Below are positions 1-64,000 of a stretch of DNA of 64,000 nucleotides, piece after piece. Position numbers and translations under genes: made by a program. The stretch is from assembly GCF_020405225.1 (NCBI RefSeq), contig NZ_CP084472.1, positions 2,480,001 to 2,544,000 on the forward strand, read 5' to 3'. Position 1 is the first letter of the stretch. Each line of letters begins with the position of its first letter. Under the pieces are notes generated by a model that ran no database searches, was not told the DNA's origin, and saw nothing but the letters and a program-made list of their open reading frames with translations. This DNA is from Natrinema sp. DC36. Its GTDB lineage: Archaea > Halobacteriota > Halobacteria > Halobacteriales > Natrialbaceae.

Positions 1-5
1 CACAC

Positions 6-734
6 ATGAGCACGCAACGACTCCGACCGATCGAACAGTATTTTCCGACCAAACCGTGGCTCGAGGCGTATCGAGACGCGATCAACGAGAACGACGAGTA
101 CGGGGAGCACTCGGCGGGCTGGGGCGTCGACTTCGACGGCTCGTTCATCTTCCAGATCGAGGACATCCCCCTCGAGAGCAACGCGATCGCCGACCTGCCG
201 CCGGAGATCGTCGACGCGGTCGAGGACGAACTCTCGGAGCCCTCGGAGAGCGAACTCGAGGAGATGCTCGAGGAAGCGCCCGCCGAGGTACGCGAGCATA
301 TCGAGTCCCGTAGCGGGCCGCTCGAGGAACGCGTCACCGAGGAGGTCCTGGAGACGACGATGGCGGAGGTACCCGACCGAACCTGGCCGGAACTGCGGGC
401 GGAACTCCCCGACCTCCTCGCCGAACTGATCACGCAACTCGAGGAGAACATCGCCGACGACGGCACCGTGTACTCGTATCTGGACCTCTACGACGGCGAG
501 TGCCGGGCGGTGGACACGATCACCGACCTCGACGAGCGGGAGTACGGGTTCCGACTCGTCGGCGACTACGAGCAGTGGACGAGGCTCGTCCGCGGCGAGG
601 GCGGCGTCATCGACATGCTGATGTCCGGCGACTTCGAGATCGACGGCGACATGCAGAAGATCCTGCAGTACTCCGACGCCGCGGTCGATCTCGCCGAAAT
701 TTCGGCAGACGTCGACTCCCGGTTCATCTTCTGA
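6..734 (+). CDS. SCP-2 sterol-binding-like domain protein
   Basis: Acidic soluble protein of 242 residues. The C-terminal third (about residues 170-225) has the sterol-carrier-protein-2 pattern: a strand, a tryptophan-containing segment, an RGEGG turn, and an MSGDFEIDGD stretch that resembles the SCP-2 core. Such proteins bind lipids or acyl-CoA and deliver them to enzymes. The N-terminal half is rich in Glu and probably helical. The ATG is only five bases from the window edge, so an upstream start cannot be excluded. A second SCP-2-like gene lies at 4658-5230 next to an acyl-CoA dehydrogenase, which supports a lipid-related role. No signal peptide or membrane segment is visible. The family is likely; the ligand is unknown. 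Confidence 0.7.
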   Translation: MSTQRLRPIEQYFPTKPWLEAYRDAINENDEYGEHSAGWGVDFDGSFIFQIEDIPLESNAIADLPPEIVDAVEDELSEPSESELEEMLEEAPAEVREHIESRSGPLEERVTEEVLETTMAEVPDRTWPELRAELPDLLAELITQLEENIADDGTVYSYLDLYDGECRAVDTITDLDEREYGFRLVGDYEQWTRLVRGEGGVIDMLMSGDFEIDGDMQKILQYSDAAVDLAEISADVDSRFIF

Positions 735-834
735 TTCGACTCACGGCACGAACGGTCTGCCAGCCACCGGTCGGAAGCGATCCGGTGGCGTCCTGGTTCG
801 AGACCGCTCGAGCGCGGTGACTCGTTTCCAGACC

Positions 835-950
835 GTCCTCGACTGCACTCCCTTTCGCTCCGTCCTTGACCACACCACTTTCAGTTCCGTCCTCGACTGC
901 ACTCCCTTTCGCTCCGTCCTTGACCACACCACTTTCAGTTCCGTCCTCGA
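835..950. repeat. 27/54-bp direct tandem repeat
   Basis: Two nearly identical 54-bp units (835-888 and 889-942) and the start of a third (943 on) lie between two convergent genes. Each unit is itself two diverged 27-bp halves, one starting GTCCTCGACTGC and the other GTCCTTGACCAC, matching at 18 of 27 positions. Because 27 is a multiple of three, the minus strand stays open through the array and would encode a nine-residue repeat, but no gene-like context supports translation. The rest of 735-969 shows nothing else. Confidence 0.85.
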
Positions 951-969
951 GCGTCCCCTGGCGACCGAT

Positions 970-1956
970 TCAAAGCCATTCCTGTCGGCGAAAGTGGACG
1001 AGCAGCAGCCCGGCGAGTACTCCCATTCCGAGCATCGTCGCCGGATAGCCGTACGTCCAGTACAGTTCGGGCATGGCCAGGGGCGTGTCGGCGAAGTTCA
1101 TGCCGTAGACTCCGACGATGAACGTCAGCGGGATGAAAATCGTCGCGACGACCGTCAGCGTCTTCATCACGTCGTTGGTCGACTGCGAGACGGTATTGAG
1201 GTAGATATCCCGCGATCCGCCGGTGAGGTCGCGGTACGTCTCGATGAGGTCGACGACCTGAACGAGGTGGTCGTAGACGTCTCGAAAGTACTTCTCGTTC
1301 TGATCGGCGATCTGGGGAACGTCACCGCGCGAGAGGAACGAAATGGCCTCTCGAGCGGGCCAGGCGACTTTTCGGAACGCGAGGAGATCCCGCCGGACGT
1401 CGTTCAGCGTCGCCAATAGCTGGGGGTCCGGCTCGTCGAGAACGCGCTCTTCGACCGCTTCGATATCGGCTTCGATCTCGTCGAGGAGAACGAAGTAGTC
1501 GTCGACGATGGCGTCCATGATCCGGTAGACGAGGAAGTCGGTCCCTCGGTCGGCGAATCGGTGGCCGTTCTTCGCCCACCGGGACGCCGAGGGGTCGACG
1601 AGCTCGACGTCGGTCGTCGACATCGTCACCACCCAGTCGGTACCGATAAAGAACCCGACGGGGCTCGTCTGTACCTCCTTGTGGAACGCGATATCGTCGC
1701 GCTGACTGAGCCGAACGGTCTTCAGCAGCACGAACGTGTGCGTCTCGTACTCCTCGGTCTTCGGTCGCGTCCCCTGGTCGAGCACGTCTTCGATGGCCAA
1801 CTGGTGAATGTCGAAGCGCTCCGCGATCGCGTCCACCTCGCTTGGCGCGGGGTCGGCAGCGTGTATCCACGTTTCCCCCGGCGTCTCGATCGCGGTCGCC
1901 AGATCGTCGTACTGCTCGGCGCCATCGGGCGTATACACCATCGCGTCGAGACTCAT
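970..1956 (-). CDS. corA: CorA family magnesium/divalent cation transporter
   Basis: 328 residues. It has a long cytoplasmic, charged N-terminal domain followed by two C-terminal membrane helices. The signature YGMNF sits at the end of the first helix (about residue 287), as in CorA channels. The C-terminus is short and basic after the second helix, as expected. CorA forms a pentameric inner-membrane channel for Mg2+ (some members Co2+ or Zn2+). An in-frame extension upstream to 2292 is arginine-rich and reads through a separate small gene, so the ATG at 1956 is chosen. That ATG overlaps the stop of the upstream 60-residue membrane gene by four bases (ATGA), implying translational coupling. 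Confidence 0.93.
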   Translation of the reverse strand: MSLDAMVYTPDGAEQYDDLATAIETPGETWIHAADPAPSEVDAIAERFDIHQLAIEDVLDQGTRPKTEEYETHTFVLLKTVRLSQRDDIAFHKEVQTSPVGFFIGTDWVVTMSTTDVELVDPSASRWAKNGHRFADRGTDFLVYRIMDAIVDDYFVLLDEIEADIEAVEERVLDEPDPQLLATLNDVRRDLLAFRKVAWPAREAISFLSRGDVPQIADQNEKYFRDVYDHLVQVVDLIETYRDLTGGSRDIYLNTVSQSTNDVMKTLTVVATIFIPLTFIVGVYGMNFADTPLAMPELYWTYGYPATMLGMGVLAGLLLVHFRRQEWL

Positions 1957-2135
1957 ACGCTCTCTCCCGAGTCGGACCGTCCTGCGATCGCGACGAGAGC
2001 GATACCGACGATGATCGCCGTGATCGAAAACGCCCGCCCGGGGTACTCGACGGAGACCCCCACGACGTACCCGATAAATCCGATGGCAAACAAACCGGCT
2101 CCTGCGAGTCTGGCCCGATTCATGGCCGTATCCAT
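1953..2135 (-). CDS. small two-helix membrane protein coupled to corA
   Basis: 60 residues with two hydrophobic segments (about residues 8-28 and 35-53) and short charged ends. Its stop overlaps the corA ATG by four bases, so the two genes are almost certainly co-transcribed. This could be a small accessory or regulatory subunit of the CorA channel, but that is inferred only from position. No family was recognised. Confidence 0.7.
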   Translation of the reverse strand: MDTAMNRARLAGAGLFAIGFIGYVVGVSVEYPGRAFSITAIIVGIALVAIAGRSDSGESV

Positions 2136-2234
2136 TCGAGCCTATCGAGAAGAAAGTACGGTGCCGACTCGAATTCGGAGCCGAGACCCCGTTTTCCGTC
2201 GAGTGTCCGTTGTCCCGTTTGACCGGTGGTTCCG

Positions 2235-2858
2235 TCAGTACTCGAGGATCAGTCCGTACACCAGCCCGAGCGTCCCGCCGTAGAGGGCCCACGCGATAAC
2301 GCCGACGAGGCCGCCGACGGTGACGTTGGGAATCGCCATCGGCACACCCATCGCGACCGTCAACCAGATGGGAAACACGAACAGTGAGAGGACCGCGCCG
2401 ACGGCGACCCCGTAGCCGTTGCCGAGCGCGAGCGTCGTCGTCGTGAGCGCGGACCGCTTGAGCAGCGGGACGAGGAGTTTCTGGAGGGACTCGTTGCGAC
2501 TCGAGAGCAGCATTACCTTCGAGACGAAGGCGTCGATCGAACTCGAGACGAAGACGCTGAACGGCAGCGCGAACAGGACCCCGAGCGCGAACATCCCGAG
2601 CCAGCCGCCGTTCAGGGTCGGGGCCCCAAAGATCGCACCGACCCGCTTGATCGCGTCGGTGTCGTACACCTGGATTACCAGCGCGGCCTGAAAGCCGCCG
2701 GCGAGCCCGCCCGCGATGGCGGCTTCGATTTCTCGCGCATCGAACTCGAGAGACTCGATCGTCTCGACGAGCGAGGCCGGCGCGACGCGAGATGGCGGCT
2801 CGTCAGGGTCGGCGTTCGAGCCGGCGTCGGGTCCGGTGCTGGCGTTAGAATCTGCCAT
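2235..2858 (-). CDS. conserved multi-pass membrane protein
   Basis: 207 residues from the ATG at 2858; a start eight codons upstream is possible but less likely. The first 45 residues are acidic and disordered-looking. Four or five hydrophobic helices follow, rich in Gly and Ala (about residues 55-75, 90-115, 140-175 and 180-205). Glycine-rich helices of this kind are common in uncharacterised haloarchaeal membrane proteins. It reads in the same direction as the corA pair, about 100 bp upstream of it. No enzyme motif is visible and the function is unknown. Confidence 0.75.
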   Translation of the reverse strand: MADSNASTGPDAGSNADPDEPPSRVAPASLVETIESLEFDAREIEAAIAGGLAGGFQAALVIQVYDTDAIKRVGAIFGAPTLNGGWLGMFALGVLFALPFSVFVSSSIDAFVSKVMLLSSRNESLQKLLVPLLKRSALTTTTLALGNGYGVAVGAVLSLFVFPIWLTVAMGVPMAIPNVTVGGLVGVIAWALYGGTLGLVYGLILEY

Positions 2859-3021
2859 CGTCGATGCGTATCCATCGATCATCGGTGACGTGCCTCAGCC
2901 TTGTTCCGCGTATCCGCGGTGATTTATACGGTCAGGCGTCGGCTGCCGGACATACCATCTGAACTGAGTTTCCCGAATAAGCCACAAAAATCATTTACTA
3001 CGGGATGTGGGCTGAAACCAT

Positions 3022-3270
3022 ATGAGCGAATTATTCGCACGAAGTCTCAGCGGCAAGCCGATCGTCGGAATCGACGGCACCGACTACGGGACGCTCTACA
3101 CCATCACGATGGATCCCGAATCCGGCTCCCTCCGCGATCTCGTCGTCGACTCCGACAGCGGACCGTCGTCCGTGATCACCAGCCGATCCGACGACGCCGG
3201 TCGACTGCGGATCCCCGTTAGCAACATCGAAACGGTGAACGATCGGATCGTCGTTCGATCCACCGACTGA
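3022..3270 (+). CDS. PRC-barrel domain protein
   Basis: 82 residues forming one PRC-barrel. It begins with FARSLSGKPIVGIDG, then a second strand pair (DYGTLYTITMDPESG) and a terminal VSNIETVNDRIVV segment typical of archaeal single-domain PRC-barrel proteins. These occur as RNA-metabolism adaptors (as in RimM) or stand-alone proteins of unknown role. A TATA-like TTTACTA at about 2993-2999 lies some 26 bp before the ATG, so the mRNA is probably leaderless. It sits alone between divergent and convergent neighbours. Confidence 0.85.
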   Translation: MSELFARSLSGKPIVGIDGTDYGTLYTITMDPESGSLRDLVVDSDSGPSSVITSRSDDAGRLRIPVSNIETVNDRIVVRSTD

Positions 3271-3450
3271 CACGGTCTGTTGTAACGATGTCCCGGAGCG
3301 ACCGCAGGACGGTTCGCGGTTGCTCCGGAAATGACCGACAACGGTCCGTGTGAGGGTCCGCGCGGCTCGCGGCATCGCAGCCGACGGGGCCGAGGAAACC
3401 GAGCGAGACCGAGAAACCCGATCGGAACGAAGCGCGAGCGAGCCGAACGG

Positions 3451-4656
3451 TCAGTAGGCGCTCATCCCGGTCAGTTCCTTGCCGACGATGAGCTTCTGGA
3501 TTTCGGTGGTTCCGTCCGGGATGGTCATCACGCGGGCGTCCCGATAGTAGCGCTCCATGCGGTTCTCGAGGTCCAGCCCCGACGCGCCCAGCACCTGCAG
3601 CGCGTCGCTGGTCGCCTCGATCGACTGTTCGCAGGCGTACCCCTTCGCGAGCGAGGAGAGGAGTCGAGCGTCCGGATCCCCGTCGACGAGCGCTTCGGCC
3701 GCGCTGCGGGAGAGGCCGCGCGAGGCCTCGATCGACGTCCGAACGTCGTAGAGCTTCTCCTGGACCAGCTGGTGCTGGCCGATCGGTTCGCCGAACGTCT
3801 CGCGCTCTTGGGCGTACGCCAACGCGTCCTCGAACGCGGCCTCCATGATCCCGACCGCCATGAACGCCATCCCCGTTCGCATGAACGAGAACATGACGTT
3901 GAGCGGCTTGTGCTCGAAGAACAGCTGACTGACGTTCTCGGGGAACGGGACGATATCGTGGATGTCGTGGCCGTCGGCGATCGCGTCGCCGAAGATAGTC
4001 GAGAACCGGTTCTCGACCGGGATCCGGACGTCGTCGAAAACCATTCGACCGTTCGGGACGCCCTTCCAGCCGAGCTTGTTCATCTCCTCGGTCTCGAAGT
4101 CGGCGTTCGCCCGGTCGACCAGGAACATGTCCTGGGCGTCCTCCGAGGCGTCGTGGGCGATGACGAGCGCGACATCGGCGATCTGGGCGTTGCCGACCCA
4201 CACCTTTTCGCCGTTGAGCACGAACTCCTCGCCGTCCTTGCGCGCGACGGTGTTCGGGTGGGCCGTGTCGCTTCCCCCCTCGGGTTCGGTCACCGCGAGA
4301 CAGCCGAGACAGCGGTTCTCCTCGAGTTTCGGGAGCATGGCCTGCTGCGTCTCGTCGGCGGCGAAGCGGACGAACAGCGACGGGAACGACATCTGGAGCG
4401 CGACGTTCAGGCTCGGCCACACGCGGCTGATCTCCTCCGAGGCGATGACGAACCGCCAGACGTCGCCGAAGTACTGGTCGACGGTGTCGGGGGTGAAGCC
4501 GATCCCGAGATCGTGCAACCCGTCGAGGTACCCCACGAGGTCGTCGCGCGTCATCGGGCCGTTGCGATCCGCCTCGTCGACGATCGGTTCGATCTCGGAC
4601 TCGAGGTACGCCCGGAGATCGTCGCGAAACGCCGTCTGGTCCTCGGTCAGGCGCAT
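3451..4656 (-). CDS. acyl-CoA dehydrogenase family protein
   Basis: 401 residues with the usual order: N-terminal helical domain, central beta domain with the FAD/acyl-CoA motif (CLAVTEPEGGSDT, about residues 138-150) and C-terminal helical domain with the FAD-binding QVLGASG segment. It would catalyse FAD-dependent alpha,beta-desaturation of an acyl-CoA and pass electrons to ETF. At the position of the catalytic Glu of most family members (YEGT) this protein has IPDGTTEI, so the base would be Asp. The gene follows the SCP-2 gene at 4658 with a one-base gap, so they form an operon. An acyl-CoA ligase and an SDR nearby suggest a small acyl-CoA degradation module. Substrate unknown. Confidence 0.93.
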   Translation of the reverse strand: MRLTEDQTAFRDDLRAYLESEIEPIVDEADRNGPMTRDDLVGYLDGLHDLGIGFTPDTVDQYFGDVWRFVIASEEISRVWPSLNVALQMSFPSLFVRFAADETQQAMLPKLEENRCLGCLAVTEPEGGSDTAHPNTVARKDGEEFVLNGEKVWVGNAQIADVALVIAHDASEDAQDMFLVDRANADFETEEMNKLGWKGVPNGRMVFDDVRIPVENRFSTIFGDAIADGHDIHDIVPFPENVSQLFFEHKPLNVMFSFMRTGMAFMAVGIMEAAFEDALAYAQERETFGEPIGQHQLVQEKLYDVRTSIEASRGLSRSAAEALVDGDPDARLLSSLAKGYACEQSIEATSDALQVLGASGLDLENRMERYYRDARVMTIPDGTTEIQKLIVGKELTGMSAY

Positions 4657-4657
4657 T

Positions 4658-5230
4658 CTATGACTCCGCGGGGACCTGTTCGGACAGCGAGTTCATGATC
4701 GGCGCGAGGCGCGTGCCCTTCTGCACCGGCCCGTCCATCTGGTACTTCTGCTTCATGAAGCCCTGAATCGGATCGACGCTGCCGACGATGAGGCCAACGA
4801 GCGTGTCCGCCGGGCCGGTGATCTCGAGCATCGGATCGGCGAGTTTGCCCGCGCCGCCGCGCATCGTCCGTGCGTCCTCGTCGACTTCGAGGTGGCCTTC
4901 CATCGGGCAGTCGTCGGCCTCGAAGTTGACGGTGATGTCCTCGTCGATGCTCTCGCGGACCTCGGGCGAGGTCTCGACGATGACGTTCATGCCGGCCCAG
5001 AGCAGTTCCTGGAACTGATCGGCGGTGTCGGGGTTCTCGGAGACGAACGACGCGATGTCCATCGATTCCATTCGCTGAACCACGCGGCCGAACGTCTCGG
5101 GGTATTCGCGGACGAGTTCCTCGGTCTGCCCCTCCATCTCGCCGAGTAGCGCCGGCAAGTCGTCTTCGAGTTCGTCGTCCGACTTCTCGAGCGATGCGTC
5201 GATCTCTTGGATGAGTTCGTCGTTCGTCAT
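4658..5230 (-). CDS. SCP-2 sterol transfer family protein
   Basis: 190 residues from the ATG at 5230. Longer in-frame starts would cross the promoter region and are rejected. The N-terminus is a Glu/Asp-rich helical stretch. The C-terminal half shows the SCP-2 fold pattern, with VNFEADDCPMEGHLEV and a final segment around MKQKYQMDGPVQKG. SCP-2 proteins bind lipids or fatty acyl-CoA. The stop lies one base before the ATG of the acyl-CoA dehydrogenase, so it is probably the first gene of a two-gene operon and may hand substrate to that enzyme. Confidence 0.82.
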   Translation of the reverse strand: MTNDELIQEIDASLEKSDDELEDDLPALLGEMEGQTEELVREYPETFGRVVQRMESMDIASFVSENPDTADQFQELLWAGMNVIVETSPEVRESIDEDITVNFEADDCPMEGHLEVDEDARTMRGGAGKLADPMLEITGPADTLVGLIVGSVDPIQGFMKQKYQMDGPVQKGTRLAPIMNSLSEQVPAES

Positions 5231-5789
5231 GGCTATCGGTTCGGGCCCGCCGGATGGGCGGGTCCCGCTACCTGTGAATAGGGAGCAACCGACGAACAGT
5301 GTGATCCGTGGAATACGCGGAGGTTTATATTCCATCCCGTGACGGTCGGCGGATCGATCTCGACTCAAGTTACGTGTCTACCGATCATGCCGCCCTCGGA
5401 TTCTCGACCACGGGTCGTTCGAAACGGCGTCGCGTCTCGAGTGCGATTCGAGAGAGCAGTGCCTTCTCGTCACTCAGATCGCCCTCTCACTCGGTCCCTT
5501 CAGGACGGAGAGACTGTCCGCTGCGTTTCGGTGAAGACGGCTTCTGAACGGCGTCTCCTCTGGCTCGAGTATTGCATCCGTTATACGATCCAGAATATGT
5601 AATTTTTATAATTAATAGTGGTTGCGGACATAGCAAACGTCGTTACTATACTATCATACCAGTGACCAGAGGATTTTCGCTGAAAAGCGCGATTATGGGG
5701 CGCTGTGCAGTCCTATCTATTGGTGTGAATTTCAACGGCAGGCACTGGAAAGCACTCTGCAGTTCCCACGTAACACAGAAGAAGGATGT
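5231..5789. other. 559-bp intergenic region, partly AT-rich
   Basis: Divergent intergenic space. It holds the promoter of the SCP-2/acyl-CoA dehydrogenase operon near 5323-5330. A markedly AT-rich stretch lies around 5580-5670, unlike the surrounding high-GC DNA. Open frames here are short and do not look coding. No repeat or RNA gene was recognised. Confidence 0.6.
5323..5330 (-). promoter_or_regulatory. TATA box of the SCP-2/acyl-CoA dehydrogenase operon
   Basis: Read on the minus strand the sequence is ATATAAAC, a good haloarchaeal TATA element. Initiation about 25 bp downstream would give a leader of roughly 70 nt before the ATG at 5230. Confidence 0.55.
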
Positions 5790-6038
5790 ATGAGACGAAA
5801 ACAAACCGAGCGAACCGAAGACGACTCGAGAAGCATACTAGACCGAGCGAGAGGACGATCGGCAGAGTCGACTTCGGACGAGTCGGGGAGCTGGTTCGAT
5901 CGAGCCAGAGCGAAATACGGGCTCGGCGCGCTGCTCGTCGCCGCCGGGGTCGTGCTCTTCGTCTTCCCGGAACCGATCACGTCGACCGTGGGTCTCGCAC
6001 TGATCGTAGCAGGGGCCCTCATCTGGCTCGTCAGCTGA
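5790..6038 (+). CDS. small membrane protein with charged N-terminus
   Basis: 82 residues. The first 45 are highly charged (Arg, Asp, Glu, Ser). Two hydrophobic segments separated by PEPITS follow (about residues 46-61 and 67-81). AAGGA lies just before the ATG and could act as a ribosome site. Similar short two-helix proteins are widespread in haloarchaea, but no named family was recognised. Confidence 0.7.
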   Translation: MRRKQTERTEDDSRSILDRARGRSAESTSDESGSWFDRARAKYGLGALLVAAGVVLFVFPEPITSTVGLALIVAGALIWLVS

Positions 6039-6123
6039 TTCCGGTAGCCGAGCGCCGTCGGTCGACGAGGACGCCGATCCTCGAATACTCGATTTTTGGG
6101 CGTCGTCGGTTGGACGAAGCGAG

Positions 6124-7806
6124 TCAGTCGGCAGCGCCGGCCGTCGCGCGCTCGCGAAGCGCCTCCTTGTCCGTCTTCTCGATGTCGGTCAGCGGAATCG
6201 ACTCGACGAACGTTACCCTCGAGGGCATCGCGTGTTGTGGCACGTTCCCCTCGAGGTGATCGATCACGTCCGCCTCGGTCAGGTCGGCGTCCGGTTTCGG
6301 TTCGATGAAGATCCGGACCCGTTCGCTTCCCGGCCGCTCCGGATCGGGGACGCCGACCGTCGCGGGTCGTTTGACCCCCTCGAGTCCGTACAGGACCTCG
6401 TCGACCTCTTCGGAGTAGACCTTCAGCCCCGAGACGTTGATCATGTGCTTGACGCGGTCGACGACGTAGAACCGCCCCTCGGAATCGACTTTCGCGATGT
6501 CGCCGGTGGCCACGTACCCCTCGTCGTCGAAGGGGTCCCTGCCCTCGTCGAGGTATCCCTTCATCCGCTGGGGGCCGTTTACCAGCATCTCGCCCTCCAG
6601 TCCGTCGGCCGCGGCCGCCTCGAGCGGAATCTCCTCGCCGGTGTCGACATCGCGGAGTTTGACGTCCGTGTCCGGGACGGGGATGCCGATGGTCGGCTGA
6701 TCGAGGCCGTCGTCGTCCGACGAGCCGGTCAAGAACCCGTGGATCCCGTGGATGTTGAAGTGCGTGATCGGGGACATCTCGGAGAGCCCGTACCCCTGGG
6801 AGACGCCGCCGGACTCGCGCTCGAACTCCGATTTCGTCTCGCTCGCCAGGGGTGCGGAGCCGGAGATGCCGAGCACCTCCGCCGACAGTTCTTCGTCGAC
6901 GAGCTCCATGAACTGGGTCGGAACTCCGAACATGATCAGCGGGTCGTGCGTCTCGACCAGTTCGCTCATCTGCCCCGTGTTCCGCGCGTCGGGAACGACC
7001 AGGAGGTCGAGCGCGAGCTCGAGCAGACTGTTGGTGATCGAGTAGCCGTACGAGTGGTACATCGGCAGCGCCATCACCGCCGCCTCGCTGCCGCGCATCA
7101 TCTCCGCCAGCTGGGACTGCGCGGCGACGCCCTGCAACGCGTTGGCCACGAGGTTGCGGTGGGTCAGCAGACACCCCTTCGGGAGGCCGGTCGTACCGCC
7201 GGTGAACAGCAGCGTGTGAACGTCCGTCTCGACGTCGAAATCGACGTCCGGGGGCGCTCGCTCGGCCCCCTCGATGACCGCCGGTAGCCACTCGGCTCCG
7301 TCGACCGCCTCGTGGTCGTCCGGTGGATCGGCCGAGTAGTCGTCCAGCGACGTGAGGATGATGTCGTCCAGCTCGAGGTCGTCCGCGAGCGAGCGCACCA
7401 GCTCGAGGTGTTCGTCGTGGCCGATCAGGACCTCCGGGTCGCCCTCCTCGAGCCGATAGGCGAGCGAGTCCTCGGCGTCGAGGAAGTCGTTCGGAATGTG
7501 GACGCCGCCGGCTCGCGAGATGGCGTTCGAGGCGACGACGAACTGGACGGACGTCGGCAGGATCGTCGCGACCCGGCTGCCCTTCTCGACGCCGCGCTCG
7601 CGTAGCGCCATCGCCAGTCGTTCGACGTCTGCGAGCACCTCCGGATAGGTGTACCGCTCGCCGTACTGGACGATCCCCTGTTCCGGGTAGTCGGCCGCGG
7701 CGTTCTCGAGGAATCGGTGGACCGGTTCGTCGGGATACGGCTCGAGCGTTTCGGGAATGCCGAACCGTTCGTACGCCGTCGACCAGAGTGTCGCGTCTCG
7801 GGACAT
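6124..7806 (-). CDS. AMP-forming acyl-CoA synthetase (fatty-acid CoA ligase)
   Basis: 560 residues, the usual length for the ANL superfamily. Motif I is LLFTGGTTGLPKG (about residues 195-207), the adenylate motif is QGYGLSEMSPITH, and the hinge/A8 region reads TGDIAKVDSEGRFYVVDR. The C-terminal catalytic lysine region is present as PLTDIEKTDKEALRE, where the usual Gly before Lys is Glu. It activates a carboxylic acid to acyl-CoA with ATP. Its neighbours on both sides (acyl-CoA dehydrogenase with SCP-2, and an SDR) point to fatty or alicyclic acid breakdown. Acid specificity cannot be read from sequence. Confidence 0.93.
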   Translation of the reverse strand: MSRDATLWSTAYERFGIPETLEPYPDEPVHRFLENAAADYPEQGIVQYGERYTYPEVLADVERLAMALRERGVEKGSRVATILPTSVQFVVASNAISRAGGVHIPNDFLDAEDSLAYRLEEGDPEVLIGHDEHLELVRSLADDLELDDIILTSLDDYSADPPDDHEAVDGAEWLPAVIEGAERAPPDVDFDVETDVHTLLFTGGTTGLPKGCLLTHRNLVANALQGVAAQSQLAEMMRGSEAAVMALPMYHSYGYSITNSLLELALDLLVVPDARNTGQMSELVETHDPLIMFGVPTQFMELVDEELSAEVLGISGSAPLASETKSEFERESGGVSQGYGLSEMSPITHFNIHGIHGFLTGSSDDDGLDQPTIGIPVPDTDVKLRDVDTGEEIPLEAAAADGLEGEMLVNGPQRMKGYLDEGRDPFDDEGYVATGDIAKVDSEGRFYVVDRVKHMINVSGLKVYSEEVDEVLYGLEGVKRPATVGVPDPERPGSERVRIFIEPKPDADLTEADVIDHLEGNVPQHAMPSRVTFVESIPLTDIEKTDKEALRERATAGAAD

Positions 7807-7963
7807 TCGTTCTCGTTACCGCTCCTGATTTGCTAAAGGATACCCACTGCCATCCGGGGGAGTTGAAGGTCGACACCGATGGACTCTCGGCTTCCGTGAG
7901 TGGGAACGCCTATCGAATCAGTGACCGAATCGCGATCGATACACCGGGAACGAGTTTGGCGAC

Positions 7964-7971
7964 GATATAAA
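7964..7971 (+). promoter_or_regulatory. TATA box of the SDR gene
   Basis: GATATAAA sits about 55-60 bp upstream of the ATG at 8026, giving a predicted leader of about 30 nt. It also decides the start, because in-frame codons further upstream would overlap this element. Confidence 0.55.
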
Positions 7972-8025
7972 CGACCTGCGATCCGTCGAGCAATTTCCTT
8001 CGTCGTCGCCGGTCACTCTCGGCGC

Positions 8026-8802
8026 ATGGACTTCGGACTGGACGACAAGACCGTGCTCGTCACGGGGGCGGGCGGTCGGATCGGGAGCGTCGACTGCGAG
8101 GTACTCGCCGCGGAAGGCGCCGACGTAATTGCGCTGGACGTCGACATCGATGCCGCCGAAACGGTCGTCGACGACATCGAAGACGCGGGCGGGACGGCCC
8201 GCGCGCTCGAGTGCGACCTGACCGATCGCGACGCGGTCGCGGAGACGGTTTCGGCGATCGACGAGGACGTCGGCGGCATCGACGTGGTGATCAACAACGC
8301 GGGGCTGGTCGACGCCCGCGACAGGATCGAGGACTTCGACGACGAGATCTGGGATCGCGACGTCGCGGTCAACCTGACGGGGACCTACAACGTCACCCGT
8401 GCGGTCTACCCCGGAATGAAAGAGCGGGAGTGGGGACGCATCATCACCATGTCCTCGGTCGCCGGCTGGCAGGGCGGCTTCGGTCAGGCCTCCTACAGCG
8501 CGACGAAGTCCGCGCTGATCGGCTTCGGCAAGACGCTCGCCCTCGAGGGAGCCCAGCACGGCATCACGAGCAACGTCGTCGCCCCGAGCATCGTCGTCGG
8601 CGCACTCGCGGACCTGCCGATCGACCAGTTGGAGGGGGTCGACGAGCACTTCGCCCGGATCGCGAAGGCCACGCCGATGCGACGACTGGGACGGGAGGAA
8701 GACGTCGCGAACCTGATCGCGTATCTCTGCTCCGAACAGGCCGAATACATCACGGGTCAGGTCGTCGGCGTGACCGGCGGCGTCGACCTCTTCAGTTTCT
8801 AG
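8026..8802 (+). CDS. short-chain dehydrogenase/reductase (FabG-like)
   Basis: 258 residues, classical SDR. The cofactor motif TGAGGRIG is at 13-20, NNAG at 90-93, the catalytic Ser at about 143-144, and Tyr157 and Lys161 in SYSATK. An acidic residue after beta-2 (Asp38, in ALDVD) suggests NAD rather than NADP. The C-terminal LCSEQAEYITGQVVGVTGG is typical of 3-oxoacyl reductase / 3-hydroxyacyl-CoA dehydrogenase relatives. Beside an acyl-CoA ligase and acyl-CoA dehydrogenase it may carry out the 3-hydroxyacyl step. An upstream in-frame extension to 7900 is rejected because it contains the TATA box. Confidence 0.92.
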   Translation: MDFGLDDKTVLVTGAGGRIGSVDCEVLAAEGADVIALDVDIDAAETVVDDIEDAGGTARALECDLTDRDAVAETVSAIDEDVGGIDVVINNAGLVDARDRIEDFDDEIWDRDVAVNLTGTYNVTRAVYPGMKEREWGRIITMSSVAGWQGGFGQASYSATKSALIGFGKTLALEGAQHGITSNVVAPSIVVGALADLPIDQLEGVDEHFARIAKATPMRRLGREEDVANLIAYLCSEQAEYITGQVVGVTGGVDLFSF

Positions 8803-8808
8803 CCGTTC

Positions 8809-8905
8809 GGCGCTATAGCGCCCGATTTACCCCGTTGATCGAGCCGGCTATCCCGCGAGATTGCGGCCGACGATATCGCAATATTGCGGCCACCGATCTC
8901 GCGGG
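8809..8905. repeat. cluster of palindromes and inverted repeats
   Basis: Seven bases after the SDR stop lies a perfect 14-bp palindrome, GGCGCTATAGCGCC (8809-8822). Next come perfect 10-bp inverted arms at 8852-8861 and 8896-8905 (CCCGCGAGAT and its complement). These enclose a direct repeat ATTGCGGCC (8860-8868 and 8883-8891) and the palindrome GCAATATTGC (8878-8887). The remainder of the 311-bp gap 8803-9113 shows nothing else. It may act as a transcription terminator or protein site. Confidence 0.75.
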
Positions 8906-9113
8906 TTGCCGGATCGGTCGCTATCGACGCTCGAGACCGACTGTGATGGATCGCCAGGATGGCGTAATACAGCCACCAACTACTGCCTCGTGAGAAAAAC
9001 GGTCATCCGATCCCCGTCGCACTACGGCGGTCACAGCCGCCATCCCCGTCATACTCCGCAGGTTGCAGCCGGTCTCCCCTCGTCTCGCGTCCTGATTCGC
9101 GCGACCGCGGCCG

Positions 9114-9764
9114 TCACGGAATGATCTGTGTGAGGATTTTTGACTCGATCTTTCGCAGGTGGCCGCCCACTGTTCCACCGGTGCAGCCGAGCTCGTTGCC
9201 GATATCCTCGTGCGTCACCGCTCGAGGCACGTTGTAGTAGCCCATATCGACGGCGGTCTGGAGGATCTCCTGTTGGCGCCCGGTGAGCTGAGAGAACAGG
9301 CGGTCCGTGTTCGGTTCGTATTCCCCCGTCTTGAGGAGCTTGAATCTGATTCCGTCGGGAACGTCCGGAATGGCGTCCTGAAAGCTCCCGACGTCGCCAA
9401 TCATCGTGACGCGCAACCCGCCGCGCCGCGTGAACTCGAGGGGCGTATCGAAGATGAACTCGAACTCCTTGAGCATGCTCAACAGGCCGACGAGCCTGGT
9501 GTGAGCCTCGACGTGGATGTAGGCGTGAATCTCGTCGTCGACGCCCGAGAGCTGGTACTTGCATACCATCGGTGAGTCTTCCAGAATCGTCTCGAGGGCG
9601 TCCCGATCACCCGCGAATTGATAGATCGTGACGATCGTCTCGTCGGCGAGGAGGTTGACGTTGTGAAGGAGTTCGCGCGAGACCTCGGGATGGTCCGCGA
9701 TCCGCTTATCGACGGGGTGCAACCCTTCATCGTCAGGGATGATGATGCATTTTGCGTATCTCAT
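9114..9764 (-). CDS. HTH-10 (bacterio-opsin activator type) transcription regulator
   Basis: 216 residues. The C-terminus (about residues 160-210) reads LTGRQQEILQTAVDMGYYNV..AVTHEDIGNELG followed by a second helix-turn-helix and the closing LRKIESKIL, the layout of the haloarchaeal HTH-10 family. The N-terminal 150 residues form a mixed alpha/beta sensor domain without a recognised ligand motif. It is probably a DNA-binding regulator of nearby or distant genes. It stands alone, transcribed away from the methyltransferase region. Confidence 0.87.
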   Translation of the reverse strand: MRYAKCIIIPDDEGLHPVDKRIADHPEVSRELLHNVNLLADETIVTIYQFAGDRDALETILEDSPMVCKYQLSGVDDEIHAYIHVEAHTRLVGLLSMLKEFEFIFDTPLEFTRRGGLRVTMIGDVGSFQDAIPDVPDGIRFKLLKTGEYEPNTDRLFSQLTGRQQEILQTAVDMGYYNVPRAVTHEDIGNELGCTGGTVGGHLRKIESKILTQIIP

Positions 9765-9936
9765 CGCACGATAGTTACCTCACTGTGAACGTACTTCTTG
9801 TTACCGCTTGACAGTAGGGTCGCAAAGCGAGTCCGACAGCGGTCGGCCGGTCCGTACTCCGAGACGGTCGTCTGCCGCTGATACCGGCGCTCAGTTCGGA
9901 ATCGTCGATAGATCACTGGCGATGACATCGGAGACG

Positions 9937-10788
9937 TTACTCGGGAAGTTCGGCGGTGAAGTTGCCGTGAACTGCGATCCCGCGCTCGATGATTTCGTAC
10001 TGGTGGTAGAGCGTCACGCCCTGCTCGACGGACGACTCGCTCTTGAGGCCGAGCGCGGCTGCGATCCTGAGGAGAGGCGTGACGGCCAGTGAGAGCACCC
10101 ACTGGCGTCGCGACGACGGAATGATCTGCTCGTAGTGGTCGTCGAACGTCACGTCCGTGAATCCGAGTCCCTCGAGGGCCTCCCGGAACTCGCTGATATG
10201 CGCGAAGTCGGGAACGGCCCATCCGTCGAGGACCGTTCGTAACTTCTCCGCCTCCGGGTCGGTCAGCGCGGTTCGACTCCTGAAGCCGTCGGCTATCATG
10301 AGACGGCCGCCCGGCGCGAGGACGCGGCGAATCTCCTCGAGGACCCGTTCCTTGCGATCCGAGTGACAGACCGTTTCGATACCGGAGACCGCGTCGAACG
10401 TATCGTCTGGATACGGAATGTCGTGGTAGTCCCCGACGCTGAACTCGGTCGACTCGGAAACCCCGCGCTCGCGGGCGTTCGCCCGGGCTTCGCTGACGTG
10501 CAGCGGATCGATGTCGATGCCGTGGACCTCGGCTCCGTGTTCGGCAGCGACGTGCGTCGGGAATCCGCCGCGCCCCGTCCCGATGTCCAACACCGTGTCC
10601 GTCTCGTCGACCTCGAGCGTGTCGGCGTAGACGCGGTTGGAGTTCGTCATGGCTTCTCGGTGGGTCGTGGATTCGTCGTCGTAAAAGCCGTAGTGAAGGT
10701 TGGCGGTACTCCAGAAGACGCGATACTCCCACGCGGTCTCGTTGTAGAAGTCGACGATTTCGTCGGCGTCGAACCGTTGCGTTTGCAT
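9937..10788 (-). CDS. class I SAM-dependent methyltransferase (tocopherol/sarcosine MT-like)
   Basis: 283 residues from the ATG at 10788, chosen over an earlier start because a TATA box lies at 10843-10850. Motif I reads LDIGTGRGGFPTHVA and motif post-I is HGIDIDP, with FSVGDYHDIPYPDDTFD as motif II. The N-terminal phrase NLHYGFYDDES and the SNRVYADTL segment resemble gamma-tocopherol and related small-molecule methyltransferases. A hydrophobic stretch near the C-terminus (about residues 225-245) may contact membrane or a lipophilic substrate. Substrate unknown. Confidence 0.88.
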   Translation of the reverse strand: MQTQRFDADEIVDFYNETAWEYRVFWSTANLHYGFYDDESTTHREAMTNSNRVYADTLEVDETDTVLDIGTGRGGFPTHVAAEHGAEVHGIDIDPLHVSEARANARERGVSESTEFSVGDYHDIPYPDDTFDAVSGIETVCHSDRKERVLEEIRRVLAPGGRLMIADGFRSRTALTDPEAEKLRTVLDGWAVPDFAHISEFREALEGLGFTDVTFDDHYEQIIPSSRRQWVLSLAVTPLLRIAAALGLKSESSVEQGVTLYHQYEIIERGIAVHGNFTAELPE

Positions 10789-10842
10789 GCTCTGAGGCGG
10801 ACCGTTCCGTCCAATAGTCCTTCTCCCGCGTTTCCACGTCGA

Positions 10843-10850
10843 TTTATACC
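10843..10850 (-). promoter_or_regulatory. TATA box of the methyltransferase gene
   Basis: On the minus strand GGTATAAA lies about 55 bp upstream of the ATG at 10788, predicting a leader of about 30 nt. Confidence 0.5.
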
Positions 10851-10936
10851 GTTCCACTCACAAACGGCGTCACTCGCTTCTCTCTCGGCTCGTCGAGACA
10901 GCAGCGAGGAGTGGACTACTCGGGAGATTCATCTCA

Positions 10937-10944
10937 AATATATA
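10937..10944 (+). promoter_or_regulatory. probable TATA box of the DUF6230/DUF6114 operon
   Basis: ATATATAC at 10937-10944 would start transcription near 10967, leaving a short leader that contains the Shine-Dalgarno sequence at 10984-10991. A second TATA-like CGTATAAA at 10963-10970 would instead place the start right at the small ORF's ATG (10995). Which one is used cannot be decided from sequence. Confidence 0.45.
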
Positions 10945-10994
10945 CTATTTGTGGCCGAATTTCGTATAAATCCCCCCGTATACAAGGAGGTAAA

Positions 10995-11132
10995 ATGATT
11001 ACAAATCGTGTTGGGTGTGTTCTTGTGTCATTCACAATGCAACACCGACTCGGCCGATTATCGGACGATTCAGGCCCGATCTCGGCGAATCGCCGCGAAT
11101 TTTCGGAGATACTAATCGATAAAAGGGAGTAA
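10995..11132 (+). CDS. possible 45-residue leader ORF with strong Shine-Dalgarno
   Basis: Small frame of 45 codons preceded by AAGGAGGT at 10984-10991, an almost perfect anti-16S match and unusual in a genome where leaderless starts are common. It ends one base before the ATG of the DUF6230-like gene (11134), whose own ribosome site (AGGGAG) lies inside the end of this frame. The peptide is not hydrophobic and resembles no family. It could be a regulatory leader peptide or a coupling ORF. Translation is plausible but unproven. Confidence 0.4.
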   Translation: MITNRVGCVLVSFTMQHRLGRLSDDSGPISANRREFSEILIDKRE

Positions 11133-11133
11133 T

Positions 11134-11739
11134 ATGTACAATAAAAAGCGACTAGTGGGCGGAACCGGTGCATCGTTCTTGGTTGTCGCGCTCGTAGGAA
11201 TGATCGTCCTCTCGTCGGGGACGGCCTACGCTGCGCCGCTGGCGAGCGGGAGCGGGTTCACCGTCGAGGCCGACGAGATCAGATCCGACGAGTTCCTCCT
11301 CTACCCCAGCGCCGGCGAAGGCGATCAAGGAGAGACGCCGGTCGTGGTCGTCGAGCAGCGCGGCGTCGAAATCGACGGACTGGTGCTGACGAGAGAGCAG
11401 GAAGTGCCCATGATGGACGGGACGATGGAGATCTCGTTCACCGCCGACGAGACGGTCACGGCGGACGAGCAGTACATCAAGCTGACCGGGCTGGACGCGG
11501 AGAACGCTGAGTTCAACGGTCAGGTCATCAACGCCCAGTCCAGCGAAAACCCCGAACAGCAGTTCCAGCAGACGGCCGGTGAGAACGCCGATCCCGAGGA
11601 GGGCTACCTCACCAACGTTAGCGGAGAAGCGCCCGGAATGGTTCAGGAAGACGTCGAAATCGACATGGTGTACCTCGCCTCGAACGAGATCACCCTCCCC
11701 GGTCTCGACGTCGGCGTTGAATACAACTCGAGCGAGTGA
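11134..11739 (+). CDS. DUF6230-like secreted protein
   Basis: 201 residues. A hydrophobic signal or anchor segment at about 8-33 ends in TAYAAPLA, a plausible signal-peptidase site. The exported part is acidic and rich in beta strands, with a repeating theme of short strands ending VEADEI, VEIDGLVL and TGLDAENAEFNGQVINAQ. That pattern resembles DUF6230 proteins of Actinobacteria, which are encoded next to DUF6114 membrane proteins; here the next gene is DUF6114-like. The arrangement suggests a secreted or surface partner for that membrane protein. Function unknown. The ATG has an AGGGAG ribosome site six bases upstream. Confidence 0.7.
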   Translation: MYNKKRLVGGTGASFLVVALVGMIVLSSGTAYAAPLASGSGFTVEADEIRSDEFLLYPSAGEGDQGETPVVVVEQRGVEIDGLVLTREQEVPMMDGTMEISFTADETVTADEQYIKLTGLDAENAEFNGQVINAQSSENPEQQFQQTAGENADPEEGYLTNVSGEAPGMVQEDVEIDMVYLASNEITLPGLDVGVEYNSSE

Positions 11740-11745
11740 TTTTCA

Positions 11746-12333
11746 ATGGCAACTCAAAACAGCCAGAGCGACTCCGAAACCGATCCCGACCGATTTGAAA
11801 GCCGGTGGAAGCGGGGAACCGGGTGGATCGGGAGCCGATGGAACCGGTTCAACGACTGGCGGACGCGACGCCCGTTCATGGGCGGCGTCCTGCTCTGTCT
11901 GGCTGGGATCCTCATCACCTGGGTACCGATGCAGATACTGCCCGATCTCATCTTCATCGGCGGAGAGATGGCGGGCTTTCTCACCATCGGTGCCCTGATC
12001 GGCGTGTTCGTCTTCCTGACGGGCGTGTACGCACTGTACAGCCCGTCTAAATCCCACGAGATCGGTGTTATCGGCGTCGTTCTGTCGATCTTCTCGCTGT
12101 TCGGTTCCCTCGGCGGGCTGTTCCTGGGGATGCTGCTGGGCATCCTCGGCGGCAACCTCTGTATCGCGTGGAAACCCCGAGACGACGTTGCCGACGACGC
12201 GCTGGCGGAACCGAGCAAGGTCGACCGAGCCATCGCGCGATTGCGAAAGCGAGTCGGACGTGTCGTCGAGAAAGCGAGCGCACGGCTCCGCGAGAGCGCC
12301 GAAACCAACACCCAACGGAGTGCCGACGAATGA
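11746..12333 (+). CDS. DUF6114-like membrane protein
   Basis: 195 residues starting six bases after the preceding stop. After a charged N-terminus comes RTRRPFMGGVLLCLAG, which matches the opening of DUF6114 proteins. About four hydrophobic helices lie between residues 45 and 140, the last glycine-rich. The C-terminal 50 residues are basic and helical and probably cytoplasmic. In Actinobacteria DUF6114 proteins are encoded beside DUF6230 proteins, exactly as here. The pair probably forms an envelope complex of unknown role. Confidence 0.7.
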   Translation: MATQNSQSDSETDPDRFESRWKRGTGWIGSRWNRFNDWRTRRPFMGGVLLCLAGILITWVPMQILPDLIFIGGEMAGFLTIGALIGVFVFLTGVYALYSPSKSHEIGVIGVVLSIFSLFGSLGGLFLGMLLGILGGNLCIAWKPRDDVADDALAEPSKVDRAIARLRKRVGRVVEKASARLRESAETNTQRSADE

Positions 12334-12388
12334 CACCGGCACGAGCGACGACGCTACTACGAACGCAGCCGGTTGACTCGCCCGATAC

Positions 12389-13459
12389 ATGAGCCGACCC
12401 CGCACGCTCGGCGTCGTCTTGCTGGTCGTCGTCGGGAGTACTGCGACCGGAATCGGTACGCTCCCAGCAGCCGCACAGGAAGACGATAGCCTCTCCACGG
12501 TCGAACTCGGCGTGATCGAGGGTGCCACCGTCTGCGTCCAGCAACTCTCGTCGGATACCAATCGACTGGTCGTCCGCAACGACGCGTACGAGGACGTCAC
12601 CATCTATCTCGACGGGAACAGACGGGTCGAGCTCGAGCAGACGCAACCGGAGGCGACCATCGCGTTGCAGACCGACCGGCAAAACGAGGGGATAAACAAC
12701 CTCTCCGAGGTCGGCGAGTGCGTCACCGCCGACCGGAGCAACGTCGTCGTCAACGCTCGCTCGATCACCATGCGAGGACTCTCGACGAGCGGCTATTCGG
12801 TCGAAACGGACTCGAGCGCGGGTATCCCCGAGCCTGCGATATTCGACGCGCCCGCCAACGAGAGCGCATCCGCTACCGAGAGCGACGGGACGAACGACGA
12901 AACCGACGGGACGCCGGACGAGAATGAGGCCAACGACTCCGCAAACTGGCCGAACGGAGCGGACAGATCCGATGAGACGTTGGGTGACACTGGAAACGAA
13001 TCGAACGAGACTGACGGACGGGATGACGACGCCGTGACCGAACCGGTCGACGAACCCGGTGACCCCCTCGATGAGACCACCGGGACGGTCGACGACTCGC
13101 TCGACCGAACCGAAGAGGTGGTCAACGACACCGTCGATCACACTGAGGAGACAGTCAACGACACCGTCGACCACACCGAAGGAACGGTCGAAGGCACTGT
13201 TAATCACACCGAAGAAACGGTCACCGGGACGATTGACCACGTTGGGAACACCACCGAAGACGTGACGGAGACAGTCACCAGCGAACCGAACGAGACGGAC
13301 GAACAGCTCGTCGGATCGACCGAAGAGACGGCCACCGAAACCGGTAATCACGTCGAGGAAACGACCAACGAAACCGGTGACTACGTCGAGAAAACGGCCG
13401 AGGAACCGACCGACTTCCTTCGAAAAACGACCGAAGAGACGACGGAACCGCTAAGCTAG
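12389..13459 (+). CDS. secreted protein with C-terminal 11-residue repeats
   Basis: 356 residues. A signal peptide at 1-30 ends LPAAAQE. Residues about 32-135 form a beta-rich domain with two cysteines. Residues about 155-235 are an acidic Asn/Thr/Glu linker with several N-x-S/T sequons, suggesting N-glycosylation. From about residue 240 to the end, 11-residue repeats follow, such as VVNDTVDHTEE and TVNDTVDHTEG, then STEETATETGN and HVEETTNETGD. Such 11-mers form long amphipathic helices in LEA proteins and apolipoproteins. It lies 55 bp after the DUF6114-like gene and may be the third member of the operon. Function unknown. Confidence 0.75.
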   Translation: MSRPRTLGVVLLVVVGSTATGIGTLPAAAQEDDSLSTVELGVIEGATVCVQQLSSDTNRLVVRNDAYEDVTIYLDGNRRVELEQTQPEATIALQTDRQNEGINNLSEVGECVTADRSNVVVNARSITMRGLSTSGYSVETDSSAGIPEPAIFDAPANESASATESDGTNDETDGTPDENEANDSANWPNGADRSDETLGDTGNESNETDGRDDDAVTEPVDEPGDPLDETTGTVDDSLDRTEEVVNDTVDHTEETVNDTVDHTEGTVEGTVNHTEETVTGTIDHVGNTTEDVTETVTSEPNETDEQLVGSTEETATETGNHVEETTNETGDYVEKTAEEPTDFLRKTTEETTEPLS

Positions 13460-13513
13460 TAATGCAGACGCACGCAATCGGTACGCTGTTCAGAAACGTG
13501 GTGAACTTGAGAG

Positions 13514-13975
13514 ATGAGTGAATACGAGACGGTCGGCGTCGAAGCGAACGACCCATCGATCGAGGCGGTCGACACGTGGATCATCGCCGGCGCCGCCACC
13601 GTCGGCGTTCTCGTCAACCTCACCGGGTTGATGGTCCCGCTGCTCACTCGTCTCGGCGGCGGCGTCGTCGCCGGATTCATCGCCGCGTACGCCGTCGGTC
13701 GGATCGTCTCCGGCATCGGTCACGCGGTGATCGCGAGCGCGATCGTCGGTGGCGTCGCGGGAACGGTGACGGCGTTCCTCGGGACGCTTCTCGGACTGTA
13801 CAACGAACCGCCGCTGCTGGTACTCGCATCGATCGGCCCGATCAGCCCGATGCTCACGGGACTCGGACTGCCGAGCGTCGTTCTGATCGTGCTCGCATTC
13901 TCCGTGCTGACCGCCATCGACGGGTTCGTCGGCGGACTGGTCGGGAGCGGTCTGCGGGCGCTTCTCCCGTGGTGA
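13514..13975 (+). CDS. glycine-rich membrane protein (DUF5518-like)
   Basis: 153 residues with about four hydrophobic helices covering nearly the whole chain after a short acidic N-terminus (helices about 22-45, 48-68, 72-92 and 100-145). Gly, Val and Ala dominate. This resembles the haloarchaeal DUF5518 group of small membrane proteins. It follows the 11-mer repeat protein by 55 bp in the same direction and may belong to that operon. Confidence 0.65.
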   Translation: MSEYETVGVEANDPSIEAVDTWIIAGAATVGVLVNLTGLMVPLLTRLGGGVVAGFIAAYAVGRIVSGIGHAVIASAIVGGVAGTVTAFLGTLLGLYNEPPLLVLASIGPISPMLTGLGLPSVVLIVLAFSVLTAIDGFVGGLVGSGLRALLPW

Positions 13976-14021
13976 GCCGTGGCGCAACGCCGCTGCCACA
14001 CGTCCCTTTCTCGGAACTGGA

Positions 14022-14119
14022 CGATAGCAGCCACTGCCAGTTACCAGTCCCAGTCACTGCACCCCCGCTCGTACAATGGCGTTGCCATCGGTGTGTGATT
14101 CGTTTCAGTGGCTACTGGC
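14022..14119 (+). repeat. MITE-like element, copy A
   Basis: 98 bp with ends CGATAGCAGCCACTG and CAGTGGCTACTGGC, which are imperfect inverted repeats. The interior (CCATCGGTGTGTGATTCGTT) matches the copies at 62853-62937 and 55197-55284. It has an insertion of about 15 bp near the left end relative to the others. Its right end overlaps the last codons of the methyltransferase gene read on the other strand. Confidence 0.65.
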
Positions 14120-15049
14120 GGTAACCCGCCCGACGGTGACGAAGAACGGGACCGTTTCCGCGCGGCGATACTCCTTCGCACCCATCTGCTCGACGACGGT
14201 TCGCCCCATCTCCCGCCACGAACTGCGAAGCTCGTCGTACTCCGACTCGGTCACCGCCCCCGAGAGGATAGTCTCCCGGTCGTCGGCCAGCCCGTCGCCG
14301 GTCGCCTTCCGGCGGGCCGCCGTCAGCGCGCCGTCGCTGTACGGCGGTTCGACCGTTCGAACGTGGTCGTACCGGCGAGTTGCGAGCACCTCGAGCCCCG
14401 CCGTCTCGAACGCGTCGCGAGCGCCAGCCCCGAGTGCCACGTCCGTGTCCACGCCCTCGAGGTAGGCCCGCCGCGCCCGTCGCTCGAGTCGGCCTTCCGC
14501 GTCGACGCTCGAGTCGATCTCGACCGCGGCGTTGTCGGGTTCGACGGCCGCGACGAGGTCGGTGGAGACGCGGGCGAACTCCTCGAGCGCGGCCGCGGGA
14601 TCGGGGAGGTTGATCAGGAGTGCCTGACAGACCACGAGGTCGAAGGTGTCGTCGGGAAACGGGAGCTGAACGGCGTCGCCGGCGACGGTGGGAACGTGCT
14701 CGCTCGCGGCCGCGAGCAGGTCGGAATCCGCGTCACAGCCGATCACCTCGCCCGGCGACTCCGCCGCGAGGACGCGGCTCAACTCGCCGGTCCCACAGCC
14801 CGCGTCCAGAATACGGTCGCGAGAGTCGAGGGCGAGCGGCTCGAGCGCATCGCGGGAATCGGCCCACATCCCCTCGCGGGTCCGACTGAGGTAGGATTCG
14901 GAAAACTCGCGCACGGACGGCGTTTCGAGCGTCTCGAGTAAAAACGGGTCGATTTCCCGGATCCGCTGCAGGTCCGTGACGTTCGGCGCTACCCTGGCGG
15001 TCTCGGCTACTCGTCGTCGCGAAGCTCTTTGACCCGCTGAATGTTCCAC
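14105..15049 (-). CDS. class I SAM-dependent methyltransferase
   Basis: 314 residues if the GTG at 15049 is used. That start overlaps the upstream nfo gene by 43 bp. No better start was found between there and about codon 60, so the N-terminus is uncertain. Motif I is [15 protein letters not shown], followed by GCDADSDLL and the acidic [15 protein letters not shown] motif, typical of methyltransferase type 11 enzymes. The C-terminal 100 residues are helical and probably form the substrate lid. Its last residues fall inside a MITE-like repeat. It is transcribed together with endonuclease IV. Substrate unknown. Confidence 0.85.
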
Positions 15050-15879
15050 GCGAAGCCGCGGCCGTCCTCCGTCGGCGTCTCGAGCGCGAACGGCAGCTCC
15101 CGAAGATCCGGATGGTTCACGATTGCCTTCATCCCGTCTTCGCCGATGTAGCCCTCGCCGATGTGGGCGTGCTCGTCCTTGTGCGTGCCCACGTCGTGTT
15201 TCGAGTCGTTGAGGTGGATGTACTCGAGGTACTCGAGGCCGACCACGTCGTCGAAGCGGCCGACGGTCTCGTCGACGGCCTCGGGCGTCGTTAGGTCGTT
15301 GCCCGCGACGAGCGTGTGAGCGGTGTCGATGCAGATTCCGATATCGGTCTCGGTGCGGTCGATGATCCCCGCGAGGTGGTCGAATTCGCCGCCCAGCTTG
15401 GTCCCGCTACCCGCGTCGGACTCGATGAGGATCCGAACGTCGTCGGGCACCTCGAGATCGTCGATGACGCTCGCGGCGTTGTCGAGCCCGCCTTCGACGC
15501 CCGCGCCGGTGTGGGCCCCGAGGTGGACGTTGACGTACGGAATCCCGAGTCGCTCGGCGGCGTCGAGTTCCGCCTGCATGCTCTCCATGGACTTCCGGCG
15601 GAGGTCGTCCTTCGGCGTGCAGAGATTGACGAGGTAGGCCGAGTGGATGACCCACGGCCCCTCGAGTCGTTCGTCGCTCGCTTCTCGGAAGCCCGCGGCC
15701 GCCTCGTCGCTGATCTCGGGCTGTGCCCAGACCTGCGGCGAGGTGGTGAACACCTGCCCGCAGTTGCCGCCGAACGCGGTCTGGCGGTGGACCGCGTTGC
15801 GGAGATCGTCGTACGGCGGCGTTTCCTCGTCGGACGAGACGCGCGAACCGGAGATCGAAACGTGTGCGCCGACCTTCAT
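15007..15879 (-). CDS. nfo: endonuclease IV (deoxyribonuclease IV)
   Basis: 290 residues, normal for the AP endonuclease family 2. It starts [11 protein letters not shown] at 15879; a GTG two codons upstream is possible. Zinc-ligand motifs are visible in order: [45 protein letters not shown] and [10 protein letters not shown]. It cleaves DNA 5' to abasic sites and some oxidised bases in base excision repair, with three Zn ions. It shares its transcript with the methyltransferase downstream. Confidence 0.95.
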
Positions 15880-15960
15880 GGCCACTCGTCAGTACCCGTT
15901 CGTGATAGGTACTTCGGAGCGACTCGAGTTCGGACGACGACTCCATACCGGCCGAGAGAC

Positions 15961-16081
15961 GTGCGGTGGCGCGTGCCGCGCTACGGTTCGCCACCGGCGA
16001 ACCGTCGCTCGAATCCGCGCGAGGGATGAGCGAGGGAATGAAAAGACCGAGCGAATCGGTTGGGGAGGGTGTGGAAATCCC
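15961..16081 (+). repeat. structured repeat element, copy 1
   Basis: Begins GTGCGGTGGCGCG and ends GAATCGGTTGGGGAGGG followed by TGTGGAAATCCCTAG, the ends shared with the copies at 16163-16283 and 53204-53450. It contains a perfect 10-bp hairpin, ACGGTTCGCC (15983-15992) paired with 15996-16005. It fills the 444-bp gap 15886-16329 together with copy 2. No protein is encoded. Confidence 0.75.
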
Positions 16082-16162
16082 TAGATGCCAGTATGAGAAC
16101 CGGTGATCGGTTTTGAACAGATAGGTTGTATCATACCGGAGTAAATAGCTGTCACCTACTTC

Positions 16163-16283
16163 TGGTAACTAGGAATACCACGTCCTCCCCAGCCGATTCG
16201 CTCACTACGTTCGCTCATCCCTCGCGCGGTGTTTTACCTGCGATTCACTGGTCGTTCATCGCAGGACAGCACGCGCCACCGCA
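16163..16283 (-). repeat. structured repeat element, copy 2 (inverted)
   Basis: Read on the minus strand it starts TGCGGTGGCGCGTG and ends GAATCGGCTGGGGAGGA followed by CGTGGTATTCCTAG. It is an inverted partner of copy 1, with about 80 bp between them. It contains a perfect 8-bp hairpin (16237-16244 with 16258-16265) and the loop motif GAACGTAGTGA. Confidence 0.75.
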
Positions 16284-16329
16284 GCAATCGTTCGAGCCCG
16301 TCTACGAGACGCCGGTCGATCGCCGACGG

Positions 16330-17166
16330 TCACTGGTTGTCCACCTCGAGCATCTCCCGATTCCGAACCCACGCATCAGAACCGAACTTCCGGTCGGCGA
16401 GATCACGGGCGGCCTCGAGGTCGCCGTCGTTCCAGGTCGACTCCTCGGCGTCACACCAGTCTCGCAGCGCCCCCGCGATCGCGTCGACAGCTTCCTCGCG
16501 ATCGATCCCGGTCTCGTCACGGATGCTCGTCACCCGATCGGTGAAGGTCGACTCCTCGAGTTCGGTATCGAACACCCCGACGTGTTTCCGGGGCTCGAGG
16601 GCGTAACTGATTGAACCATGCTGGATGACGACGTCGCGCTGGCGGTACTGAGCGTTGCCGCTGATCTTACGTGCTCCCGTGCCCGCCTCCGCGGGCGCGA
16701 CGATGTCGTGTGCCGGGTTGATGTCCCGCAGATAGCACGAGGGCTGATAGATCGCGTCCCGTTCGGCCGACGCGAAGGCGGCGTCGACGCCCATCCGATC
16801 GAAGGCCTCGAGGATCGGCTCGCAGAACAGTTCGTAGCACTCCATCAGGTCCCCCGGAACCTCGTCGGCGGGAGCCACGATCGTGTACGAAATATCGGCG
16901 TGTCGGTCGTGATAGATCCCGCCGCCGCCGGTCTGCCGGCGGGTGACGTCGACCCCCTCGCGCTCGCAGAAGTCCCAGTCGACCGTGTCGGCGTCCTGCC
17001 GGTACCCCAGCGAGAGCGTACTCGGCTCCCACGAGTAGGTTCGAACGGTTCGAACGTCGTCCTCGAGCGCCGTTCGTGCGGCGATCTCCTCGAGGGCCAT
17101 CTGCGTCGCCCCGTCACGGGGTTCGTCCCGGATCAGTCGCCAGTCCCGATCGGACAGTGCCGTCAT
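16330..17166 (-). CDS. lipoate-protein ligase A family protein
   Basis: 278 residues from the ATG at 17166. The family motif RRQTGGGGIYHD (about residues 76-87) corresponds to the RRxSGGGAVyHD lipoyl-AMP binding loop, and ARKISGNAQYRQRDVVIQHG (about 165-184) carries the conserved lysine and the GNAQ signature. Such enzymes attach lipoate (or octanoate) to E2 or GcvH lipoyl domains. The usual small C-terminal accessory domain is reduced to about 80 acidic residues. A 2-oxoacid dehydrogenase E1 gene lies 4 kb away at 21212, a possible beneficiary. Upstream on the minus strand, GAATAAACC near 17236 may be its TATA box. Confidence 0.9.
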   Translation of the reverse strand: MTALSDRDWRLIRDEPRDGATQMALEEIAARTALEDDVRTVRTYSWEPSTLSLGYRQDADTVDWDFCEREGVDVTRRQTGGGGIYHDRHADISYTIVAPADEVPGDLMECYELFCEPILEAFDRMGVDAAFASAERDAIYQPSCYLRDINPAHDIVAPAEAGTGARKISGNAQYRQRDVVIQHGSISYALEPRKHVGVFDTELEESTFTDRVTSIRDETGIDREEAVDAIAGALRDWCDAEESTWNDGDLEAARDLADRKFGSDAWVRNREMLEVDNQ

Positions 17167-17448
17167 GTCCGACTCCACGCGGACGAGGTGGAAAGTGATT
17201 CCGACGCCATCGACATTTCGTATAGCACTAGAAGGTTTATTCTGGGTGGAAACGCGGCTTCGAGCTCCCTCGAACGGGAGCCTCGAGTCAGGTCACGTCG
17301 CCTCGAGCGAGCATCGACACGCTCCCGATCGCGGTACGAACGCCAATATCGCCGATCGATCCCAGGGACGAGCGCCGATCCCGCTGATCGGCCCCGAGTA
17401 CGAGCGCTCGTCACGCCGTTTTTACGTACACGCCGGCTATCGGCTCGT

Positions 17449-18357
17449 ATGGTGCGCAACGTCGCCGGGTTGCTCCCGGAACTCGAGGCGGAGGACTTCT
17501 ATCTCCTCTCGGGGGTCGAACAGGGGATGCGGTTCTCCGAGTGGGTCCAGCGGGAGAAGCTCCCGAAGTTCTCCGATCTGAGCGAGGAGGAGGTCGACTA
17601 TCGGCTCGGGCGCTGTCTCGAGCGCGGACTGGTCGAGAAGAAAACGATCCAGTACGAGGGCTACACCCTCCAGTTCGAAGGCTACGATACCCTGGCCCTG
17701 CGGGCGCTCGTCGAACAGGATACCATTTCCGAGTTCGGCTCGCCGCTGGGCGTCGGCAAGGAGAGCGACGTCTACGAGGTCAAGTCGTACAAGCCGCTGG
17801 CGCTGAAGTATCACCGCGAGGGCTATACGAACTTTCGGAAGGTCCACAAGGAGCGCGATTACACGTCCGAGAACGACCACGTCTCCTGGATGTACACCGC
17901 CCGAAAGGCTGCCGAGCGCGAACACGGCATCCTCGAGGAACTCTATCCCGACGTCGCGGTGCCACAGCCGATCGGCCAGAACCGCCACGCCATCGTGATG
18001 GAGAAGATGGACGGCGTCGAACTCTCCCAGACCCGACTCGAGGACGAGCAAGTCCTGGGCGTCCTCGATCTCCTGCTCTCGGAGGTCTCGCGCGCGTACG
18101 CGAAGGGGTACGTCCACGCCGACATGAGCGAGTACAACGTCTTCGTCAACGAGGAGGGCGTGAAAGTCTTCGACTGGCCCCAGGCCGTCCCGACGGACCA
18201 CGAGAACGCCGACGAATTCCTCCGACGCGATCTGACGAACATCGTCGGCTACTTCCGGCGCAAGTACCCCCAGCACGTCCCCGACGGACTCGCGAGCGAC
18301 GAACTCGCCGAGGCGATCGCCGATGACTCGTTCGAGACGGTCGCCGAATTCGTCTGA
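17449..18357 (+). CDS. rio2: RIO2 family serine/threonine protein kinase
   Basis: 302 residues. An N-terminal winged helix (about 1-88) is followed by the RIO kinase fold: GVGKESDVYE nucleotide loop (101-110), Lys120, catalytic HADMSEYN (223-230) and the metal Asp242 in FDWPQ. RIO2 acts in maturation of the small ribosomal subunit in archaea and eukaryotes. A long upstream in-frame extension to 16618 is antisense to lplA and has shadow-like composition, so the ATG at 17449 is used. No partner gene is adjacent. Confidence 0.95.
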   Translation: MVRNVAGLLPELEAEDFYLLSGVEQGMRFSEWVQREKLPKFSDLSEEEVDYRLGRCLERGLVEKKTIQYEGYTLQFEGYDTLALRALVEQDTISEFGSPLGVGKESDVYEVKSYKPLALKYHREGYTNFRKVHKERDYTSENDHVSWMYTARKAAEREHGILEELYPDVAVPQPIGQNRHAIVMEKMDGVELSQTRLEDEQVLGVLDLLLSEVSRAYAKGYVHADMSEYNVFVNEEGVKVFDWPQAVPTDHENADEFLRRDLTNIVGYFRRKYPQHVPDGLASDELAEAIADDSFETVAEFV

Positions 18358-18701
18358 GACCCTGATTTTCTGCAAGTGGCGGTTCGAGCTGATTCTTCCC
18401 GATACCGGAGCCGTACGTCTCGGCTCCGTTACAGGGTTCGAAGTCGGGTATCGGACGGATACCCCCGGAAACGACAGTGAGCGGACGATCGGCGTGAAAA
18501 ACGCTTTCCTCCCCAATCAGTACACGGCTCGCCCACCCAACGGCTTCGAGCAGCGTTCTCGAGATCGATCGCGCAGCGGGTCAATCGATGGAATACGGCC
18601 CTCCGTTCGGCCCAATGAATTTCATACCGCTATATGAAATTCGGGAACGCGTGATACCCGCCCGTTCGAGTAGCGGCCGTTCGAAACGCTCGAGTGCCGT
18701 C
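18358..18701. other. 344-bp convergent gap with two hairpins
   Basis: After rio2 there are two perfect hairpins: CGGAGCCG at 18406-18413 with 18421-18428 (7-nt loop), and GGGTATC at 18446-18452 with 18458-18464 (5-nt loop). They may mark the 3' end of the rio2 transcript, although no T-run follows directly. Nothing else was recognised. Confidence 0.5.
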
Positions 18702-19433
18702 TCAGGCGGCCATTCCGGCGGATCCCGGTCGTGGCTCCGGATCAGCGGGATGCTCGAGGCCGCGAAGCTGGTCGTATGCGCGGGCGGTGGTCGCGATGGT
18801 GTACACCGTGACGACCGCAGCGACGAGCTGCGTGAGGACGAGCCCGGCGCCGTCGCCGAGCAGGAGCGACGGAATCGCGACGGTCGCGTTAACGGCGAGG
18901 CCAAGGACGACGACAGCGATTCCGAGGCCGAACAGGCGGAGGCGACTTCCCCGGGTCAGCGTCCAACTGCTGCGGAACGCCCGGACGAAGTTCTGATCCT
19001 CGATCGCGACGAACGCGCTCCAGTAGTAGAGGCTGACGAGCACGAACAGTCCCGGCACGAGCAGGAAGATACTGCCGACGGCGACGAGCACCACGAAGAC
19101 GATGGTGCCGACGAAGGCGTTGAGCGTGGCAGTGGCGATCTTCCGGCGGCGGAACTCGCGGGGAATCGTCTCGGTTTCGTCGGACGCAAACGTCCGGAGC
19201 GCGACGATGGCCGCGGCGATCGTTCCGAGCCCGATTAGGAGCGAGAGCACTCCGGTGGCGAGTCCGACCAGTCCCGTAGCGGGCGTTGCACCGGTGGCAG
19301 TTCCGATTTCCACCGGGGCGACGAGTGCGTTCAACAGTGCGAGAACGGCGAATACGGCGACGAAGACGAGTCCGTTCCGCTCGGTAGTGCGGGAGAACCC
19401 GTCGGTCATCGCGTCGATGATGCGAAAGACCAT
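18702..19433 (-). CDS. multi-pass membrane protein (DUF7847-like)
   Basis: 243 residues with five or six hydrophobic segments. The central portion, with long Val-rich helices and the phrase YYWSAFVAIEDQNFVRAFRSSW followed by LTRGSRLRLFGL, matches haloarchaeal DUF7847-type proteins related to the glycerophosphodiesterase membrane domain. No catalytic residues are visible. On the minus strand CTATATAC near 19453-19460 is a probable TATA box about 20-25 bp before the ATG, suggesting a leaderless mRNA. Confidence 0.75.
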   Translation of the reverse strand: MVFRIIDAMTDGFSRTTERNGLVFVAVFAVLALLNALVAPVEIGTATGATPATGLVGLATGVLSLLIGLGTIAAAIVALRTFASDETETIPREFRRRKIATATLNAFVGTIVFVVLVAVGSIFLLVPGLFVLVSLYYWSAFVAIEDQNFVRAFRSSWTLTRGSRLRLFGLGIAVVVLGLAVNATVAIPSLLLGDGAGLVLTQLVAAVVTVYTIATTARAYDQLRGLEHPADPEPRPGSAGMAA

Positions 19434-19702
19434 GTGAGAAACACGCGCCCAACCCGTATATAGTAGCTACTACACAAATCCTGAATAACGACTTCTCAAC
19501 CGCTGTATCGCCCCAAAGCAAGATCTCGGGAGCAGTACTATCGGATCGGTTTCGAGTGGTTATCCGTGGCACTATCGGATGAGAGACGCCCCAATTACGC
19601 GTTCGTCCGCAACGGCAGCTTCAGGGACACTCACCGTTTCCAGTGTGTCTCGAAAACCGACGAATGGAGACCTTGATCAGGATCAGATCCGTATCTCGAC
19701 AT

Positions 19703-20233
19703 ATGAGTGGTACTAACAAGCACGATACCGACAGCATCGGAATCTGGGGCGGTGGCGTCACGGGTGGCCTCATCGCCGGTATCGCCATGGGACTGGTCCT
19801 TCACCTGGGTGGGAACCAGATCGAACTACTCGGCGGACTCGCGACGGAGCCCAGCACGGCGATCGGCATCGGCTGGACGATTCACCTGATGATTAGCATC
19901 ATCTTCGGGCTTCTGTTCGCCGCTATCGCCTCGCGGTCGTTCGTCCGGGAGCAGATCGGCTCGTTTGGCGATTACGTCATCATGGGACTCGTCTTCGGTT
20001 CCGTTATCGGGCTCTTCGCCGGCGGCGTCGTGTTTCCGCTGGCGATGGAACGGGCTGGCGTTGCGGCATTGCCGCTGCCGTTCCTCCCCGTCTCGGGAGC
20101 CACGGCGGAACTCGTCAGCGCGCTCGTGTTCGGCCTCGGCCACCTCGTCTACGGGCTAGTCCTGGGAGCCGTCTTCGCGACGGTCAACGGAATTACGCCC
20201 GGCGGCGTGCACGAGCGCGTCCCGGTGCGGTAA
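19703..20233 (+). CDS. conserved four-helix membrane protein
   Basis: 176 residues from the ATG at 19703. Four hydrophobic segments (about 14-32, 50-75, 88-110 and 135-165) begin with the glycine-rich motif GGVTGGLIAGIAMG. Related haloarchaeal proteins of this length are often misannotated as histidine kinases, but no kinase motif is present here. The role is unknown. Confidence 0.72.
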   Translation: MSGTNKHDTDSIGIWGGGVTGGLIAGIAMGLVLHLGGNQIELLGGLATEPSTAIGIGWTIHLMISIIFGLLFAAIASRSFVREQIGSFGDYVIMGLVFGSVIGLFAGGVVFPLAMERAGVAALPLPFLPVSGATAELVSALVFGLGHLVYGLVLGAVFATVNGITPGGVHERVPVR

Positions 20234-20299
20234 CCCGTTGATGCGATAGGCGGCGTTCACTCGTCTCGCTGGAATCGTTCCGCATCGGAGTTCGAAGCC

Positions 20300-20307
20300 C
20301 TTATACT
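20300..20307 (+). promoter_or_regulatory. TATA box of rpl15e
   Basis: CTTATACT predicts transcription from about 20330, leaving an unusually long leader of about 120 nt before the rpl15e ATG at 20453. Confidence 0.5.
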
Positions 20308-20343
20308 CGAGAGTTGGGTAGGTTCGGTAGACTCGCTGGTTCG

Positions 20344-20442
20344 CGCGGGCATCAGCGGGCACCTGTACGACATCACGTCACAGGTCGGGATGTGATCCGC
20401 GGGGCTCGGCCCCGGTCGGGATTGAACCACGCAACGCCCGCG
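20344..20442 (+). promoter_or_regulatory. structured 5' leader of rpl15e
   Basis: The leader can fold into a closed domain. A 7-bp outer stem pairs CGCGGGC at 20344-20350 with GCCCGCG at 20436-20442. Inside are a hairpin of ACCTGT (20361-20366) with ACAGGT (20380-20385), and GGGGC-TCG-GCCCC at 20401-20413. The nonamer GGTCGGGAT occurs twice, at 20383-20391 and 20414-20422. It may be a binding site for autoregulation, as in other ribosomal protein leaders. Confidence 0.45.
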
Positions 20443-20452
20443 GGTGAATACA

Positions 20453-21043
20453 ATGGCAAAAAGCTTCTATTCCCACATCAAGGACGCATGGAAGGACCCC
20501 GACGACGGCAAGCTCGGGGAGCTACAGTGGCAGCGCAAACAGGAGTGGCGCGATCAGGGCGCGATCGAGCGAATCGATCGCCCGACGCGACTCGACAAGG
20601 CGCGCGAACTCGGCTACAAGGCGAAACAGGGCATCATCGTGACCCGGGTCTCGGTCCGCAAAGGGACCGCCCGGAAACAGCGACACAAGGCCGGTCGGCG
20701 CTCCAAGCGCCAGGGTGTCAACCGCATCGGGCGGCGCAAGAACATCCAGCGCATCGGCGAGGAACGCGTCTCCCGGAAGTACCCCAACCTGCGCGTGCTC
20801 AACAGCTACTGGGTCGGGGAAGACGGCAGCCAGAAGTGGTTCGAGATGATCCTCGTAGATCCGAACCACCCCGCGATCGAGAACGACGACGATCTCAACT
20901 GGATCTGCGACGACGACCACACGAACCGCGCGTTCCGCGGACTCACCAACGCCGGCAAGTCGAACCGCGGCCTCAACAACCGCGGTAAAGGTGCAGAGAA
21001 GGTCCGTCCGTCCAACAACGGCGGTCAAGGCCGCGCGAAGTAA
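20453..21043 (+). CDS. rpl15e: large-subunit ribosomal protein L15e
   Basis: 196 residues, full length. It starts MAKSFYSHIKDAWKDP and continues with the basic core (VTRVSVRKGTARKQRH, GRRSKRQGVNRIGRRK) and NLRVLNSYWVGEDGSQKWFE, all diagnostic of L15e. It is a structural protein of the archaeal/eukaryotic 50S/60S subunit that contacts 23S rRNA. The C-terminal tail is rich in Asn, Gly and Arg. An ATG three codons earlier exists, but MAKSFY is the conserved start. Confidence 0.97.
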   Translation: MAKSFYSHIKDAWKDPDDGKLGELQWQRKQEWRDQGAIERIDRPTRLDKARELGYKAKQGIIVTRVSVRKGTARKQRHKAGRRSKRQGVNRIGRRKNIQRIGEERVSRKYPNLRVLNSYWVGEDGSQKWFEMILVDPNHPAIENDDDLNWICDDDHTNRAFRGLTNAGKSNRGLNNRGKGAEKVRPSNNGGQGRAK

Positions 21044-21211
21044 CGCGGATAGTCACCACAGCCGATTTCACGTCGATTTTTCTGCGACTCGAGTCGAGAG
21101 CGACCGTGCGGACCGTGCAGTCGCCTATCCGACGACTCCCACAGCAGCGCCGAGCGCCGGCCACGCGATGGCCGAGACGGGCACTAAGTAGCCAACCGTC
21201 GTACCGGAGAT

Positions 21212-23368
21212 ATGCCGCGCTCTCAGGTCGCCGCGTTCTCGATCGATCGCGTCGAGATACTCGATCAGGAGGGTCGGGTCGACGAGTCCCTCGAGCCCGA
21301 AATCGACGACGAGCGACTGCTCGAGTGGTACCGGACGATGAAGCGATCGCGGCGACTCGACCGGCGGGTGATCGCTCTCCAGCGACGAGGTGAGCTAGGG
21401 ACGTTCGCGCCCGCGACGGGGCAGGAGGCCGCCCAAGTCGGGAGCACCGCGGCGCTCGACGAGACCGACTGGACGGTACCCGCGTTCCGCGAACATCCGT
21501 CGGCGCTGGCCCGCGGCGGGTCGGCACAGGAAATCATCGAGTACGCGATGGGACTCGAGGAGGGCGGAGCACCGCCCGAGGGCGTGCCGATGATGCCGCC
21601 GTCGATCGCCGTGGGGACCCAGCCGCTTCACGCCGCCGGAATCGGCTGGGCGGAGTCGATGAACGATACGGAGTCGGTCGCGCTCACCTACTTCGGGGAC
21701 GGTGCGACCAGCGAGGGCGAGGTGTACGAGGCGATGAATCTGGCCGGCGTCTACGAGGCCCAGACCGTCTTCTTCTGCCAGAACAACCAGTACGCGATCT
21801 CGACGCCGCTGTCGAAACAGACGCGGGCCGCGACCCTCGCCCAGAAAGCCGTCGCCGCGGGGATCGAACCGGTTCAGGTCGACGGCAACGATATTCTGGG
21901 CGTCTACGCGGTTACGAAAGCGGCCATCGAGCGCGCTCGGCGCGGCGTGCCGACGCTGATCGAGGCGACGACCTACCGGCGGGAGATGCACACGACGGCG
22001 GACGATCCTTCCGTCTACCGGACGACCGAGGAAGAAGAAGAGTGGGAACCGCTGGATCCGATCCTGCGGTTCGAACGCTACCTCCGAGACCGCGGAATTC
22101 TCGACGACGAGACCATCGAATCGATCGAGTCCGAGATCGAAACCGATCTCGAGGAGTCACTCGAGGCGGCCCGGGAGACGGAAGCGACCGCCGAACAGGT
22201 GGACATGTTCGATTACGCGTACGCGGAACGACCACCGTATCTCGAGCGCCAGCGCGAGGCGTTCGTCGCGGACGACGGGCACACGGTCGCGCCAGCCGAG
22301 GGGGGCCAGCGAGGTGACGGTGGGTCATCGACGTCGGACACGGGTATCGGTGAGGGGAGCGGCGCCAGCGAGACGGCAGAAGCCACCGAGGCTGCCCTCG
22401 AGGACGCCGACCGACTGAACATGGTCGAAGCCATCCGGGGGACGCTACGCGCCGAACTCGAGCGCGACGACGACGTGCTCGTCTACGGCCAGGACGTCGG
22501 CGTCGACGGCGGCGTCTTCCGGGCGACGCAGGGCCTCCTCGACGCCTTCCCCGGTCGGGTTCACGACGCGCCGGTGGCCGAGGCGGGCATCGTCGGCCTC
22601 GGCGTCGGCCTCGCGGCGGCGGGCTACCGGCCGGTCGCCGAGATCCAGTTCGCCGGGTTCAGCTTCCAGGCGTTCGCCCAGATTCACCAGCACCTCTCGC
22701 GAATTCGCCACCGTTCGCGCGGGAAAATCACCTGTCCGATGGTCGTCCGCGCGCCGTACGGCCTCGGCGTCTCGGCCCTCGAGCACCACTCCGAGAGCTA
22801 CGAGGCGGGCTACGCCCACATCCCGGGGCTGAAAGTCGCGATCCCCTCGAGCGCACGGGACGCGGCCGGACTGCTGCGCTCGGCCATTCGAAGTCCCGAT
22901 CCGGTGCTCTTCTTCGAACCCATGCCGCTGTACCGGGCGGCCCGGCGACCGGTCCCCGACGAAACCGTCGTCCCGCTCGGCGAGGCGCGCGTGGTCGAGG
23001 AGGGAACTGACGCCACGGTTATCGCGTGGGGCGCGATGGTCCGGGAGGTCGAGGACGCGGTCGCGGGTCTCGAGGCCGATATCGAGGTGATCGACCTGCG
23101 GACGATCAGTCCGATGGACACCGAAACGGTCCTCGAGTCCGTCCGCAAGACCGGTCGCTGCGTCGTCGTCCACGAGGCCCCGCGGACGGGCGGGTTCGCC
23201 GGCGAGATCGCGGCTCGAATTTCGGACGAGGCCGTCTGGTCGCTCGAGGCACCCATCGAGCGGGTGACGGGCTACGACGTGCCGATTCCGCTTCCAGCCC
23301 GCGAGGACGCGTATCGGCCGGGCTCCGAGCGGATTCGGGCGGCAATCGAACGAGTACTCGCTCCGTAG
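21212..23368 (+). CDS. fused 2-oxoacid dehydrogenase E1 alpha-beta protein
   Basis: 718 residues in one uninterrupted frame. Residues about 30-350 are E1 alpha with the thiamine-diphosphate motif GDGATSEGE at 162 and NNQYAIS at 191. Residues about 352-400 form an acidic Gly/Ser linker. Residues about 402-718 are E1 beta (MVEAIRGTL, GQDVGVDGG, HDAPVAEAGIVG, PYG, HHSESYEAG). E1 decarboxylates a 2-oxoacid and acetylates lipoyl-E2. The two subunits are usually separate genes in haloarchaea. No E2 or E3 is adjacent. Substrate (pyruvate, branched-chain or other) cannot be settled. GGAG precedes the ATG. Confidence 0.93.
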   Translation: MPRSQVAAFSIDRVEILDQEGRVDESLEPEIDDERLLEWYRTMKRSRRLDRRVIALQRRGELGTFAPATGQEAAQVGSTAALDETDWTVPAFREHPSALARGGSAQEIIEYAMGLEEGGAPPEGVPMMPPSIAVGTQPLHAAGIGWAESMNDTESVALTYFGDGATSEGEVYEAMNLAGVYEAQTVFFCQNNQYAISTPLSKQTRAATLAQKAVAAGIEPVQVDGNDILGVYAVTKAAIERARRGVPTLIEATTYRREMHTTADDPSVYRTTEEEEEWEPLDPILRFERYLRDRGILDDETIESIESEIETDLEESLEAARETEATAEQVDMFDYAYAERPPYLERQREAFVADDGHTVAPAEGGQRGDGGSSTSDTGIGEGSGASETAEATEAALEDADRLNMVEAIRGTLRAELERDDDVLVYGQDVGVDGGVFRATQGLLDAFPGRVHDAPVAEAGIVGLGVGLAAAGYRPVAEIQFAGFSFQAFAQIHQHLSRIRHRSRGKITCPMVVRAPYGLGVSALEHHSESYEAGYAHIPGLKVAIPSSARDAAGLLRSAIRSPDPVLFFEPMPLYRAARRPVPDETVVPLGEARVVEEGTDATVIAWGAMVREVEDAVAGLEADIEVIDLRTISPMDTETVLESVRKTGRCVVVHEAPRTGGFAGEIAARISDEAVWSLEAPIERVTGYDVPIPLPAREDAYRPGSERIRAAIERVLAP

Positions 23369-23436
23369 AAGTATCCGATTCCCAACTCGCCGGGTCCAGA
23401 GGTGGACTTATTCCGTCGGCACGCGAACGATCTCGT

Positions 23437-23871
23437 ATGGCACGACACGTTCTCGTGGCGGTCGACGACTCGAACCAGTCTACCGAGGCACTCGAGTTCG
23501 CCTGCACGGAGTATCCGGAGGCGACGATCACCGCACTCTACGTCCTCGATCCGGGCGACTTCTACGCGGTCAGCGGCATCGAAGGGACCGCGATGGCGAA
23601 CTACGACGAGGTACAGGGCCACCACGAGGAGCGAGCCGAGAATATCCTCGAGACGGCGCGCGAACAGGCGGCCGAACACGGCGTCGAACTCGAGACGGAA
23701 CACGTCCTCGGGAGCGTCTCACGATCGATCGTGGATTACGCCGCCGAACACGATATCGACCACATCGTCGTCGGCAGCCACGGCCGGACTGGCGCGAGTC
23801 GAATCCTTCTCGGCAGCGTCGCGGAGACGGTCGCCCGCCGGTCGCCGGTGCCGGTGACGATCGTTCGGTGA
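23437..23871 (+). CDS. universal stress protein (UspA family)
   Basis: 144 residues, one Usp domain. It begins ARHVLVAVDDSNQSTEALEF and has the ATP-binding signature IVVGSHGRTGASRILLGS (about residues 112-129), with a final VPVTIVR. UspA proteins bind ATP and respond to stress; targets are usually unknown. It lies 68 bp after the fused E1 gene in the same direction and could be co-transcribed. Confidence 0.93.
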   Translation: MARHVLVAVDDSNQSTEALEFACTEYPEATITALYVLDPGDFYAVSGIEGTAMANYDEVQGHHEERAENILETAREQAAEHGVELETEHVLGSVSRSIVDYAAEHDIDHIVVGSHGRTGASRILLGSVAETVARRSPVPVTIVR

Positions 23872-23989
23872 TCGTTCGTCGCCGTCGGAGTCCCTGTTGC
23901 AGACGTCGACAGCGACTACGCAGAGTAACGAACAGCGACTACTGATCGAGCAGTGTGACGCGAAACGGAATGACAAGAAACGGTACTGA

Positions 23990-24436
23990 TTAGACCGAGA
24001 CGGTCTGGCCTTCCCGTTCGGACTCGGCCGAACGGATGTCAAGGTCGGCTTTTAGGGCCTCGATGGCCTCCTCGGGGTCGGTCTCGGAGTCGAAGACCCG
24101 ATCGAAACCCATCTTTCGGAAGAACGACCGCGTCTCGTCGAAGTCGTCCTGTCCGACGGCGAGGTTGCCGCCGATGTAGGTCGTGACGTCGATGTCGGAT
24201 TCGGCGATTCGCTGGTGGAAGCCCTCGCAGTCCTGTTTGGCGTGGCCGTAGAGCGACGAGACGAGTACAGCCTCGGCGTCGTTGGCGGACGCGGCTTCGA
24301 CGAACTCCTCCTGGGAGCTTTGCACGCCCAGGTTGACGACGTCGAATCCGGCTGCCTCCAGCGCCTGTTCCAGGATGGTAATCCCGACGACGTGTGCGTC
24401 GGACCCGATCACGCCGAGGATGACTGTCTTCGTCAT
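23990..24436 (-). CDS. mamA: glutamate (methylaspartate) mutase small subunit, B12-binding
   Basis: 148 residues, a stand-alone cobalamin-binding domain. The DxHxxG motif is at 13-18 (GSDAHVVGITILE), the GLxxS-equivalent LVSSLYGH follows, and TYIGGNLAVG binds the nucleotide tail. Together with a large subunit it would interconvert glutamate and 3-methylaspartate, as in the haloarchaeal methylaspartate cycle for acetyl-CoA assimilation. The large subunit and methylaspartate ammonia-lyase are not adjacent. GGAGGT at 24443-24448 precedes the ATG. Confidence 0.9.
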   Translation of the reverse strand: MTKTVILGVIGSDAHVVGITILEQALEAAGFDVVNLGVQSSQEEFVEAASANDAEAVLVSSLYGHAKQDCEGFHQRIAESDIDVTTYIGGNLAVGQDDFDETRSFFRKMGFDRVFDSETDPEEAIEALKADLDIRSAESEREGQTVSV

Positions 24437-24748
24437 GTGCGTACCTCCACTAACTGGCGACACCACCATAAACCTAATGATTAATAATGTGCCAACCGTT
24501 CACACGGTTCCCCTCGGGCGATTACTCGGCAGCTGTTGGCGAACCAATCGCTCGACGAATCGTCCGTTCGATCTTGAGGACGATCGCCGTTCGGTCGTCA
24601 CGTCGAGGATCGAAACTCGAGTCACTCGGGCACCCTGTCAGACGGATTGCCGGACCGGGTTCCTGGTACAACTGCGGCCGTCCGACTGCGACCATCCGAC
24701 TCGCGGCCGTCCGACGACTGGGCCGAACACGACGGACAGCAGTCCGTA
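24437..24748. other. 312-bp gap with the mutase promoter
   Basis: Contains AGGTTTATGG (minus strand, 24466-24475) and an AT-rich ATTAATCATT just upstream as candidate TATA elements of the mutase subunit gene, plus its ribosome site. The part from about 24490 to 24748 shows no gene, repeat or RNA that could be recognised. Confidence 0.5.
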
Positions 24749-25459
24749 TCAGACGGTAACGAGCGAGCCGATCGGGGCGTCGGTGCGTTCGCGGGCGCGC
24801 CGAATGCCGTCCTCGCCGGCCGCGATGAGCGCGAAGACGCCGGCGACCTCGGCCTCGGCGGTGTGGGCAATGTCCAACAGGAGTTCCTGGGTCTCGCCCG
24901 AGCGAATGAGGTCGTCGACGACCAGTACCGATTCGCCCGGATCGATCGCGGAGGCGGGCAGATAGTAGGTGAGTTCGATTCCGGACTGGAGTCGCTGGCG
25001 GGCCTCGATGAACTCCTCGACGGCGGTCTCCTTTTGCTTTTTCGCGTAGGCACAGCGGACGCCGTAGTAGCTCGCGAGCGCCGCCGCGAGCGTGATTCCG
25101 TCGGTCGCGGCGGTGAGGACGACGTCGGGTCGCTCGAAGTCGAAGCCGTTGGCCACGACCGGCGCGGCCAGATCGAGGAAGGGCTGATCGAAGACGGTTG
25201 CCGAATTGTCCACGTACCCCTCGTCGTCGACGCGGATGCGCGCGTCGAGCTCCTCGGCTAATGCCTCCCGGCCGAGCTCGTCGACGACCTCGCGCGCGCG
25301 ATCGGCACCGGGAAGGACGTGCCCGTTGACGTATCGGTTGAGATCGCCCGCCGGCAGCCCCGTCGTCTCGGCGAGTTCATCGTACGTTCTCGTCTCCTTC
25401 AACATCCGCAGTACGTCGACGGCCCGCAGCTGGAGGGCTGCCTTCTCGGCTCTGTTCAT
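24749..25459 (-). CDS. gfcR: GfcR-type transcription regulator (HTH plus PRTase domain)
   Basis: 236 residues from the ATG at 25459. The N-terminal helix-turn-helix (about 1-60: LRMLKETRTYDELAETTGLP..LNRYVNGHVLPG) is fused to an orotate-phosphoribosyltransferase-like domain with the PRPP loop SVLVVDDLIRSGETQ (about 180-194). This is the GfcR family, known in Haloferax as an activator of sugar-degradation genes. A true pyrE lies at 29929. A longer upstream extension to 25603 is not supported. Confidence 0.88.
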   Translation of the reverse strand: MNRAEKAALQLRAVDVLRMLKETRTYDELAETTGLPAGDLNRYVNGHVLPGADRAREVVDELGREALAEELDARIRVDDEGYVDNSATVFDQPFLDLAAPVVANGFDFERPDVVLTAATDGITLAAALASYYGVRCAYAKKQKETAVEEFIEARQRLQSGIELTYYLPASAIDPGESVLVVDDLIRSGETQELLLDIAHTAEAEVAGVFALIAAGEDGIRRARERTDAPIGSLVTV

Positions 25460-25651
25460 ACGGATATGCACGATTCCGCAACTATGGGTATTACGATCGG
25501 GTTCTGCTCGTGAAATCAGCACGAATGTGGCACGCACTCGAGCGGGCAGTGTCTCACTCGAGTGAGTCCGAGCGAGCGACCGATACCCAAACTGAGCGGC
25601 CACTATGGCAGCACGATAGCAGAGAAATGTCGAACCGCTCGGTAGCGGTCG

Positions 25652-27592
25652 TTACCGCAGGAAGTCCGGTTCCGTCCGCTGCTCTTCGCGCTCGGCCTCG
25701 AGATGGCTCCGGAACGCCTCGATTTCGACGTCGTACTCCTGGTCCTCGAAGCGGTCCCGGACCGAAATACTGCCGTCGTCTTCCTCGTTGTCGCCAACGA
25801 TGATCTGGTAGGGGACCCGATCGTCGTGTGCCGCGCGGATCTTCCGCTCCAGGGTGCTATCGCGGCCGTCGACCTCGACGCGGAAGTCGTCGAACTCGTT
25901 GGCGACGCGGTGGGCGTAGCCGAGGTTGTCGTCGGAGATGGGCAGCACGCGGACCTGTTCGGGCGCGAGCCAGAGCGGGAACCGACCCTCGTAGTGCTCG
26001 ATGAGCATCATGAAGAACCGCTCGTAGCTGCCGTAGAGCGCGCGGTGGATCATGACCGGGCGGTGTTCCTCGTTGTCCTCGCCGACGTAGTTCAGGTCGA
26101 AGCGCTCGGGCATGTTGAAGTCCAACTGGACCGTCGGACCGTCCCACGAGCGGCCGATGGCGTCCTCGAACGCGAAGTCGATCTTCGGCCCGTAGAACGC
26201 GCCGTCGCCCTCCTCGACCTCGTACTCGTGGCCGTGTGAGTCGAGCACGCTCTCGAGTTGCTCCTCTGCGCGGTCCCAGATCTCGTCGCTCCCGACCGAC
26301 TTCTCGGGGCGGGTGGCGAGGGCCATCTCGTACTCGAGGTCGAACGTGTCCAACACGTCCGTGATCATGTCCATGATCTGCTCGACCTCCGATTTGATCT
26401 GCTCGGGGCGGACGAAGAGGTGGCCGTCGTCGATCGTGAAGGCCCAGACCCGCGAGAGTCCGGAGAGTTCGCCGCGCTGCTCTTTGCGGTAGACCTTGCC
26501 GTTCTCCGCGTAGCGGATCGGCAGGTCGCGGTAGCTCCAGGAGTGATCCTGGAAGATAGCCGCGTGGCCGGGACAGTTCATCGGTTTCAGGCCGAACTCG
26601 TCGTCGCCGACGTCGAAGATGAACATGTCGTCCTGATAGTTCTCGTAGTGACCCGAGCGGTGCCAGAGATCCGTCTTGAAGACGTGGGGGGTTTCGACGT
26701 AGTCGTAGCCCGCGTCTTCGTTGAGATCCTCGACGAATCCCTCGAGTTCCTTGAGCACGGTCTTTCCGGCGGGGTGATAGAGCGGCAGCCCCGGCCCCGT
26801 CACGTCCTGGATCGAGAAGAGATCCATCTCGTTGCCGATTCGGCGGTGATCGCGTTTCTCGGCTTCTTGCTTGCGATTGAGGAACTCCTCGAGATCGCTC
26901 TCGTCCTCGAAGGCGGTGCCGTAGATGCGCGTCTGCATCGTGTTCTCCTCGTCGCCGCGCCAGTAGGCACCCGCGATCTCGAGCAGTTCGACGGCACCTA
27001 TCTCGCCCGTCGACTCGACGTGCGGGCCGGCACAGAGGTCCTCCCACTCGCCCTGCCTGTAGAACGTGACCGTGTCTCCCTCCTCGGCGAACTCCGCGAG
27101 GAGTTCGAGTTTATAGGGCTCGTCGGCCAGTCGCTCCTCGGCCTCGTCGATCGAAACGACCTCGCGCTCGATCTCGTAGTCCTCGGCGATGATCTCTTCC
27201 ATCTCGTCCTCGAGGGCCGCGAGGTCTTCCTCGTCGATATCGAGGTTGTCGAAGTCGTAGTAGAAGCCCTCGTCCGTCGGCGGGCCGATGGCGAGGTCGA
27301 CATCGTCGTAGTGCCGTTCGACGGCCTGTGCGAGACAGTGCGAGGCGGAGTGGCGCATGACCTGCAGGTACTCCTCGGACTGGTTCGTGACGATCTCGAG
27401 TTCCGCGCCGTCGTAGACCGGCTGTTCCTTGGCGACGAGTTCGCCGTCGAGTTTGCCGGCGATCGTGTCGCTGCCGAGACCGGGGCCGATCTCGTAGGCG
27501 CAGTCCTCGACCGTGGCGTCTTCGGCGACCTCGAGCTCCGATCCGTCGGGTAGTACGACCGCTATCTGCCGCTGTGAATCTGATTCTGACAT
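25652..27592 (-). CDS. thrS: threonyl-tRNA synthetase, bacterial type
   Basis: 646 residues. Order: N-terminal TGS domain (about 8-70), second N domain with the editing-site motif HSASHCLAQ and the partner region [11 protein letters not shown], the class II catalytic core (motif 2 around [11 protein letters not shown], motif 3 near [17 protein letters not shown]) and a C-terminal anticodon-binding domain. The HxxxH/CxxxH editing domain is the bacterial and eukaryotic type rather than the archaeal D-tyrosyl deacylase-like one, as in other haloarchaea, implying ancient transfer. The ATG at 27592 gives the canonical TGS start. Confidence 0.96.
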
Positions 27593-27915
27593 GACTGTGG
27601 AAGTGGTGAAAATCCCGGTGGCGTGTCCGCGCCGCGTCCCGCACACTGGTCGACTGTGGCCGACGCAATACGCGGTAGGTGGGAATTAGAAACGGGCAAA
27701 CGCCCCTGTAAAGCGGACACCTACCATCGTGGCTACGGCTACTCTCGAACGGAATAAAAGCGTTGTGATGGGGCTTGGACGGCGATGTGGTTGCCGTCGC
27801 TCGAATGGGAGTCGACGGGGAACTATCGCACTCGACCGGAGACTGTCAGTACGCGATCGAATTCCAACGCAGGCGAAGCGGGCGAGCGAACGAGAACGCA
27901 ACTCCGAGTGTGCGG
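27593..27915. other. 323-bp gap upstream of thrS
   Basis: Holds the thrS promoter region; on the minus strand CTTTTATTC near 27751-27759 and TTTCTAAT near 27684-27691 are candidate TATA elements. No T-box-like or other structured leader was recognised, and nothing else is visible. Confidence 0.4.
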
Positions 27916-28308
27916 TCACCGGTCGTCGACGGAGAGACGTACCGGGTTCCGTTCCGGTATCGGACGCTCGTTCCGATGCTCGTCTATCAGTTCGAGAAAC
28001 GGTCTCATGTCCTCGAATCGCTGGCCTCGCGTGACGATGTGTTCGTCCCGATCCCACTCGATAAAGCCGTACGAAGCCAGTTTCGGCAGGTGAACGTGGT
28101 GCTTCCGGAGCAGTTCCACGTCCGCGTCCGAGTTCTCGCCGGATCCGGAGAGATACGTGCGGAGCAATCCCCCGTCTGCTTCGGCGATTTGTCGAGAAAT
28201 GCCAGTCAGTTTGGAGATGCGGAGCCGATCTCGGCCCAGTAACTCGACTAATAGCTCACGCCGGCGAACGTCCGCCAACGCCTCGAATATCTCGTCATCG
28301 TCGATCAT
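27916..28308 (-). CDS. winged-helix regulator (DUF7344-like)
   Basis: 130 residues. An N-terminal winged helix begins DDEIFEALADVRRRELLVELLG. Recognition-helix candidates and a wing follow, closing LRKHHVHLPKLASYGFIEWDRDEHIV (split over about residues 68-95). This is the layout of the small haloarchaeal DUF7344/ArsR-like regulators. No sensory domain is attached. It stands alone upstream of thrS in the same direction; targets are unknown. Confidence 0.8.
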   Translation of the reverse strand: MIDDDEIFEALADVRRRELLVELLGRDRLRISKLTGISRQIAEADGGLLRTYLSGSGENSDADVELLRKHHVHLPKLASYGFIEWDRDEHIVTRGQRFEDMRPFLELIDEHRNERPIPERNPVRLSVDDR

Positions 28309-28544
28309 CAAGTATCCCCTCGAGTTCCGTTTAGAGTCGGCATCATCTTAAAAACGTGATGTTTTCACGAACCCCCGTCGTTTTGATTAACAGAGTAACA
28401 GAGCCGGGCGATCAGTTCCCGCCGAACTTGCCAGTCCGGACGTCTGCCGATCCGATTCGTCCGTGGAATCGCCTTCGCGTCCCTTCATCGCCGCGTCGCT
28501 CTCGGGACCGGTACTCGTTTTTCCCGTCCCCTCGATAGGCCGGT

Positions 28545-29255
28545 ATGAGCGTCAACGCCGTTCTCTTCGACTTCGACGACACGTTCTATCCCTACTCGCC
28601 GTGTAACGAGGCGGGAAAGGACGCCGCTCGAGCGACTGCGCGGGACCTCGGCTACGACTTCGACCGCGAGTCGTTCGAGGAGTTCTACCAGGCGGGACGC
28701 CGTGCAACGAAGCGCGAACTCCCCGGGACGGCGGCCTCCCACGAGCGCTTCCTCTACTTCAAACGCGCCCTCGAGCGCCGCGTCGGTCGCCCGAAACCGG
28801 CGGACGCGCTCGCGCTCGGTGAGGCCTACTGGGAGGCGTATATCGACGAAATGGCGCTCTATCCCGATGTCGAGCGAACCCTCGAGACGCTTCGCGAAAA
28901 CGGGATCGACGTCGCCATCGTCACGAATCTCACGACGCGCATCCAACTCGAGAAACTCGCCGCACTGGGACTCGAGTCCCACATCGACCTGCTTCTCACC
29001 TCCGAAGAGACCGGCCGGGAGAAGCCGGGCTCTGTCATGTTCACGCTGCCCCTGTCGCGACTCGACCGGCGGCCGTCGGAGGCGGTGATGGTGGGTGACG
29101 ACATCGAGTCTGACATCGCGGGCGGGAACGCCGTCGGGCTGGAGACGGTGCTGTTCGACCCCGACGGCGAACGCGACGGCGAGGCGCTCGAGGGGAATCG
29201 CCGGCCGGACCACAGGATAGATTCGTTCGCGGCGCTAACGGCGGTGGTACTGTGA
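28545..29255 (+). CDS. HAD family hydrolase (phosphatase)
   Basis: 236 residues. HAD motif I is VLFDFDDTF (about 6-14), motif [10 protein letters not shown], motif III lysine in REKPG and motif [14 protein letters not shown] helical C1 cap domain (about 20-95) marks it as subfamily IA, like phosphoglycolate phosphatase or haloacid dehalogenase. Its TGA overlaps the ATG of the class II aldolase gene by one base, so the two form an operon and may act on related phosphorylated sugars. Confidence 0.92.
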
Positions 29256-29893
29256 TGCTCGAGTCCCAGCGACGAGCGGTGGTCGAGCACGCGCCGGCAC
29301 TCGCCGCGCTGACGCCCGGCCGGACGGGGAATCTGAGCGTCCGCGACGGTGCCGGCGGCGACGCATTCGCGGTCACGCCCACCGGCGTCCCCTACGACAG
29401 TTTCGACGTCGATGACGTCCCGGTCGTCGGCGTCGACGGCGATCGGCGCGGCGGCGAGATGGCCCCGAGCAGCGAGGTCCCGATGCACGCCGCGATCTAC
29501 CGGCGCGAAGACGTCGGCGCGATCGTCCACACCCACTCGCCGTGGTCGACCGCGATGGCCGTCGCACACGAGCCGCTGCCGCCGATTCACTACATGATCG
29601 TCGCGGTCGGGAAGCGCGTCCCGGTCGCCGAGTACGCGCCGTACGGGACCGACGAGCTGGCCGAACACATCGTCCGCGCGATGGACGAAGCAGACGCGAC
29701 GGCGACGTTCATCGAAAACCACGGGCTCGTGGTTACTGCGTCAGATATCGAAACCGCCCTCGAGAACACCCACCACGTCGAGAGCCTCGCTCGACTGTAC
29801 CTCGAGACCCGCGCGGCCGGGCTCGAGCCCCAGACGCTGTCGGACGAGCAGTTGGAAACGGTGCTCGAGCAGTTCGAATCCTACGGGCAGTGA
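29255..29893 (+). CDS. class II aldolase/adducin family protein
   Basis: 212 residues, typical for the family. The zinc-ligand motif [11 protein letters not shown] (about 90-100), the preceding MHAAIYRR and the third His in FIENHGLVV are present, as in L-fuculose-phosphate aldolase. Glycine-rich TGNLSVRDG resembles the phosphate-binding loop. It would cleave a sugar phosphate to dihydroxyacetone phosphate and an aldehyde. The coupled upstream HAD phosphatase suggests a small sugar-phosphate pathway. Confidence 0.9.
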
Positions 29894-29928
29894 ACCGCCG
29901 TTCCGCTCGCTACCGGGACGCCGGTCGG

Positions 29929-30456
29929 TCAGTCGCGATCGGCGAGTAACTCGCTCGCAGTCACCAGCGCTTCCATCTCCACACCGGCGTCCTCGATGTT
30001 CTCGCGGCCGCCCTCCTCGCGATCGACGACAACTAGCGCGCGCTCGACGGTCGCACCGGCGTCCCGAAGCGCTTCGACGGCCTCGACGACGCTCGTTCCC
30101 GTGGTCACGATGTCCTCGACGATAACGACCTCCTCGCCGTCCTCGAGTCGCCCCTCGATCAGGTTGCCGGTGCCGTACTCCTTGCGCTGCTTTCGCGCGA
30201 TGACGTAGGGGACGCCGGCCGCGACGCTCGTTGCGGCGGCGAGGGGGACGCCGCCCAGCGCGACGCCGCCGAGTTTGTCGTCGGCCGACACTCGGTCCGC
30301 GAAGGCCTCGGCGACTAACTCGAGGCAGTCCGGGTCGGTCTCGAAGAGGTACTTGTCGACGTAGTACTCGCTGGTGCCGCCGTGGGAGAGTTCGAACTCG
30401 CCGAACTGGACGGCGTCTGCCGCGCGAAGGGCGTCGATGAGGTCCTGATTCGTCAT
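29929..30456 (-). CDS. pyrE: orotate phosphoribosyltransferase
   Basis: 175 residues from the ATG at 30456. The PRPP-binding motif [13 protein letters not shown] (about 108-120), the catalytic loop lysines in [11 protein letters not shown] and the N-terminal [19 protein letters not shown] match OPRT. It makes OMP from orotate and PRPP in pyrimidine biosynthesis. It has no helix-turn-helix domain, unlike the GfcR paralogue at 24749. A long in-frame extension upstream is antisense shadow. Confidence 0.94.
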
Positions 30457-30542
30457 TGCTCGAGAGAGCGCGCCGAACCGAAATAAGCGGTGTGGAACGG
30501 GACGCTGGGAGGGAACGAGCGGAGAATGCCAGTACGTATACA

Positions 30543-30550
30543 TTTTTATA
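30543..30550 (+). promoter_or_regulatory. TATA box of the esterase gene
   Basis: TTTTTATA lies about 24-31 bp before the ATG at 30574, so transcription would begin almost at the start codon (leaderless). This supports the ATG at 30574 over the codon at 30562. Confidence 0.55.
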
Positions 30551-30573
30551 GCTGCTAGCGCGTGTGTTCCCTG

Positions 30574-31533
30574 ATGACACCAGCCAGTGCAGCCGAGCCG
30601 CATCCGGACGTGCAAGCGTTTCTCGAACTCTACGAATCGCTCGACACTCCGGAGTTCAGCGAAATCACGCCCGAGGAGGCTCGACGGATGTTCGAGGAGA
30701 TGCGCGTCGTCGAGGAGCCCGACATCGAACTCGCGTCCGTCGAGGACCACACCATCGACGGGCCACACGGCGACCTCGCGGTGCGGAGCTACGACCCCGG
30801 AACCGAAGGGGAGGACCGGCCGCTGCTCCTGTATTTCCACGGGGGTGGGTGGGTCGTCGGCAGCATCGACACTCACGACGGCGTCTGTCGGAAGTTGGCC
30901 GACGACACCGGTTATCCCGTCGTCAGCGTCGACTACGGGCTCGCGCCGGATCACCCCTTCCCCGAGGGGTTACAGGACTGTTATGCCGCGCTCGAGTGGG
31001 CGACCGCGGAAGCCGACGAACTGAACGCCGACCCGGAGAAGATCGTCGTCGGTGGCGACAGCGCCGGCGGCGGCCTCGCGGCGGGACTGTCGCTGCTCGC
31101 TCGAGATCGGGGCGGCCCCGAGATCGCGTATCAGCTGTTGCTCTACCCCAGTGTCGGCGACGCGACCGTCACCGAGGCCTACGAGGAGAACAAGGAGGGT
31201 TACTTCCTCACGGAAGACGACATGGAGTGGTTCCGTGGCCACCTCTACGAGACCAATATCGACCTCGGAAACGTCTACGCACTGCCGCTGCGCGCGAACG
31301 ACCTCTCGAAACTCCCGCCGGCGACAATCATCACCGCCGGCTTCGATCCGCTGCGCGACATCGGTGCGAAGTACGCCGACCGACTCGCGGACGCCGGCGT
31401 CCCCGTCGAGTACCACAACTACGACGACATGATCCACGGCTTCTTCAGCATGATCTCGGATCCGATCGATCTGGAACGGGCACACGAGGCCCACGCCGCC
31501 GCAGTTGCGGACATGGAAGCGACGCTCGAGTAG
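30574..31533 (+). CDS. alpha/beta hydrolase, hormone-sensitive-lipase-like esterase
   Basis: 319 residues. The oxyanion motif FHGGGWVVG (about 89-97), nucleophile GDSAGGGLA (about 161-169), the Asp in [10 protein letters not shown] (about 259-268) and the His in DMIHGFFSM complete the triad of the HSL (type IV) esterase family. It hydrolyses short acyl esters. No signal peptide is seen, so it is cytoplasmic. It has its own leaderless promoter and no obvious operon. Confidence 0.94.
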
Positions 31534-31563
31534 CAAGCAGTCAACCGCCCGCTTTCCAGACGA

Positions 31564-32109
31564 CTACCACGGCTCGTTTTTCAGCCCGAGCTCGTACGCG
31601 ATCATATTCGTCGTCACGTGGAGGATCGGCGTGAGGACGACGACGACGAGGATGACCTCGAGCGAAAACCACTCGCTGAACCACTCGAAATCGAGCAGGG
31701 CGACCAGCGGGAGGGAGACGACGACGAAGTCCAACTGGTCGAGGCCGGGGAACATCGCGCCGCGCTGGCGGCCGCTTCGGCGTTTGAGGAACGACGCGAG
31801 GATGTCGCCGAGCATGGCACCGCCGGCGAGGCCGAGCGCCGCGAGCGGCGTGAACTCGGGGAGTGCGAAGCCGAGCGCGTCGTTGACGGCCGGCTCGACG
31901 AGGGTGAGCACGGCCGCGAGCGCGAGGCCCGCGGCGATTCCCATCGCCGTCCCGCGCCAGGTCTTTCCGTCGCCCAGTACGCGCTTGTCGCCCCACGTTC
32001 GGCCGCCGTCGATCGGCCGACCGCCGCCGGCCAGCACCGCGGCGTTGTTGGGGACGTAGGCGGGCAACATCGCCCAGAACGCGATCGCGATAGTCTCGAG
32101 GATTGCCAT
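31564..32109 (-). CDS. carS: CDP-archaeol synthase
   Basis: 181 residues from the ATG at 32109. It is a multi-pass membrane protein with about five helices. The conserved stretches PAYVPNNAAVLAGGG, IDGGRTWGDKRVLGDGKTWR, GAMLGDILASFLKRR and GAMFPGLDQLDFV are diagnostic of CarS. It transfers CMP from CTP to digeranylgeranylglyceryl phosphate, giving CDP-archaeol for polar lipid synthesis in the membrane. It is a single gene in opposite orientation to its neighbours. Confidence 0.96.
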   Translation of the reverse strand: MAILETIAIAFWAMLPAYVPNNAAVLAGGGRPIDGGRTWGDKRVLGDGKTWRGTAMGIAAGLALAAVLTLVEPAVNDALGFALPEFTPLAALGLAGGAMLGDILASFLKRRSGRQRGAMFPGLDQLDFVVVSLPLVALLDFEWFSEWFSLEVILVVVVLTPILHVTTNMIAYELGLKNEPW

Positions 32110-32272
32110 ATCCGCCGGGACGAACCGACGTGTCTTAACGGGCGGTGGTTCGCCGGGAGCGGAGTGGGCGTGTGCGAACCGACTGTTTCTCACCCGCTCT
32201 CGAGTCGCTGTCCGATGCTCTCGACGGCACAGCCCGAAGTTGTAAACAGTATCTGTATTCTATATACACGAA

Positions 32273-32281
32273 AAACTTTTA
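32273..32281 (+). promoter_or_regulatory. candidate TATA box of the ectoine hydrolase gene
   Basis: AACTTTTAG at about 32273-32281 predicts a start near 32304 and a leader under 20 nt before the ATG at 32321. An additional AT-rich CTATATAC at 32260-32267 is adjacent. Confidence 0.4.
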
Positions 32282-32320
32282 GCGCTCCTGATCGATGCTG
32301 CTCGTAGAAGCCCTGTTATC

Positions 32321-33502
32321 ATGCCACGAGAGCATATTTTCGACGAGGCCGAGTACGAGCGGCGGGTCGCTCGGACCAAAGAGCGATTGCGCGAGGAGGA
32401 CCTCGACGCGATCGTCGTCGCCGATCCGGCGAACATGAACTACCTGACGGGGTACGACGGCTGGTCGTTCTACGTCCATCAGGCCGTCGTGGTCACCCCT
32501 GATCGCGACGAACCCGTCTGGATCGGCCGCGACATGGACGGGGGCGGCGCGCGGGCGACGACCCACCTCGGCGACGACAGTATCCGCGCCTACAGCGACG
32601 ACCACGTCCACTCCCCCCACGACCTCCACCCGATGGACTACGTCGCCGGCGTCCTCGAGGAACTCGAGGTCGCGGACGGCCGGATCGGCCTCGAGATGGA
32701 CGCCGCCTACTTCACCGCCAAATCGTACACGCGCCTGCAGGAGAACCTACCCGAAGCGGAGTTCGAGGACGCAACCTTGCTAGTCGGTTGGGTCCGGATC
32801 AAAAAGTCCGAACAGGAACTCGAGTACATGCGCGAAGCCGCCCGGATTTCTGAAAACGCCATGCAGGCGGGCCTGGAGACGATCGCGGAGGGCGTGCCGG
32901 AGTACGAGGCCGCGGCAGCGATCTACGAGCAACTGATCACCGGGACCGAGGAGTACGGCGGCGACTACCCCTCGATCGTCCCGCTGATGCCCTCGGGCGA
33001 TCACACCGGGACGCCCCACCTGACCTGGACCGACCGCGAGTTCGAGGACGGCGATCCGGTCATCATCGAACTCTCGGGCTGTCGTCACCGGTATCACTCG
33101 CCGCTGGCCCGGACGACGTTCGTCGGCGACCCGCCCGACGAACTCCAGGAGACCGCCGATATCGTCGTCGAGGGGCTCGAGGCCGCGCTCGACGCCGCCG
33201 AACCCGGCGTCACCTGCGAGTCGGTCGAGAAGGCGTGGCGCGACACCATCGCGCAGTACGGCCTCGAGAAGGAGGACCGCATCGGCTACTCGATGGGGCT
33301 GGGCTACCCGCCGGACTGGGGCGAGCACACCGCGAGCATCCGACCGGGCGACGAGACTATCCTCGAGGAGGACATGACGTTCCACATGATCCCCGGGATC
33401 TGGACCGACGAGATCGGCATGGAGATCAGCGAGACGTTTCACGTTACCAGCGACGGCGCGGAGACGCTGGCGGACTTCCCGCGACGACTGTTCACGACCT
33501 GA
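32321..33502 (+). CDS. doeA: ectoine hydrolase (M24 creatinase-like)
   Basis: 393 residues, the length of DoeA/EutD. Highly characteristic stretches are MNYLTGYDGWSFYVHQ (39-54), GGDYPSIVPLMPSGDHTGTP (213-232), a C-terminal MGLGYPPDWGEHT and MTFHMIPGIW. The M24 metal ligands are lost: the first Asp is Glu250 and the second falls at Pro261, as expected for metal-independent creatinase-type members such as ectoine hydrolase. It opens the ectoine ring, giving N-acetyl-diaminobutyrates. It heads a run of amidohydrolase, aminotransferase and transporter genes that fit ectoine breakdown. Glutamate dehydrogenase follows after 61 bp. A generic Xaa-Pro peptidase is the alternative, but less likely. 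Confidence 0.85.
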   Translation: MPREHIFDEAEYERRVARTKERLREEDLDAIVVADPANMNYLTGYDGWSFYVHQAVVVTPDRDEPVWIGRDMDGGGARATTHLGDDSIRAYSDDHVHSPHDLHPMDYVAGVLEELEVADGRIGLEMDAAYFTAKSYTRLQENLPEAEFEDATLLVGWVRIKKSEQELEYMREAARISENAMQAGLETIAEGVPEYEAAAAIYEQLITGTEEYGGDYPSIVPLMPSGDHTGTPHLTWTDREFEDGDPVIIELSGCRHRYHSPLARTTFVGDPPDELQETADIVVEGLEAALDAAEPGVTCESVEKAWRDTIAQYGLEKEDRIGYSMGLGYPPDWGEHTASIRPGDETILEEDMTFHMIPGIWTDEIGMEISETFHVTSDGAETLADFPRRLFTT

Positions 33503-33563
33503 CGCTGCCCGCCATCGAACACGCGATCACCGAACGCCGCCGACCATCACAATCGCTTAACTC

Positions 33564-34871
33564 ATGAGCACGACACCATCCGCGGACGAGACTGTATCGG
33601 ACGACGACCTGGACTCGGCGCTGATCACCGCCCGCAGGCAACTCGAGCGAGCCGCGACCCACGTCGACGTCGACCCCGGCGTCGTCGAACGGCTGAAGCA
33701 CCCGACGCGTGTTCAGCAGGTTTCGGTTCCCCTCGAGCGCGAGGACGGCGATGTCGAGGTCTTCACCGGCTATCGGGCCCAGCACGACGACGTTCGCGGG
33801 CCCTACAAGGGCGGCCTGCGCTATCACCCCGAGGTGAGTGCCGAAGAATGTACCGGGCTCTCGATGTGGATGACCTGGAAGTGCGCGGTGATGGACCTCC
33901 CCTTCGGCGGCGGAAAGGGCGGCATCGCCGTCGACCCGAAATCGTTGACCGACGACGAGACGGAACGGCTCACCCGCCGGTTCGCCGAGGAACTGCGCGA
34001 CGCCGTCGGGCCGACGAAAGACGTCCCCGCGCCGGACATGGGCACCGACGCCCAGACGATGGCCTGGTTCATGGACGCCTACTCGATGCAACAGGGCGAG
34101 ACCATCCCCGGCGTCGTCACCGGCAAGCCGCCGGTCATCGGCGGCTCCTACGGCCGCGAGGAGGCCCCCGGCCGCTCGACGGCGATCGCCGCGCGAGAAG
34201 CGATTCGGTACTACGATCGCGAGATTTCGGACACGACAGTCGCCGTCCAGGGCTTCGGCAGCGTCGGTGCCAACGCCGCCCGGTTGCTCGAGGACTGGGG
34301 CGCGACCGTCGTCGCCGTGAGCGACGTCAACGGCGCGATCTACGATCCAGAGGGGATCGACGTCGATGCGATCCCATCGCACGACGAGGAGCCGGAAGCG
34401 GTCACCAGCTTCGCGAACGAACTCGACGACGACGACAGCGTCCGTCGGCTCTCGAACGCCGAACTCCTCGAGTTAGACGCCGATGTCCTGATTCCGGCGG
34501 CCGTCGGCAACGTCATCACCGCGGACAACGCCGACGCCATCGCGGCCGACATCGTCGTCGAGGGCGCGAACGGTCCGACGACGTTCGCCGCGGACACCAT
34601 CCTCGAGGAGCGAGACGTCCCGGTGATTCCGGACATCCTGGCGAACGCAGGTGGGGTGACGGTGAGCTACTTCGAGTGGCTGCAAGATATCAACCGCCGC
34701 CAGTGGTCGCTCGAGCGGGTCAACGAGGAACTCGAGGAACACATGCTCGATGCGTGGGGCGACGTCCGCGCCGAGGTCGACGCCGAGGGACTGACGTGGC
34801 GCGACGCCGCCTACGTGGTGGCGCTGTCACGGATCGCAGAGGCGAAGGAGACGCGCGGGCTCTGGCCGTAG
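33564..34871 (+). CDS. gdh: glutamate dehydrogenase family protein
   Basis: 435 residues, hexameric GDH type. The catalytic region [33 protein letters not shown] and [14 protein letters not shown] are intact. The Rossmann motif [15 protein letters not shown] (about 227-241) binds NAD(P). It interconverts glutamate with 2-oxoglutarate and ammonia. It lies 61 bp after doeA in the same direction and probably shares its transcript. In that setting it would recycle the glutamate formed by the aminotransferases of the island. Cofactor preference is not evident. Confidence 0.93.
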
Positions 34872-34903
34872 CGCACGGGTCGGCCGTCACGATCCACGCT
34901 CGC

Positions 34904-35371
34904 TCATTCGTTTGCGAATGCACACCCTCCATCGTATGTCGGAACGTCATCACAGTTCTCTCTGATGAATACGTCCAGCGTATCCCCGAGATCGCCGTAA
35001 CTCACCCTCACTGTTACACAGTCGACAGTACCGTCTATCGCATCAGCAACGGATCGTTCAACCCACTCACTTTCGTCGATTCTTGAACGAATACGATACG
35101 TTCCCTCTGTGTCACCCCACGTACACTCTAAAGCCTCTCCAAAAAGCATGTCGTCTTCTTTGCCTCGAATTCCGTGCGAGGATTCATGAACAGTAGAACC
35201 GCCACGTTCCACTTGTACCTCGAACCGGTGAGGCTCAGTATCGTAGTTACTTACGCCTATCCAGCCGATCCTCGTTGAACTGTCAATTATATCGGCGACA
35301 GATTCTACGCAACCGGCGCTACCGGCGGCCACACCGACTCCAATAGACGCAAGAATGGATCGACGCTGCAT
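34904..35371 (-). CDS. Tat-type lipoprotein, haloarchaeal
   Basis: 155 residues. The N-terminus MQRRSILASIGVGVAAGSAGC has a twin arginine, a hydrophobic core and a lipobox cysteine at 21, a typical haloarchaeal Tat lipoprotein. The mature part is beta-rich, with an SNYDTEPHRFEVQVERGGSTV strand pair suggesting an immunoglobulin-like fold, and three further cysteines. Its GC content is lower than its neighbours, hinting at recent acquisition. A TATA-like AATAAATA (minus strand, about 35398-35405) lies about 30 bp before the ATG. Function unknown. Confidence 0.8.
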   Translation of the reverse strand: MQRRSILASIGVGVAAGSAGCVESVADIIDSSTRIGWIGVSNYDTEPHRFEVQVERGGSTVHESSHGIRGKEDDMLFGEALECTWGDTEGTYRIRSRIDESEWVERSVADAIDGTVDCVTVRVSYGDLGDTLDVFIRENCDDVPTYDGGCAFANE

Positions 35372-35665
35372 GCTGAACGTGTTCCGACCTCAAGAACATA
35401 TTTATTTCGTTTAAACTATCTGAAAAAAATACTACCGAGGTGAGAAATACAACCTCGCCGAAACAGAGTTTGTCGTCGATGCTGGCGGCTAGCTGACTGC
35501 CCTTACACGTCACGAATTGAGCGGTCACCGCAACTACAGCGAGCGAAACACGTCGAAAAGTGGTTTCAGACTGTTTCAATGCGGATCGACCGAATCAAGC
35601 GCTGAATGGCCGAAGACTAGCTGAGGAGGTGCTGAACTAGACGGTGCCAGCGAAAGGAAGGTATC

Positions 35666-36361
35666 ATGTCCCAGCAGACACACGCTACGAGCATGAGGTC
35701 GTGGAAGCGTGTCTTCGCGAGCGGGCTGATCATCATCGGCCCCATACTCGTCACGCTGTACGTCGTCTATCGGGTCTACGCGATCATCGCCGGACTCACA
35801 CCGACGATCGTGTACGACGGCGAATTGCTCCGCGGCCTGATCGGCCACGAGCCGACTCGAGCGTTCGTGGCCTACGTCCTCCGAATCGTCGTTCCGCTCG
35901 GAGTGTTCGTCCTGGTGGCGATCGTTGTCGGCTCGTTCACCCGAACGACGATCGGCGGCGTCTTCTCGCGGAGCGTCGACGGCGTCGTCAACCGCGTTCC
36001 GGGGCTTCGCGTCCTCTACAACGCGTCGAAGGTCGCCGCCGAGACCACGTTCGGCGAGGAACAGGCGCTGCAGGAATCGGTCAGCGTCGAGGGCTGGGAC
36101 GGCACCCAGATGCCGGCGTTCAAGACCGGACACACCACGAGTGACGGACGGATCGTCCTCTTCATTCCGACGGCGCCGAACATCTCGTCGGGGTTCACGG
36201 TCGAGGCCGACCCCGACCGCGTCACCGAAACCGACGAGTCCGTCGAAGAGACGCTCGCACGGGTCTTGAGCGGCGGGTTCGGAGAGTCAAAACATCCGGG
36301 AAAGGAGCGGCCGCGGGCACCGGTCGACACGACCGATGAGGGGTCGACGGACGACGAGTGA
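35666..36361 (+). CDS. DUF502 family membrane protein
   Basis: 231 residues. Two transmembrane segments (about 14-45 and 67-95) flank a short exterior loop. They are followed by PGLRVLYNASKVAAETTFG and a C-terminal beta-rich cytoplasmic domain containing VLFIPTAPNISSGFTVEA, the DUF502 signature. The last 30 residues are charged and disordered. The family is widespread and uncharacterised. The 294-bp space upstream (35372-35665) is AT-rich and shows only promoter elements. Confidence 0.88.
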   Translation: MSQQTHATSMRSWKRVFASGLIIIGPILVTLYVVYRVYAIIAGLTPTIVYDGELLRGLIGHEPTRAFVAYVLRIVVPLGVFVLVAIVVGSFTRTTIGGVFSRSVDGVVNRVPGLRVLYNASKVAAETTFGEEQALQESVSVEGWDGTQMPAFKTGHTTSDGRIVLFIPTAPNISSGFTVEADPDRVTETDESVEETLARVLSGGFGESKHPGKERPRAPVDTTDEGSTDDE

Positions 36362-36418
36362 CCGCAGGTCCGATAGACGGACGAAGAACGACTGCGACTG
36401 CTCGAGGGTGACGGCGCG

Positions 36419-39400
36419 TTACCGCGAGAGCCCGGCCGCGACGGTCTCGATCGGATGGGGCGGATCGTCACAGTTCTCATACCCCGAAAGCTGCGTCCGG
36501 CAGGACGCGCCCGGCGCGACGACGGTCTCGCCCTCGCTGTCGTCGACCTGATCGAAGAGGATTGCTCCGATCGATCGGCTCAGGGAGTAATGTTCTACCT
36601 CGTAGCCGAAGGAGCCGGCCATCCCGCAGCAGCCCGAATCGAGCGCGTCGACCTCGTAGCCGACCGTTCGCAGGACCGCGGCCGCGTGACCGTCCTTCTT
36701 CGTCGCTTTCTGGTGGCAGTGGCCGTGGTAGGTCAGCCGCTCGTCGAGTTCGGCGGTCGGCAGCCCGGCCGCCAGGTCGAACCGATCGAGATACTCCATG
36801 ACGCCGTAGGTGTTCGCCGCGACCCGCTCGGCGTCGCGTCCCGAGAGCAAATCGAGGTAGTCCGACTGGAGCATGACGGCGTCCGAGGGCTCGACCAAGA
36901 CGACATCCCAGCCGTCCTCGACTCGCGGAGCCAGCGTCTCGACGTTGGTTCGGGCGCGCTCGCGCGAGACGTCGAGAAACCCTTTCGAGTGGGCCGGCCG
37001 GCCGGTCGAGGTGACGCCGTCGGGGATTTCGACGTGGACCCCCGCCGTCTCGAGCACCTGGACGGCCGCCTTCCCCGCCCGCGGGTGATTGTAGTTCGTG
37101 TACGTGTCCGGGAAGAGGAGGACTTTCCGGGAGGCGTCCTCGAGCGGGATTCGAGAGCCACCTCGCTTCTCGAACCAGTCTTCGAAACTCTCGCTCTCGA
37201 ACGTCGGGAGGTCGCGTTCACGTGCAATGCCGACCGTTTTCTCGGCGATCGTGCCCGCACCGGGAAGCGACGCAGCCCAGTTCGAGAGCGGCGCGAGCGC
37301 GGAGCCGGCGGCGTTCAGCCGGTCGACGTTCGCGAACAGCTTGTCGCGGAGGCTCGAGCCGTTTTCCCGATGGTTCGCGTGCTCGACCTCGGCTTTGAGT
37401 TTGGCCATGTCGACCTCGCTCGGGCAGTCCCGCGCACAGCCCTTGCAGCCGATACAGAGGTCCATCACTTCGGCCAGGAACTCCGGATCGGTCGAATCGG
37501 CGTCGAGTTCGCCGTTCATCGCCCCGCGGAGCATGTTCGCGCGCCCGCGGGTGCTCAGACTCTCCTCCTCGGCCGCGCGGTAGGTCGGACACATCACACC
37601 GCCGGTCGTCTCCTGGGACCCACGGCAGCCGCCACAGCCGTGGCAGAGTTCGACCATCCCCTGGAAGCCGTTGTCGTTCTCCCACTCGAGGACGGGCTCG
37701 AAGCCCGCGTCGAACTCGTACTCCGGCGAGAACCGCAGGTGCTCGGTCATGTCGTGGTCGCCGCAGACGGTGCCCGGATTCAGGAGCCAGTCGGGGTCGA
37801 ACGCGGTCTTCACGTCGCGGAAGAGCGACCAGACGTCCTCGCCGTAGAGTTTGCGGTTCCACTGGGTTCGGGCCCGGCCGTCGCCGTGCTCGCCCGAGAC
37901 GGAGCCGCCGTACTCGACGACGAGATCGGTCACGGCGTCGGAAATCGCCTCGAACTGGTTCAACCCCGCCGGGCTCTTGGTGTCGACCAGCGGCCGCATG
38001 TGCATGCAGCCCGGCCCCGCGTGGGCGTAGAAGCTCGCGAACGTGTCCTGTTCCTCGAGTACGTCCTGGAAGTCGGCGACGTAGTCCGCGAGGTTCTCGG
38101 TCGGGACGGCCGTATCCTCGATGAAGGAGATGTGCTTGGCGTCGGACGTTCGAGAGAGTAGGATGGGTGCCGCGCTCTTGCGGAGCTTCCAGAGTTCCGC
38201 GCGGTCGTCGGGCGCGTATGCCTCGAGAGCATCGAACGCGCGAACGGGGTCCGAATCGGTAGTTGACTCAGTTGCAGTCGCGCCGCCGTCGGATTCCGGC
38301 GCGCTCGAATCGGGCAGTCGATCCGCGAGCATCGCCTCCACTTTCTCGCGAGCGCCGGCCTCGCTCTCGGCGTAGAACTCCACGAGCAGCGCCGTCTCGG
38401 TTCCCTCGAGGAGGTTCGCCGCGACATCGGCGAACTCCTCGGTATTGCGGGCGAGCTCGAGCAACACGTCGTCGATCGCCTCGATCGCTGCGGGGTCGTG
38501 GTTTCGGACGATGGTGTCGACGTCGGCCATCGCCTCGAGCAGGTCCTCGTATGTCAACAGGACGACGCCCGTCGTCTCGGGGACCGGCTCGAGCGAGACG
38601 GTCGCCTCCGTGACCACGCCGAGCGTTCCCTCGCTCCCGGCGAAGACGCGGGCGAGGTTGACGGTCGCGTTCGGGTCGGGCTCGTCGCCGATTTCGACCG
38701 TCTCGTCGGTGTTCTCGTCGAACGCCTCGGGCTCGCCGTATGCTTCCGCGACCAGCCGATCGAGGTTATAGCCGGAGACGTTCCGTTTGAGTTGCGGGAA
38801 GACCTCGCTGATCGCGTCGGCCTCCTCGTCGACAACCCGCAGGAGGATGTCGTATATTCGCTCGAGCGGGTCGCCGTCCGGATCGGCTTTCTCGCGGAGT
38901 TGGGCCACCGTCACCTCGCCGAAGCGCTCGATGGACCCGTCCGCGAGGACGATTTCTACCTCCTCGACGTAGGCGTCGGTCTTCCCGTACTGCAGCGAGT
39001 GCGCGCCGGTGGAGTTGTTCCCGATCGCGCCGCCGATCGTGCTCCGGTTCCCGGCCGCGGGATCGGGCGCGAACTTCAGGTCGTGTGGCGCGAGTTCGTC
39101 GTTGAGATCGGCGAGAACGGTCCCCGCCTGGACCGTCGCTCGCCGCTCGTCGGGCGCGACCTCGCACAGTCCGTCCATGTGCGTCGTGAGGTCGAGGACG
39201 ACGGCCTCGTTGACCGCCTGGCCGGCGAGGCTGGTGCCGCCGCCGCGCGGGAGGACCGGGATCCCCTCGTCGGCGCAGTAGTCGACGACCGCGGCGATGT
39301 CGTCGGTCGAGCGCGGGAGCACGACGCCCACGGGCGTTACCTCGTAGGCGCTCGCGTCGGTCGCGTAGAGTCGCCGGCTGTACTCGTCGAAGCGGACCTC

Positions 39401-39595
39401 GCCGTCGACGCGCTCGTCGAGCGCGGAGACGAGTTCGGGGCGGTCGATGCCACCGCCGACGTAGTCGTAGTCTGCGCGCGGATCCGCCGCAGGATCGCCC
39501 GCTCGCGGATCCGACGGCGGCCCGAGGTGGGTTTCGTTCGGTGTCGCGGTCTGATCGCTGTGGTCCGTCGTGGGTTCGGGATCGTCAGTGGCCAT
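36419..39595 (-). CDS. FAD-linked oxidase fused to Fe-S/CCG dehydrogenase domain
   Basis: 1058 residues from the ATG at 39595; the frame continues upstream, but that part is antisense to the neighbouring dehydrogenase gene. Residues about 60-560 are a GlcD/D-lactate dehydrogenase-type flavoprotein (VLPRGGGTSLAGQ, GEHGDGRARTQW). Residues about 600-760 hold Fe-S motifs CHGCGGCRGSQ and CIGCKGCARDCPSEVD. The C-terminus has CCG-type modules, including HGHCHQKA and DSGCCGMAGSFG. Such YdiJ-like fusions oxidise D-2-hydroxyacids (D-lactate, D-2-hydroxyglutarate) and feed electrons to the membrane. It is followed upstream by a D-2-hydroxyacid dehydrogenase gene five bases away, so they form an operon. 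Confidence 0.92.
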   Translation of the reverse strand: MATDDPEPTTDHSDQTATPNETHLGPPSDPRAGDPAADPRADYDYVGGGIDRPELVSALDERVDGEVRFDEYSRRLYATDASAYEVTPVGVVLPRSTDDIAAVVDYCADEGIPVLPRGGGTSLAGQAVNEAVVLDLTTHMDGLCEVAPDERRATVQAGTVLADLNDELAPHDLKFAPDPAAGNRSTIGGAIGNNSTGAHSLQYGKTDAYVEEVEIVLADGSIERFGEVTVAQLREKADPDGDPLERIYDILLRVVDEEADAISEVFPQLKRNVSGYNLDRLVAEAYGEPEAFDENTDETVEIGDEPDPNATVNLARVFAGSEGTLGVVTEATVSLEPVPETTGVVLLTYEDLLEAMADVDTIVRNHDPAAIEAIDDVLLELARNTEEFADVAANLLEGTETALLVEFYAESEAGAREKVEAMLADRLPDSSAPESDGGATATESTTDSDPVRAFDALEAYAPDDRAELWKLRKSAAPILLSRTSDAKHISFIEDTAVPTENLADYVADFQDVLEEQDTFASFYAHAGPGCMHMRPLVDTKSPAGLNQFEAISDAVTDLVVEYGGSVSGEHGDGRARTQWNRKLYGEDVWSLFRDVKTAFDPDWLLNPGTVCGDHDMTEHLRFSPEYEFDAGFEPVLEWENDNGFQGMVELCHGCGGCRGSQETTGGVMCPTYRAAEEESLSTRGRANMLRGAMNGELDADSTDPEFLAEVMDLCIGCKGCARDCPSEVDMAKLKAEVEHANHRENGSSLRDKLFANVDRLNAAGSALAPLSNWAASLPGAGTIAEKTVGIARERDLPTFESESFEDWFEKRGGSRIPLEDASRKVLLFPDTYTNYNHPRAGKAAVQVLETAGVHVEIPDGVTSTGRPAHSKGFLDVSRERARTNVETLAPRVEDGWDVVLVEPSDAVMLQSDYLDLLSGRDAERVAANTYGVMEYLDRFDLAAGLPTAELDERLTYHGHCHQKATKKDGHAAAVLRTVGYEVDALDSGCCGMAGSFGYEVEHYSLSRSIGAILFDQVDDSEGETVVAPGASCRTQLSGYENCDDPPHPIETVAAGLSR

Positions 39596-39600
39596 CGGTG

Positions 39601-40590
39601 TTAGTTCGCGTTCGGTCGAGCGACGGCGTTCTCGAGGTCGCCGCCGTCCCCGCGGTCGTTTCGATCCTCGAGCACCGTCACATTGTGCGCGACGATGTCG
39701 GCCAGTCGGTCCCAGTGTTTCGGCGTGTGACCGCCCGTGTGGGGCGTAATGAGACAGTTCTCGAGGTCCCAGAGCGGGTGATCGGCGGGGAGCGGTTCGG
39801 GGTCGGTCACGTCGAGTGCGGCCCCGCGGATCCCCTCGAACTGCAGCGCCGAGACGAGCGCGTCGGTGTCGATAATCCCGCCGCGAGCGGCGTTGACGAC
39901 GACCGCGTTCGGCGGGAGCGTGGCGAGTTCGTCTTCGCCCACCAGCCCGCGGGTCAGGTCGTTGAGCGGGCACGCGAGGACGACGTAGTCGCTCCGGGAG
40001 AACGCCTCGTGGATATCGTCCTCGTCGAAGCCCAGCACCTCGTCGGTCGGGCCGCCCTTCGAGGGCGTGTAGCGGACGCCGATCGTCTCGACCTCGAACC
40101 CCTCGAGGCGCTGGACGATCGCCTGACCGATCGAGCCGAGACCGACGATCGTGACGGTACTGTCGGTGAACTCGTGGGACTGGAAGTGGCGCCACTCGTC
40201 GTTCGCCTTCCGTCGCCACCCCTCGTGGAGCCGGCGGGCGAAGACGAGCATGTTGCCGATCGACTGCTCGGCGATGCCGGGCGCGTGGATGCCGCCCGCG
40301 TTGGTGACGGTGACGCCGTGGTCGGCCAGGGCGTCCATCGGCACGTGGTCGGTGCCGGCGAAGGTACACGCGAACAGCTCGAGCCGGTCGGCGCGCTCGA
40401 GGAGGTTCTCCTCGATCGTGATACCGGTCACGACCCGCGCCTGCGGAACGAGTTCGCGTTCTTCCGTCGGCGTTCGCGCCAGCGCGACGGTGTGATCGGG
40501 CAACCGTTCGCGCAATGTTTCGGCGTACGACTCCATCGACAGCCCTTCCGTCCCCTCTCGGAGAACGACGATGTCTGGATCCGTGCTCAT
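39601..40590 (-). CDS. NAD-dependent D-2-hydroxyacid dehydrogenase
   Basis: 329 residues. The Rossmann motif VGLGSIGQAIVQRL (about 148-161), the catalytic Arg in NAARGGIID, the Glu in VTDPEPLP and the His in LITPHTGGHTP are all present. The family reduces 2-oxoacids such as glyoxylate, hydroxypyruvate or 2-oxoglutarate to D-2-hydroxyacids. It is first in an operon with the FAD/Fe-S hydroxyacid oxidase, five bases downstream. Its promoter lies in the divergent region shared with the M20 amidohydrolase. Exact substrate unknown. Confidence 0.92.
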   Translation of the reverse strand: MSTDPDIVVLREGTEGLSMESYAETLRERLPDHTVALARTPTEERELVPQARVVTGITIEENLLERADRLELFACTFAGTDHVPMDALADHGVTVTNAGGIHAPGIAEQSIGNMLVFARRLHEGWRRKANDEWRHFQSHEFTDSTVTIVGLGSIGQAIVQRLEGFEVETIGVRYTPSKGGPTDEVLGFDEDDIHEAFSRSDYVVLACPLNDLTRGLVGEDELATLPPNAVVVNAARGGIIDTDALVSALQFEGIRGAALDVTDPEPLPADHPLWDLENCLITPHTGGHTPKHWDRLADIVAHNVTVLEDRNDRGDGGDLENAVARPNAN

Positions 40591-40627
40591 GGAGAGTTCC
40601 GTGTTGGCCTACCATTGTCACGCGCTC

Positions 40628-40635
40628 TCTTATCC
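40628..40635 (-). promoter_or_regulatory. TATA box of the hydroxyacid dehydrogenase operon
   Basis: GGATAAGA on the minus strand, about 40 bp before the ATG at 40590, predicts a leader of about 15 nt. Confidence 0.45.
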
Positions 40636-40665
40636 TTTTTGTGTAGCCGTCGTAAACACTGATTG

Positions 40666-40673
40666 TGTATAAC
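40666..40673 (+). promoter_or_regulatory. TATA box of the M20/threonine-deaminase operon
   Basis: TGTATAAC lies about 30-37 bp before the ATG at 40703, so the leader should be only a few bases. It sits back to back with the opposite promoter at 40628, giving a compact divergent control region. Confidence 0.5.
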
Positions 40674-40702
40674 TAAGTCCCTGGGGCGCGTCAGTACCCC
40701 GC

Positions 40703-42067
40703 ATGACCGAGCCGATACGGGACCGTCTCGTCAGCCTCCGGCGCAGCTTCCACCGCCACCCCGAGCCAGCGTGGCGCGAATTCCTTACCACGGCCCGACT
40801 CGTCGAGGAGATCAGGGCCATCGGCGTCGACGAACTGGCCGTCGGCCCCGACGCCTACGATCCCGCCGATCGGATGGCCGTCACGGACGACGACCTCGAG
40901 CCCTGGGTCGAACGCGCCCGCGAGCGCGGCGCGGACGACGACCTCCTCGAGCGGATGACCGGCGGCAACACGGGCGCAGTCGCGGTGCTCGAGCGCGGCG
41001 AGGGGCCCGCGATCGGACTGCGCGTCGACATCGACGGACTGTTCATCGAGGAGTCGACCGACGAGGACCACGAGCCGGTCGACGAGGGCTTTCGCTCCGA
41101 GATCGACGGGACGATGCACGCCTGCGGCCACGACGCCCACATGACCTGGGGACTGGCTGTCCTCGAGCGAATCGCCGAAAGCGACTTCTCGGGGCGGCTG
41201 GTCGTTTTCTTCCAGCCCGCGGAGGAGACGGGCGGCGGGGGCTGTCCGATGGCGAAAAGCCAGTTCGCCGAGGGGCTGGACTACCTGCTCGCGATCCACG
41301 TCGGGCTCGACCATCCCACGGGCGAGATCGTCGCCGGCATCGAGAAGCCCCTCGCGATGTGCCACGTCGACGCGACGATCGAGGGCACCTCGGCGCACGC
41401 GGGGAAGGCCCCGCAGGAGGGTGCCAACGCCATGCACGCGATGGGAGCCGCGATCGTGAACGCCTACGGCATCCCGCGCCACAGCGACGGGATGACCCGG
41501 GTGAACATCGGCAAGGCCGAGGCGGGGACCGCGAGCAACGTCATCGCCGAGCACGCGTACATGGAAGCCGAAGCCCGCGGCGAGACGACCGCGCTGATGG
41601 AGTTCATGGAACGGCGACTCGAGCGCACGATCAAGTCGGCGGCCAAGATGCACGGCTGCCAGGCCGAGGTCGACGTGGTCAGCAAGTCTCCGCGGGCCGA
41701 CAGCGCCCCCGAACTGCAGGCCCTGGTCAGCGAGGTAGCGAGCGGCGTCGAGGGGATCGACCACGTACTACCGGCCGCCGACTTCGGCGCGAGCGAGGAC
41801 GCGACCTTCCTGATGGAGCGCGTCCAGGACGAGGGCGGGCTGGCGACCTACATGATCGTCGGCACCGACCACCCGACGAGCCACCACACGCCGACGTTCG
41901 ACGTGGACGAGGCGAGTTTGCAACACGGCGTCGACGTGCTCGTCGGCACGATCCGGGAACTCGAGCGCCGGCATCCCGTTCCACGCGTCGAGGACGGGGC
42001 GACCGTAGAGCACGGGGAAAGCGGGCCGCTCGGGGAGAGCGGAGCGCTCGGTGAGGACGACGGATGA
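40703..42067 (+). CDS. AbgA-like M20 amidohydrolase (copy 1)
   Basis: 454 residues. Metal-ligand motifs are RVDIDG, HACGHDAHMTWG, PAEETGGGG and the C-terminal SHHTPTFDVD. The N-terminal RRSFHRHPEPAWREF, the GIEKPLAM stretch and the SEDATFLMERVQ region align best with AbgA, the p-aminobenzoyl-glutamate hydrolase subunit, rather than with ordinary hippurate hydrolases. Between a DoeA-like ectoine hydrolase and a threonine-deaminase-like gene, a role as N-acetyl-diaminobutyrate deacetylase (DoeB2-like) is the best inference. Its stop overlaps the next ATG by four bases. The last 30 residues are an acidic low-complexity tail. A close paralogue is at 48286. Confidence 0.85.
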   Translation: MTEPIRDRLVSLRRSFHRHPEPAWREFLTTARLVEEIRAIGVDELAVGPDAYDPADRMAVTDDDLEPWVERARERGADDDLLERMTGGNTGAVAVLERGEGPAIGLRVDIDGLFIEESTDEDHEPVDEGFRSEIDGTMHACGHDAHMTWGLAVLERIAESDFSGRLVVFFQPAEETGGGGCPMAKSQFAEGLDYLLAIHVGLDHPTGEIVAGIEKPLAMCHVDATIEGTSAHAGKAPQEGANAMHAMGAAIVNAYGIPRHSDGMTRVNIGKAEAGTASNVIAEHAYMEAEARGETTALMEFMERRLERTIKSAAKMHGCQAEVDVVSKSPRADSAPELQALVSEVASGVEGIDHVLPAADFGASEDATFLMERVQDEGGLATYMIVGTDHPTSHHTPTFDVDEASLQHGVDVLVGTIRELERRHPVPRVEDGATVEHGESGPLGESGALGEDDG

Positions 42068-43314
42068 GCAGGAATCGCGACGCTGGGGAGGCGCTCGTTA
42101 CCCTCGAGGACGTCGAGACCGCTCGAGACCGAATCGACGACGTCGTCCACCGGACGCCGCTGGATACGTCACGGACATTCGCCGAGCTGAGCGGTGCCGA
42201 CTCGATCGGGCTCAAACTCGAGAACGTTCAGCGAACGGGCTCGTTCAAGATCCGCGGCGCGTACAACACGATGGCCCAGTTGTCCTCCGAAGAGCGCGAG
42301 ACGGGTGTCATCGCCTCGAGCGCGGGCAATCACGCGCAGGGTGTGGCGCTGGCCGGCAATCTGCTCGACATCGACACGACGATCGTCGTTCCCGAGGTGA
42401 CGCCGGCCGCGAAGATCGAAGCCACCCGCGGCTACGGGGCCGAGGTCGTCGTCGAGGGCGACATCTACGAGCGCTCCTACGAGTACGCCCTCGAGCGGGC
42501 TGGCGAAACCGGTGAGACGTTCGTCCATCCCTTCGACGACACGGACATCGTCGCCGGACAGGGGACGATCGGCCTCGAATTGCTCGAGCAGTACCCCCGG
42601 ATCGACACCGTCCTCGTTGCGATTGGCGGCGGCGGGCTCATTTCGGGAATCGGGACGGTACTGAAGGCCGCAGAGCGCGATATCCGCGTTATCGGAGTGC
42701 AACCGGAGGGCGCAGCGCACGCGAAACCGTCGCTCGAGGCCGGCGAGATCCGCCAGCTCCCGGACGTCGACACCGTCGCGGAGGGGATCGCGGATACGCG
42801 ACTGCTCGAGACGACGTTCGAAATCACCCGCGAGGTCGTCGACGACGTGGTCAGCGTGAGCGATCGGGAGATCGCCGCCGCGGTGGCACTACTCGCCGAG
42901 CGCGCGAAGACGGTCGCCGAGAGCGCCGGCGCCGCCCCGCTGGCCGCCGCGCTGTCGGACGATCTGACTCTCGAGGGCGAACACGTCGGGGTCGTCATCT
43001 CTGGCGGAAACGTGAACCTCACCGAGCACGCCGAACTGACCAGAACCGGGCTGCACGAACTCGAGCGCTACGCCGAAGCGAGACTCGCGCTCGCGGGCTG
43101 GCCGACGAGCGTCGGTGCGGTAGTCGAGACGGTGGAAACAGAGGGTGCCGAACTGGACGTCCTCGAGCGCGCCCGTCGCACCGCGGTCGACCACCCGAAT
43201 CGGACGCCCGTGACGATCGGGCTCGAGGGGAGCGGCCCCGGGCATCTCGAAGGGGTGCTCGAGGCGCTGGATGCGCTCGACGGCGTTTCGGTCCTCGAGC
43301 GCTCGCTCGACTGA
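42064..43314 (+). CDS. threonine ammonia-lyase family protein (PLP)
   Basis: 416 residues. The PLP lysine is Lys62 in GSFKIRGAYN, the asparagine motif SSAGNHAQGVA follows, and the phosphate loop is IGGGGLISGIG (about 186). The C-terminal 90 residues form a single ACT-like regulatory domain. Biosynthetic or catabolic threonine deaminase is the usual activity, giving 2-oxobutyrate and ammonia. Translational coupling (ATGA) to the M20 amidohydrolase and the ectoine context suggest comparison with EutB, the related enzyme of bacterial hydroxyectoine breakdown. RidA at 51088 would handle the enamine product of such enzymes. Confidence 0.9.
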   Translation: MSRNRDAGEALVTLEDVETARDRIDDVVHRTPLDTSRTFAELSGADSIGLKLENVQRTGSFKIRGAYNTMAQLSSEERETGVIASSAGNHAQGVALAGNLLDIDTTIVVPEVTPAAKIEATRGYGAEVVVEGDIYERSYEYALERAGETGETFVHPFDDTDIVAGQGTIGLELLEQYPRIDTVLVAIGGGGLISGIGTVLKAAERDIRVIGVQPEGAAHAKPSLEAGEIRQLPDVDTVAEGIADTRLLETTFEITREVVDDVVSVSDREIAAAVALLAERAKTVAESAGAAPLAAALSDDLTLEGEHVGVVISGGNVNLTEHAELTRTGLHELERYAEARLALAGWPTSVGAVVETVETEGAELDVLERARRTAVDHPNRTPVTIGLEGSGPGHLEGVLEALDALDGVSVLERSLD

Positions 43315-43399
43315 CTGGTCCCGATTCTCGGCCGTCTTACGGACGAGCGGGACGGCATATCAGCGAAAACTTTTAGATAGTTATCAGGTAAGTGGGAGT

Positions 43400-43681
43400 G
43401 TGAATCGACCCCTCGTGTATCACGTGTCTCAGATAGTCGTCGGTAGCGGCCTCCTCCTGTTTGCAGTATCGTCGGTTCTGGGTGACGGTTTCGACGACGC
43501 GTTCCACGGCCTCCTCGCGGCGATGCTGGGAATCGGCGGGGGCGGAGTCGTTCTCGTGAACTGCTATCAACTGCTCCGCTCCGATGCCGACTCACCCGAA
43601 CTGACTCCCACGGTATTCCGGCTCTCGGTGGCCGGAGCGGGACTCATGGTACTCGCGGCGATACTGTGGGTCGTGCTCTAA
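43400..43681 (+). CDS. small three-helix membrane protein
   Basis: 93 residues from a GTG at 43400. This start is favoured because a TATA-like ACTTTTAGA lies at 43369-43377, about 26 bp upstream, which would make the transcript leaderless. Three hydrophobic helices (about 7-28, 34-58 and 70-93) leave almost no soluble part. No family was recognised. It follows the threonine-deaminase gene but probably has its own promoter. Confidence 0.65.
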   Translation: MNRPLVYHVSQIVVGSGLLLFAVSSVLGDGFDDAFHGLLAAMLGIGGGGVVLVNCYQLLRSDADSPELTPTVFRLSVAGAGLMVLAAILWVVL

Positions 43682-43912
43682 GAACGGGTGAGAAACGGCC
43701 TCGGCCACGAGCCGTCCGCGCATGCGTCTGGTCGTCGTTCGGCCGCGCGAATCGGAACGCAGTCCGTTCGCTATACCGTCCGTGGGGAGTCGGATAATCG
43801 TCGACAGCACGAGTGGATCAGTATTCGTTTATTAGACTGTTCAGAAGCGATGAGAAAATGCGCTCGAGCCAGCCAGAGAAACGAAAATCGATCAGACAAT
43901 CGGGTGGCGAGA

Positions 43913-45274
43913 TTACGCCGCTTTCGCGTTCGGGCTGACGGCCTCGATCGCCTCGAGGAAGATACCGATACCCAGTTCGATCTCGCGCTCGCTCGAGTCC
44001 AGCGGCGGGAGCAGCCGGATGGTCTTCTTCCCGCAACCGAGGGTTAGCAGGCCGCGCTCGAGGGCGGCTTCGACGACGGCGGAGCGCCGTTCGGGAGTAT
44101 CGAACTCGACGGCGAGCATCAGGCCCTTGCCGCGGATGTCCACGACGGAGTCGGGCGCGTCGTCGCGCATGAGTTCCTTGGCCTGCTCGCCGCGGCGGGT
44201 GGCGTTATCGAGCAGGTCGTGTTCCTGAATGGCCTCGAGCGTAAAGGCTCCCATCATCGAACCGAGCATGTCACCGCCGCCGAAGGTCGAACCCAGGCGG
44301 TTCTTCTCGCTGGGGAAGACCTCCGAGCGCGAGATGGTTGCGCCGACGCGCAAGGCCTTTGCGCTGGCGATAACGTCCGGCTCGATCGGATAGTGATCCG
44401 AGGCCCAGATCTCGCCGGTGCGGCCGATGCCGGACTGAATCTCGTCGACGACCAGCGGAATGTCGTAGGTGTCGGTGACGTCGGCGACCTCCTGCATGAA
44501 GGCCTCGCTGGGGAAGCGGTAGCCGCCGACGCCCTGAATCGGCTCGAGGGTCAGGAAGGCGATCTCGTCGGGATCGACGTAGCCGCCTTCGGGTGCGAGC
44601 ATATCGCGAAGCTGTGAGCCCCCGCCGGCGAAGAAGCCACAGTCGCAGCTCTCGGCGTCACAGCCCCGATCGTCGCAGAACGGCACCGTCTCGATCCCGC
44701 TGATTTCGGGGTAGTGGCGCGTGTAGACCTCTTTGGACTTCGTCAGCGAGAGGGTGCCGAGCGTGCGGCCGTGGAAGCTCCCCGAAAACGCGACGCCGTA
44801 CTTCGACGGCGCGCGGTAATCGTTCGTGATCTTCATCGCGTTCTCCATGGCCTCCGCGCCGGAGTTCGAGAGGAAGACGGTATCCATTCCGTACTGACTC
44901 GAGACCTCCGTGAGCTTCTGCATGAGGTGGCTCGAGCCCGGGAAGTCGGCCTCCTCGGGGCTGGGGCCGGAGCCGAAGTACATGTCCTGTCCGGCGATCT
45001 TCATCGGTTCGACGAGGTCGAACTCGCGGACCTTCTCGAGGACCTTCTCGTTGTTGTAGCCGAGCGGTGCCGCGCCGATGTGGCAGGTGAAGTCGAGGAG
45101 AACGTTGCCGTCGACGTCGGTAACGAAGGGGCCGTCGGCCTCGCGGGTCACGTCCCAGACGAAGTCGTGGGAGTACTCGCTGGGGGCGGAGTACTCCTGG
45201 TGGAAGTCGACCCACTGCTGGGCGTTCGGCCCCGGAAGCGCGTCCGCGTCGGGTTCCGCCGTGTCCCTATCCAT
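43913..45274 (-). CDS. class III aminotransferase with cysteine-cluster insertion
   Basis: 453 residues, fold-type I PLP enzyme. The phosphate-binding NSGAEAMENAMKI (137-149), the Asp-Glu-Ile-Gln at 277-280 and the Schiff-base Lys306 in ASAKAL are clear. An unusual segment at 200-212 contains four cysteines (C-x4-C-x4-C-x-C), which could bind a metal or form disulfides. Relatives use 4-aminobutyrate, ornithine, beta-alanine or diaminobutyrate with 2-oxoglutarate. A TATA-like element on the minus strand at 45298-45305 sits so close that the mRNA should be leaderless with the ATG at 45274. It lies next to the BCCT transporter in the ectoine island. Confidence 0.9.
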   Translation of the reverse strand: MDRDTAEPDADALPGPNAQQWVDFHQEYSAPSEYSHDFVWDVTREADGPFVTDVDGNVLLDFTCHIGAAPLGYNNEKVLEKVREFDLVEPMKIAGQDMYFGSGPSPEEADFPGSSHLMQKLTEVSSQYGMDTVFLSNSGAEAMENAMKITNDYRAPSKYGVAFSGSFHGRTLGTLSLTKSKEVYTRHYPEISGIETVPFCDDRGCDAESCDCGFFAGGGSQLRDMLAPEGGYVDPDEIAFLTLEPIQGVGGYRFPSEAFMQEVADVTDTYDIPLVVDEIQSGIGRTGEIWASDHYPIEPDVIASAKALRVGATISRSEVFPSEKNRLGSTFGGGDMLGSMMGAFTLEAIQEHDLLDNATRRGEQAKELMRDDAPDSVVDIRGKGLMLAVEFDTPERRSAVVEAALERGLLTLGCGKKTIRLLPPLDSSEREIELGIGIFLEAIEAVSPNAKAA

Positions 45275-45297
45275 ACACAATTTATGTATACCTCATA

Positions 45298-45305
45298 CAT
45301 TAAAA
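45298..45305 (-). promoter_or_regulatory. TATA box of the class III aminotransferase gene
   Basis: TTTTAATG on the minus strand, 24-31 bp before the ATG at 45274, indicates a leaderless transcript. Confidence 0.5.
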
Positions 45306-45450
45306 CTTGTTATCGATTGGCGAGGAGGTCGTCGCGGGACGGGAGTCGGGTATCGACGGCGCGAAAAAACGGACAGCATGACGGCCGAAGCGGATCGGCC
45401 GGAGAGATGGCGGGCCGCGGGCGGTTCAAACGGACTACTGTCAGTCCGTC

Positions 45451-47097
45451 TCAGTCGTCGTCCGACTCGACGGGGCCGCCGGGGCCGGGTGACTCGGGCT
45501 CGGGTTCGGTTTTCCGGCTCGAGCCGATGAGGACGGTTTCGTCCTGCAGCAACACCCGGCCGTAGCTCGAGCTGAAGTCCTTGATCAGCGAGAGCATCGC
45601 GAGGAAACAGACGAACGCGAACGGTGCGCCGGTGATGATGACCGCGTTCTGGAGCGCGCTCGTCCCGCCTTCACCGCCGATGATCATGAGGATCGCGGCG
45701 GTCATGCCGAGGACGACGCCCCAGAAGATCCGGTTGATCGTCGAGGGGCTCGCCTTCCCGCCGGTCGTCATCATCGAGACGGCGAGCGTCGACGAGTCCG
45801 CCGACGTGATGAAGAACGTCGTCACGAGGATCATGAACGCGATCATGAACACCGTTCCGAGTGGGAAGGCGTCGAAGAGGATGAAGCCCGAAATCTCCGG
45901 CGTGCCGTTGGCGATCACGCTGCTGAAGTCGGCCGTTCCGGTGTGGTGGTATCGCAGCGCGGTGCCACCGACGAACGTGAACCACGGGATAGTCGCGGCC
46001 GAGGTCGCGCCGATCCCAGTGAAGGCGACTTCGCGGACGGTCCGACCCTTGGAAATCCGGGCGATGAACAGTCCCGCGAACGGAGACCACGAGAGCGCCC
46101 ACGCCCAGTAGAAGACCGTCCAGGAGTTCATCCAGCCCGTCCCGCCGTCGCCCCCGGCACCGGTGTAGAGACTCATGGACGTGAAGTCGGCGATCATGCC
46201 GCCCATCGCCTGGGAGCCGAGCAGGAGCAAGAACAGCGTCGGCCCCAGGATGAACGTCGCGAGCATGAGCGTGACGAACAGGATCATATTGAAGTTCGAC
46301 AGCCGGCGGATTCCCCGATCGACCCCGAGCACCATCGAGATGGTAAACAGGAGCGTCATCGTCGTCACGACGACGAGGATGCCGACGTTCCCCAGATCGA
46401 TATTCCACTGGTAGCTGAGGCCGGCGATGAACTGACTCCCGATGAAGCCGAGCGACGTCGCCACGCCGCCGATCGTCGCGAAGACGGCGAGGATGTCGAC
46501 GACTTTCGCGGCCGGGCCGTCGAGGTTCTCCTTCCCGATGATCGGCGTCAGCGCCGAGGAAACCCGAAGCGGGACGCCTTCGTAATTGTACGCGAAGTAG
46601 GCGATCGCGAGTCCCATGATCGTGAACACGGCCAGCTGGGGGAGCGCCCAGTGGAATAACGTCTGCTGGATCGCGATCGGAATCGCTTCGGCCGTCCCAC
46701 CTTCGACGCCGAACAGCGGCGACGGGTTATCGTAGTAGAACAGCGCTTCGGTCGGGCCCCAGAACACGACTCCCGCTGCGAACCCGGCGGAGTACAACAT
46801 CGAGAAGAACGATAGGAAGCTGTACTCCGGATCCTCGTCCCCCATCTTGATCTTGCCCCACGGACCGACGATCAGGAACAACAGGAAGAGGACGATCAGG
46901 AACACGATCACCAACAGCGCCCAGTTCAGGTACTCGACGACCCAGCCGTACACGGTCCCGATCGTCTCGGTGACGAGCGTCTGGTTGATGAAGAACGCCG
47001 CGATCACGCCGACGGTCAACAGTGCCCCGAACGCGAAGACGACCAGGTCGATCTCCTCGAGGAACTCGTCGACCATCCCCTTATCGGCGTCGCTCAT
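45451..47097 (-). CDS. BCCT family transporter, divergent
   Basis: 548 residues from the ATG at 47097 (GGTGGGA precedes it; a GTG at 47148 is possible). About twelve transmembrane helices. The family signature is FYWAWALSWSPFAGLFIARI (329-348) followed by SKGRTVRE. BCCT proteins import betaine, choline, carnitine or ectoine with Na+ or H+. Two key positions differ: the glycine-rich sodium-site region reads GFAAG (105-109) instead of GMGIG, and the second Trp of the WAWWISW box is Ala334. The acidic C-terminal tail is short. Its place inside the ectoine island makes ectoine or a related amino-acid derivative a reasonable substrate. Confidence 0.92.
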   Translation of the reverse strand: MSDADKGMVDEFLEEIDLVVFAFGALLTVGVIAAFFINQTLVTETIGTVYGWVVEYLNWALLVIVFLIVLFLLFLIVGPWGKIKMGDEDPEYSFLSFFSMLYSAGFAAGVVFWGPTEALFYYDNPSPLFGVEGGTAEAIPIAIQQTLFHWALPQLAVFTIMGLAIAYFAYNYEGVPLRVSSALTPIIGKENLDGPAAKVVDILAVFATIGGVATSLGFIGSQFIAGLSYQWNIDLGNVGILVVVTTMTLLFTISMVLGVDRGIRRLSNFNMILFVTLMLATFILGPTLFLLLLGSQAMGGMIADFTSMSLYTGAGGDGGTGWMNSWTVFYWAWALSWSPFAGLFIARISKGRTVREVAFTGIGATSAATIPWFTFVGGTALRYHHTGTADFSSVIANGTPEISGFILFDAFPLGTVFMIAFMILVTTFFITSADSSTLAVSMMTTGGKASPSTINRIFWGVVLGMTAAILMIIGGEGGTSALQNAVIITGAPFAFVCFLAMLSLIKDFSSSYGRVLLQDETVLIGSSRKTEPEPESPGPGGPVESDDD

Positions 47098-47470
47098 CGT
47101 CCCACCCCCGGTATCGGACGGCAGCGGAACGATCTCTCGTGAGTCCACTTACCATTCGCCATGCTGCATGATGGCATACCGCCACCATTAACGTCGTATA
47201 CAATAAGTGTTTCTCACTCGGCTAGAGTATCCACAGATTGCGTTTATTATGTATTTCTCGAAGGCTATACAGAATATCTCTCGTCCTGCATCGATCATCG
47301 TTAGATACACCATATAGGCAGACAATCGATATCCTCCGCGGAGTACAATATCGGTTTAGTCAATCGGAACGCCAATCAGTAACTGAGAACTACCGTGTCT
47401 GGCGGTGTGGGTAACGACGGTGGGACCGACCGATTCGGCCGACCGAAAACGAAATCCGAAGACGGCTCCG
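47098..47470. other. 373-bp gap with the BCCT promoter
   Basis: AT-richer than its surroundings. On the minus strand ACTTATTG (about 47203-47210) and TTAATGG are candidate promoter elements of the transporter gene. The rest, up to the stop of the next gene at 47471, shows no gene, RNA or repeat. Confidence 0.45.
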
Positions 47471-48118
47471 TCAGTTCGTCAGTTCCTCGAGCGTCTGCTC
47501 TCGAGTCTCGGTGCTCTCGGCCACGCGCTCGGCGAACTCGTCGACACGGTCCTTGATTTCCTCGCGGGTGTCCGCCGGTGAGAAGCTATCCGACATCGTC
47601 AGCAGGCGCACGAACGCCCGCAGTTCCTCGTCGGTGAGCTGGGCGAATTCCTCGTTCTCGAGTTTGTCGACGACCTCGTCGACGTCGATCTGGCCGACCG
47701 GTTCGACGTTGAACTCGACGTTGACCATCCGGTAGTTCGAGCCGGCGAGGCGCTGTTCGGCCTTGCCGACGCCCTCCGAGAGCATGTCCTTGAACGGGGT
47801 GTGATACCCCATCGTCCCGAGGTGGAGAAAGGCGAGCATATCGGTGATGCCCTGCGTGTAGGCGTCGCGATCCTCGGCGTCGGGATCGAAGACCGTCTCT
47901 CGGTCGCGTTCCTCCATGTACTCGAAGAGGATGCTGAAGTCGAGCATCGCGTTGCGAACCCGGCGTCGGATCCGGTTTCGCTTCTGTTTCTTCGAGTGGT
48001 CGGTGTAGTCCGTCTTCCGGCCGAGCAAGAAATCGCGGTCGGAGGGCGTGAGAATGCCGCGCGGGCGATCCGAGTCCGCCGCCGTCCGCAACGACTCCGG
48101 CACGTCGTCTTGGCTCAT
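47471..48118 (-). CDS. conserved haloarchaeal protein with RGILT domain
   Basis: 215 residues from the ATG at 48118. After about 15 acidic residues comes RGILTPSDRDFLLGRKTDY and a basic helix KKQKRNRIRRRVRNA, then DFSILFEYMEERDRETVF. This start is shared by many uncharacterised haloarchaeal proteins, some regulatory. The C-terminal half is helical and acidic. No enzyme motif was seen. It lies between the BCCT transporter and the second M20 gene, in the same direction, but gaps of more than 160 bp suggest separate transcription. Confidence 0.75.
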   Translation of the reverse strand: MSQDDVPESLRTAADSDRPRGILTPSDRDFLLGRKTDYTDHSKKQKRNRIRRRVRNAMLDFSILFEYMEERDRETVFDPDAEDRDAYTQGITDMLAFLHLGTMGYHTPFKDMLSEGVGKAEQRLAGSNYRMVNVEFNVEPVGQIDVDEVVDKLENEEFAQLTDEELRAFVRLLTMSDSFSPADTREEIKDRVDEFAERVAESTETREQTLEELTN

Positions 48119-48285
48119 AGGGGATACACGGAGAGCCCGCGAATTAACGTTTCCCATTCGGCGAACGTGATGCTCGCCGGACAGAAGCGTTCGCTCGACT
48201 GTCAGTCAGTATTGCGGTTTACCACGAGAGTTTCGGCGAACCATACGCTCAGTCAGAGCCAACAGTACCGATCTGAATCCGTCCG

Positions 48286-49566
48286 CTACGGCCGCCGACG
48301 GGAGAGTTCGGTAGCCGTCTCGGTGAGCAGCGTCACCCCGATCTCGAGGCTCTCCTCGTCGATGTCGAAGGTCGGCGTGTGGTGGCTCGTCGGGTGGTCA
48401 GTGCCGACGAGGACGTACGACGCGAGCCCACCCTCGTCCTGGACGCGTTGCATCAGGTAGGTCACGTCCTCGCTCACGCCGAACTCCTCGCTCGGAATTA
48501 CCCGATCGACGCCCTCGATCTCCCACGCGACGTTCCCCACGAGATCCCGCAGCGCTGGATGGCTGTCGACGCGGGGCGACTCGCTGATCATCCGCGGCGT
48601 GACGTCGCAGTCGTGCATCTCGGCGGCGGCGTAGCAGACGCGTTCGAGCTCCGTGCGCGTGTACTCCATCAGCGCGGTGGTCTCGCCGCGGACCTCGGCC
48701 TCGATGGTGACCTCCTCGGCGATGACGTTGCTCGCGGTGCCGCCCTCGATTCGGCCGACGTTCACTCGCGTCAGCCCGTCGCTGTGCCGCGGGATTCCGT
48801 AGGCGTTCTGGATCGCAGTCGCCGCTGCCTGCATAGCGTTGGCCCCTTCGTTCGGCGCTTTGCCGGCGTGGGCGCTCGCCCCCTCGAACGTCGCGGTCAG
48901 ATGTGCCATCGCCAGCGGCTTCTCGATGCCGGCGACGATCTCGCCCGTCGGATGGTCGAGGCCGATGTGAAGGGCGAGGAGGTAGTCGACGCCCTCGAGG
49001 TAGCCGCTCTCGGCCATCGCCTTCCCGCCGCCGGAGATCTCCTCGGCGGGTTGGAAGAACACCGTCAGCGTTCCGTCGAAATCGCTCTCTTTGACCGCCT
49101 CGAGCGTCCCCAGCGCTATCGCGAGGTGGGCGTCGTGGCCACACGCGTGCATGTAGCCGTCGTGTTCGGACCGAAATCCCTCGGCGGCCGGCCGGTGGTC
49201 GCTCTCGTCGGACTCCCGCATCGAAATCGCGTCGAGATCGACGCGCAACCCGAGACAGGGGCCCTCTCCCTGCTCGAGGGTCGCGATAACGCCCGTGTGA
49301 CCGTCGGCCGTGCGCTCGAGAACGTCCGATCGAACGCCCGCCTCGCGGGCGCGCTCGATCCACGGCTCGAGTTCCGCCGCCGACGGCACGGCCATGCGCT
49401 CGTCCGTCGCCAGCGCGTCGCGGCCGACGGCGATCTCGTCGACGCCGATCCGCTCGAGTTCCTCGACGACCCGGCCGGTCGTCCGAAACTCGCGCCAGCC
49501 CGGTTCGGGATGACGGTGGAACTCCCGCCGTAGTTCGCGCAATCTATTTCGCGCTTCGTAGGACAT
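48286..49566 (-). CDS. AbgA-like M20 amidohydrolase (copy 2)
   Basis: 426 residues from the ATG at 49566; further upstream residues are not family-like. It has the same motif set as the copy at 40703: LRREFHRHPEPGWREF, RVDLDAISM, HACGHDAHLAIALG, PAEEISGGG, GIEKPLAMAHL and SHHTPTFDID. Gene order and similarity indicate a duplicated amidohydrolase that may prefer a different N-acyl substrate, for example the alpha or gamma isomer of N-acetyl-diaminobutyrate. On the minus strand a TATA-like element at 49591-49598 implies a leaderless mRNA. It lacks the acidic tail of copy 1. Confidence 0.87.
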   Translation of the reverse strand: MSYEARNRLRELRREFHRHPEPGWREFRTTGRVVEELERIGVDEIAVGRDALATDERMAVPSAAELEPWIERAREAGVRSDVLERTADGHTGVIATLEQGEGPCLGLRVDLDAISMRESDESDHRPAAEGFRSEHDGYMHACGHDAHLAIALGTLEAVKESDFDGTLTVFFQPAEEISGGGKAMAESGYLEGVDYLLALHIGLDHPTGEIVAGIEKPLAMAHLTATFEGASAHAGKAPNEGANAMQAAATAIQNAYGIPRHSDGLTRVNVGRIEGGTASNVIAEEVTIEAEVRGETTALMEYTRTELERVCYAAAEMHDCDVTPRMISESPRVDSHPALRDLVGNVAWEIEGVDRVIPSEEFGVSEDVTYLMQRVQDEGGLASYVLVGTDHPTSHHTPTFDIDEESLEIGVTLLTETATELSRRRP

Positions 49567-49937
49567 TCTTGCCGGTTCTACGCGCGGGAGATACTTAATC
49601 GTAGTCGATAATCGTATACTGGTTACGCACGATCGATGGAGAGAGTCGGCGATCGAAACAGATCCGGTCGGTTTCCACAAGCCATCGATACGATGACCAC
49701 GGCGACTCCAGTATGGAGAGGATCAAAGAGAAGGACGGTCCGCGGAGCGGGTCCATGGAGAAGGCAGGCAGAGATCACTCCTGAACCGAACCAGCCCACA
49801 GGGTGCGTGCAAACGCGTTATCACTCGCTTACCTCGAGTCGACCGTCCGTTCAAGCGATCAAAGCGCCGTTTTGCGGGCGCACATTTGTGTTTGGTGCCC
49901 GCCAAATCCATCACGGGATTTAATTCACAACCCCACG
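49567..49937. other. 371-bp divergent promoter region
   Basis: Separates the second M20 gene from the membrane-anchored regulator. The M20 TATA-like element lies at 49591-49598 (minus strand) and GGATTTAATT near 49917-49926 is a candidate for the regulator. Nothing else was recognised. Confidence 0.45.
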
Positions 49938-50555
49938 ATGGATGGACCATCGATGCCGCCCCTCCCAACGTGGATCGACGATCGGATCGATCCCGCGCTC
50001 GACAAGAAACTCACGCAGCGACACGTCGTCGAGGTCATGCTCGAGTCCGAGCGGCCGTTCTTTTCGATCCAGCAGCTCCGCGCTCGAGTCAAGCCGACGG
50101 TCAGTAAAGAGACGGTCCGAAACCGGCTCGACGAACTCCACGAGATCGACGTCGTCGCCGCGGAAACGTATCCGGACACCATCACGCTGTACTACGTCAA
50201 CCATCCCGAATCGCGATGGCCGCTCTCGCCGGACGGGAAACGGGCGCTCGCTCACGATTCGCCCCTCGAGACGCTGTCGGCGAGTGACTTTCTCCGCCTC
50301 CGGAACCCGGCCGGGATCAGGACGCTGGTCCTGGCGGGCTTCCAGCTCAGCCTGGTGCTGTTCTGTGTCGGCGTCGGGATGATCGTGCTGTCGATAGAGG
50401 CCCCCGTCGAAGCGAGTCACGGGCTCTGGGCGGCCGCCGGCAATCTCTTCGTCGTCTGTCTGGTCCTCCTCTTCGCTGAACGCATCGTTCGCAACCGTCG
50501 CGACGACGGCGCCAACGGAGCGATTCCGACGCCCGAACGGACCAGTCCGAAGTAA
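49938..50555 (+). CDS. winged-helix protein with membrane anchor
   Basis: 205 residues from the ATG at 49938; an ATG five codons later (49953) fits a leaderless start equally well. Residues about 20-95 form a winged helix (TQRHVVEVMLESERPFFSIQ, then KETVRNRLDELHEIDVVAAE). Two hydrophobic helices follow (about 130-155 and 165-185) with a short basic end. Membrane-tethered wHTH proteins are common in haloarchaea. Position between the second M20 gene and RidA/DAT suggests it could sense a membrane signal for the island, but that is inference. Confidence 0.78.
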   Translation: MDGPSMPPLPTWIDDRIDPALDKKLTQRHVVEVMLESERPFFSIQQLRARVKPTVSKETVRNRLDELHEIDVVAAETYPDTITLYYVNHPESRWPLSPDGKRALAHDSPLETLSASDFLRLRNPAGIRTLVLAGFQLSLVLFCVGVGMIVLSIEAPVEASHGLWAAAGNLFVVCLVLLFAERIVRNRRDDGANGAIPTPERTSPK

Positions 50556-50603
50556 CGCGACGCGACCGACAACCACCCAGCTGATACCCCAGAACACGTA
50601 CCC

Positions 50604-51056
50604 ATGTCGACTGACTCGACCCCGAACGACTCGCCGTCCCCCGAATCGACTTCGAACGAACCCGGCCCGTCGATCCTCACGGAGCGGACGCTCCTGGGGA
50701 TCTTCGTCCACTTCATCGCGATCCTCCCGTTTTTCGGGTTCGTCACCGCCGGGATCATCTACGCGGTATCGGAGCACGAATTCACGCGGGCCAACGCGCG
50801 GAACGCGCTCAACTGGCAGCTGCTGGTCAGCGGATCGTTCTTCGCGGTGTTCGTCCTCGTGTTCGGACTGGGAACGCTGTTCGAGTACGTCGCGCTTCCG
50901 GGGGTGATCGAAACGGTCGTCTTCGTCCCCGTCTTCGCGTTGGCGCTGGTCTCGATCCTCCTCGGATTCCTCAATTTCTTCGTCTGGATCGTCGCGATGG
51001 CGAAAGCCATCTTCGGCGACGCGTGGCGCTACCCGTTCGCGCCCGAATTCGTGTGA
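50604..51056 (+). CDS. DUF4870 domain membrane protein
   Basis: 150 residues. After a Ser/Thr/Pro-rich N-terminus come three or four hydrophobic helices in the DUF4870 pattern, with LLGIFVHFIAILPFFGFVTA, the interior SEHEFTRANARNALNWQL motif and a final helix ending WIVAMAKAIFGDAWRYP. The family is widespread and without known function. It follows the membrane-anchored regulator by about 50 bp in the same direction and may be co-transcribed. Confidence 0.88.
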   Translation: MSTDSTPNDSPSPESTSNEPGPSILTERTLLGIFVHFIAILPFFGFVTAGIIYAVSEHEFTRANARNALNWQLLVSGSFFAVFVLVFGLGTLFEYVALPGVIETVVFVPVFALALVSILLGFLNFFVWIVAMAKAIFGDAWRYPFAPEFV

Positions 51057-51087
51057 TCGAGCCGGCGGTTCCCGGACGTCGGACCGC

Positions 51088-51477
51088 TTACCCGAGGAAC
51101 GCCGTGGCGTCCAACTCCACGCGAACGTCTTCGGGGAGCCGCGAGACCTCGACGCAGACTCGAGCCGGCGGGTCCTCGCCGAATCGAGCACCGTAGGCCT
51201 CGTTGACCCGCTCGTAGTCCGCCAGCTCGGTCAGGTAGACGGTGACTTTGACGACGTCCGCGAGTCCGTCGCCGCCGGCTTCGTCGACGACGGCGGCGAT
51301 GTTGTCGAGCACCCGGTCGGTCTGGGCCTCAATCTTGCCGTCGACGACTTCGCCCGTGTCGGGGTCGACGGGGCCGTAGCCGGAGACGTACAGCGTGTCG
51401 CCGGCGCGAACGCCCTGCGAGTAAGGGTTGTCGTTGCTCGGTGCGTCATCGGTTTCGATGGAATCGATGTCGGACAT
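51088..51477 (-). CDS. ridA: RidA family reactive-intermediate deaminase
   Basis: 129 residues. Typical RidA stretches are NPYSQGVRAGDTLYVSGYGP, TDRVLDNIAAVVDEAGG and the C-terminal PPARVCVEVSRLPEDVRVELDA with the conserved catalytic Arg. RidA hydrolyses 2-aminoacrylate and other enamine/imine products of PLP enzymes such as threonine deaminase, protecting PLP-dependent transaminases. Both kinds of target are encoded in this island. The acidic N-terminal 15 residues are extra. A 21-bp tandem repeat directly upstream is in frame with the gene and encodes an RTTPDTD-like heptad, but it has no start codon. Confidence 0.92.
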   Translation of the reverse strand: MSDIDSIETDDAPSNDNPYSQGVRAGDTLYVSGYGPVDPDTGEVVDGKIEAQTDRVLDNIAAVVDEAGGDGLADVVKVTVYLTELADYERVNEAYGARFGEDPPARVCVEVSRLPEDVRVELDATAFLG

Positions 51478-51480
51478 AGA

Positions 51481-51561
51481 ATCGGTATCGGGCGTGGTTC
51501 GATCGGTCTCGGGTGTGGTGCGATCGGTGTCGAACGTGGGGTGGTCGGTCTCGCCGCTCGA
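51481..51561. repeat. 21-bp tandem repeat
   Basis: Units start at 51481, 51502, 51523 and 51544 with the theme ATCGGT-TCGGG-GTGGT. On the minus strand it is in frame with ridA and contains no stop, reading as a Thr/Pro/Asp heptad. It lies between the stop of the aminotransferase gene and the ridA start. Confidence 0.8.
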
Positions 51562-51562
51562 G

Positions 51563-52945
51563 TCAGGCGGTCTGCGTCGCTTCGGCGGTCACGTCGTCGA
51601 TCGCCTCGACGACGACGTCGAGCGCCGTCTCGGCCAGGTCGTGCGTGAGCACCAGCGGCGGCAGGAATCGGAGGACGTTACCGTGGCGACCGGCCGTCCA
51701 GATCAGGACCCCGCGCTCGAAGCAGTACTGCTGAATGGCGTCGACGAGGTCGCCGTCCGGGTTGCCGTCGCTATCGACGAACTCCGCGCCGATGAACAGC
51801 CCCTTGCCGCGGATGTCGGCGAGGTGTTCGTTGCCGTTGGCAGCCTCGCGGAGCCGGCCTCGAATGTACTCGCCGAGGTCTCGGGCGTGCGCGAGGAGGT
51901 CGTGCTCCTGAACGTACTCGATAGCGCGGGTCCCGGCCCGCATCCCGACGACGTGGCCGCGGTAGGTACCGGCGTGGTCGCCCGGACCCCACGTGTCCAG
52001 ATCTTCGTGGTAGATGGTCGCCGAGAGCGGGAAGCCCACGCCGCCGAGGGCCTTCGCGGAGGTCATCACGTCGGGAGTCACGCCTTCCCAGTCGCTGGCC
52101 CACCACTGCCCGGTGCGGCCCAGACCGCTCTGAATTTCGTCGAAGACGAGGACGACGTCGTTGTCGTCGGCGATGTCGCGCAGCCCCTGCAGGAAGCCCT
52201 CCGGCGGCGTGACGATGCCGCCCTCGCCCTGGATCGGTTCGACGATCATGCCGGCCGGATTGGCCAGCCCGCCGTAGGGGTCCTCGACGATAGCCCGGAC
52301 CTCCTCGAGCGCGTGATCGACCGCTTCCTCGGGCGTTTTCCCCTGTCGGAACGGGTGCGGATAGGGGGCGTGAACGACGTCGGCGAGCAGCGGCGTGTAG
52401 TCGGCCTTGAACTTCTTGTTCGAGGTGACGCTCATCGCACCCGTCGTCGCGCCGTGGTAGCCACCGCGGAACGCGATGAGGCCGTCGCCGCCGGTGTTGT
52501 ACTTGGCGAGTTTGATCGACGCCTCGATGGCGTCGCTGCCGGTCGGCCCGCCGAAAACGACCTTGTTCTGGCCCTGCAGTCCCTCGGGAGCGATCTCGTC
52601 TAACTTCTCGATGAGCTCGAGGCGCGCCTCCGTCGGGAAGTCGACCGTGTGAACGAACTTGTCGGCCTGCTCGTGGACCGCCTCGAGCACGTAGGGGTTC
52701 GAGTGGCCGACGTTGAGCACGCCGATGCCCGCGAAGAGGTCGATGTAGGTGTTGCCGTCGGCGTCGCGGACCGTCGCGCCCTTCCCCTCCTCGAAGGCGA
52801 TCGGAATGTCGTCCGGATAGGCGACCGCGCTACTGTCGATCTCGCGCTGTTTCTCGAGCAGCGCCCTCGTGTTGGGGCCGGGGACGGAGTCGACGTCCGG
52901 TGCGTCCTCGAAGTGGAGTTCGTCTATCGGCGGACCTGCCGTCAT
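51563..52945 (-). CDS. diaminobutyrate/4-aminobutyrate-type class III aminotransferase
   Basis: 460 residues. [20 protein letters not shown] (129-148) is the typical phosphate-loop phrase of diaminobutyrate-2-oxoglutarate aminotransferases (Dat, DoeD, EctB relatives). The PLP Asp269 and Schiff-base Lys298 (TSAKAL) are present. It would convert L-2,4-diaminobutyrate and 2-oxoglutarate to aspartate semialdehyde and glutamate, the step after deacetylation in ectoine breakdown. On the minus strand TTATTTATAA near 52966-52975 gives a leaderless mRNA from the ATG at 52945. RidA follows 85 bp downstream. 4-Aminobutyrate or ornithine remain possible substrates. Confidence 0.88.
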
Positions 52946-53203
52946 ACGTACTGGCAGGTGAAACAGTTATAAATAACTTGTCCACAGTATCCATGAAGAA
53001 CATATACAGATATTGACTACGTAACTGATTACGAAACCCGATACGGGTGACATCGGTGACGAAAGTCGTAGACGAATTCGCGAGATGAGGAGGAATCGTT
53101 CTCGAAGCAGCGGTGGTGAGACAGATCCCTCTGACCGAACCGATAAACGGGTAAAACACTCTGTACAGGGAAACCACGTCTCACTCCAGATCGATCAGCC
53201 GAC

Positions 53204-53450
53204 GTGCGGTGGCGCGCGCTGGGCCGCGGCGAATTGCGAGGCCTGAACGGAGTGAAGGCCTCGATACTGTGAGCGGTGACCGGAGGGAACCGCGAACCCG
53301 ATGGGTGAGCCGCGTCCTGAAGCCGTGCGAGGTCGTCACGAGTGTAGCGAGTGACTGCTTGGAAGACGCTTTGCGTCCTCCAGTGGATGAACGAGTGACC
53401 GAAGGGAACGAGTGAATCGGTTGGGGAGGGCGTGGCGATTCCCTGTTGCC
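53204..53450 (+). repeat. structured repeat element, copy 3 (long)
   Basis: About 247 bp in the 784-bp gap 52946-53729. It starts GTGCGGTGGCGCGCGCTGGG and ends GAATCGGTTGGGGAGGG followed by CGTGGCGATTCCC. It contains a series of hairpins whose loops are 11 nt long and begin and end in GA: 53237-53263 (loop GAACGGAGTGA), 53273-53293 (loop GACCGGAGGGA) and GTCAC-GAGTGTAGCGA-GTGAC further on. No protein is encoded, and the rest of the gap shows only the promoters of its two flanking genes. Confidence 0.75.
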
Positions 53451-53667
53451 TCGATAGTAGGACACTTCTTTCATCGAACTCACTACCGAACACTCTGCTC
53501 AGTAAACTGTCTGTAGTGAACGGTCGTTCAAATCGTTGCTTTCGAATAGAGAATAACGATCGGACACGTTCGAAAACGCCGAATCGAGATCGAACGGTCA
53601 CCGGCGAACCGAGCCGAGCCAACGTCTGCGGAGGTCAACAGCTATTTGCCCCCCACGACCGAAATTG

Positions 53668-53676
53668 CATATAAAT
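53668..53676 (+). promoter_or_regulatory. TATA box of dnaG
   Basis: GCATATAAAT predicts initiation near 53698 and a leader of about 30 nt before the ATG at 53730. It argues against the in-frame codon at 53646. Confidence 0.55.
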
Positions 53677-53729
53677 CGGTCTCTGTACGCGATACTCGCG
53701 TCACCGCCCCTCCCGGGGACAGATCTCCA

Positions 53730-55166
53730 ATGGAAGACACCTCGAAATATCTTATCCACGCGGACGTGACGGCTGACGGGATCGTCGAGCGAAGCGACGT
53801 CGTCGGCGCGATCTTCGGCCAGACGGAAGGACTGCTCGGCGACGAGCTCGACCTCCGCGACCTCCGTCAGTCGAGCAAAGTCGGCCGTATCGACGTCGAA
53901 ATTACGAGCACCGCCGGTCAGTCTCACGGACAGGTGACGATCGCGACCAGCCTGGACAAGGTCGAAACCGCCACCCTCGCCGCCGCCCTCGAGACGATCA
54001 CCCGGGTCGGTCCCTGCCGAGCCGACCTCGAAGTACGGGAAATCGAGGACGTGCGCGCGGCGAAGCGAAAGGAAGTCGTCGACCGCGCGAAGGAACTGCT
54101 CCGGACGGGGTTCGACGATACGATCATGTCCTCCGACGAGATCCTCGCGGAGGTGCGCCAGCAGGTTCGCGTCGAGGACATCACCGAGTACGAGGGCCTC
54201 CCCGCCGGCCCCCGAGTGACGGACAGCGACGCCATCATCGTCGTCGAGGGCCGGGCCGACGTCCTCTCCCTGCTCAAGTACGGCATCAAAAACGCCATCG
54301 CGGTCGAGGGGACGAGCGTTCCCGACGCCGTGGCCGAACTCACCCGTCACCGCACCGTCACGGCCTTCCTCGACGGCGACCGCGGCGGCGACCTCATCCT
54401 CGAGGAACTCGCTCAGGTCGGTGACCTCGACTACGTCGCCTTCGCGCCCACCGAGAGCTCCGTCGAGGACCTGAACCACCACGAACTGTTCGCCGCCCTC
54501 CGGAACAAGGTGCCCTACGAGACCGTCTCGGAGCTGAACGAGCCCCGAGACGCGATCGCCGCGACCGACGGGAGTACGACGCCGGCACCGCCGCCGTCCG
54601 AACTGTCGACCGCATCACCGACGACCGCGGAGCCCGACGAGGAGGGCGATCTCGAGTCGAACGAGCGAGCGTCGTCGTCTCCCGACTCGGGTGACGCCCT
54701 CGAGACGCCGTCGACGGTCGACTCGGAACGAGCGACGGCGAGTCGAGCGCAGTCGGGCGCATCCGCCGGGGAGGCGGGGACGGATCCGGAACGGATGCGC
54801 CAGGACGAGGCCACGACCGACGCCGAGTCCGATACCGATCGCACCCCAGAGACGGTCTACGGGCACGCGACCGCGGTCATTCGAGCGGGTACCGACAGCG
54901 TCCGCTTTCTCGACGCCGATTCCGAACCGATCGGCGACGGCGATGCGAGCGAGGCCTACGGGACGCTCGAGGCCCTCGGGACCGTGCCGACGACGGTCGT
55001 CCTCGACGGGATCCTCGATCAGCGGCTCCTCGATCTGGCGGCCGACCGCGGCGTCGACCGAATCATCGCGCGCTCGCTCGGCCAGTTTACCAAGCGGCCG
55101 ACCGACGTTCGAATCCACGCGGTCGACGACGTCGCCGAGCAGCCTCCAGAGACAGAGACGAACTGA
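53730..55166 (+). CDS. dnaG: archaeal DnaG primase-like protein
   Basis: 478 residues. The archaeal DnaG N-terminus (MEDTSKYLIHADVTADGIVE) is followed by a central TOPRIM domain with the Glu motif IIVVEGRADVLSLLKYGIKN (about 170-190) and the DxD motif AFLDGDRGGDL (about 214-224). Archaeal DnaG associates with the exosome and can prime RNA in vitro. Residues about 275-385 are an acidic Ser/Thr/Glu low-complexity linker, and a conserved C-terminal segment (about 390-470) ends the protein. No zinc-binding domain is present, as is normal for archaeal members. Confidence 0.94.
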   Translation: MEDTSKYLIHADVTADGIVERSDVVGAIFGQTEGLLGDELDLRDLRQSSKVGRIDVEITSTAGQSHGQVTIATSLDKVETATLAAALETITRVGPCRADLEVREIEDVRAAKRKEVVDRAKELLRTGFDDTIMSSDEILAEVRQQVRVEDITEYEGLPAGPRVTDSDAIIVVEGRADVLSLLKYGIKNAIAVEGTSVPDAVAELTRHRTVTAFLDGDRGGDLILEELAQVGDLDYVAFAPTESSVEDLNHHELFAALRNKVPYETVSELNEPRDAIAATDGSTTPAPPPSELSTASPTTAEPDEEGDLESNERASSSPDSGDALETPSTVDSERATASRAQSGASAGEAGTDPERMRQDEATTDAESDTDRTPETVYGHATAVIRAGTDSVRFLDADSEPIGDGDASEAYGTLEALGTVPTTVVLDGILDQRLLDLAADRGVDRIIARSLGQFTKRPTDVRIHAVDDVAEQPPETETN

Positions 55167-55196
55167 TTTTCGGGACCGACGGGGAGTGGTTGCGAT

Positions 55197-55284
55197 GCTA
55201 TAGTAGCCACTAAAACGATTTACACGCAGATCGCATCGTTGTCGTGTGATTCGGTGTGCAATGACTTTCAGTAGCTACTATAGC
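55197..55284 (-). repeat. MITE-like element, copy B
   Basis: 88 bp with terminal inverted repeats of 18 bp (GCTATAGTAGCCACTAAA and the complement of the right end, matching at 16 of 18). Read on the minus strand it aligns along its whole length with copy C (62853-62937), sharing GTCATTGCACACCG. It lies between dnaG and the DUF92 gene and encodes no protein. Confidence 0.8.
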
Positions 55285-55320
55285 ACAGCCCAGCGGTCGG
55301 TAGTGGCCTGCCTTCGATCG

Positions 55321-56646
55321 TCAGCCGAAGACGGCAAACGAGAGCACCAGCAGGGCGCTGACGAGCGCGCCGGAGAGCGTCGCCAGAAAGTTCACGCCCT
55401 GATTCCCCAGAATCGACCCCTCGAGGGTCGCCCCGAGCAGGCTATCGACGGTCATGCCGGCGATACCCGCGGCGACGATGATCGCCGCGCCGACGAGTCC
55501 GATGTCAGAGAAGAGCCCGTACGCGATCGCGGCGACGACCGCTGCGCCGACCACGCCGGCGAGTTCTCCCTGCCAGGTGACGCCGCCGTCCGTTCCGGGA
55601 TCGACCGGCTCGAGGGTGGTGATCAGCCGCGGCCGGTCGAAGACGCTGCCGATCTCGCTCGAGAGGGTGTCGCTCATCGCGGTCGCGATCGAACCCGCGA
55701 AGGCGAAGAGGAACAGTTCGGGCTCTCGAGGGAGGAAGCCGGCGTCGCTGGCCGCGTAGCCGAGCACCGCGACGAGCGCGACGGCGGCGTTGCCGAGGAC
55801 GTTCCCGCTCCCTCGAGCCCCGTTGTTGTCCTCGGCGACGCCGAGTTCCGTCTTCCGCTCGTAGCGGAACTTCGTCGAGAGGCCGCCGATGGCGAAAAAG
55901 GAGATGAGGACGGCGAACCAGCCGTAGCCGCCGAGAACGATCGTTAGCAGCCCCAGCAAGATCCCGGTGAGCATCCCCGCGATGGACGCCGTCTCGAGGG
56001 CGTAGGATGCGTAGCCGAAGGCGACCGTGACGGCGAGTGCGATGACGATTTCGCCCGTCCCGATAGCCGGCTCGAGCTCCGCGAGCAGCCAGAGCAGGAG
56101 GCCGACCGAGAGGACGATGATCGGGTCGTCGGAGGGGAGCAGCACGTCGCGAAGGAGCGCAGCGAGGAACGCACCGCTGGCGGCCAGGAAGACCACCAGC
56201 GGCAGTGCCGATGCGGCGGCGTCACCGGTGAGCGAGTGGGCGAGCGCCTGTCCGGCGACGGCGGCTACAAGCGCCGCGAGACAGAAGCTTCCCACGCGAA
56301 CGACGTCAGTGTCCGTTCGCAGCCTGGCGAGTTGCGCGCCGAGGTTGCCGTAGCCGACCAGCAGTATCGTCCCGACGAAGACGGCGATCGGCATCGACGC
56401 CGCGGTCGCCATGAGCCCGAGCGCGACCGCCGCGAGGACGAACGTGATGAGGCCGTAGAGTCGCGAATCCTCGTAATCGCCCGGATACGCCAGCAGGTCG
56501 AAGAGCGGGCCGTCGGTGATCACGTAGGCCCCCAGCAGGACGACACCGGCGACCGCGGCCGCCACCCGCGGTTCGACGAGCGGAACGGCCAGCGAGAGCG
56601 TACAGAGAGCCGCGAACACGCCGGCTCGCCGAACGGGTGCTGTCAC
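55321..56646 (-). CDS. DUF92 family membrane protein
   Basis: 441 residues, start GTG at 56646. There are ten or more hydrophobic helices. The N-terminal half is of unclear origin; the C-terminal half (about 225-440) carries the DUF92 signatures GGLSTKFRYERKTELGVAED, the GSVFDRPRLITT region preceded by SDTLSSEIG, and the closing GMTVDSLLGATLEGSILGNQ. Eukaryotic and cyanobacterial relatives (VTE6) are phytyl-phosphate kinases. Next to two cis-prenyltransferase genes, a role in polyprenyl-phosphate metabolism is a reasonable guess. Confidence 0.87.
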   Translation of the reverse strand: MTAPVRRAGVFAALCTLSLAVPLVEPRVAAAVAGVVLLGAYVITDGPLFDLLAYPGDYEDSRLYGLITFVLAAVALGLMATAASMPIAVFVGTILLVGYGNLGAQLARLRTDTDVVRVGSFCLAALVAAVAGQALAHSLTGDAAASALPLVVFLAASGAFLAALLRDVLLPSDDPIIVLSVGLLLWLLAELEPAIGTGEIVIALAVTVAFGYASYALETASIAGMLTGILLGLLTIVLGGYGWFAVLISFFAIGGLSTKFRYERKTELGVAEDNNGARGSGNVLGNAAVALVAVLGYAASDAGFLPREPELFLFAFAGSIATAMSDTLSSEIGSVFDRPRLITTLEPVDPGTDGGVTWQGELAGVVGAAVVAAIAYGLFSDIGLVGAAIIVAAGIAGMTVDSLLGATLEGSILGNQGVNFLATLSGALVSALLVLSFAVFG

Positions 56647-56805
56647 GATATCGGTCCCTTTCTGTGGCGATCACTTCAAGGTTCGTGAACGCGGCTCGAG
56701 TCGGTTTTCACCGCGTTCAGCGGCTCGTTCGGACTGTACGTGTCGTCGCTGGGCGACCGATAGAAACCCGTAACTCGTATCACAGTTGCCGGGAAACTCA
56801 CGCGT

Positions 56806-57411
56806 GTGGGATTGTACGAACGGTACCTCGCCCTCCGGATCGCCCGTCACGACGGCGACCCCCCAGACCACGTCGCCCTCGTGATCACCGAACGCGATCT
56901 GTTAGAACGAGGCGCCTACGAGACGCTCACGGACTTCTTCGAGTGGGCCGTCGAGTACGCCTCGCAGGTGACCGTCTACGTGAGCGTCCTCGACGCGGCG
57001 GCGGTGCCGGCCCTCCAGCGCGAACTCGAGACGATCGACGCCCCGCGGCCAGTCGCCGTTCGCGGCCCGGAAGACAGGGCGCGTGCGGACGCGCCGATCC
57101 GGATCGGGATCGGCCTCGGCGGGAAACACGAGTTCACCAGCGCAGTGCGGACCCTCGCGGAGCGGGTCGAGTCGGGCGAACTCGATCCCGACGAGATCGA
57201 CGACGAACACGTCGAAGGCCACCTCGTGTTCCCGTCAGAACCGGACCTGGTGATCAAGACCGGCGCGGAGCGGCTCTCCGATTTCATGATCTGGCAGTCG
57301 GTCTACTCGGAACTGTACTTCACCGACGTCAACTGGCGGGACTTCCGCAAGCGGGACTTTCTCCGGGCGGTCCGCGAGTACTGCAATCGGTCGCGACGGT
57401 ACGGCCGCTAG
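56806..57411 (+). CDS. cis-prenyltransferase homologue lacking the catalytic motif
   Basis: 201 residues, start GTG at 56806. The C-terminus KTGAERLSDFMIWQSVYSEL (151-170) and YFTDVNWRDF match the undecaprenyl diphosphate synthase fold. At the N-terminus, however, the DGNxR catalytic loop is replaced by VALVITERDLLERG (23-36), with no Asp-Gly-Asn-Arg. It is therefore unlikely to be active alone and resembles the non-catalytic partner of heteromeric cis-prenyltransferases (NgBR type). A complete UppS lies 600 bp away at 58047. It is not a frameshifted pseudogene: the frame is clean and composition normal. Confidence 0.8.
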   Translation: MGLYERYLALRIARHDGDPPDHVALVITERDLLERGAYETLTDFFEWAVEYASQVTVYVSVLDAAAVPALQRELETIDAPRPVAVRGPEDRARADAPIRIGIGLGGKHEFTSAVRTLAERVESGELDPDEIDDEHVEGHLVFPSEPDLVIKTGAERLSDFMIWQSVYSELYFTDVNWRDFRKRDFLRAVREYCNRSRRYGR

Positions 57412-57803
57412 TCGGCGGAGTCACGCCGCTGTGACGCGTTCGAACCCGCCGACTCCACTGCACCGGCAAGTTCCGCGACCCGATCGTCCGCGACGACGAC
57501 GGGACGTTCCAGACGGACCGTGTCCGTCTCGCGATCGTACTCGAGGACGTCGCGCGCCTCGAGTTTCGGCAGGACGACGTGAACGAGCGAGACGCGGACG
57601 TCACGTTCGTCGGCATCGTCCCGACCGGCGACGGCGTCGGTCAGCCTGTCGACCGGGAGCGGTGGTTCACACGTCGAGAGGACGTGGAGGGTGAGACGCG
57701 TCCTGGGGTTCGCGAGGAGCGCGTACGCCTCGTCGAGCGGGACGTTCGTGAGCCGAACGAACCGCTCGACGTCGACGACGGGCGCACTGTTTGGAGCCGG
57801 CAT
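57408..57803 (-). CDS. winged-helix regulator (DUF7344-like)
   Basis: 131 residues from the ATG at 57803. The core LDEAYALLANPRTRLTLHVL..LPVDRLTDAVAG is the haloarchaeal DUF7344 winged helix, followed by VRVSLVHVVLPKLEARDVLE and a wing YDRETDTVRL. Its end overlaps the end of the cis-prenyltransferase homologue by four bases (convergent). It is a probable DNA-binding regulator with unknown targets. Confidence 0.8.
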   Translation of the reverse strand: MPAPNSAPVVDVERFVRLTNVPLDEAYALLANPRTRLTLHVLSTCEPPLPVDRLTDAVAGRDDADERDVRVSLVHVVLPKLEARDVLEYDRETDTVRLERPVVVADDRVAELAGAVESAGSNASQRRDSAD

Positions 57804-57924
57804 CGCAGATTGTGTTGTTCTACTGATGTATAAAGGTCTTGCGGTGAGGGTAGCTAGCAACCCACAGGAATCGGTGCTACTCGATCGTCCGGCAGCTCTG
57901 CGACCGCTGGATACGCGGGTAGGC

Positions 57925-58004
57925 AGTGGCGGACGGCGACGGAAAGTGGCGGACGGCGACGGAAAGTGGCGGACGGCGATGGAAAGTGGCGGACGGCGGC
58001 GACG
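57925..58004. repeat. 20-bp tandem repeat
   Basis: Four units begin at 57925, 57945, 57965 and 57985 with the sequence AGTGGCGGACGGCGACGGAA (one unit T for C). It lies in the gap between the regulator (upstream side, 57803) and the uppS stop (58047). Period 20 is not a multiple of three, so it is not coding. Confidence 0.85.
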
Positions 58005-58046
58005 GGCAGGTAAACGACAGCGGCGATAGTGGCCGTACAGGGAGAG

Positions 58047-58979
58047 TCAGTCCGCAACCTGATTGCTCGAGTCCCCGGACTCGAGTTCCCCGGCGTCGGG
58101 CCGTTCGCCCGACGGGAGCGAGTCGCGGAACCGGTCGACGATCGAGTGGGCTTCGGCGAGTTCCGGCTCGCTGACCGCGCCGAGCAGGGCCAGTGCACGG
58201 CGAGCGCGGGTCCGCCGCCAGGACTCCTCACGATGTTCGTAGGTTCGAATCCCGCGGAGGAAGTCCGTCTTGGAGAACTCCGGCCAGAAGGGCGTACAGA
58301 AGAAGACGGCCGCCTCGTTGCCGTTGGCGTGCCACGGGAGGAAGTTTGACGTTCGCTCGTCGCCGCCGGGTCTGATGATGAGGTCGACGTCTCGAACCGG
58401 TTGATCGTACAGTCGGCGCTCGATGTCTTCGACGTCGATCTCGTCGGGCTCGAGGTCGCCCGTTTCGACGCCCGCCGCAACCCCGCGGGCGGCCTCGAGC
58501 AGTCGTGAGCGACCGCCGTAGGCGAGCGCGATGTTGAGGACGAACTGATCGTAGCCACAGGTGCGCCGTTCAGCGTACTCGACGGCGTTTTGAACCCGCT
58601 CGGGAAGCATCTCCGTTTCGCCGATGGCGCGGATGCAGACTTCGTTCTCGTGGACGCGGTCCGCGTCCGCGAACTCGTGGAGCTTCTCACAGAGGAGGTC
58701 GAACAGCGCCTCGTTTTCCTCCGCCGGCCGCTCGAAGTTCTCCGTCGAGAACGTGTACAGCGTCAGCTCTTCGACACCGATGTCCTGACACCAATCGAGG
58801 ACGCGTTCGGTCGTTTCGGCACCGGCCCGGTGGCCCTCGTGGGCGTCGCCGCCCCGGCGGCGGGCGTACCGCCGGTTCCCGTCCTGAATCACTGCGACGT
58901 GCGTCGGCGCGCCGGAGATTTCCCTGGAGAGCAGCCGCTCGTAGGCCGAATCGACACGTTGGCGGAGCCACCGCTTCAT
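58047..58979 (-). CDS. uppS: undecaprenyl diphosphate synthase family (cis-prenyltransferase)
   Basis: 310 residues from the ATG at 58979. The catalytic loop is HVAVIQDGNRRYARRRG, with Asp33, Asn35 and Arg36-37. YTFSTENFERP is conserved, and the substrate loop reads IIRPGGDERTSNFLPW, where the usual RTGGE is RPGGD. The segment before FWPEF is two residues longer than in bacteria, as is normal for haloarchaea. It condenses isopentenyl diphosphate onto an allylic primer to make the polyprenyl carrier for glycosylation. The C-terminal 50 residues are acidic and helical. Confidence 0.92.
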   Translation of the reverse strand: MKRWLRQRVDSAYERLLSREISGAPTHVAVIQDGNRRYARRRGGDAHEGHRAGAETTERVLDWCQDIGVEELTLYTFSTENFERPAEENEALFDLLCEKLHEFADADRVHENEVCIRAIGETEMLPERVQNAVEYAERRTCGYDQFVLNIALAYGGRSRLLEAARGVAAGVETGDLEPDEIDVEDIERRLYDQPVRDVDLIIRPGGDERTSNFLPWHANGNEAAVFFCTPFWPEFSKTDFLRGIRTYEHREESWRRTRARRALALLGAVSEPELAEAHSIVDRFRDSLPSGERPDAGELESGDSSNQVAD

Positions 58980-59153
58980 CACTCGGGTAAAAGTCACCGA
59001 GACCTATGATTCTTGCGTGTCACCCTCTCTCAGCGAGACGGAGCGACACCCTCACGGATCTGGGCATGAGGACAGGGGCGCTCTCTCCGGGATGAGTCAC
59101 TCGCGCCGTCGGAATCGTGACGGCTATCAGGCCGGCCCCGTACGATTCCGATA

Positions 59154-59570
59154 ATGACGAACACGAACTCCGACGCGCTCGACGAGGATCTCTACCGACG
59201 GACCAAGGCGCTGCTCGAGCCCGGCGACATCGCCCTCAACGGGGCGATCGTCCACACCGACTACGACGGCAGCGAGGACGTGCAGATGATGCAGGCGACG
59301 ATCGACGTCGGCGACATCATTGCCGAACAGTCGGGATACGACCCGCAGGACTGCTACGTCTACTCGGGCAACGACGACACCGACTTCTCTTCGAACCAGC
59401 ACCAGGGGCTGACCCTCGAGGACGAAGCGTTCGTCTGGGAGTGTCAACAACTGCTGCGCGAGGGCAGTTTCGATATCGTCATCTACTACGAGGCGAGCGC
59501 GGACCACGAGGCGATTCTCGAGGGAATTCGAGAGCTCGGTTTCGACGTGACGGGCGTCGAAGGGGAGTAA
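59154..59570 (+). CDS. DUF5778-like haloarchaeal protein
   Basis: 138 residues, acidic and soluble. It starts with LYRRTKALLEPGDIALNGAI, followed by a strand DVQMMQATIDVGDIIAEQ and a C-terminal SFDIVIYYEASADHEAILEG. The pattern agrees with the DUF5778 group. No catalytic motif was found. It stands alone upstream of the haem genes, about 90 bp away in the same direction, and could share their transcript. Function unknown. Confidence 0.75.
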   Translation: MTNTNSDALDEDLYRRTKALLEPGDIALNGAIVHTDYDGSEDVQMMQATIDVGDIIAEQSGYDPQDCYVYSGNDDTDFSSNQHQGLTLEDEAFVWECQQLLREGSFDIVIYYEASADHEAILEGIRELGFDVTGVEGE

Positions 59571-59663
59571 GCTCGTCCGTCGGTTACTCGCCCGGAGGGC
59601 GCATCGGCGATACGAGCCACCAGTTCCAGTTCGCTTATACACCGCCAGTCCCGAGAACCGCGT

Positions 59664-60746
59664 ATGACCACGGACGTCGACCTCACGGAGCGCGAGCGGG
59701 CGGTCGTCAACGCCTTTCAGGGCGGCTTCCCCGTCGTGGAACGGCCGTTCGAGCCCGCCGCGGCCGCTATGTGCGAGCGCGGGGTCGACATCGACGCGGC
59801 GGAACTGCTCGAAACGATTCAGGACCTCGACGAGCGCGGTGTTCTCTCGCGGTTCGGTGCGCTCGTCAACGCTCAGGAGATCGGCGGCGCGGCGACGCTG
59901 GTCGCCATGCACGCCCCCGAGGACCGGTTCGACGAGATAGTCGAGCGGGTTAACGACCACCGCGAGGTGGCCCACAACTACGAGCGCGAGCACCCGCACC
60001 TGAACGTCTGGTTCGTCGTGAGCGTCGCCGACGAAGACCGCGTGGCGGATGTTCTATCCGAAATCGAAACGGAGACGGGCCAGACGACGTATAACCTCCC
60101 CAAACAACAGGAGTTCCGCGTCGAGGCCAAGTTCTACGTCGACGGGCCGTTCGACGGCGATGGGGACACCGACGCGGCCGGTATCGACTGTTCGGATCTC
60201 GGCCCGGATATCACGCCGACCGGCGAATCCACGCTCACCCCGGCCGAACGCGACCTCGTCCTCGAGATACAGGACGGCTTTCCGCTCACCGAGACGCCGT
60301 ACGCGGACGTGGCCGATGCGATCGATCAGGATCTCGAGTGGGTGCTCGAGACGGTCAAACGGTTCGAGCGCGAAGGAAAGATTCGGCGGATCGGCGTCGT
60401 GCCGAATCACTACGCGCTCGGCTACACGGAAAACGGAATGACGGTCTGGAACGTGCCGGACGAGATCGTCCCCGAAGTCGGCCCCGAAGTCGCCGCGCTC
60501 CCCTTCGTCACACACTGCTATCAGCGCCCGCGTCACGACGGCGTCTGGCCGTACAACTTCTTCGCGATGACCCACGGCCGCAGCGAGGCCGAGAGCCAAC
60601 GGCGCATCGAGCAGGTCCGCGAGACCATGGCCGAGTACTGGGACGTGACCGACGACGACTGGGACTCCCTGTTTTCGACGCAAATATTGAAGAAAACCGG
60701 CATCCGGATGGAAGAGCGCGCCGATGCCAACACCAGGGAGCGATAA
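59664..60746 (+). CDS. ahbAB: siroheme decarboxylase, fused AhbA-AhbB
   Basis: 360 residues built from two Lrp/AsnC-like halves, each with an N-terminal wHTH. The first half carries HNYEREHPHLNVWFV (about 113-127) and the second HCYQRPRHDGVWPYNFFAM (about 282-300), the siroheme-binding signatures of AhbA and AhbB. The enzyme decarboxylates siroheme to 12,18-didecarboxysiroheme, the first step of the alternative haem pathway. AhbA and AhbB are separate in many organisms but fused here. The precorrin-2 dehydrogenase starts 30 bp downstream and hemA follows, giving a haem operon. Confidence 0.93.
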   Translation: MTTDVDLTERERAVVNAFQGGFPVVERPFEPAAAAMCERGVDIDAAELLETIQDLDERGVLSRFGALVNAQEIGGAATLVAMHAPEDRFDEIVERVNDHREVAHNYEREHPHLNVWFVVSVADEDRVADVLSEIETETGQTTYNLPKQQEFRVEAKFYVDGPFDGDGDTDAAGIDCSDLGPDITPTGESTLTPAERDLVLEIQDGFPLTETPYADVADAIDQDLEWVLETVKRFEREGKIRRIGVVPNHYALGYTENGMTVWNVPDEIVPEVGPEVAALPFVTHCYQRPRHDGVWPYNFFAMTHGRSEAESQRRIEQVRETMAEYWDVTDDDWDSLFSTQILKKTGIRMEERADANTRER

Positions 60747-60775
60747 CGTCGGACATTCATGCCCGAACTACACCA

Positions 60776-61432
60776 ATGATTCCACTCCTGCACGATTTCA
60801 CGGATGCGACGGTGCTCGTCTTCGGCGGCGGCCACGTCGGTGCCCGGAAGGCCCGACGGTTCGCCCGCGAAGCGCGGGTACTCGTCGTCAGCCCGGCGTT
60901 CGCCGACCGGGACTTCGGCGGAGCCGAGCTGATCCGCGCCGCGCCCGGTCCCGACGAAATCGCGGGGTGGCTCGAGCGCGCCGCGCCCGCCCTGGTCGTC
61001 GCGGCGACGGACGACGAGGGGATCAACGAGGCCGTCGCCGACGCGGCCCACGAGCGAGGGGTCCTCGTCAATCGGGCGGATCGATCGGGCGAACGCGATC
61101 CCGGCAGCGTCGTCGTTCCCGCGACAGTCCGCGAGGAGCCGGTAACCGTCGCGATCGCGACCGGCGGGACGGCACCCGCGCTGAGCAAGTACCTTCGGCA
61201 GGAGCTCGAGGAGACCCTCGACGGGGCCGGCGAGATGGCTCGGGTCTGTGCGGCGCTCCGCGAGGAACTCAAGGCACGCGACGTGCCGGCTGACCGACGC
61301 CGACGGGTCGTCACCGACGTCGTCAATTCTCCGGATCTTTGGACAGCTTTACGTACGGGTACTTCCAACTGTCCGCAAGTGATCGAGGACGTGCTCGGCG
61401 AAGAACTGTCTGCTGGGGGTGAGAAGCCGTGA
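60776..61432 (+). CDS. precorrin-2 dehydrogenase/sirohydrochlorin ferrochelatase
   Basis: 218 residues from the ATG at 60776. The N-terminal Rossmann loop is VLVFGGGHVGARKARRF (about 13-29), followed by PALVVAATDDEGINEAVAD, NRADRSGERDPGSVVVPA and the helical end LSKYLRQELEETL. This is the Met8p/CysG-N family, which oxidises precorrin-2 with NAD and may insert iron to make siroheme. It sits between AhbAB and hemA; its stop shares one base with the hemA ATG (TGATG). It thus provides siroheme for AhbAB. Confidence 0.93.
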   Translation: MIPLLHDFTDATVLVFGGGHVGARKARRFAREARVLVVSPAFADRDFGGAELIRAAPGPDEIAGWLERAAPALVVAATDDEGINEAVADAAHERGVLVNRADRSGERDPGSVVVPATVREEPVTVAIATGGTAPALSKYLRQELEETLDGAGEMARVCAALREELKARDVPADRRRRVVTDVVNSPDLWTALRTGTSNCPQVIEDVLGEELSAGGEKP

Positions 61433-62790
61433 TGTCGACTGGAGTCGTCACCGCGGCGCGAGTTACACACAGAAGCGGCGGCGTCGATCAGCTCGCCGTC
61501 GCGAGCCCCGAGAGTCAGGAGGCCGCCGTAACGGAGTTGCTGACCGTCCCCGACATCGAAGAGGCGTACGTCCTCTCGACGTGTAACAGAGTGGAGGCGT
61601 ACGTCGTCGGGTCCGACCACGCGGTCGGCCGGGCCGCACTCGCGGAATTCTTTTCCGGAATCGACGACGAGGCCGTCGTCACCACCGACCACGACGAGAG
61701 CCTGCGTCACCTGCTGCGGGTCGCCGCCGGCCTCGAGTCGGTGATCCTCGGCGAGGACCAGATCATCGGCCAAGTTCGGACCGCCTACGAGGACGCCCGC
61801 GACGCCGGCGGCATCGGCTCGATGCTCGAGGCCGCCGTCACGAAGGCCATCCACGTCGGCGAGCGCGCCCGCACCGAGACGGCGATCAACGAGGGTGTCG
61901 TCTCGCTGGGCTCGGCCGCGACGCGACGGGCCGCCCGGGAGATTCCGCTCGAGGGAGCGACCGCGCTGGTCGTTGGGGCCGGCGAGATGGGACAACTCGC
62001 CGCTCGCAGTCTCGCGGCCGCCAGCGTCGACGAACTCGTCGTCGCCAACCGGACCGTCGCCCACGCCGCCCACCTCGTCGACGACATCGCGGACGAGACC
62101 GACGCCACCGCCGCGCCGCTCGAGGCGCTCGATACCGTCGCGACCCGCGCCGACGTCGTCGTCACGGCGACCGGAAGCGAGGATCCGATACTCGAGCCCC
62201 GACATTTCGAGGGGCAGGCGAATGAACAGGTGATCGTCGATCTCGGGCAGCCTCGCGATGTTGCACCGGCGACCGCCGCACTGCCCGCGGTGCGGATCTT
62301 CGATCTGGACGACCTCGAGTCGATCACCGCGGAGACCCGCGACCAGCGAGCCGACGCGGCTCGAGAGGTCGAATCGATGATCGATCGGGAGTTCGACCTG
62401 CTCACGGAGCAGTACAAGCGCGCCCGCGCCGACGAGGCCATCGCCGCCATGTACGAGTCCGCCGAGCGGATCAAGGAACGGGAGGTCGAGACGGCCCTCT
62501 CGCAACTCGAGGCCGACGAGGTGTCCGACGAGCAACGCGACGTCGTCGAGGCGATGGCCGACTCGCTGGTCAATCAGTTGCTCGCACCGCCGACCAAGAG
62601 CCTGCGGGAGGCGGCGGCGGAAGACGACTGGAGCACCATCCATACCGCGCTCCAACTGTTCGATCCGGAGTTCGGCGCGAACGACGGGCCGATCGCGCCG
62701 CCATCGATGGCTGCCGTCGTCACCGGCGACACGACGACCGGTGACGCGACGACCGGCGACGCGAGTCTCGGCGCGACCGACGACGACTGA
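61432..62790 (+). CDS. hemA: glutamyl-tRNA reductase
   Basis: 452 residues from the ATG at 61432. The nucleophile Cys51 sits in LSTCNRVEAY and the NADPH loop reads VVGAGEMGQLAARSL (about 183). GLESVILGEDQIIGQV and the C-terminal dimerisation helices are typical. It reduces Glu-tRNA to glutamate-1-semialdehyde, the first step of tetrapyrrole synthesis. The last 30 residues are a low-complexity acidic tail with the repeat TGDTTTGDATTGDA. Coupled to the two siroheme/haem genes upstream. Confidence 0.95.
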   Translation: MSTGVVTAARVTHRSGGVDQLAVASPESQEAAVTELLTVPDIEEAYVLSTCNRVEAYVVGSDHAVGRAALAEFFSGIDDEAVVTTDHDESLRHLLRVAAGLESVILGEDQIIGQVRTAYEDARDAGGIGSMLEAAVTKAIHVGERARTETAINEGVVSLGSAATRRAAREIPLEGATALVVGAGEMGQLAARSLAAASVDELVVANRTVAHAAHLVDDIADETDATAAPLEALDTVATRADVVVTATGSEDPILEPRHFEGQANEQVIVDLGQPRDVAPATAALPAVRIFDLDDLESITAETRDQRADAAREVESMIDREFDLLTEQYKRARADEAIAAMYESAERIKEREVETALSQLEADEVSDEQRDVVEAMADSLVNQLLAPPTKSLREAAAEDDWSTIHTALQLFDPEFGANDGPIAPPSMAAVVTGDTTTGDATTGDASLGATDDD

Positions 62791-62852
62791 CGACGCGGCG
62801 AAGTTCTATCGCTCTCGAGTCCGTTTTTCGGTTCAACGTAGTCTCCGTCGGA

Positions 62853-62937
62853 CGATAGTAGCCACTGAAGTCATTGCACACCGATCGCACGACTGCTGTA
62901 CGATCGGTGTGTAACTCGTTTCCGTTGGTACTATAGC
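62853..62937 (+). repeat. MITE-like element, copy C
   Basis: 85 bp with ends CGATAGTAGCCACTGAA and TTGGTACTATAGC, imperfect inverted repeats. The interior is GTCATTGCACACCGATCGCA then TGTACGATCGGTGTGTAACT, itself partly palindromic. It matches copy B on the opposite strand and copy A on the same strand. It follows hemA and encodes no protein. Confidence 0.8.
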
Positions 62938-63005
62938 GTCGGTCACTCGACAGCGTCTGCGAAACCCCCTACCCGAACCGCCTCCCATCGGGAGATACCA
63001 CCCCG

Positions 63006-63338
63006 TTATCGATTCGGTGCGCCGTACTCGACGTGGACCGTCGGGACGCTCGCGGAGTCGGGCGCTTCGTTGCCGTTCCAGTCGACGAGTCGGACGTTCG
63101 CCATCTCGCCGGAGAAGCGAAACCGCTGGACGCCGACGTCTATTGCCCCCTCCGCGACGCTCCCCGAGAGGACGGTTCCCTCAGCCATCGGATCGTCCGC
63201 CAGCATCTCGAGGTCGCCGTCGACGGCGATCTCGTAGTTCGAGGGGACGCCTCGACCGACGATCGTCACGAGATTTGGCAGTTGAGCATCGTTCGCGGTA
63301 GAGTCAGTTCGATTTCGTATCGGCGTGTCGCGTGCCAT
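63006..63338 (-). CDS. conserved hypothetical haloarchaeal protein
   Basis: 110 residues from the ATG at 63338. It is beta-rich, with NLVTIVGRGVPSNYEIAVDG and a middle LSGSVAEGAIDVGVQRFRF, ending in a strand TVHVEYGAP. No catalytic residue stands out. On the minus strand an AT-rich AGCTTATG near 63361-63368 lies about 25-30 bp before the ATG, fitting a leaderless start. An in-frame extension to 63752 is antisense to the glutaredoxin gene and rejected. Function unknown. Confidence 0.7.
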   Translation of the reverse strand: MARDTPIRNRTDSTANDAQLPNLVTIVGRGVPSNYEIAVDGDLEMLADDPMAEGTVLSGSVAEGAIDVGVQRFRFSGEMANVRLVDWNGNEAPDSASVPTVHVEYGAPNR

Positions 63339-63500
63339 GCTCGATAACCCGAGTATCCCGGCATAAGCTTTCCTGTCGATATAATGGTAAGATTGCGTGA
63401 ATGCAAACCCATTGTTCGCCGGAGATTGCCCCGGTGGGACGATCGGCGTCGGGGTGTACGGCCAACGTTTACGAGGATCGATGTGGTCGGCGTGCATGGA

Positions 63501-63761
63501 ATGCTCGAACTCTACCAGGCGGAAGGCTGTCCGCATAGTGCTGACGTCCGCGAGAAACTGACGGCCCTCGGCGTCTCGTACGTGATTCACAATCCACGCC
63601 GACCCGGTGACGACGGCGAGGTGCTCAACGAGTGGACCCAGCAGGCGATGATCGATCTGGGTGGCGAGGACGCGATTCCGTTCCTCGTCGACACCGACCG
63701 CGAGGAATCGCGCTACGAGAGCGACGAGATCGTCGACTACCTCGAGAAACACTACGGGTGA
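63501..63761 (+). CDS. glutaredoxin-like/GST N-terminal domain protein
   Basis: 86 residues. Thioredoxin fold with the redox motif CPHS in LYQAEGCPHSADVREKL (resolving Cys replaced by Ser), the cis-Pro region EDAIPFLVDTDR and a final helix IVDYLEKHYG. Monothiol glutaredoxin or the N-domain of a glutathione-S-transferase are the closest types. Haloarchaea use gamma-glutamylcysteine instead of glutathione, so the partner thiol is probably that. It stands alone. Confidence 0.88.
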   Translation: MLELYQAEGCPHSADVREKLTALGVSYVIHNPRRPGDDGEVLNEWTQQAMIDLGGEDAIPFLVDTDREESRYESDEIVDYLEKHYG

Positions 63762-63790
63762 GCCGAGTCGAGACGCCGGCGACCTGATAG

Positions 63791-63988
63791 TCAGTCGCTC
63801 GAGGGAACGAGGTCGCGAACGAATATCTCGCCGGTGACGTCGGGAATTGTCGGACGCACGACCGATTCGCTCGAGTCGATCGCGTGTCCCGTCTCGACGT
63901 GGTGCTCGATCGCCGCCCGCGAGCGGTCGCGCTGTGACGGTTCGCTGGCGGCGTTCAGATACCAGTCGCAGTCGAGGCAGTACTTCAT
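63791..63988 (-). CDS. small zinc-finger-like protein
   Basis: 65 residues, complete within the window. KYCLDCDWYLNAAS gives a Cys-x2-Cys pair and HHVETGH gives histidines spaced as in a C2H2 ribbon. Zinc binding is therefore likely and DNA or protein contact possible. The C-terminal half is acidic. Similar short proteins are common in haloarchaea and unstudied. No operon partner is visible before the window ends. Confidence 0.72.
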   Translation of the reverse strand: MKYCLDCDWYLNAASEPSQRDRSRAAIEHHVETGHAIDSSESVVRPTIPDVTGEIFVRDLVPSSD

Positions 63989-64000
63989 CGTAAATCCGTC

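Follow-up and report, generated by a model that had tools for sequence, protein, structure and literature searches.

What a pair of gene families that adjoin each other in Actinobacteria might be doing in a haloarchaeon, together with a secreted repeat protein, is the question raised by a four-gene operon on the forward strand of the window (the whole 64,000-nucleotide stretch of Natrinema sp. DC36 analysed here). The genes belong to families that are known but uncharacterised. Our codon-model gene calls, which missed some genes elsewhere (for example DUF6114 in loci L052 and L063, both recovered by genome search), agree with the original prediction on the position of all four. The first gene (g1, 11134–11739, 201 aa) matched the DUF6230 profile PF19741 with 48.7 bits against a curated cutoff of 27.5 (E 1.2e-12), and the second (g2, 11746–12333, 195 aa), a four-transmembrane protein with a W/R-rich N-terminus, matched the DUF6114 profile PF19609 with 91 bits against 27.9 (E 9.4e-26), so that both proposed family assignments were upheld by the profile searches. 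The two genes are 6 bp apart; by inspection the N-terminus of g1 is of Sec type, with a likely predicted cut after AYA. The third gene (g3, 12389–13459) encodes an exported protein of 356 aa in which an N-terminal domain of about 110 aa, hereafter the head, precedes an acidic sequon-rich tail, and it matched no Pfam family above cutoff. The fourth (g4, 13514–13975, 153 aa) encodes a small hydrophobic membrane protein, as had been predicted. Its match to DUF5518 in the window is sub-threshold (10.7 bits against a cutoff of 27, E 0.58); DUF5518 is matched, however, by 10 of the 11 members of the g4 family alignment (best E 8.6e-7), and the mean column identity over these 11 aligned copies is 67%. 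On this basis g4 is best described as a DUF5518-like member of a conserved family of small membrane proteins.

We surveyed 194 genomes of the haloarchaeal class. The distribution is patchy, DUF6230 being found in 13 genomes and DUF6114 in 21. Within the family of the window, the gene immediately 5′ of DUF6114 is DUF6230 in each of the 13 main-locus copies, the pair is followed by a third protein in 11 (L058 and L059 are without the third gene) and g4 is present in 12. The four genes and their flanks also occur in Natronococcus sp. AD-5 (Natrialbaceae), and relatives of this kind support the haloarchaeal setting of the operon. Homologues of g3 adjoin the pair in two further families. Locus L054 has the pair with homologues of g3 and g4 and one intervening gene, and L063 has DUF6230, DUF6114 and a g3-like protein (L063_9), with the g4 homologue upstream; in L064, L066 and L069 the third domain is fused to DUF6114. 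Four genomes from one genus of another family (G058, G086, G110, G168) carry five to eight DUF6114 copies each, many paired with DUF6230 and some fused to extra domains.

Several variants of the locus were seen in passing. In the genome of the window itself, about 16 kb beyond its end, a second DUF6230 gene stands beside a second g3-type repeat protein without DUF6114 (L045 6597–8683; C1, about 2559.6–2561.7 kb). In L046 (7810–8481) an apparent deletion has left the g3 head fused in frame with the final residues of g4. The DUF6230–DUF6114 pair of two further haloarchaeal families (L054, L064, L065, L067, L070, L071) has apparent S12/S7 ribosomal protein genes on one side and an apparent gene of the elongation-factor-2 kind on the other, identified by eye and not by profile. 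DUF6114 forms the C-terminus of a long multi-transmembrane protein in one genus, with no adjoining DUF6230 (L073 6589–8595, L074 7150–8691, L076 7015–8997). Also by eye, DUF6230 is fused to PKD-like repeats in L065 (10776–12806) and interrupted by inserted PA14-like segments in L069 (7188–8852). A survey of the phylum outside the class returned no copy like the haloarchaeal ones; it gave a single match that was short and partial (G364, reaching 28.7 bits only when its frame neighbours were included) and four others that scored below cutoff, and on this survey a wider archaeal spread was rejected. A viral origin was likewise rejected, the viral contigs searched containing no DUF6114 relative.

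The actinobacterial counterparts were reached with a consensus query, used for that step only, and the set comprises 80 loci from a scan of named genomes plus L077 and L078. In 80 of these 82 loci DUF6114 immediately follows DUF6230, and in the other two (L112, L150) the match falls at the edge of the locus or contig; together with the haloarchaeal copies, this confirms that the gene order is common to both groups, as originally proposed. DUF6230 is found in about a fifth (38/198) of the sampled genomes of the Streptomyces class. The haloarchaeal and actinobacterial DUF6230 families are related at a profile–profile E of 6.3e-12, above column-shuffle controls. In a quick tree of DUF6114 over 120 columns, haloarchaea and Actinobacteria split once, with support 99, and a recent transfer between the domains was rejected on this ground. 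A third exported piece is present in Actinobacteria as well: in 48 loci it is a C-terminal domain (CTD) fused to DUF6114, in others it is a second DUF6230, and in Streptomyces it is a separate gene encoding a signal, a low-complexity stalk and a head, with no Pfam family for the separate gene; in 15 loci no third piece was recognised by the profiles used. A third exported component belongs to the module in haloarchaea and Actinobacteria alike and is not a haloarchaeal addition.

The third domain also appears to be related to the first. The actinobacterial CTD matched DUF6230 at E 4.4e-6 over 133 columns, and the haloarchaeal domains fused to DUF6114 did so at E 1.4e-7. For these matches, and for that between the two DUF6230 families, none of 60 column shuffles was as good and no reversed profile came near. 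The head of the window's g3 matched DUF6230 at E 0.008 over about 30 C-terminal columns only; pooled with the second g3 type, it reached E 8e-5 over 115 columns. From the profile matches and shuffle controls we regard the actinobacterial third domain as distantly related to DUF6230; for the g3 head such a relationship is possible, the profile evidence being suggestive only. The AlphaFold2 (AF2) models point the same way for the actinobacterial domain, which is predicted as a confident beta domain (mean pLDDT 83.5) with a strand order resembling that of the DUF6230 model. The latter, made for the window protein, is beta-rich and mediocre (mean pLDDT 63), with residues 95–147 in model numbering unreliable. 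An actinobacterial DUF6114 fusion is predicted to have four transmembrane-length helices, mostly of high pLDDT. Structure look-ups with the DUF6230 model gave, among others, the SMP domain of TMEM24 (Z 4.0), LBP (3.3), BPI (2.9), TamB (2.8) and LptC (2.8), and with the CTD LptC (3.7), all weak matches in a range, 2.8–4.0, that can mean merely a common arrangement; the presence of lipid-groove proteins among them may be taken as a lead and not as a result. Searched by sequence, the solved structures in the PDB contained no relative.

The tail of g3 was the feature that had suggested amphipathic helices like those of LEA proteins or apolipoproteins. The protein is a secreted one with 11 N-X-S/T sequons and a true 11-residue period, as predicted: in residues 216–356 (13034–13456) the lag-11 identity is 0.415, compared to a maximum of 0.26 over lags 5–22 in 5000 shuffles. 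The hydrophobic moment of this region is 0.337 and peaks at 98 degrees (0/2000 shuffles), and the tail holds 10 sequons against 3.6 in shuffles (0/1000). The same moment pattern was observed, at 98.2 degrees, in L053, L054, L061 and L062; in L045 the lag-11 identity is present and the moment at 98.2 degrees is below significance. The hydrophobic phase of g3 is 202 degrees and that of the sequon asparagines 315 degrees, which places the sequons on the polar face; in five proteins these asparagines lie 109–179 degrees from the hydrophobic stripe, a phase-locking that is automatic within exact repeats. The amphipathic part of the original prediction thus held, and several relatives do score against the apolipoprotein profile PF01442, all below cutoff: the window's g3 reaches 15.4 bits and the best relative 40.2 bits (E 3.8e-10) against a cutoff of 90, so that neither the window protein nor any relative scored qualifies as a member. 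Of the LEA families in Pfam, none was matched by g3 at E≤1. As to the occurrence of the repeat protein in other haloarchaeal copies, the third protein is widespread, as given above, but the hendecad is found in only three of the 11 same-family third proteins (window, L061, L062), the others having acidic sequon-rich tails without the 11-residue period. The feature common to the third proteins, as far as their sequences tell, is the acidic sequon-rich tail and not the 11-mer, and the absence of the hendecad from most same-family relatives indicates that the repeat is one version of a variable stalk.

Upstream of g1 lies a 5′ leader of about 150 nt (10985–11133, forward strand), of which the first 55 nt or so (10985–11040) are conserved as the block AGGAGGTAAAATGATT......CGTGTTGGGTGTG..CTTGTG, also written AGGAGGNAAAATGATT......CGTGTTGGGTGTG..CTTGTG, preceded by a TATA-like box, TATAAAT, at about 10965. 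The block has a single match in its own genome and is kept in the majority of the 13 copies within the family, having diverged in L059 and L062. A small ORF inside the leader is disrupted or absent in L046, L052, L059 and L062, so it is the nucleotide sequence that is conserved and not a peptide, and a leader peptide was rejected; a structured RNA was also rejected, the consensus energy being -0.76 kcal/mol. Divergent from the operon, on the reverse strand, is a gene for an HTH_10 regulator of the HVO_0513_N family (9114–9764; Pfam HVO_0513_N, E 2.8e-45, plus HTH_10). Regulators of this type adjoin the pair at three locus types, that of the window, a second type (L056, L057) and one in another family (L053), and the window's regulator probably controls the operon. 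Between the two lies a SAM methyltransferase gene (9937–10788, reverse strand; Pfam Methyltransf_11), the membership of which is uncertain: it is in the same place in L058, L061, L062 and L079, is a truncated call in L059 and is absent from L046–L052 and L060.

The Streptomyces version of the module offers a functional clue. In S. lavendulae, as in other Streptomyces, the genes run thioredoxin, DUF6230, DUF6114, third gene, pyk, ackA, pta (the last three for pyruvate kinase, acetate kinase and phosphate acetyltransferase). Since pyk2 is SCO5423 (PMC7494193) and the DUF6230 gene stands three places before it, by synteny the Streptomyces DUF6230 gene is SCO5420, a sequence link that rests on gene position. 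SCO5420 is annotated as a cholesterol esterase and was upregulated almost 37-fold on Tween (PMC7494193), and the earlier statement that none of the members has a known function was accordingly not accurate. Two papers, PMC4098958 and PMC3514274, cite Xiang et al. 2007 for a cholesterol esterase family from actinomycetes that is described as novel. The literature searched mentions DUF6230 once, in passing, and DUF6114 was not found in it; nor did we find there any description of a module with three components, of a third domain resembling DUF6230 or of the SCO5420 link.

Taken together, these data lead us to favour, tentatively and at somewhat less than even confidence, an envelope module working on the external face of the membrane, where it would bind or move a lipid or some other hydrophobic molecule. 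DUF6114, as a four-helix membrane protein, would anchor or assemble the unit, and the ligand would be held by DUF6230 and the head of the third protein, two exported beta domains that probably share a fold. The acidic, potentially glycosylated tail would be a stalk carrying the head through the surface layer, turned in some species, including that of the window, into an amphipathic helix of hendecads with the potential to rest on lipid; g4 would be a haloarchaeal accessory membrane protein, and the neighbouring regulator would probably act on the whole. This reading draws on the adjacency of DUF6230 and DUF6114 in both groups, on the third exported domain that follows the pair and is related to DUF6230 in the CTD and the haloarchaeal fusions, on the likeness in strand order with the lipid-groove matches, on the Tween induction of SCO5420, on the apolipoprotein-like hendecads and on the lipid-metabolism genes upstream in the window (acyl-CoA dehydrogenase, AMP-binding ligase and SDR genes, 3451–8802, partly shared by L058, L061 and L079). 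Against it count the absence of these neighbours in much of the genus, where ABC transporter genes are found instead, the mediocre pLDDT of the DUF6230 model with structure matches that are all weak, the short g3 head match and the lack of hendecads in most relatives. The same domains and stalks could also build or decorate the surface, as an S-layer spacer or in adhesion, with DUF6114 as the anchor and no small ligand. The tails, acidic and sequon-rich in every third protein and variable in length and repeat type (proteins of 223–625 aa), are typical of stalks, DUF6230 has no invariant polar residues, and one haloarchaeal genus has long low-complexity surface proteins beside DUF6230 and PKD-like repeats fused to it. 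However, that a small beta domain and a conserved four-transmembrane protein are paired 1:1 in both archaea and bacteria points to something beyond a coat, as does the response of SCO5420 to Tween, and we consider such a purely structural role rather unlikely.

The original prediction of an envelope system for lipid or stress handling divides in two: lipid handling is plausible, though unproven, and LEA-like stress handling is without direct support. Protection against desiccation or low salt by an 11-mer protein would fit the hendecad amphipathic pattern, but the protein is exported, matches no Pfam LEA family at E≤1, is T/V/D/N-rich with poor helix propensity (mean penalty 0.62–0.68 kcal/mol) and lacks the hendecads in most relatives, which makes this role very improbable. 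A secreted lipolytic enzyme, cleaving cholesterol or fatty-acid esters as annotated in Streptomyces, would agree with the label of SCO5420, its strong rise on Tween, the synteny that makes it the DUF6230 gene and the actinomycete family attributed to Xiang et al. 2007 in those same sources. The alignments argue otherwise: actinobacterial and haloarchaeal DUF6230 share no conserved Ser, His or Asp column, within the actinobacterial proteins no His column exceeds 60% and the best Ser column is at 85%, and a Cys pair conserved in Actinobacteria is absent from the haloarchaeal proteins. Polar candidate catalytic residues kept with the Streptomyces proteins, as expected of the actinomycete cholesterol esterase family, were not found, and the tie of SCO5420 to the enzyme sequence is positional. 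We regard an esterase as quite improbable, and the module puts the correctness of the cholesterol esterase label in question. A bolder form of the lipid-binding reading, which we think distinctly unlikely as a whole, would see a lipid-handling system common to Haloarchaea and Actinobacteria, with two homologous exported lipid-groove domains and a four-transmembrane protein, in which the third protein repeatedly gains glycosylated apolipoprotein-like hendecad helices and the Streptomyces cholesterol esterase is a lipid-binding member and not a classical enzyme.

Among the closest known systems, members of the LptA/LptC, TamB beta-taco and SMP/BPI (TULIP) groups of lipid-carrying domains resemble DUF6230 and the third domain weakly in predicted fold, but differ from the window's module in that the latter has no sequence match in the PDB and no ATPase partner was identified. 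Apolipoproteins A1, A4 and E and apolipophorin-III share with g3 the 11-residue amphipathic period, and its relatives score against their profile; the scores are far below the cutoff, and g3 has a T/V/D/N composition and sequons on the polar face, so that the likeness is a convergent pattern and not membership. Another counterpart is the SCO5420 locus of Streptomyces, which has the same three-component order, homologous DUF6230 and DUF6114 proteins and a third protein that is exported, with a low-complexity stalk and sometimes short amphipathic stretches of 96–102 degrees. It differs from the window in that the Cys pair is found only in Actinobacteria, no g4 was recognised, the neighbours are thioredoxin and pyk-ackA-pta, and the third protein runs from stalk to head, whereas the haloarchaeal g3 runs from head to stalk. 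With a third exported component beside the pair, an actinobacterial third domain related to DUF6230 and SCO5420 as the Streptomyces gene, an unknown pair becomes a testable module, with a version in the genetically tractable Streptomyces.
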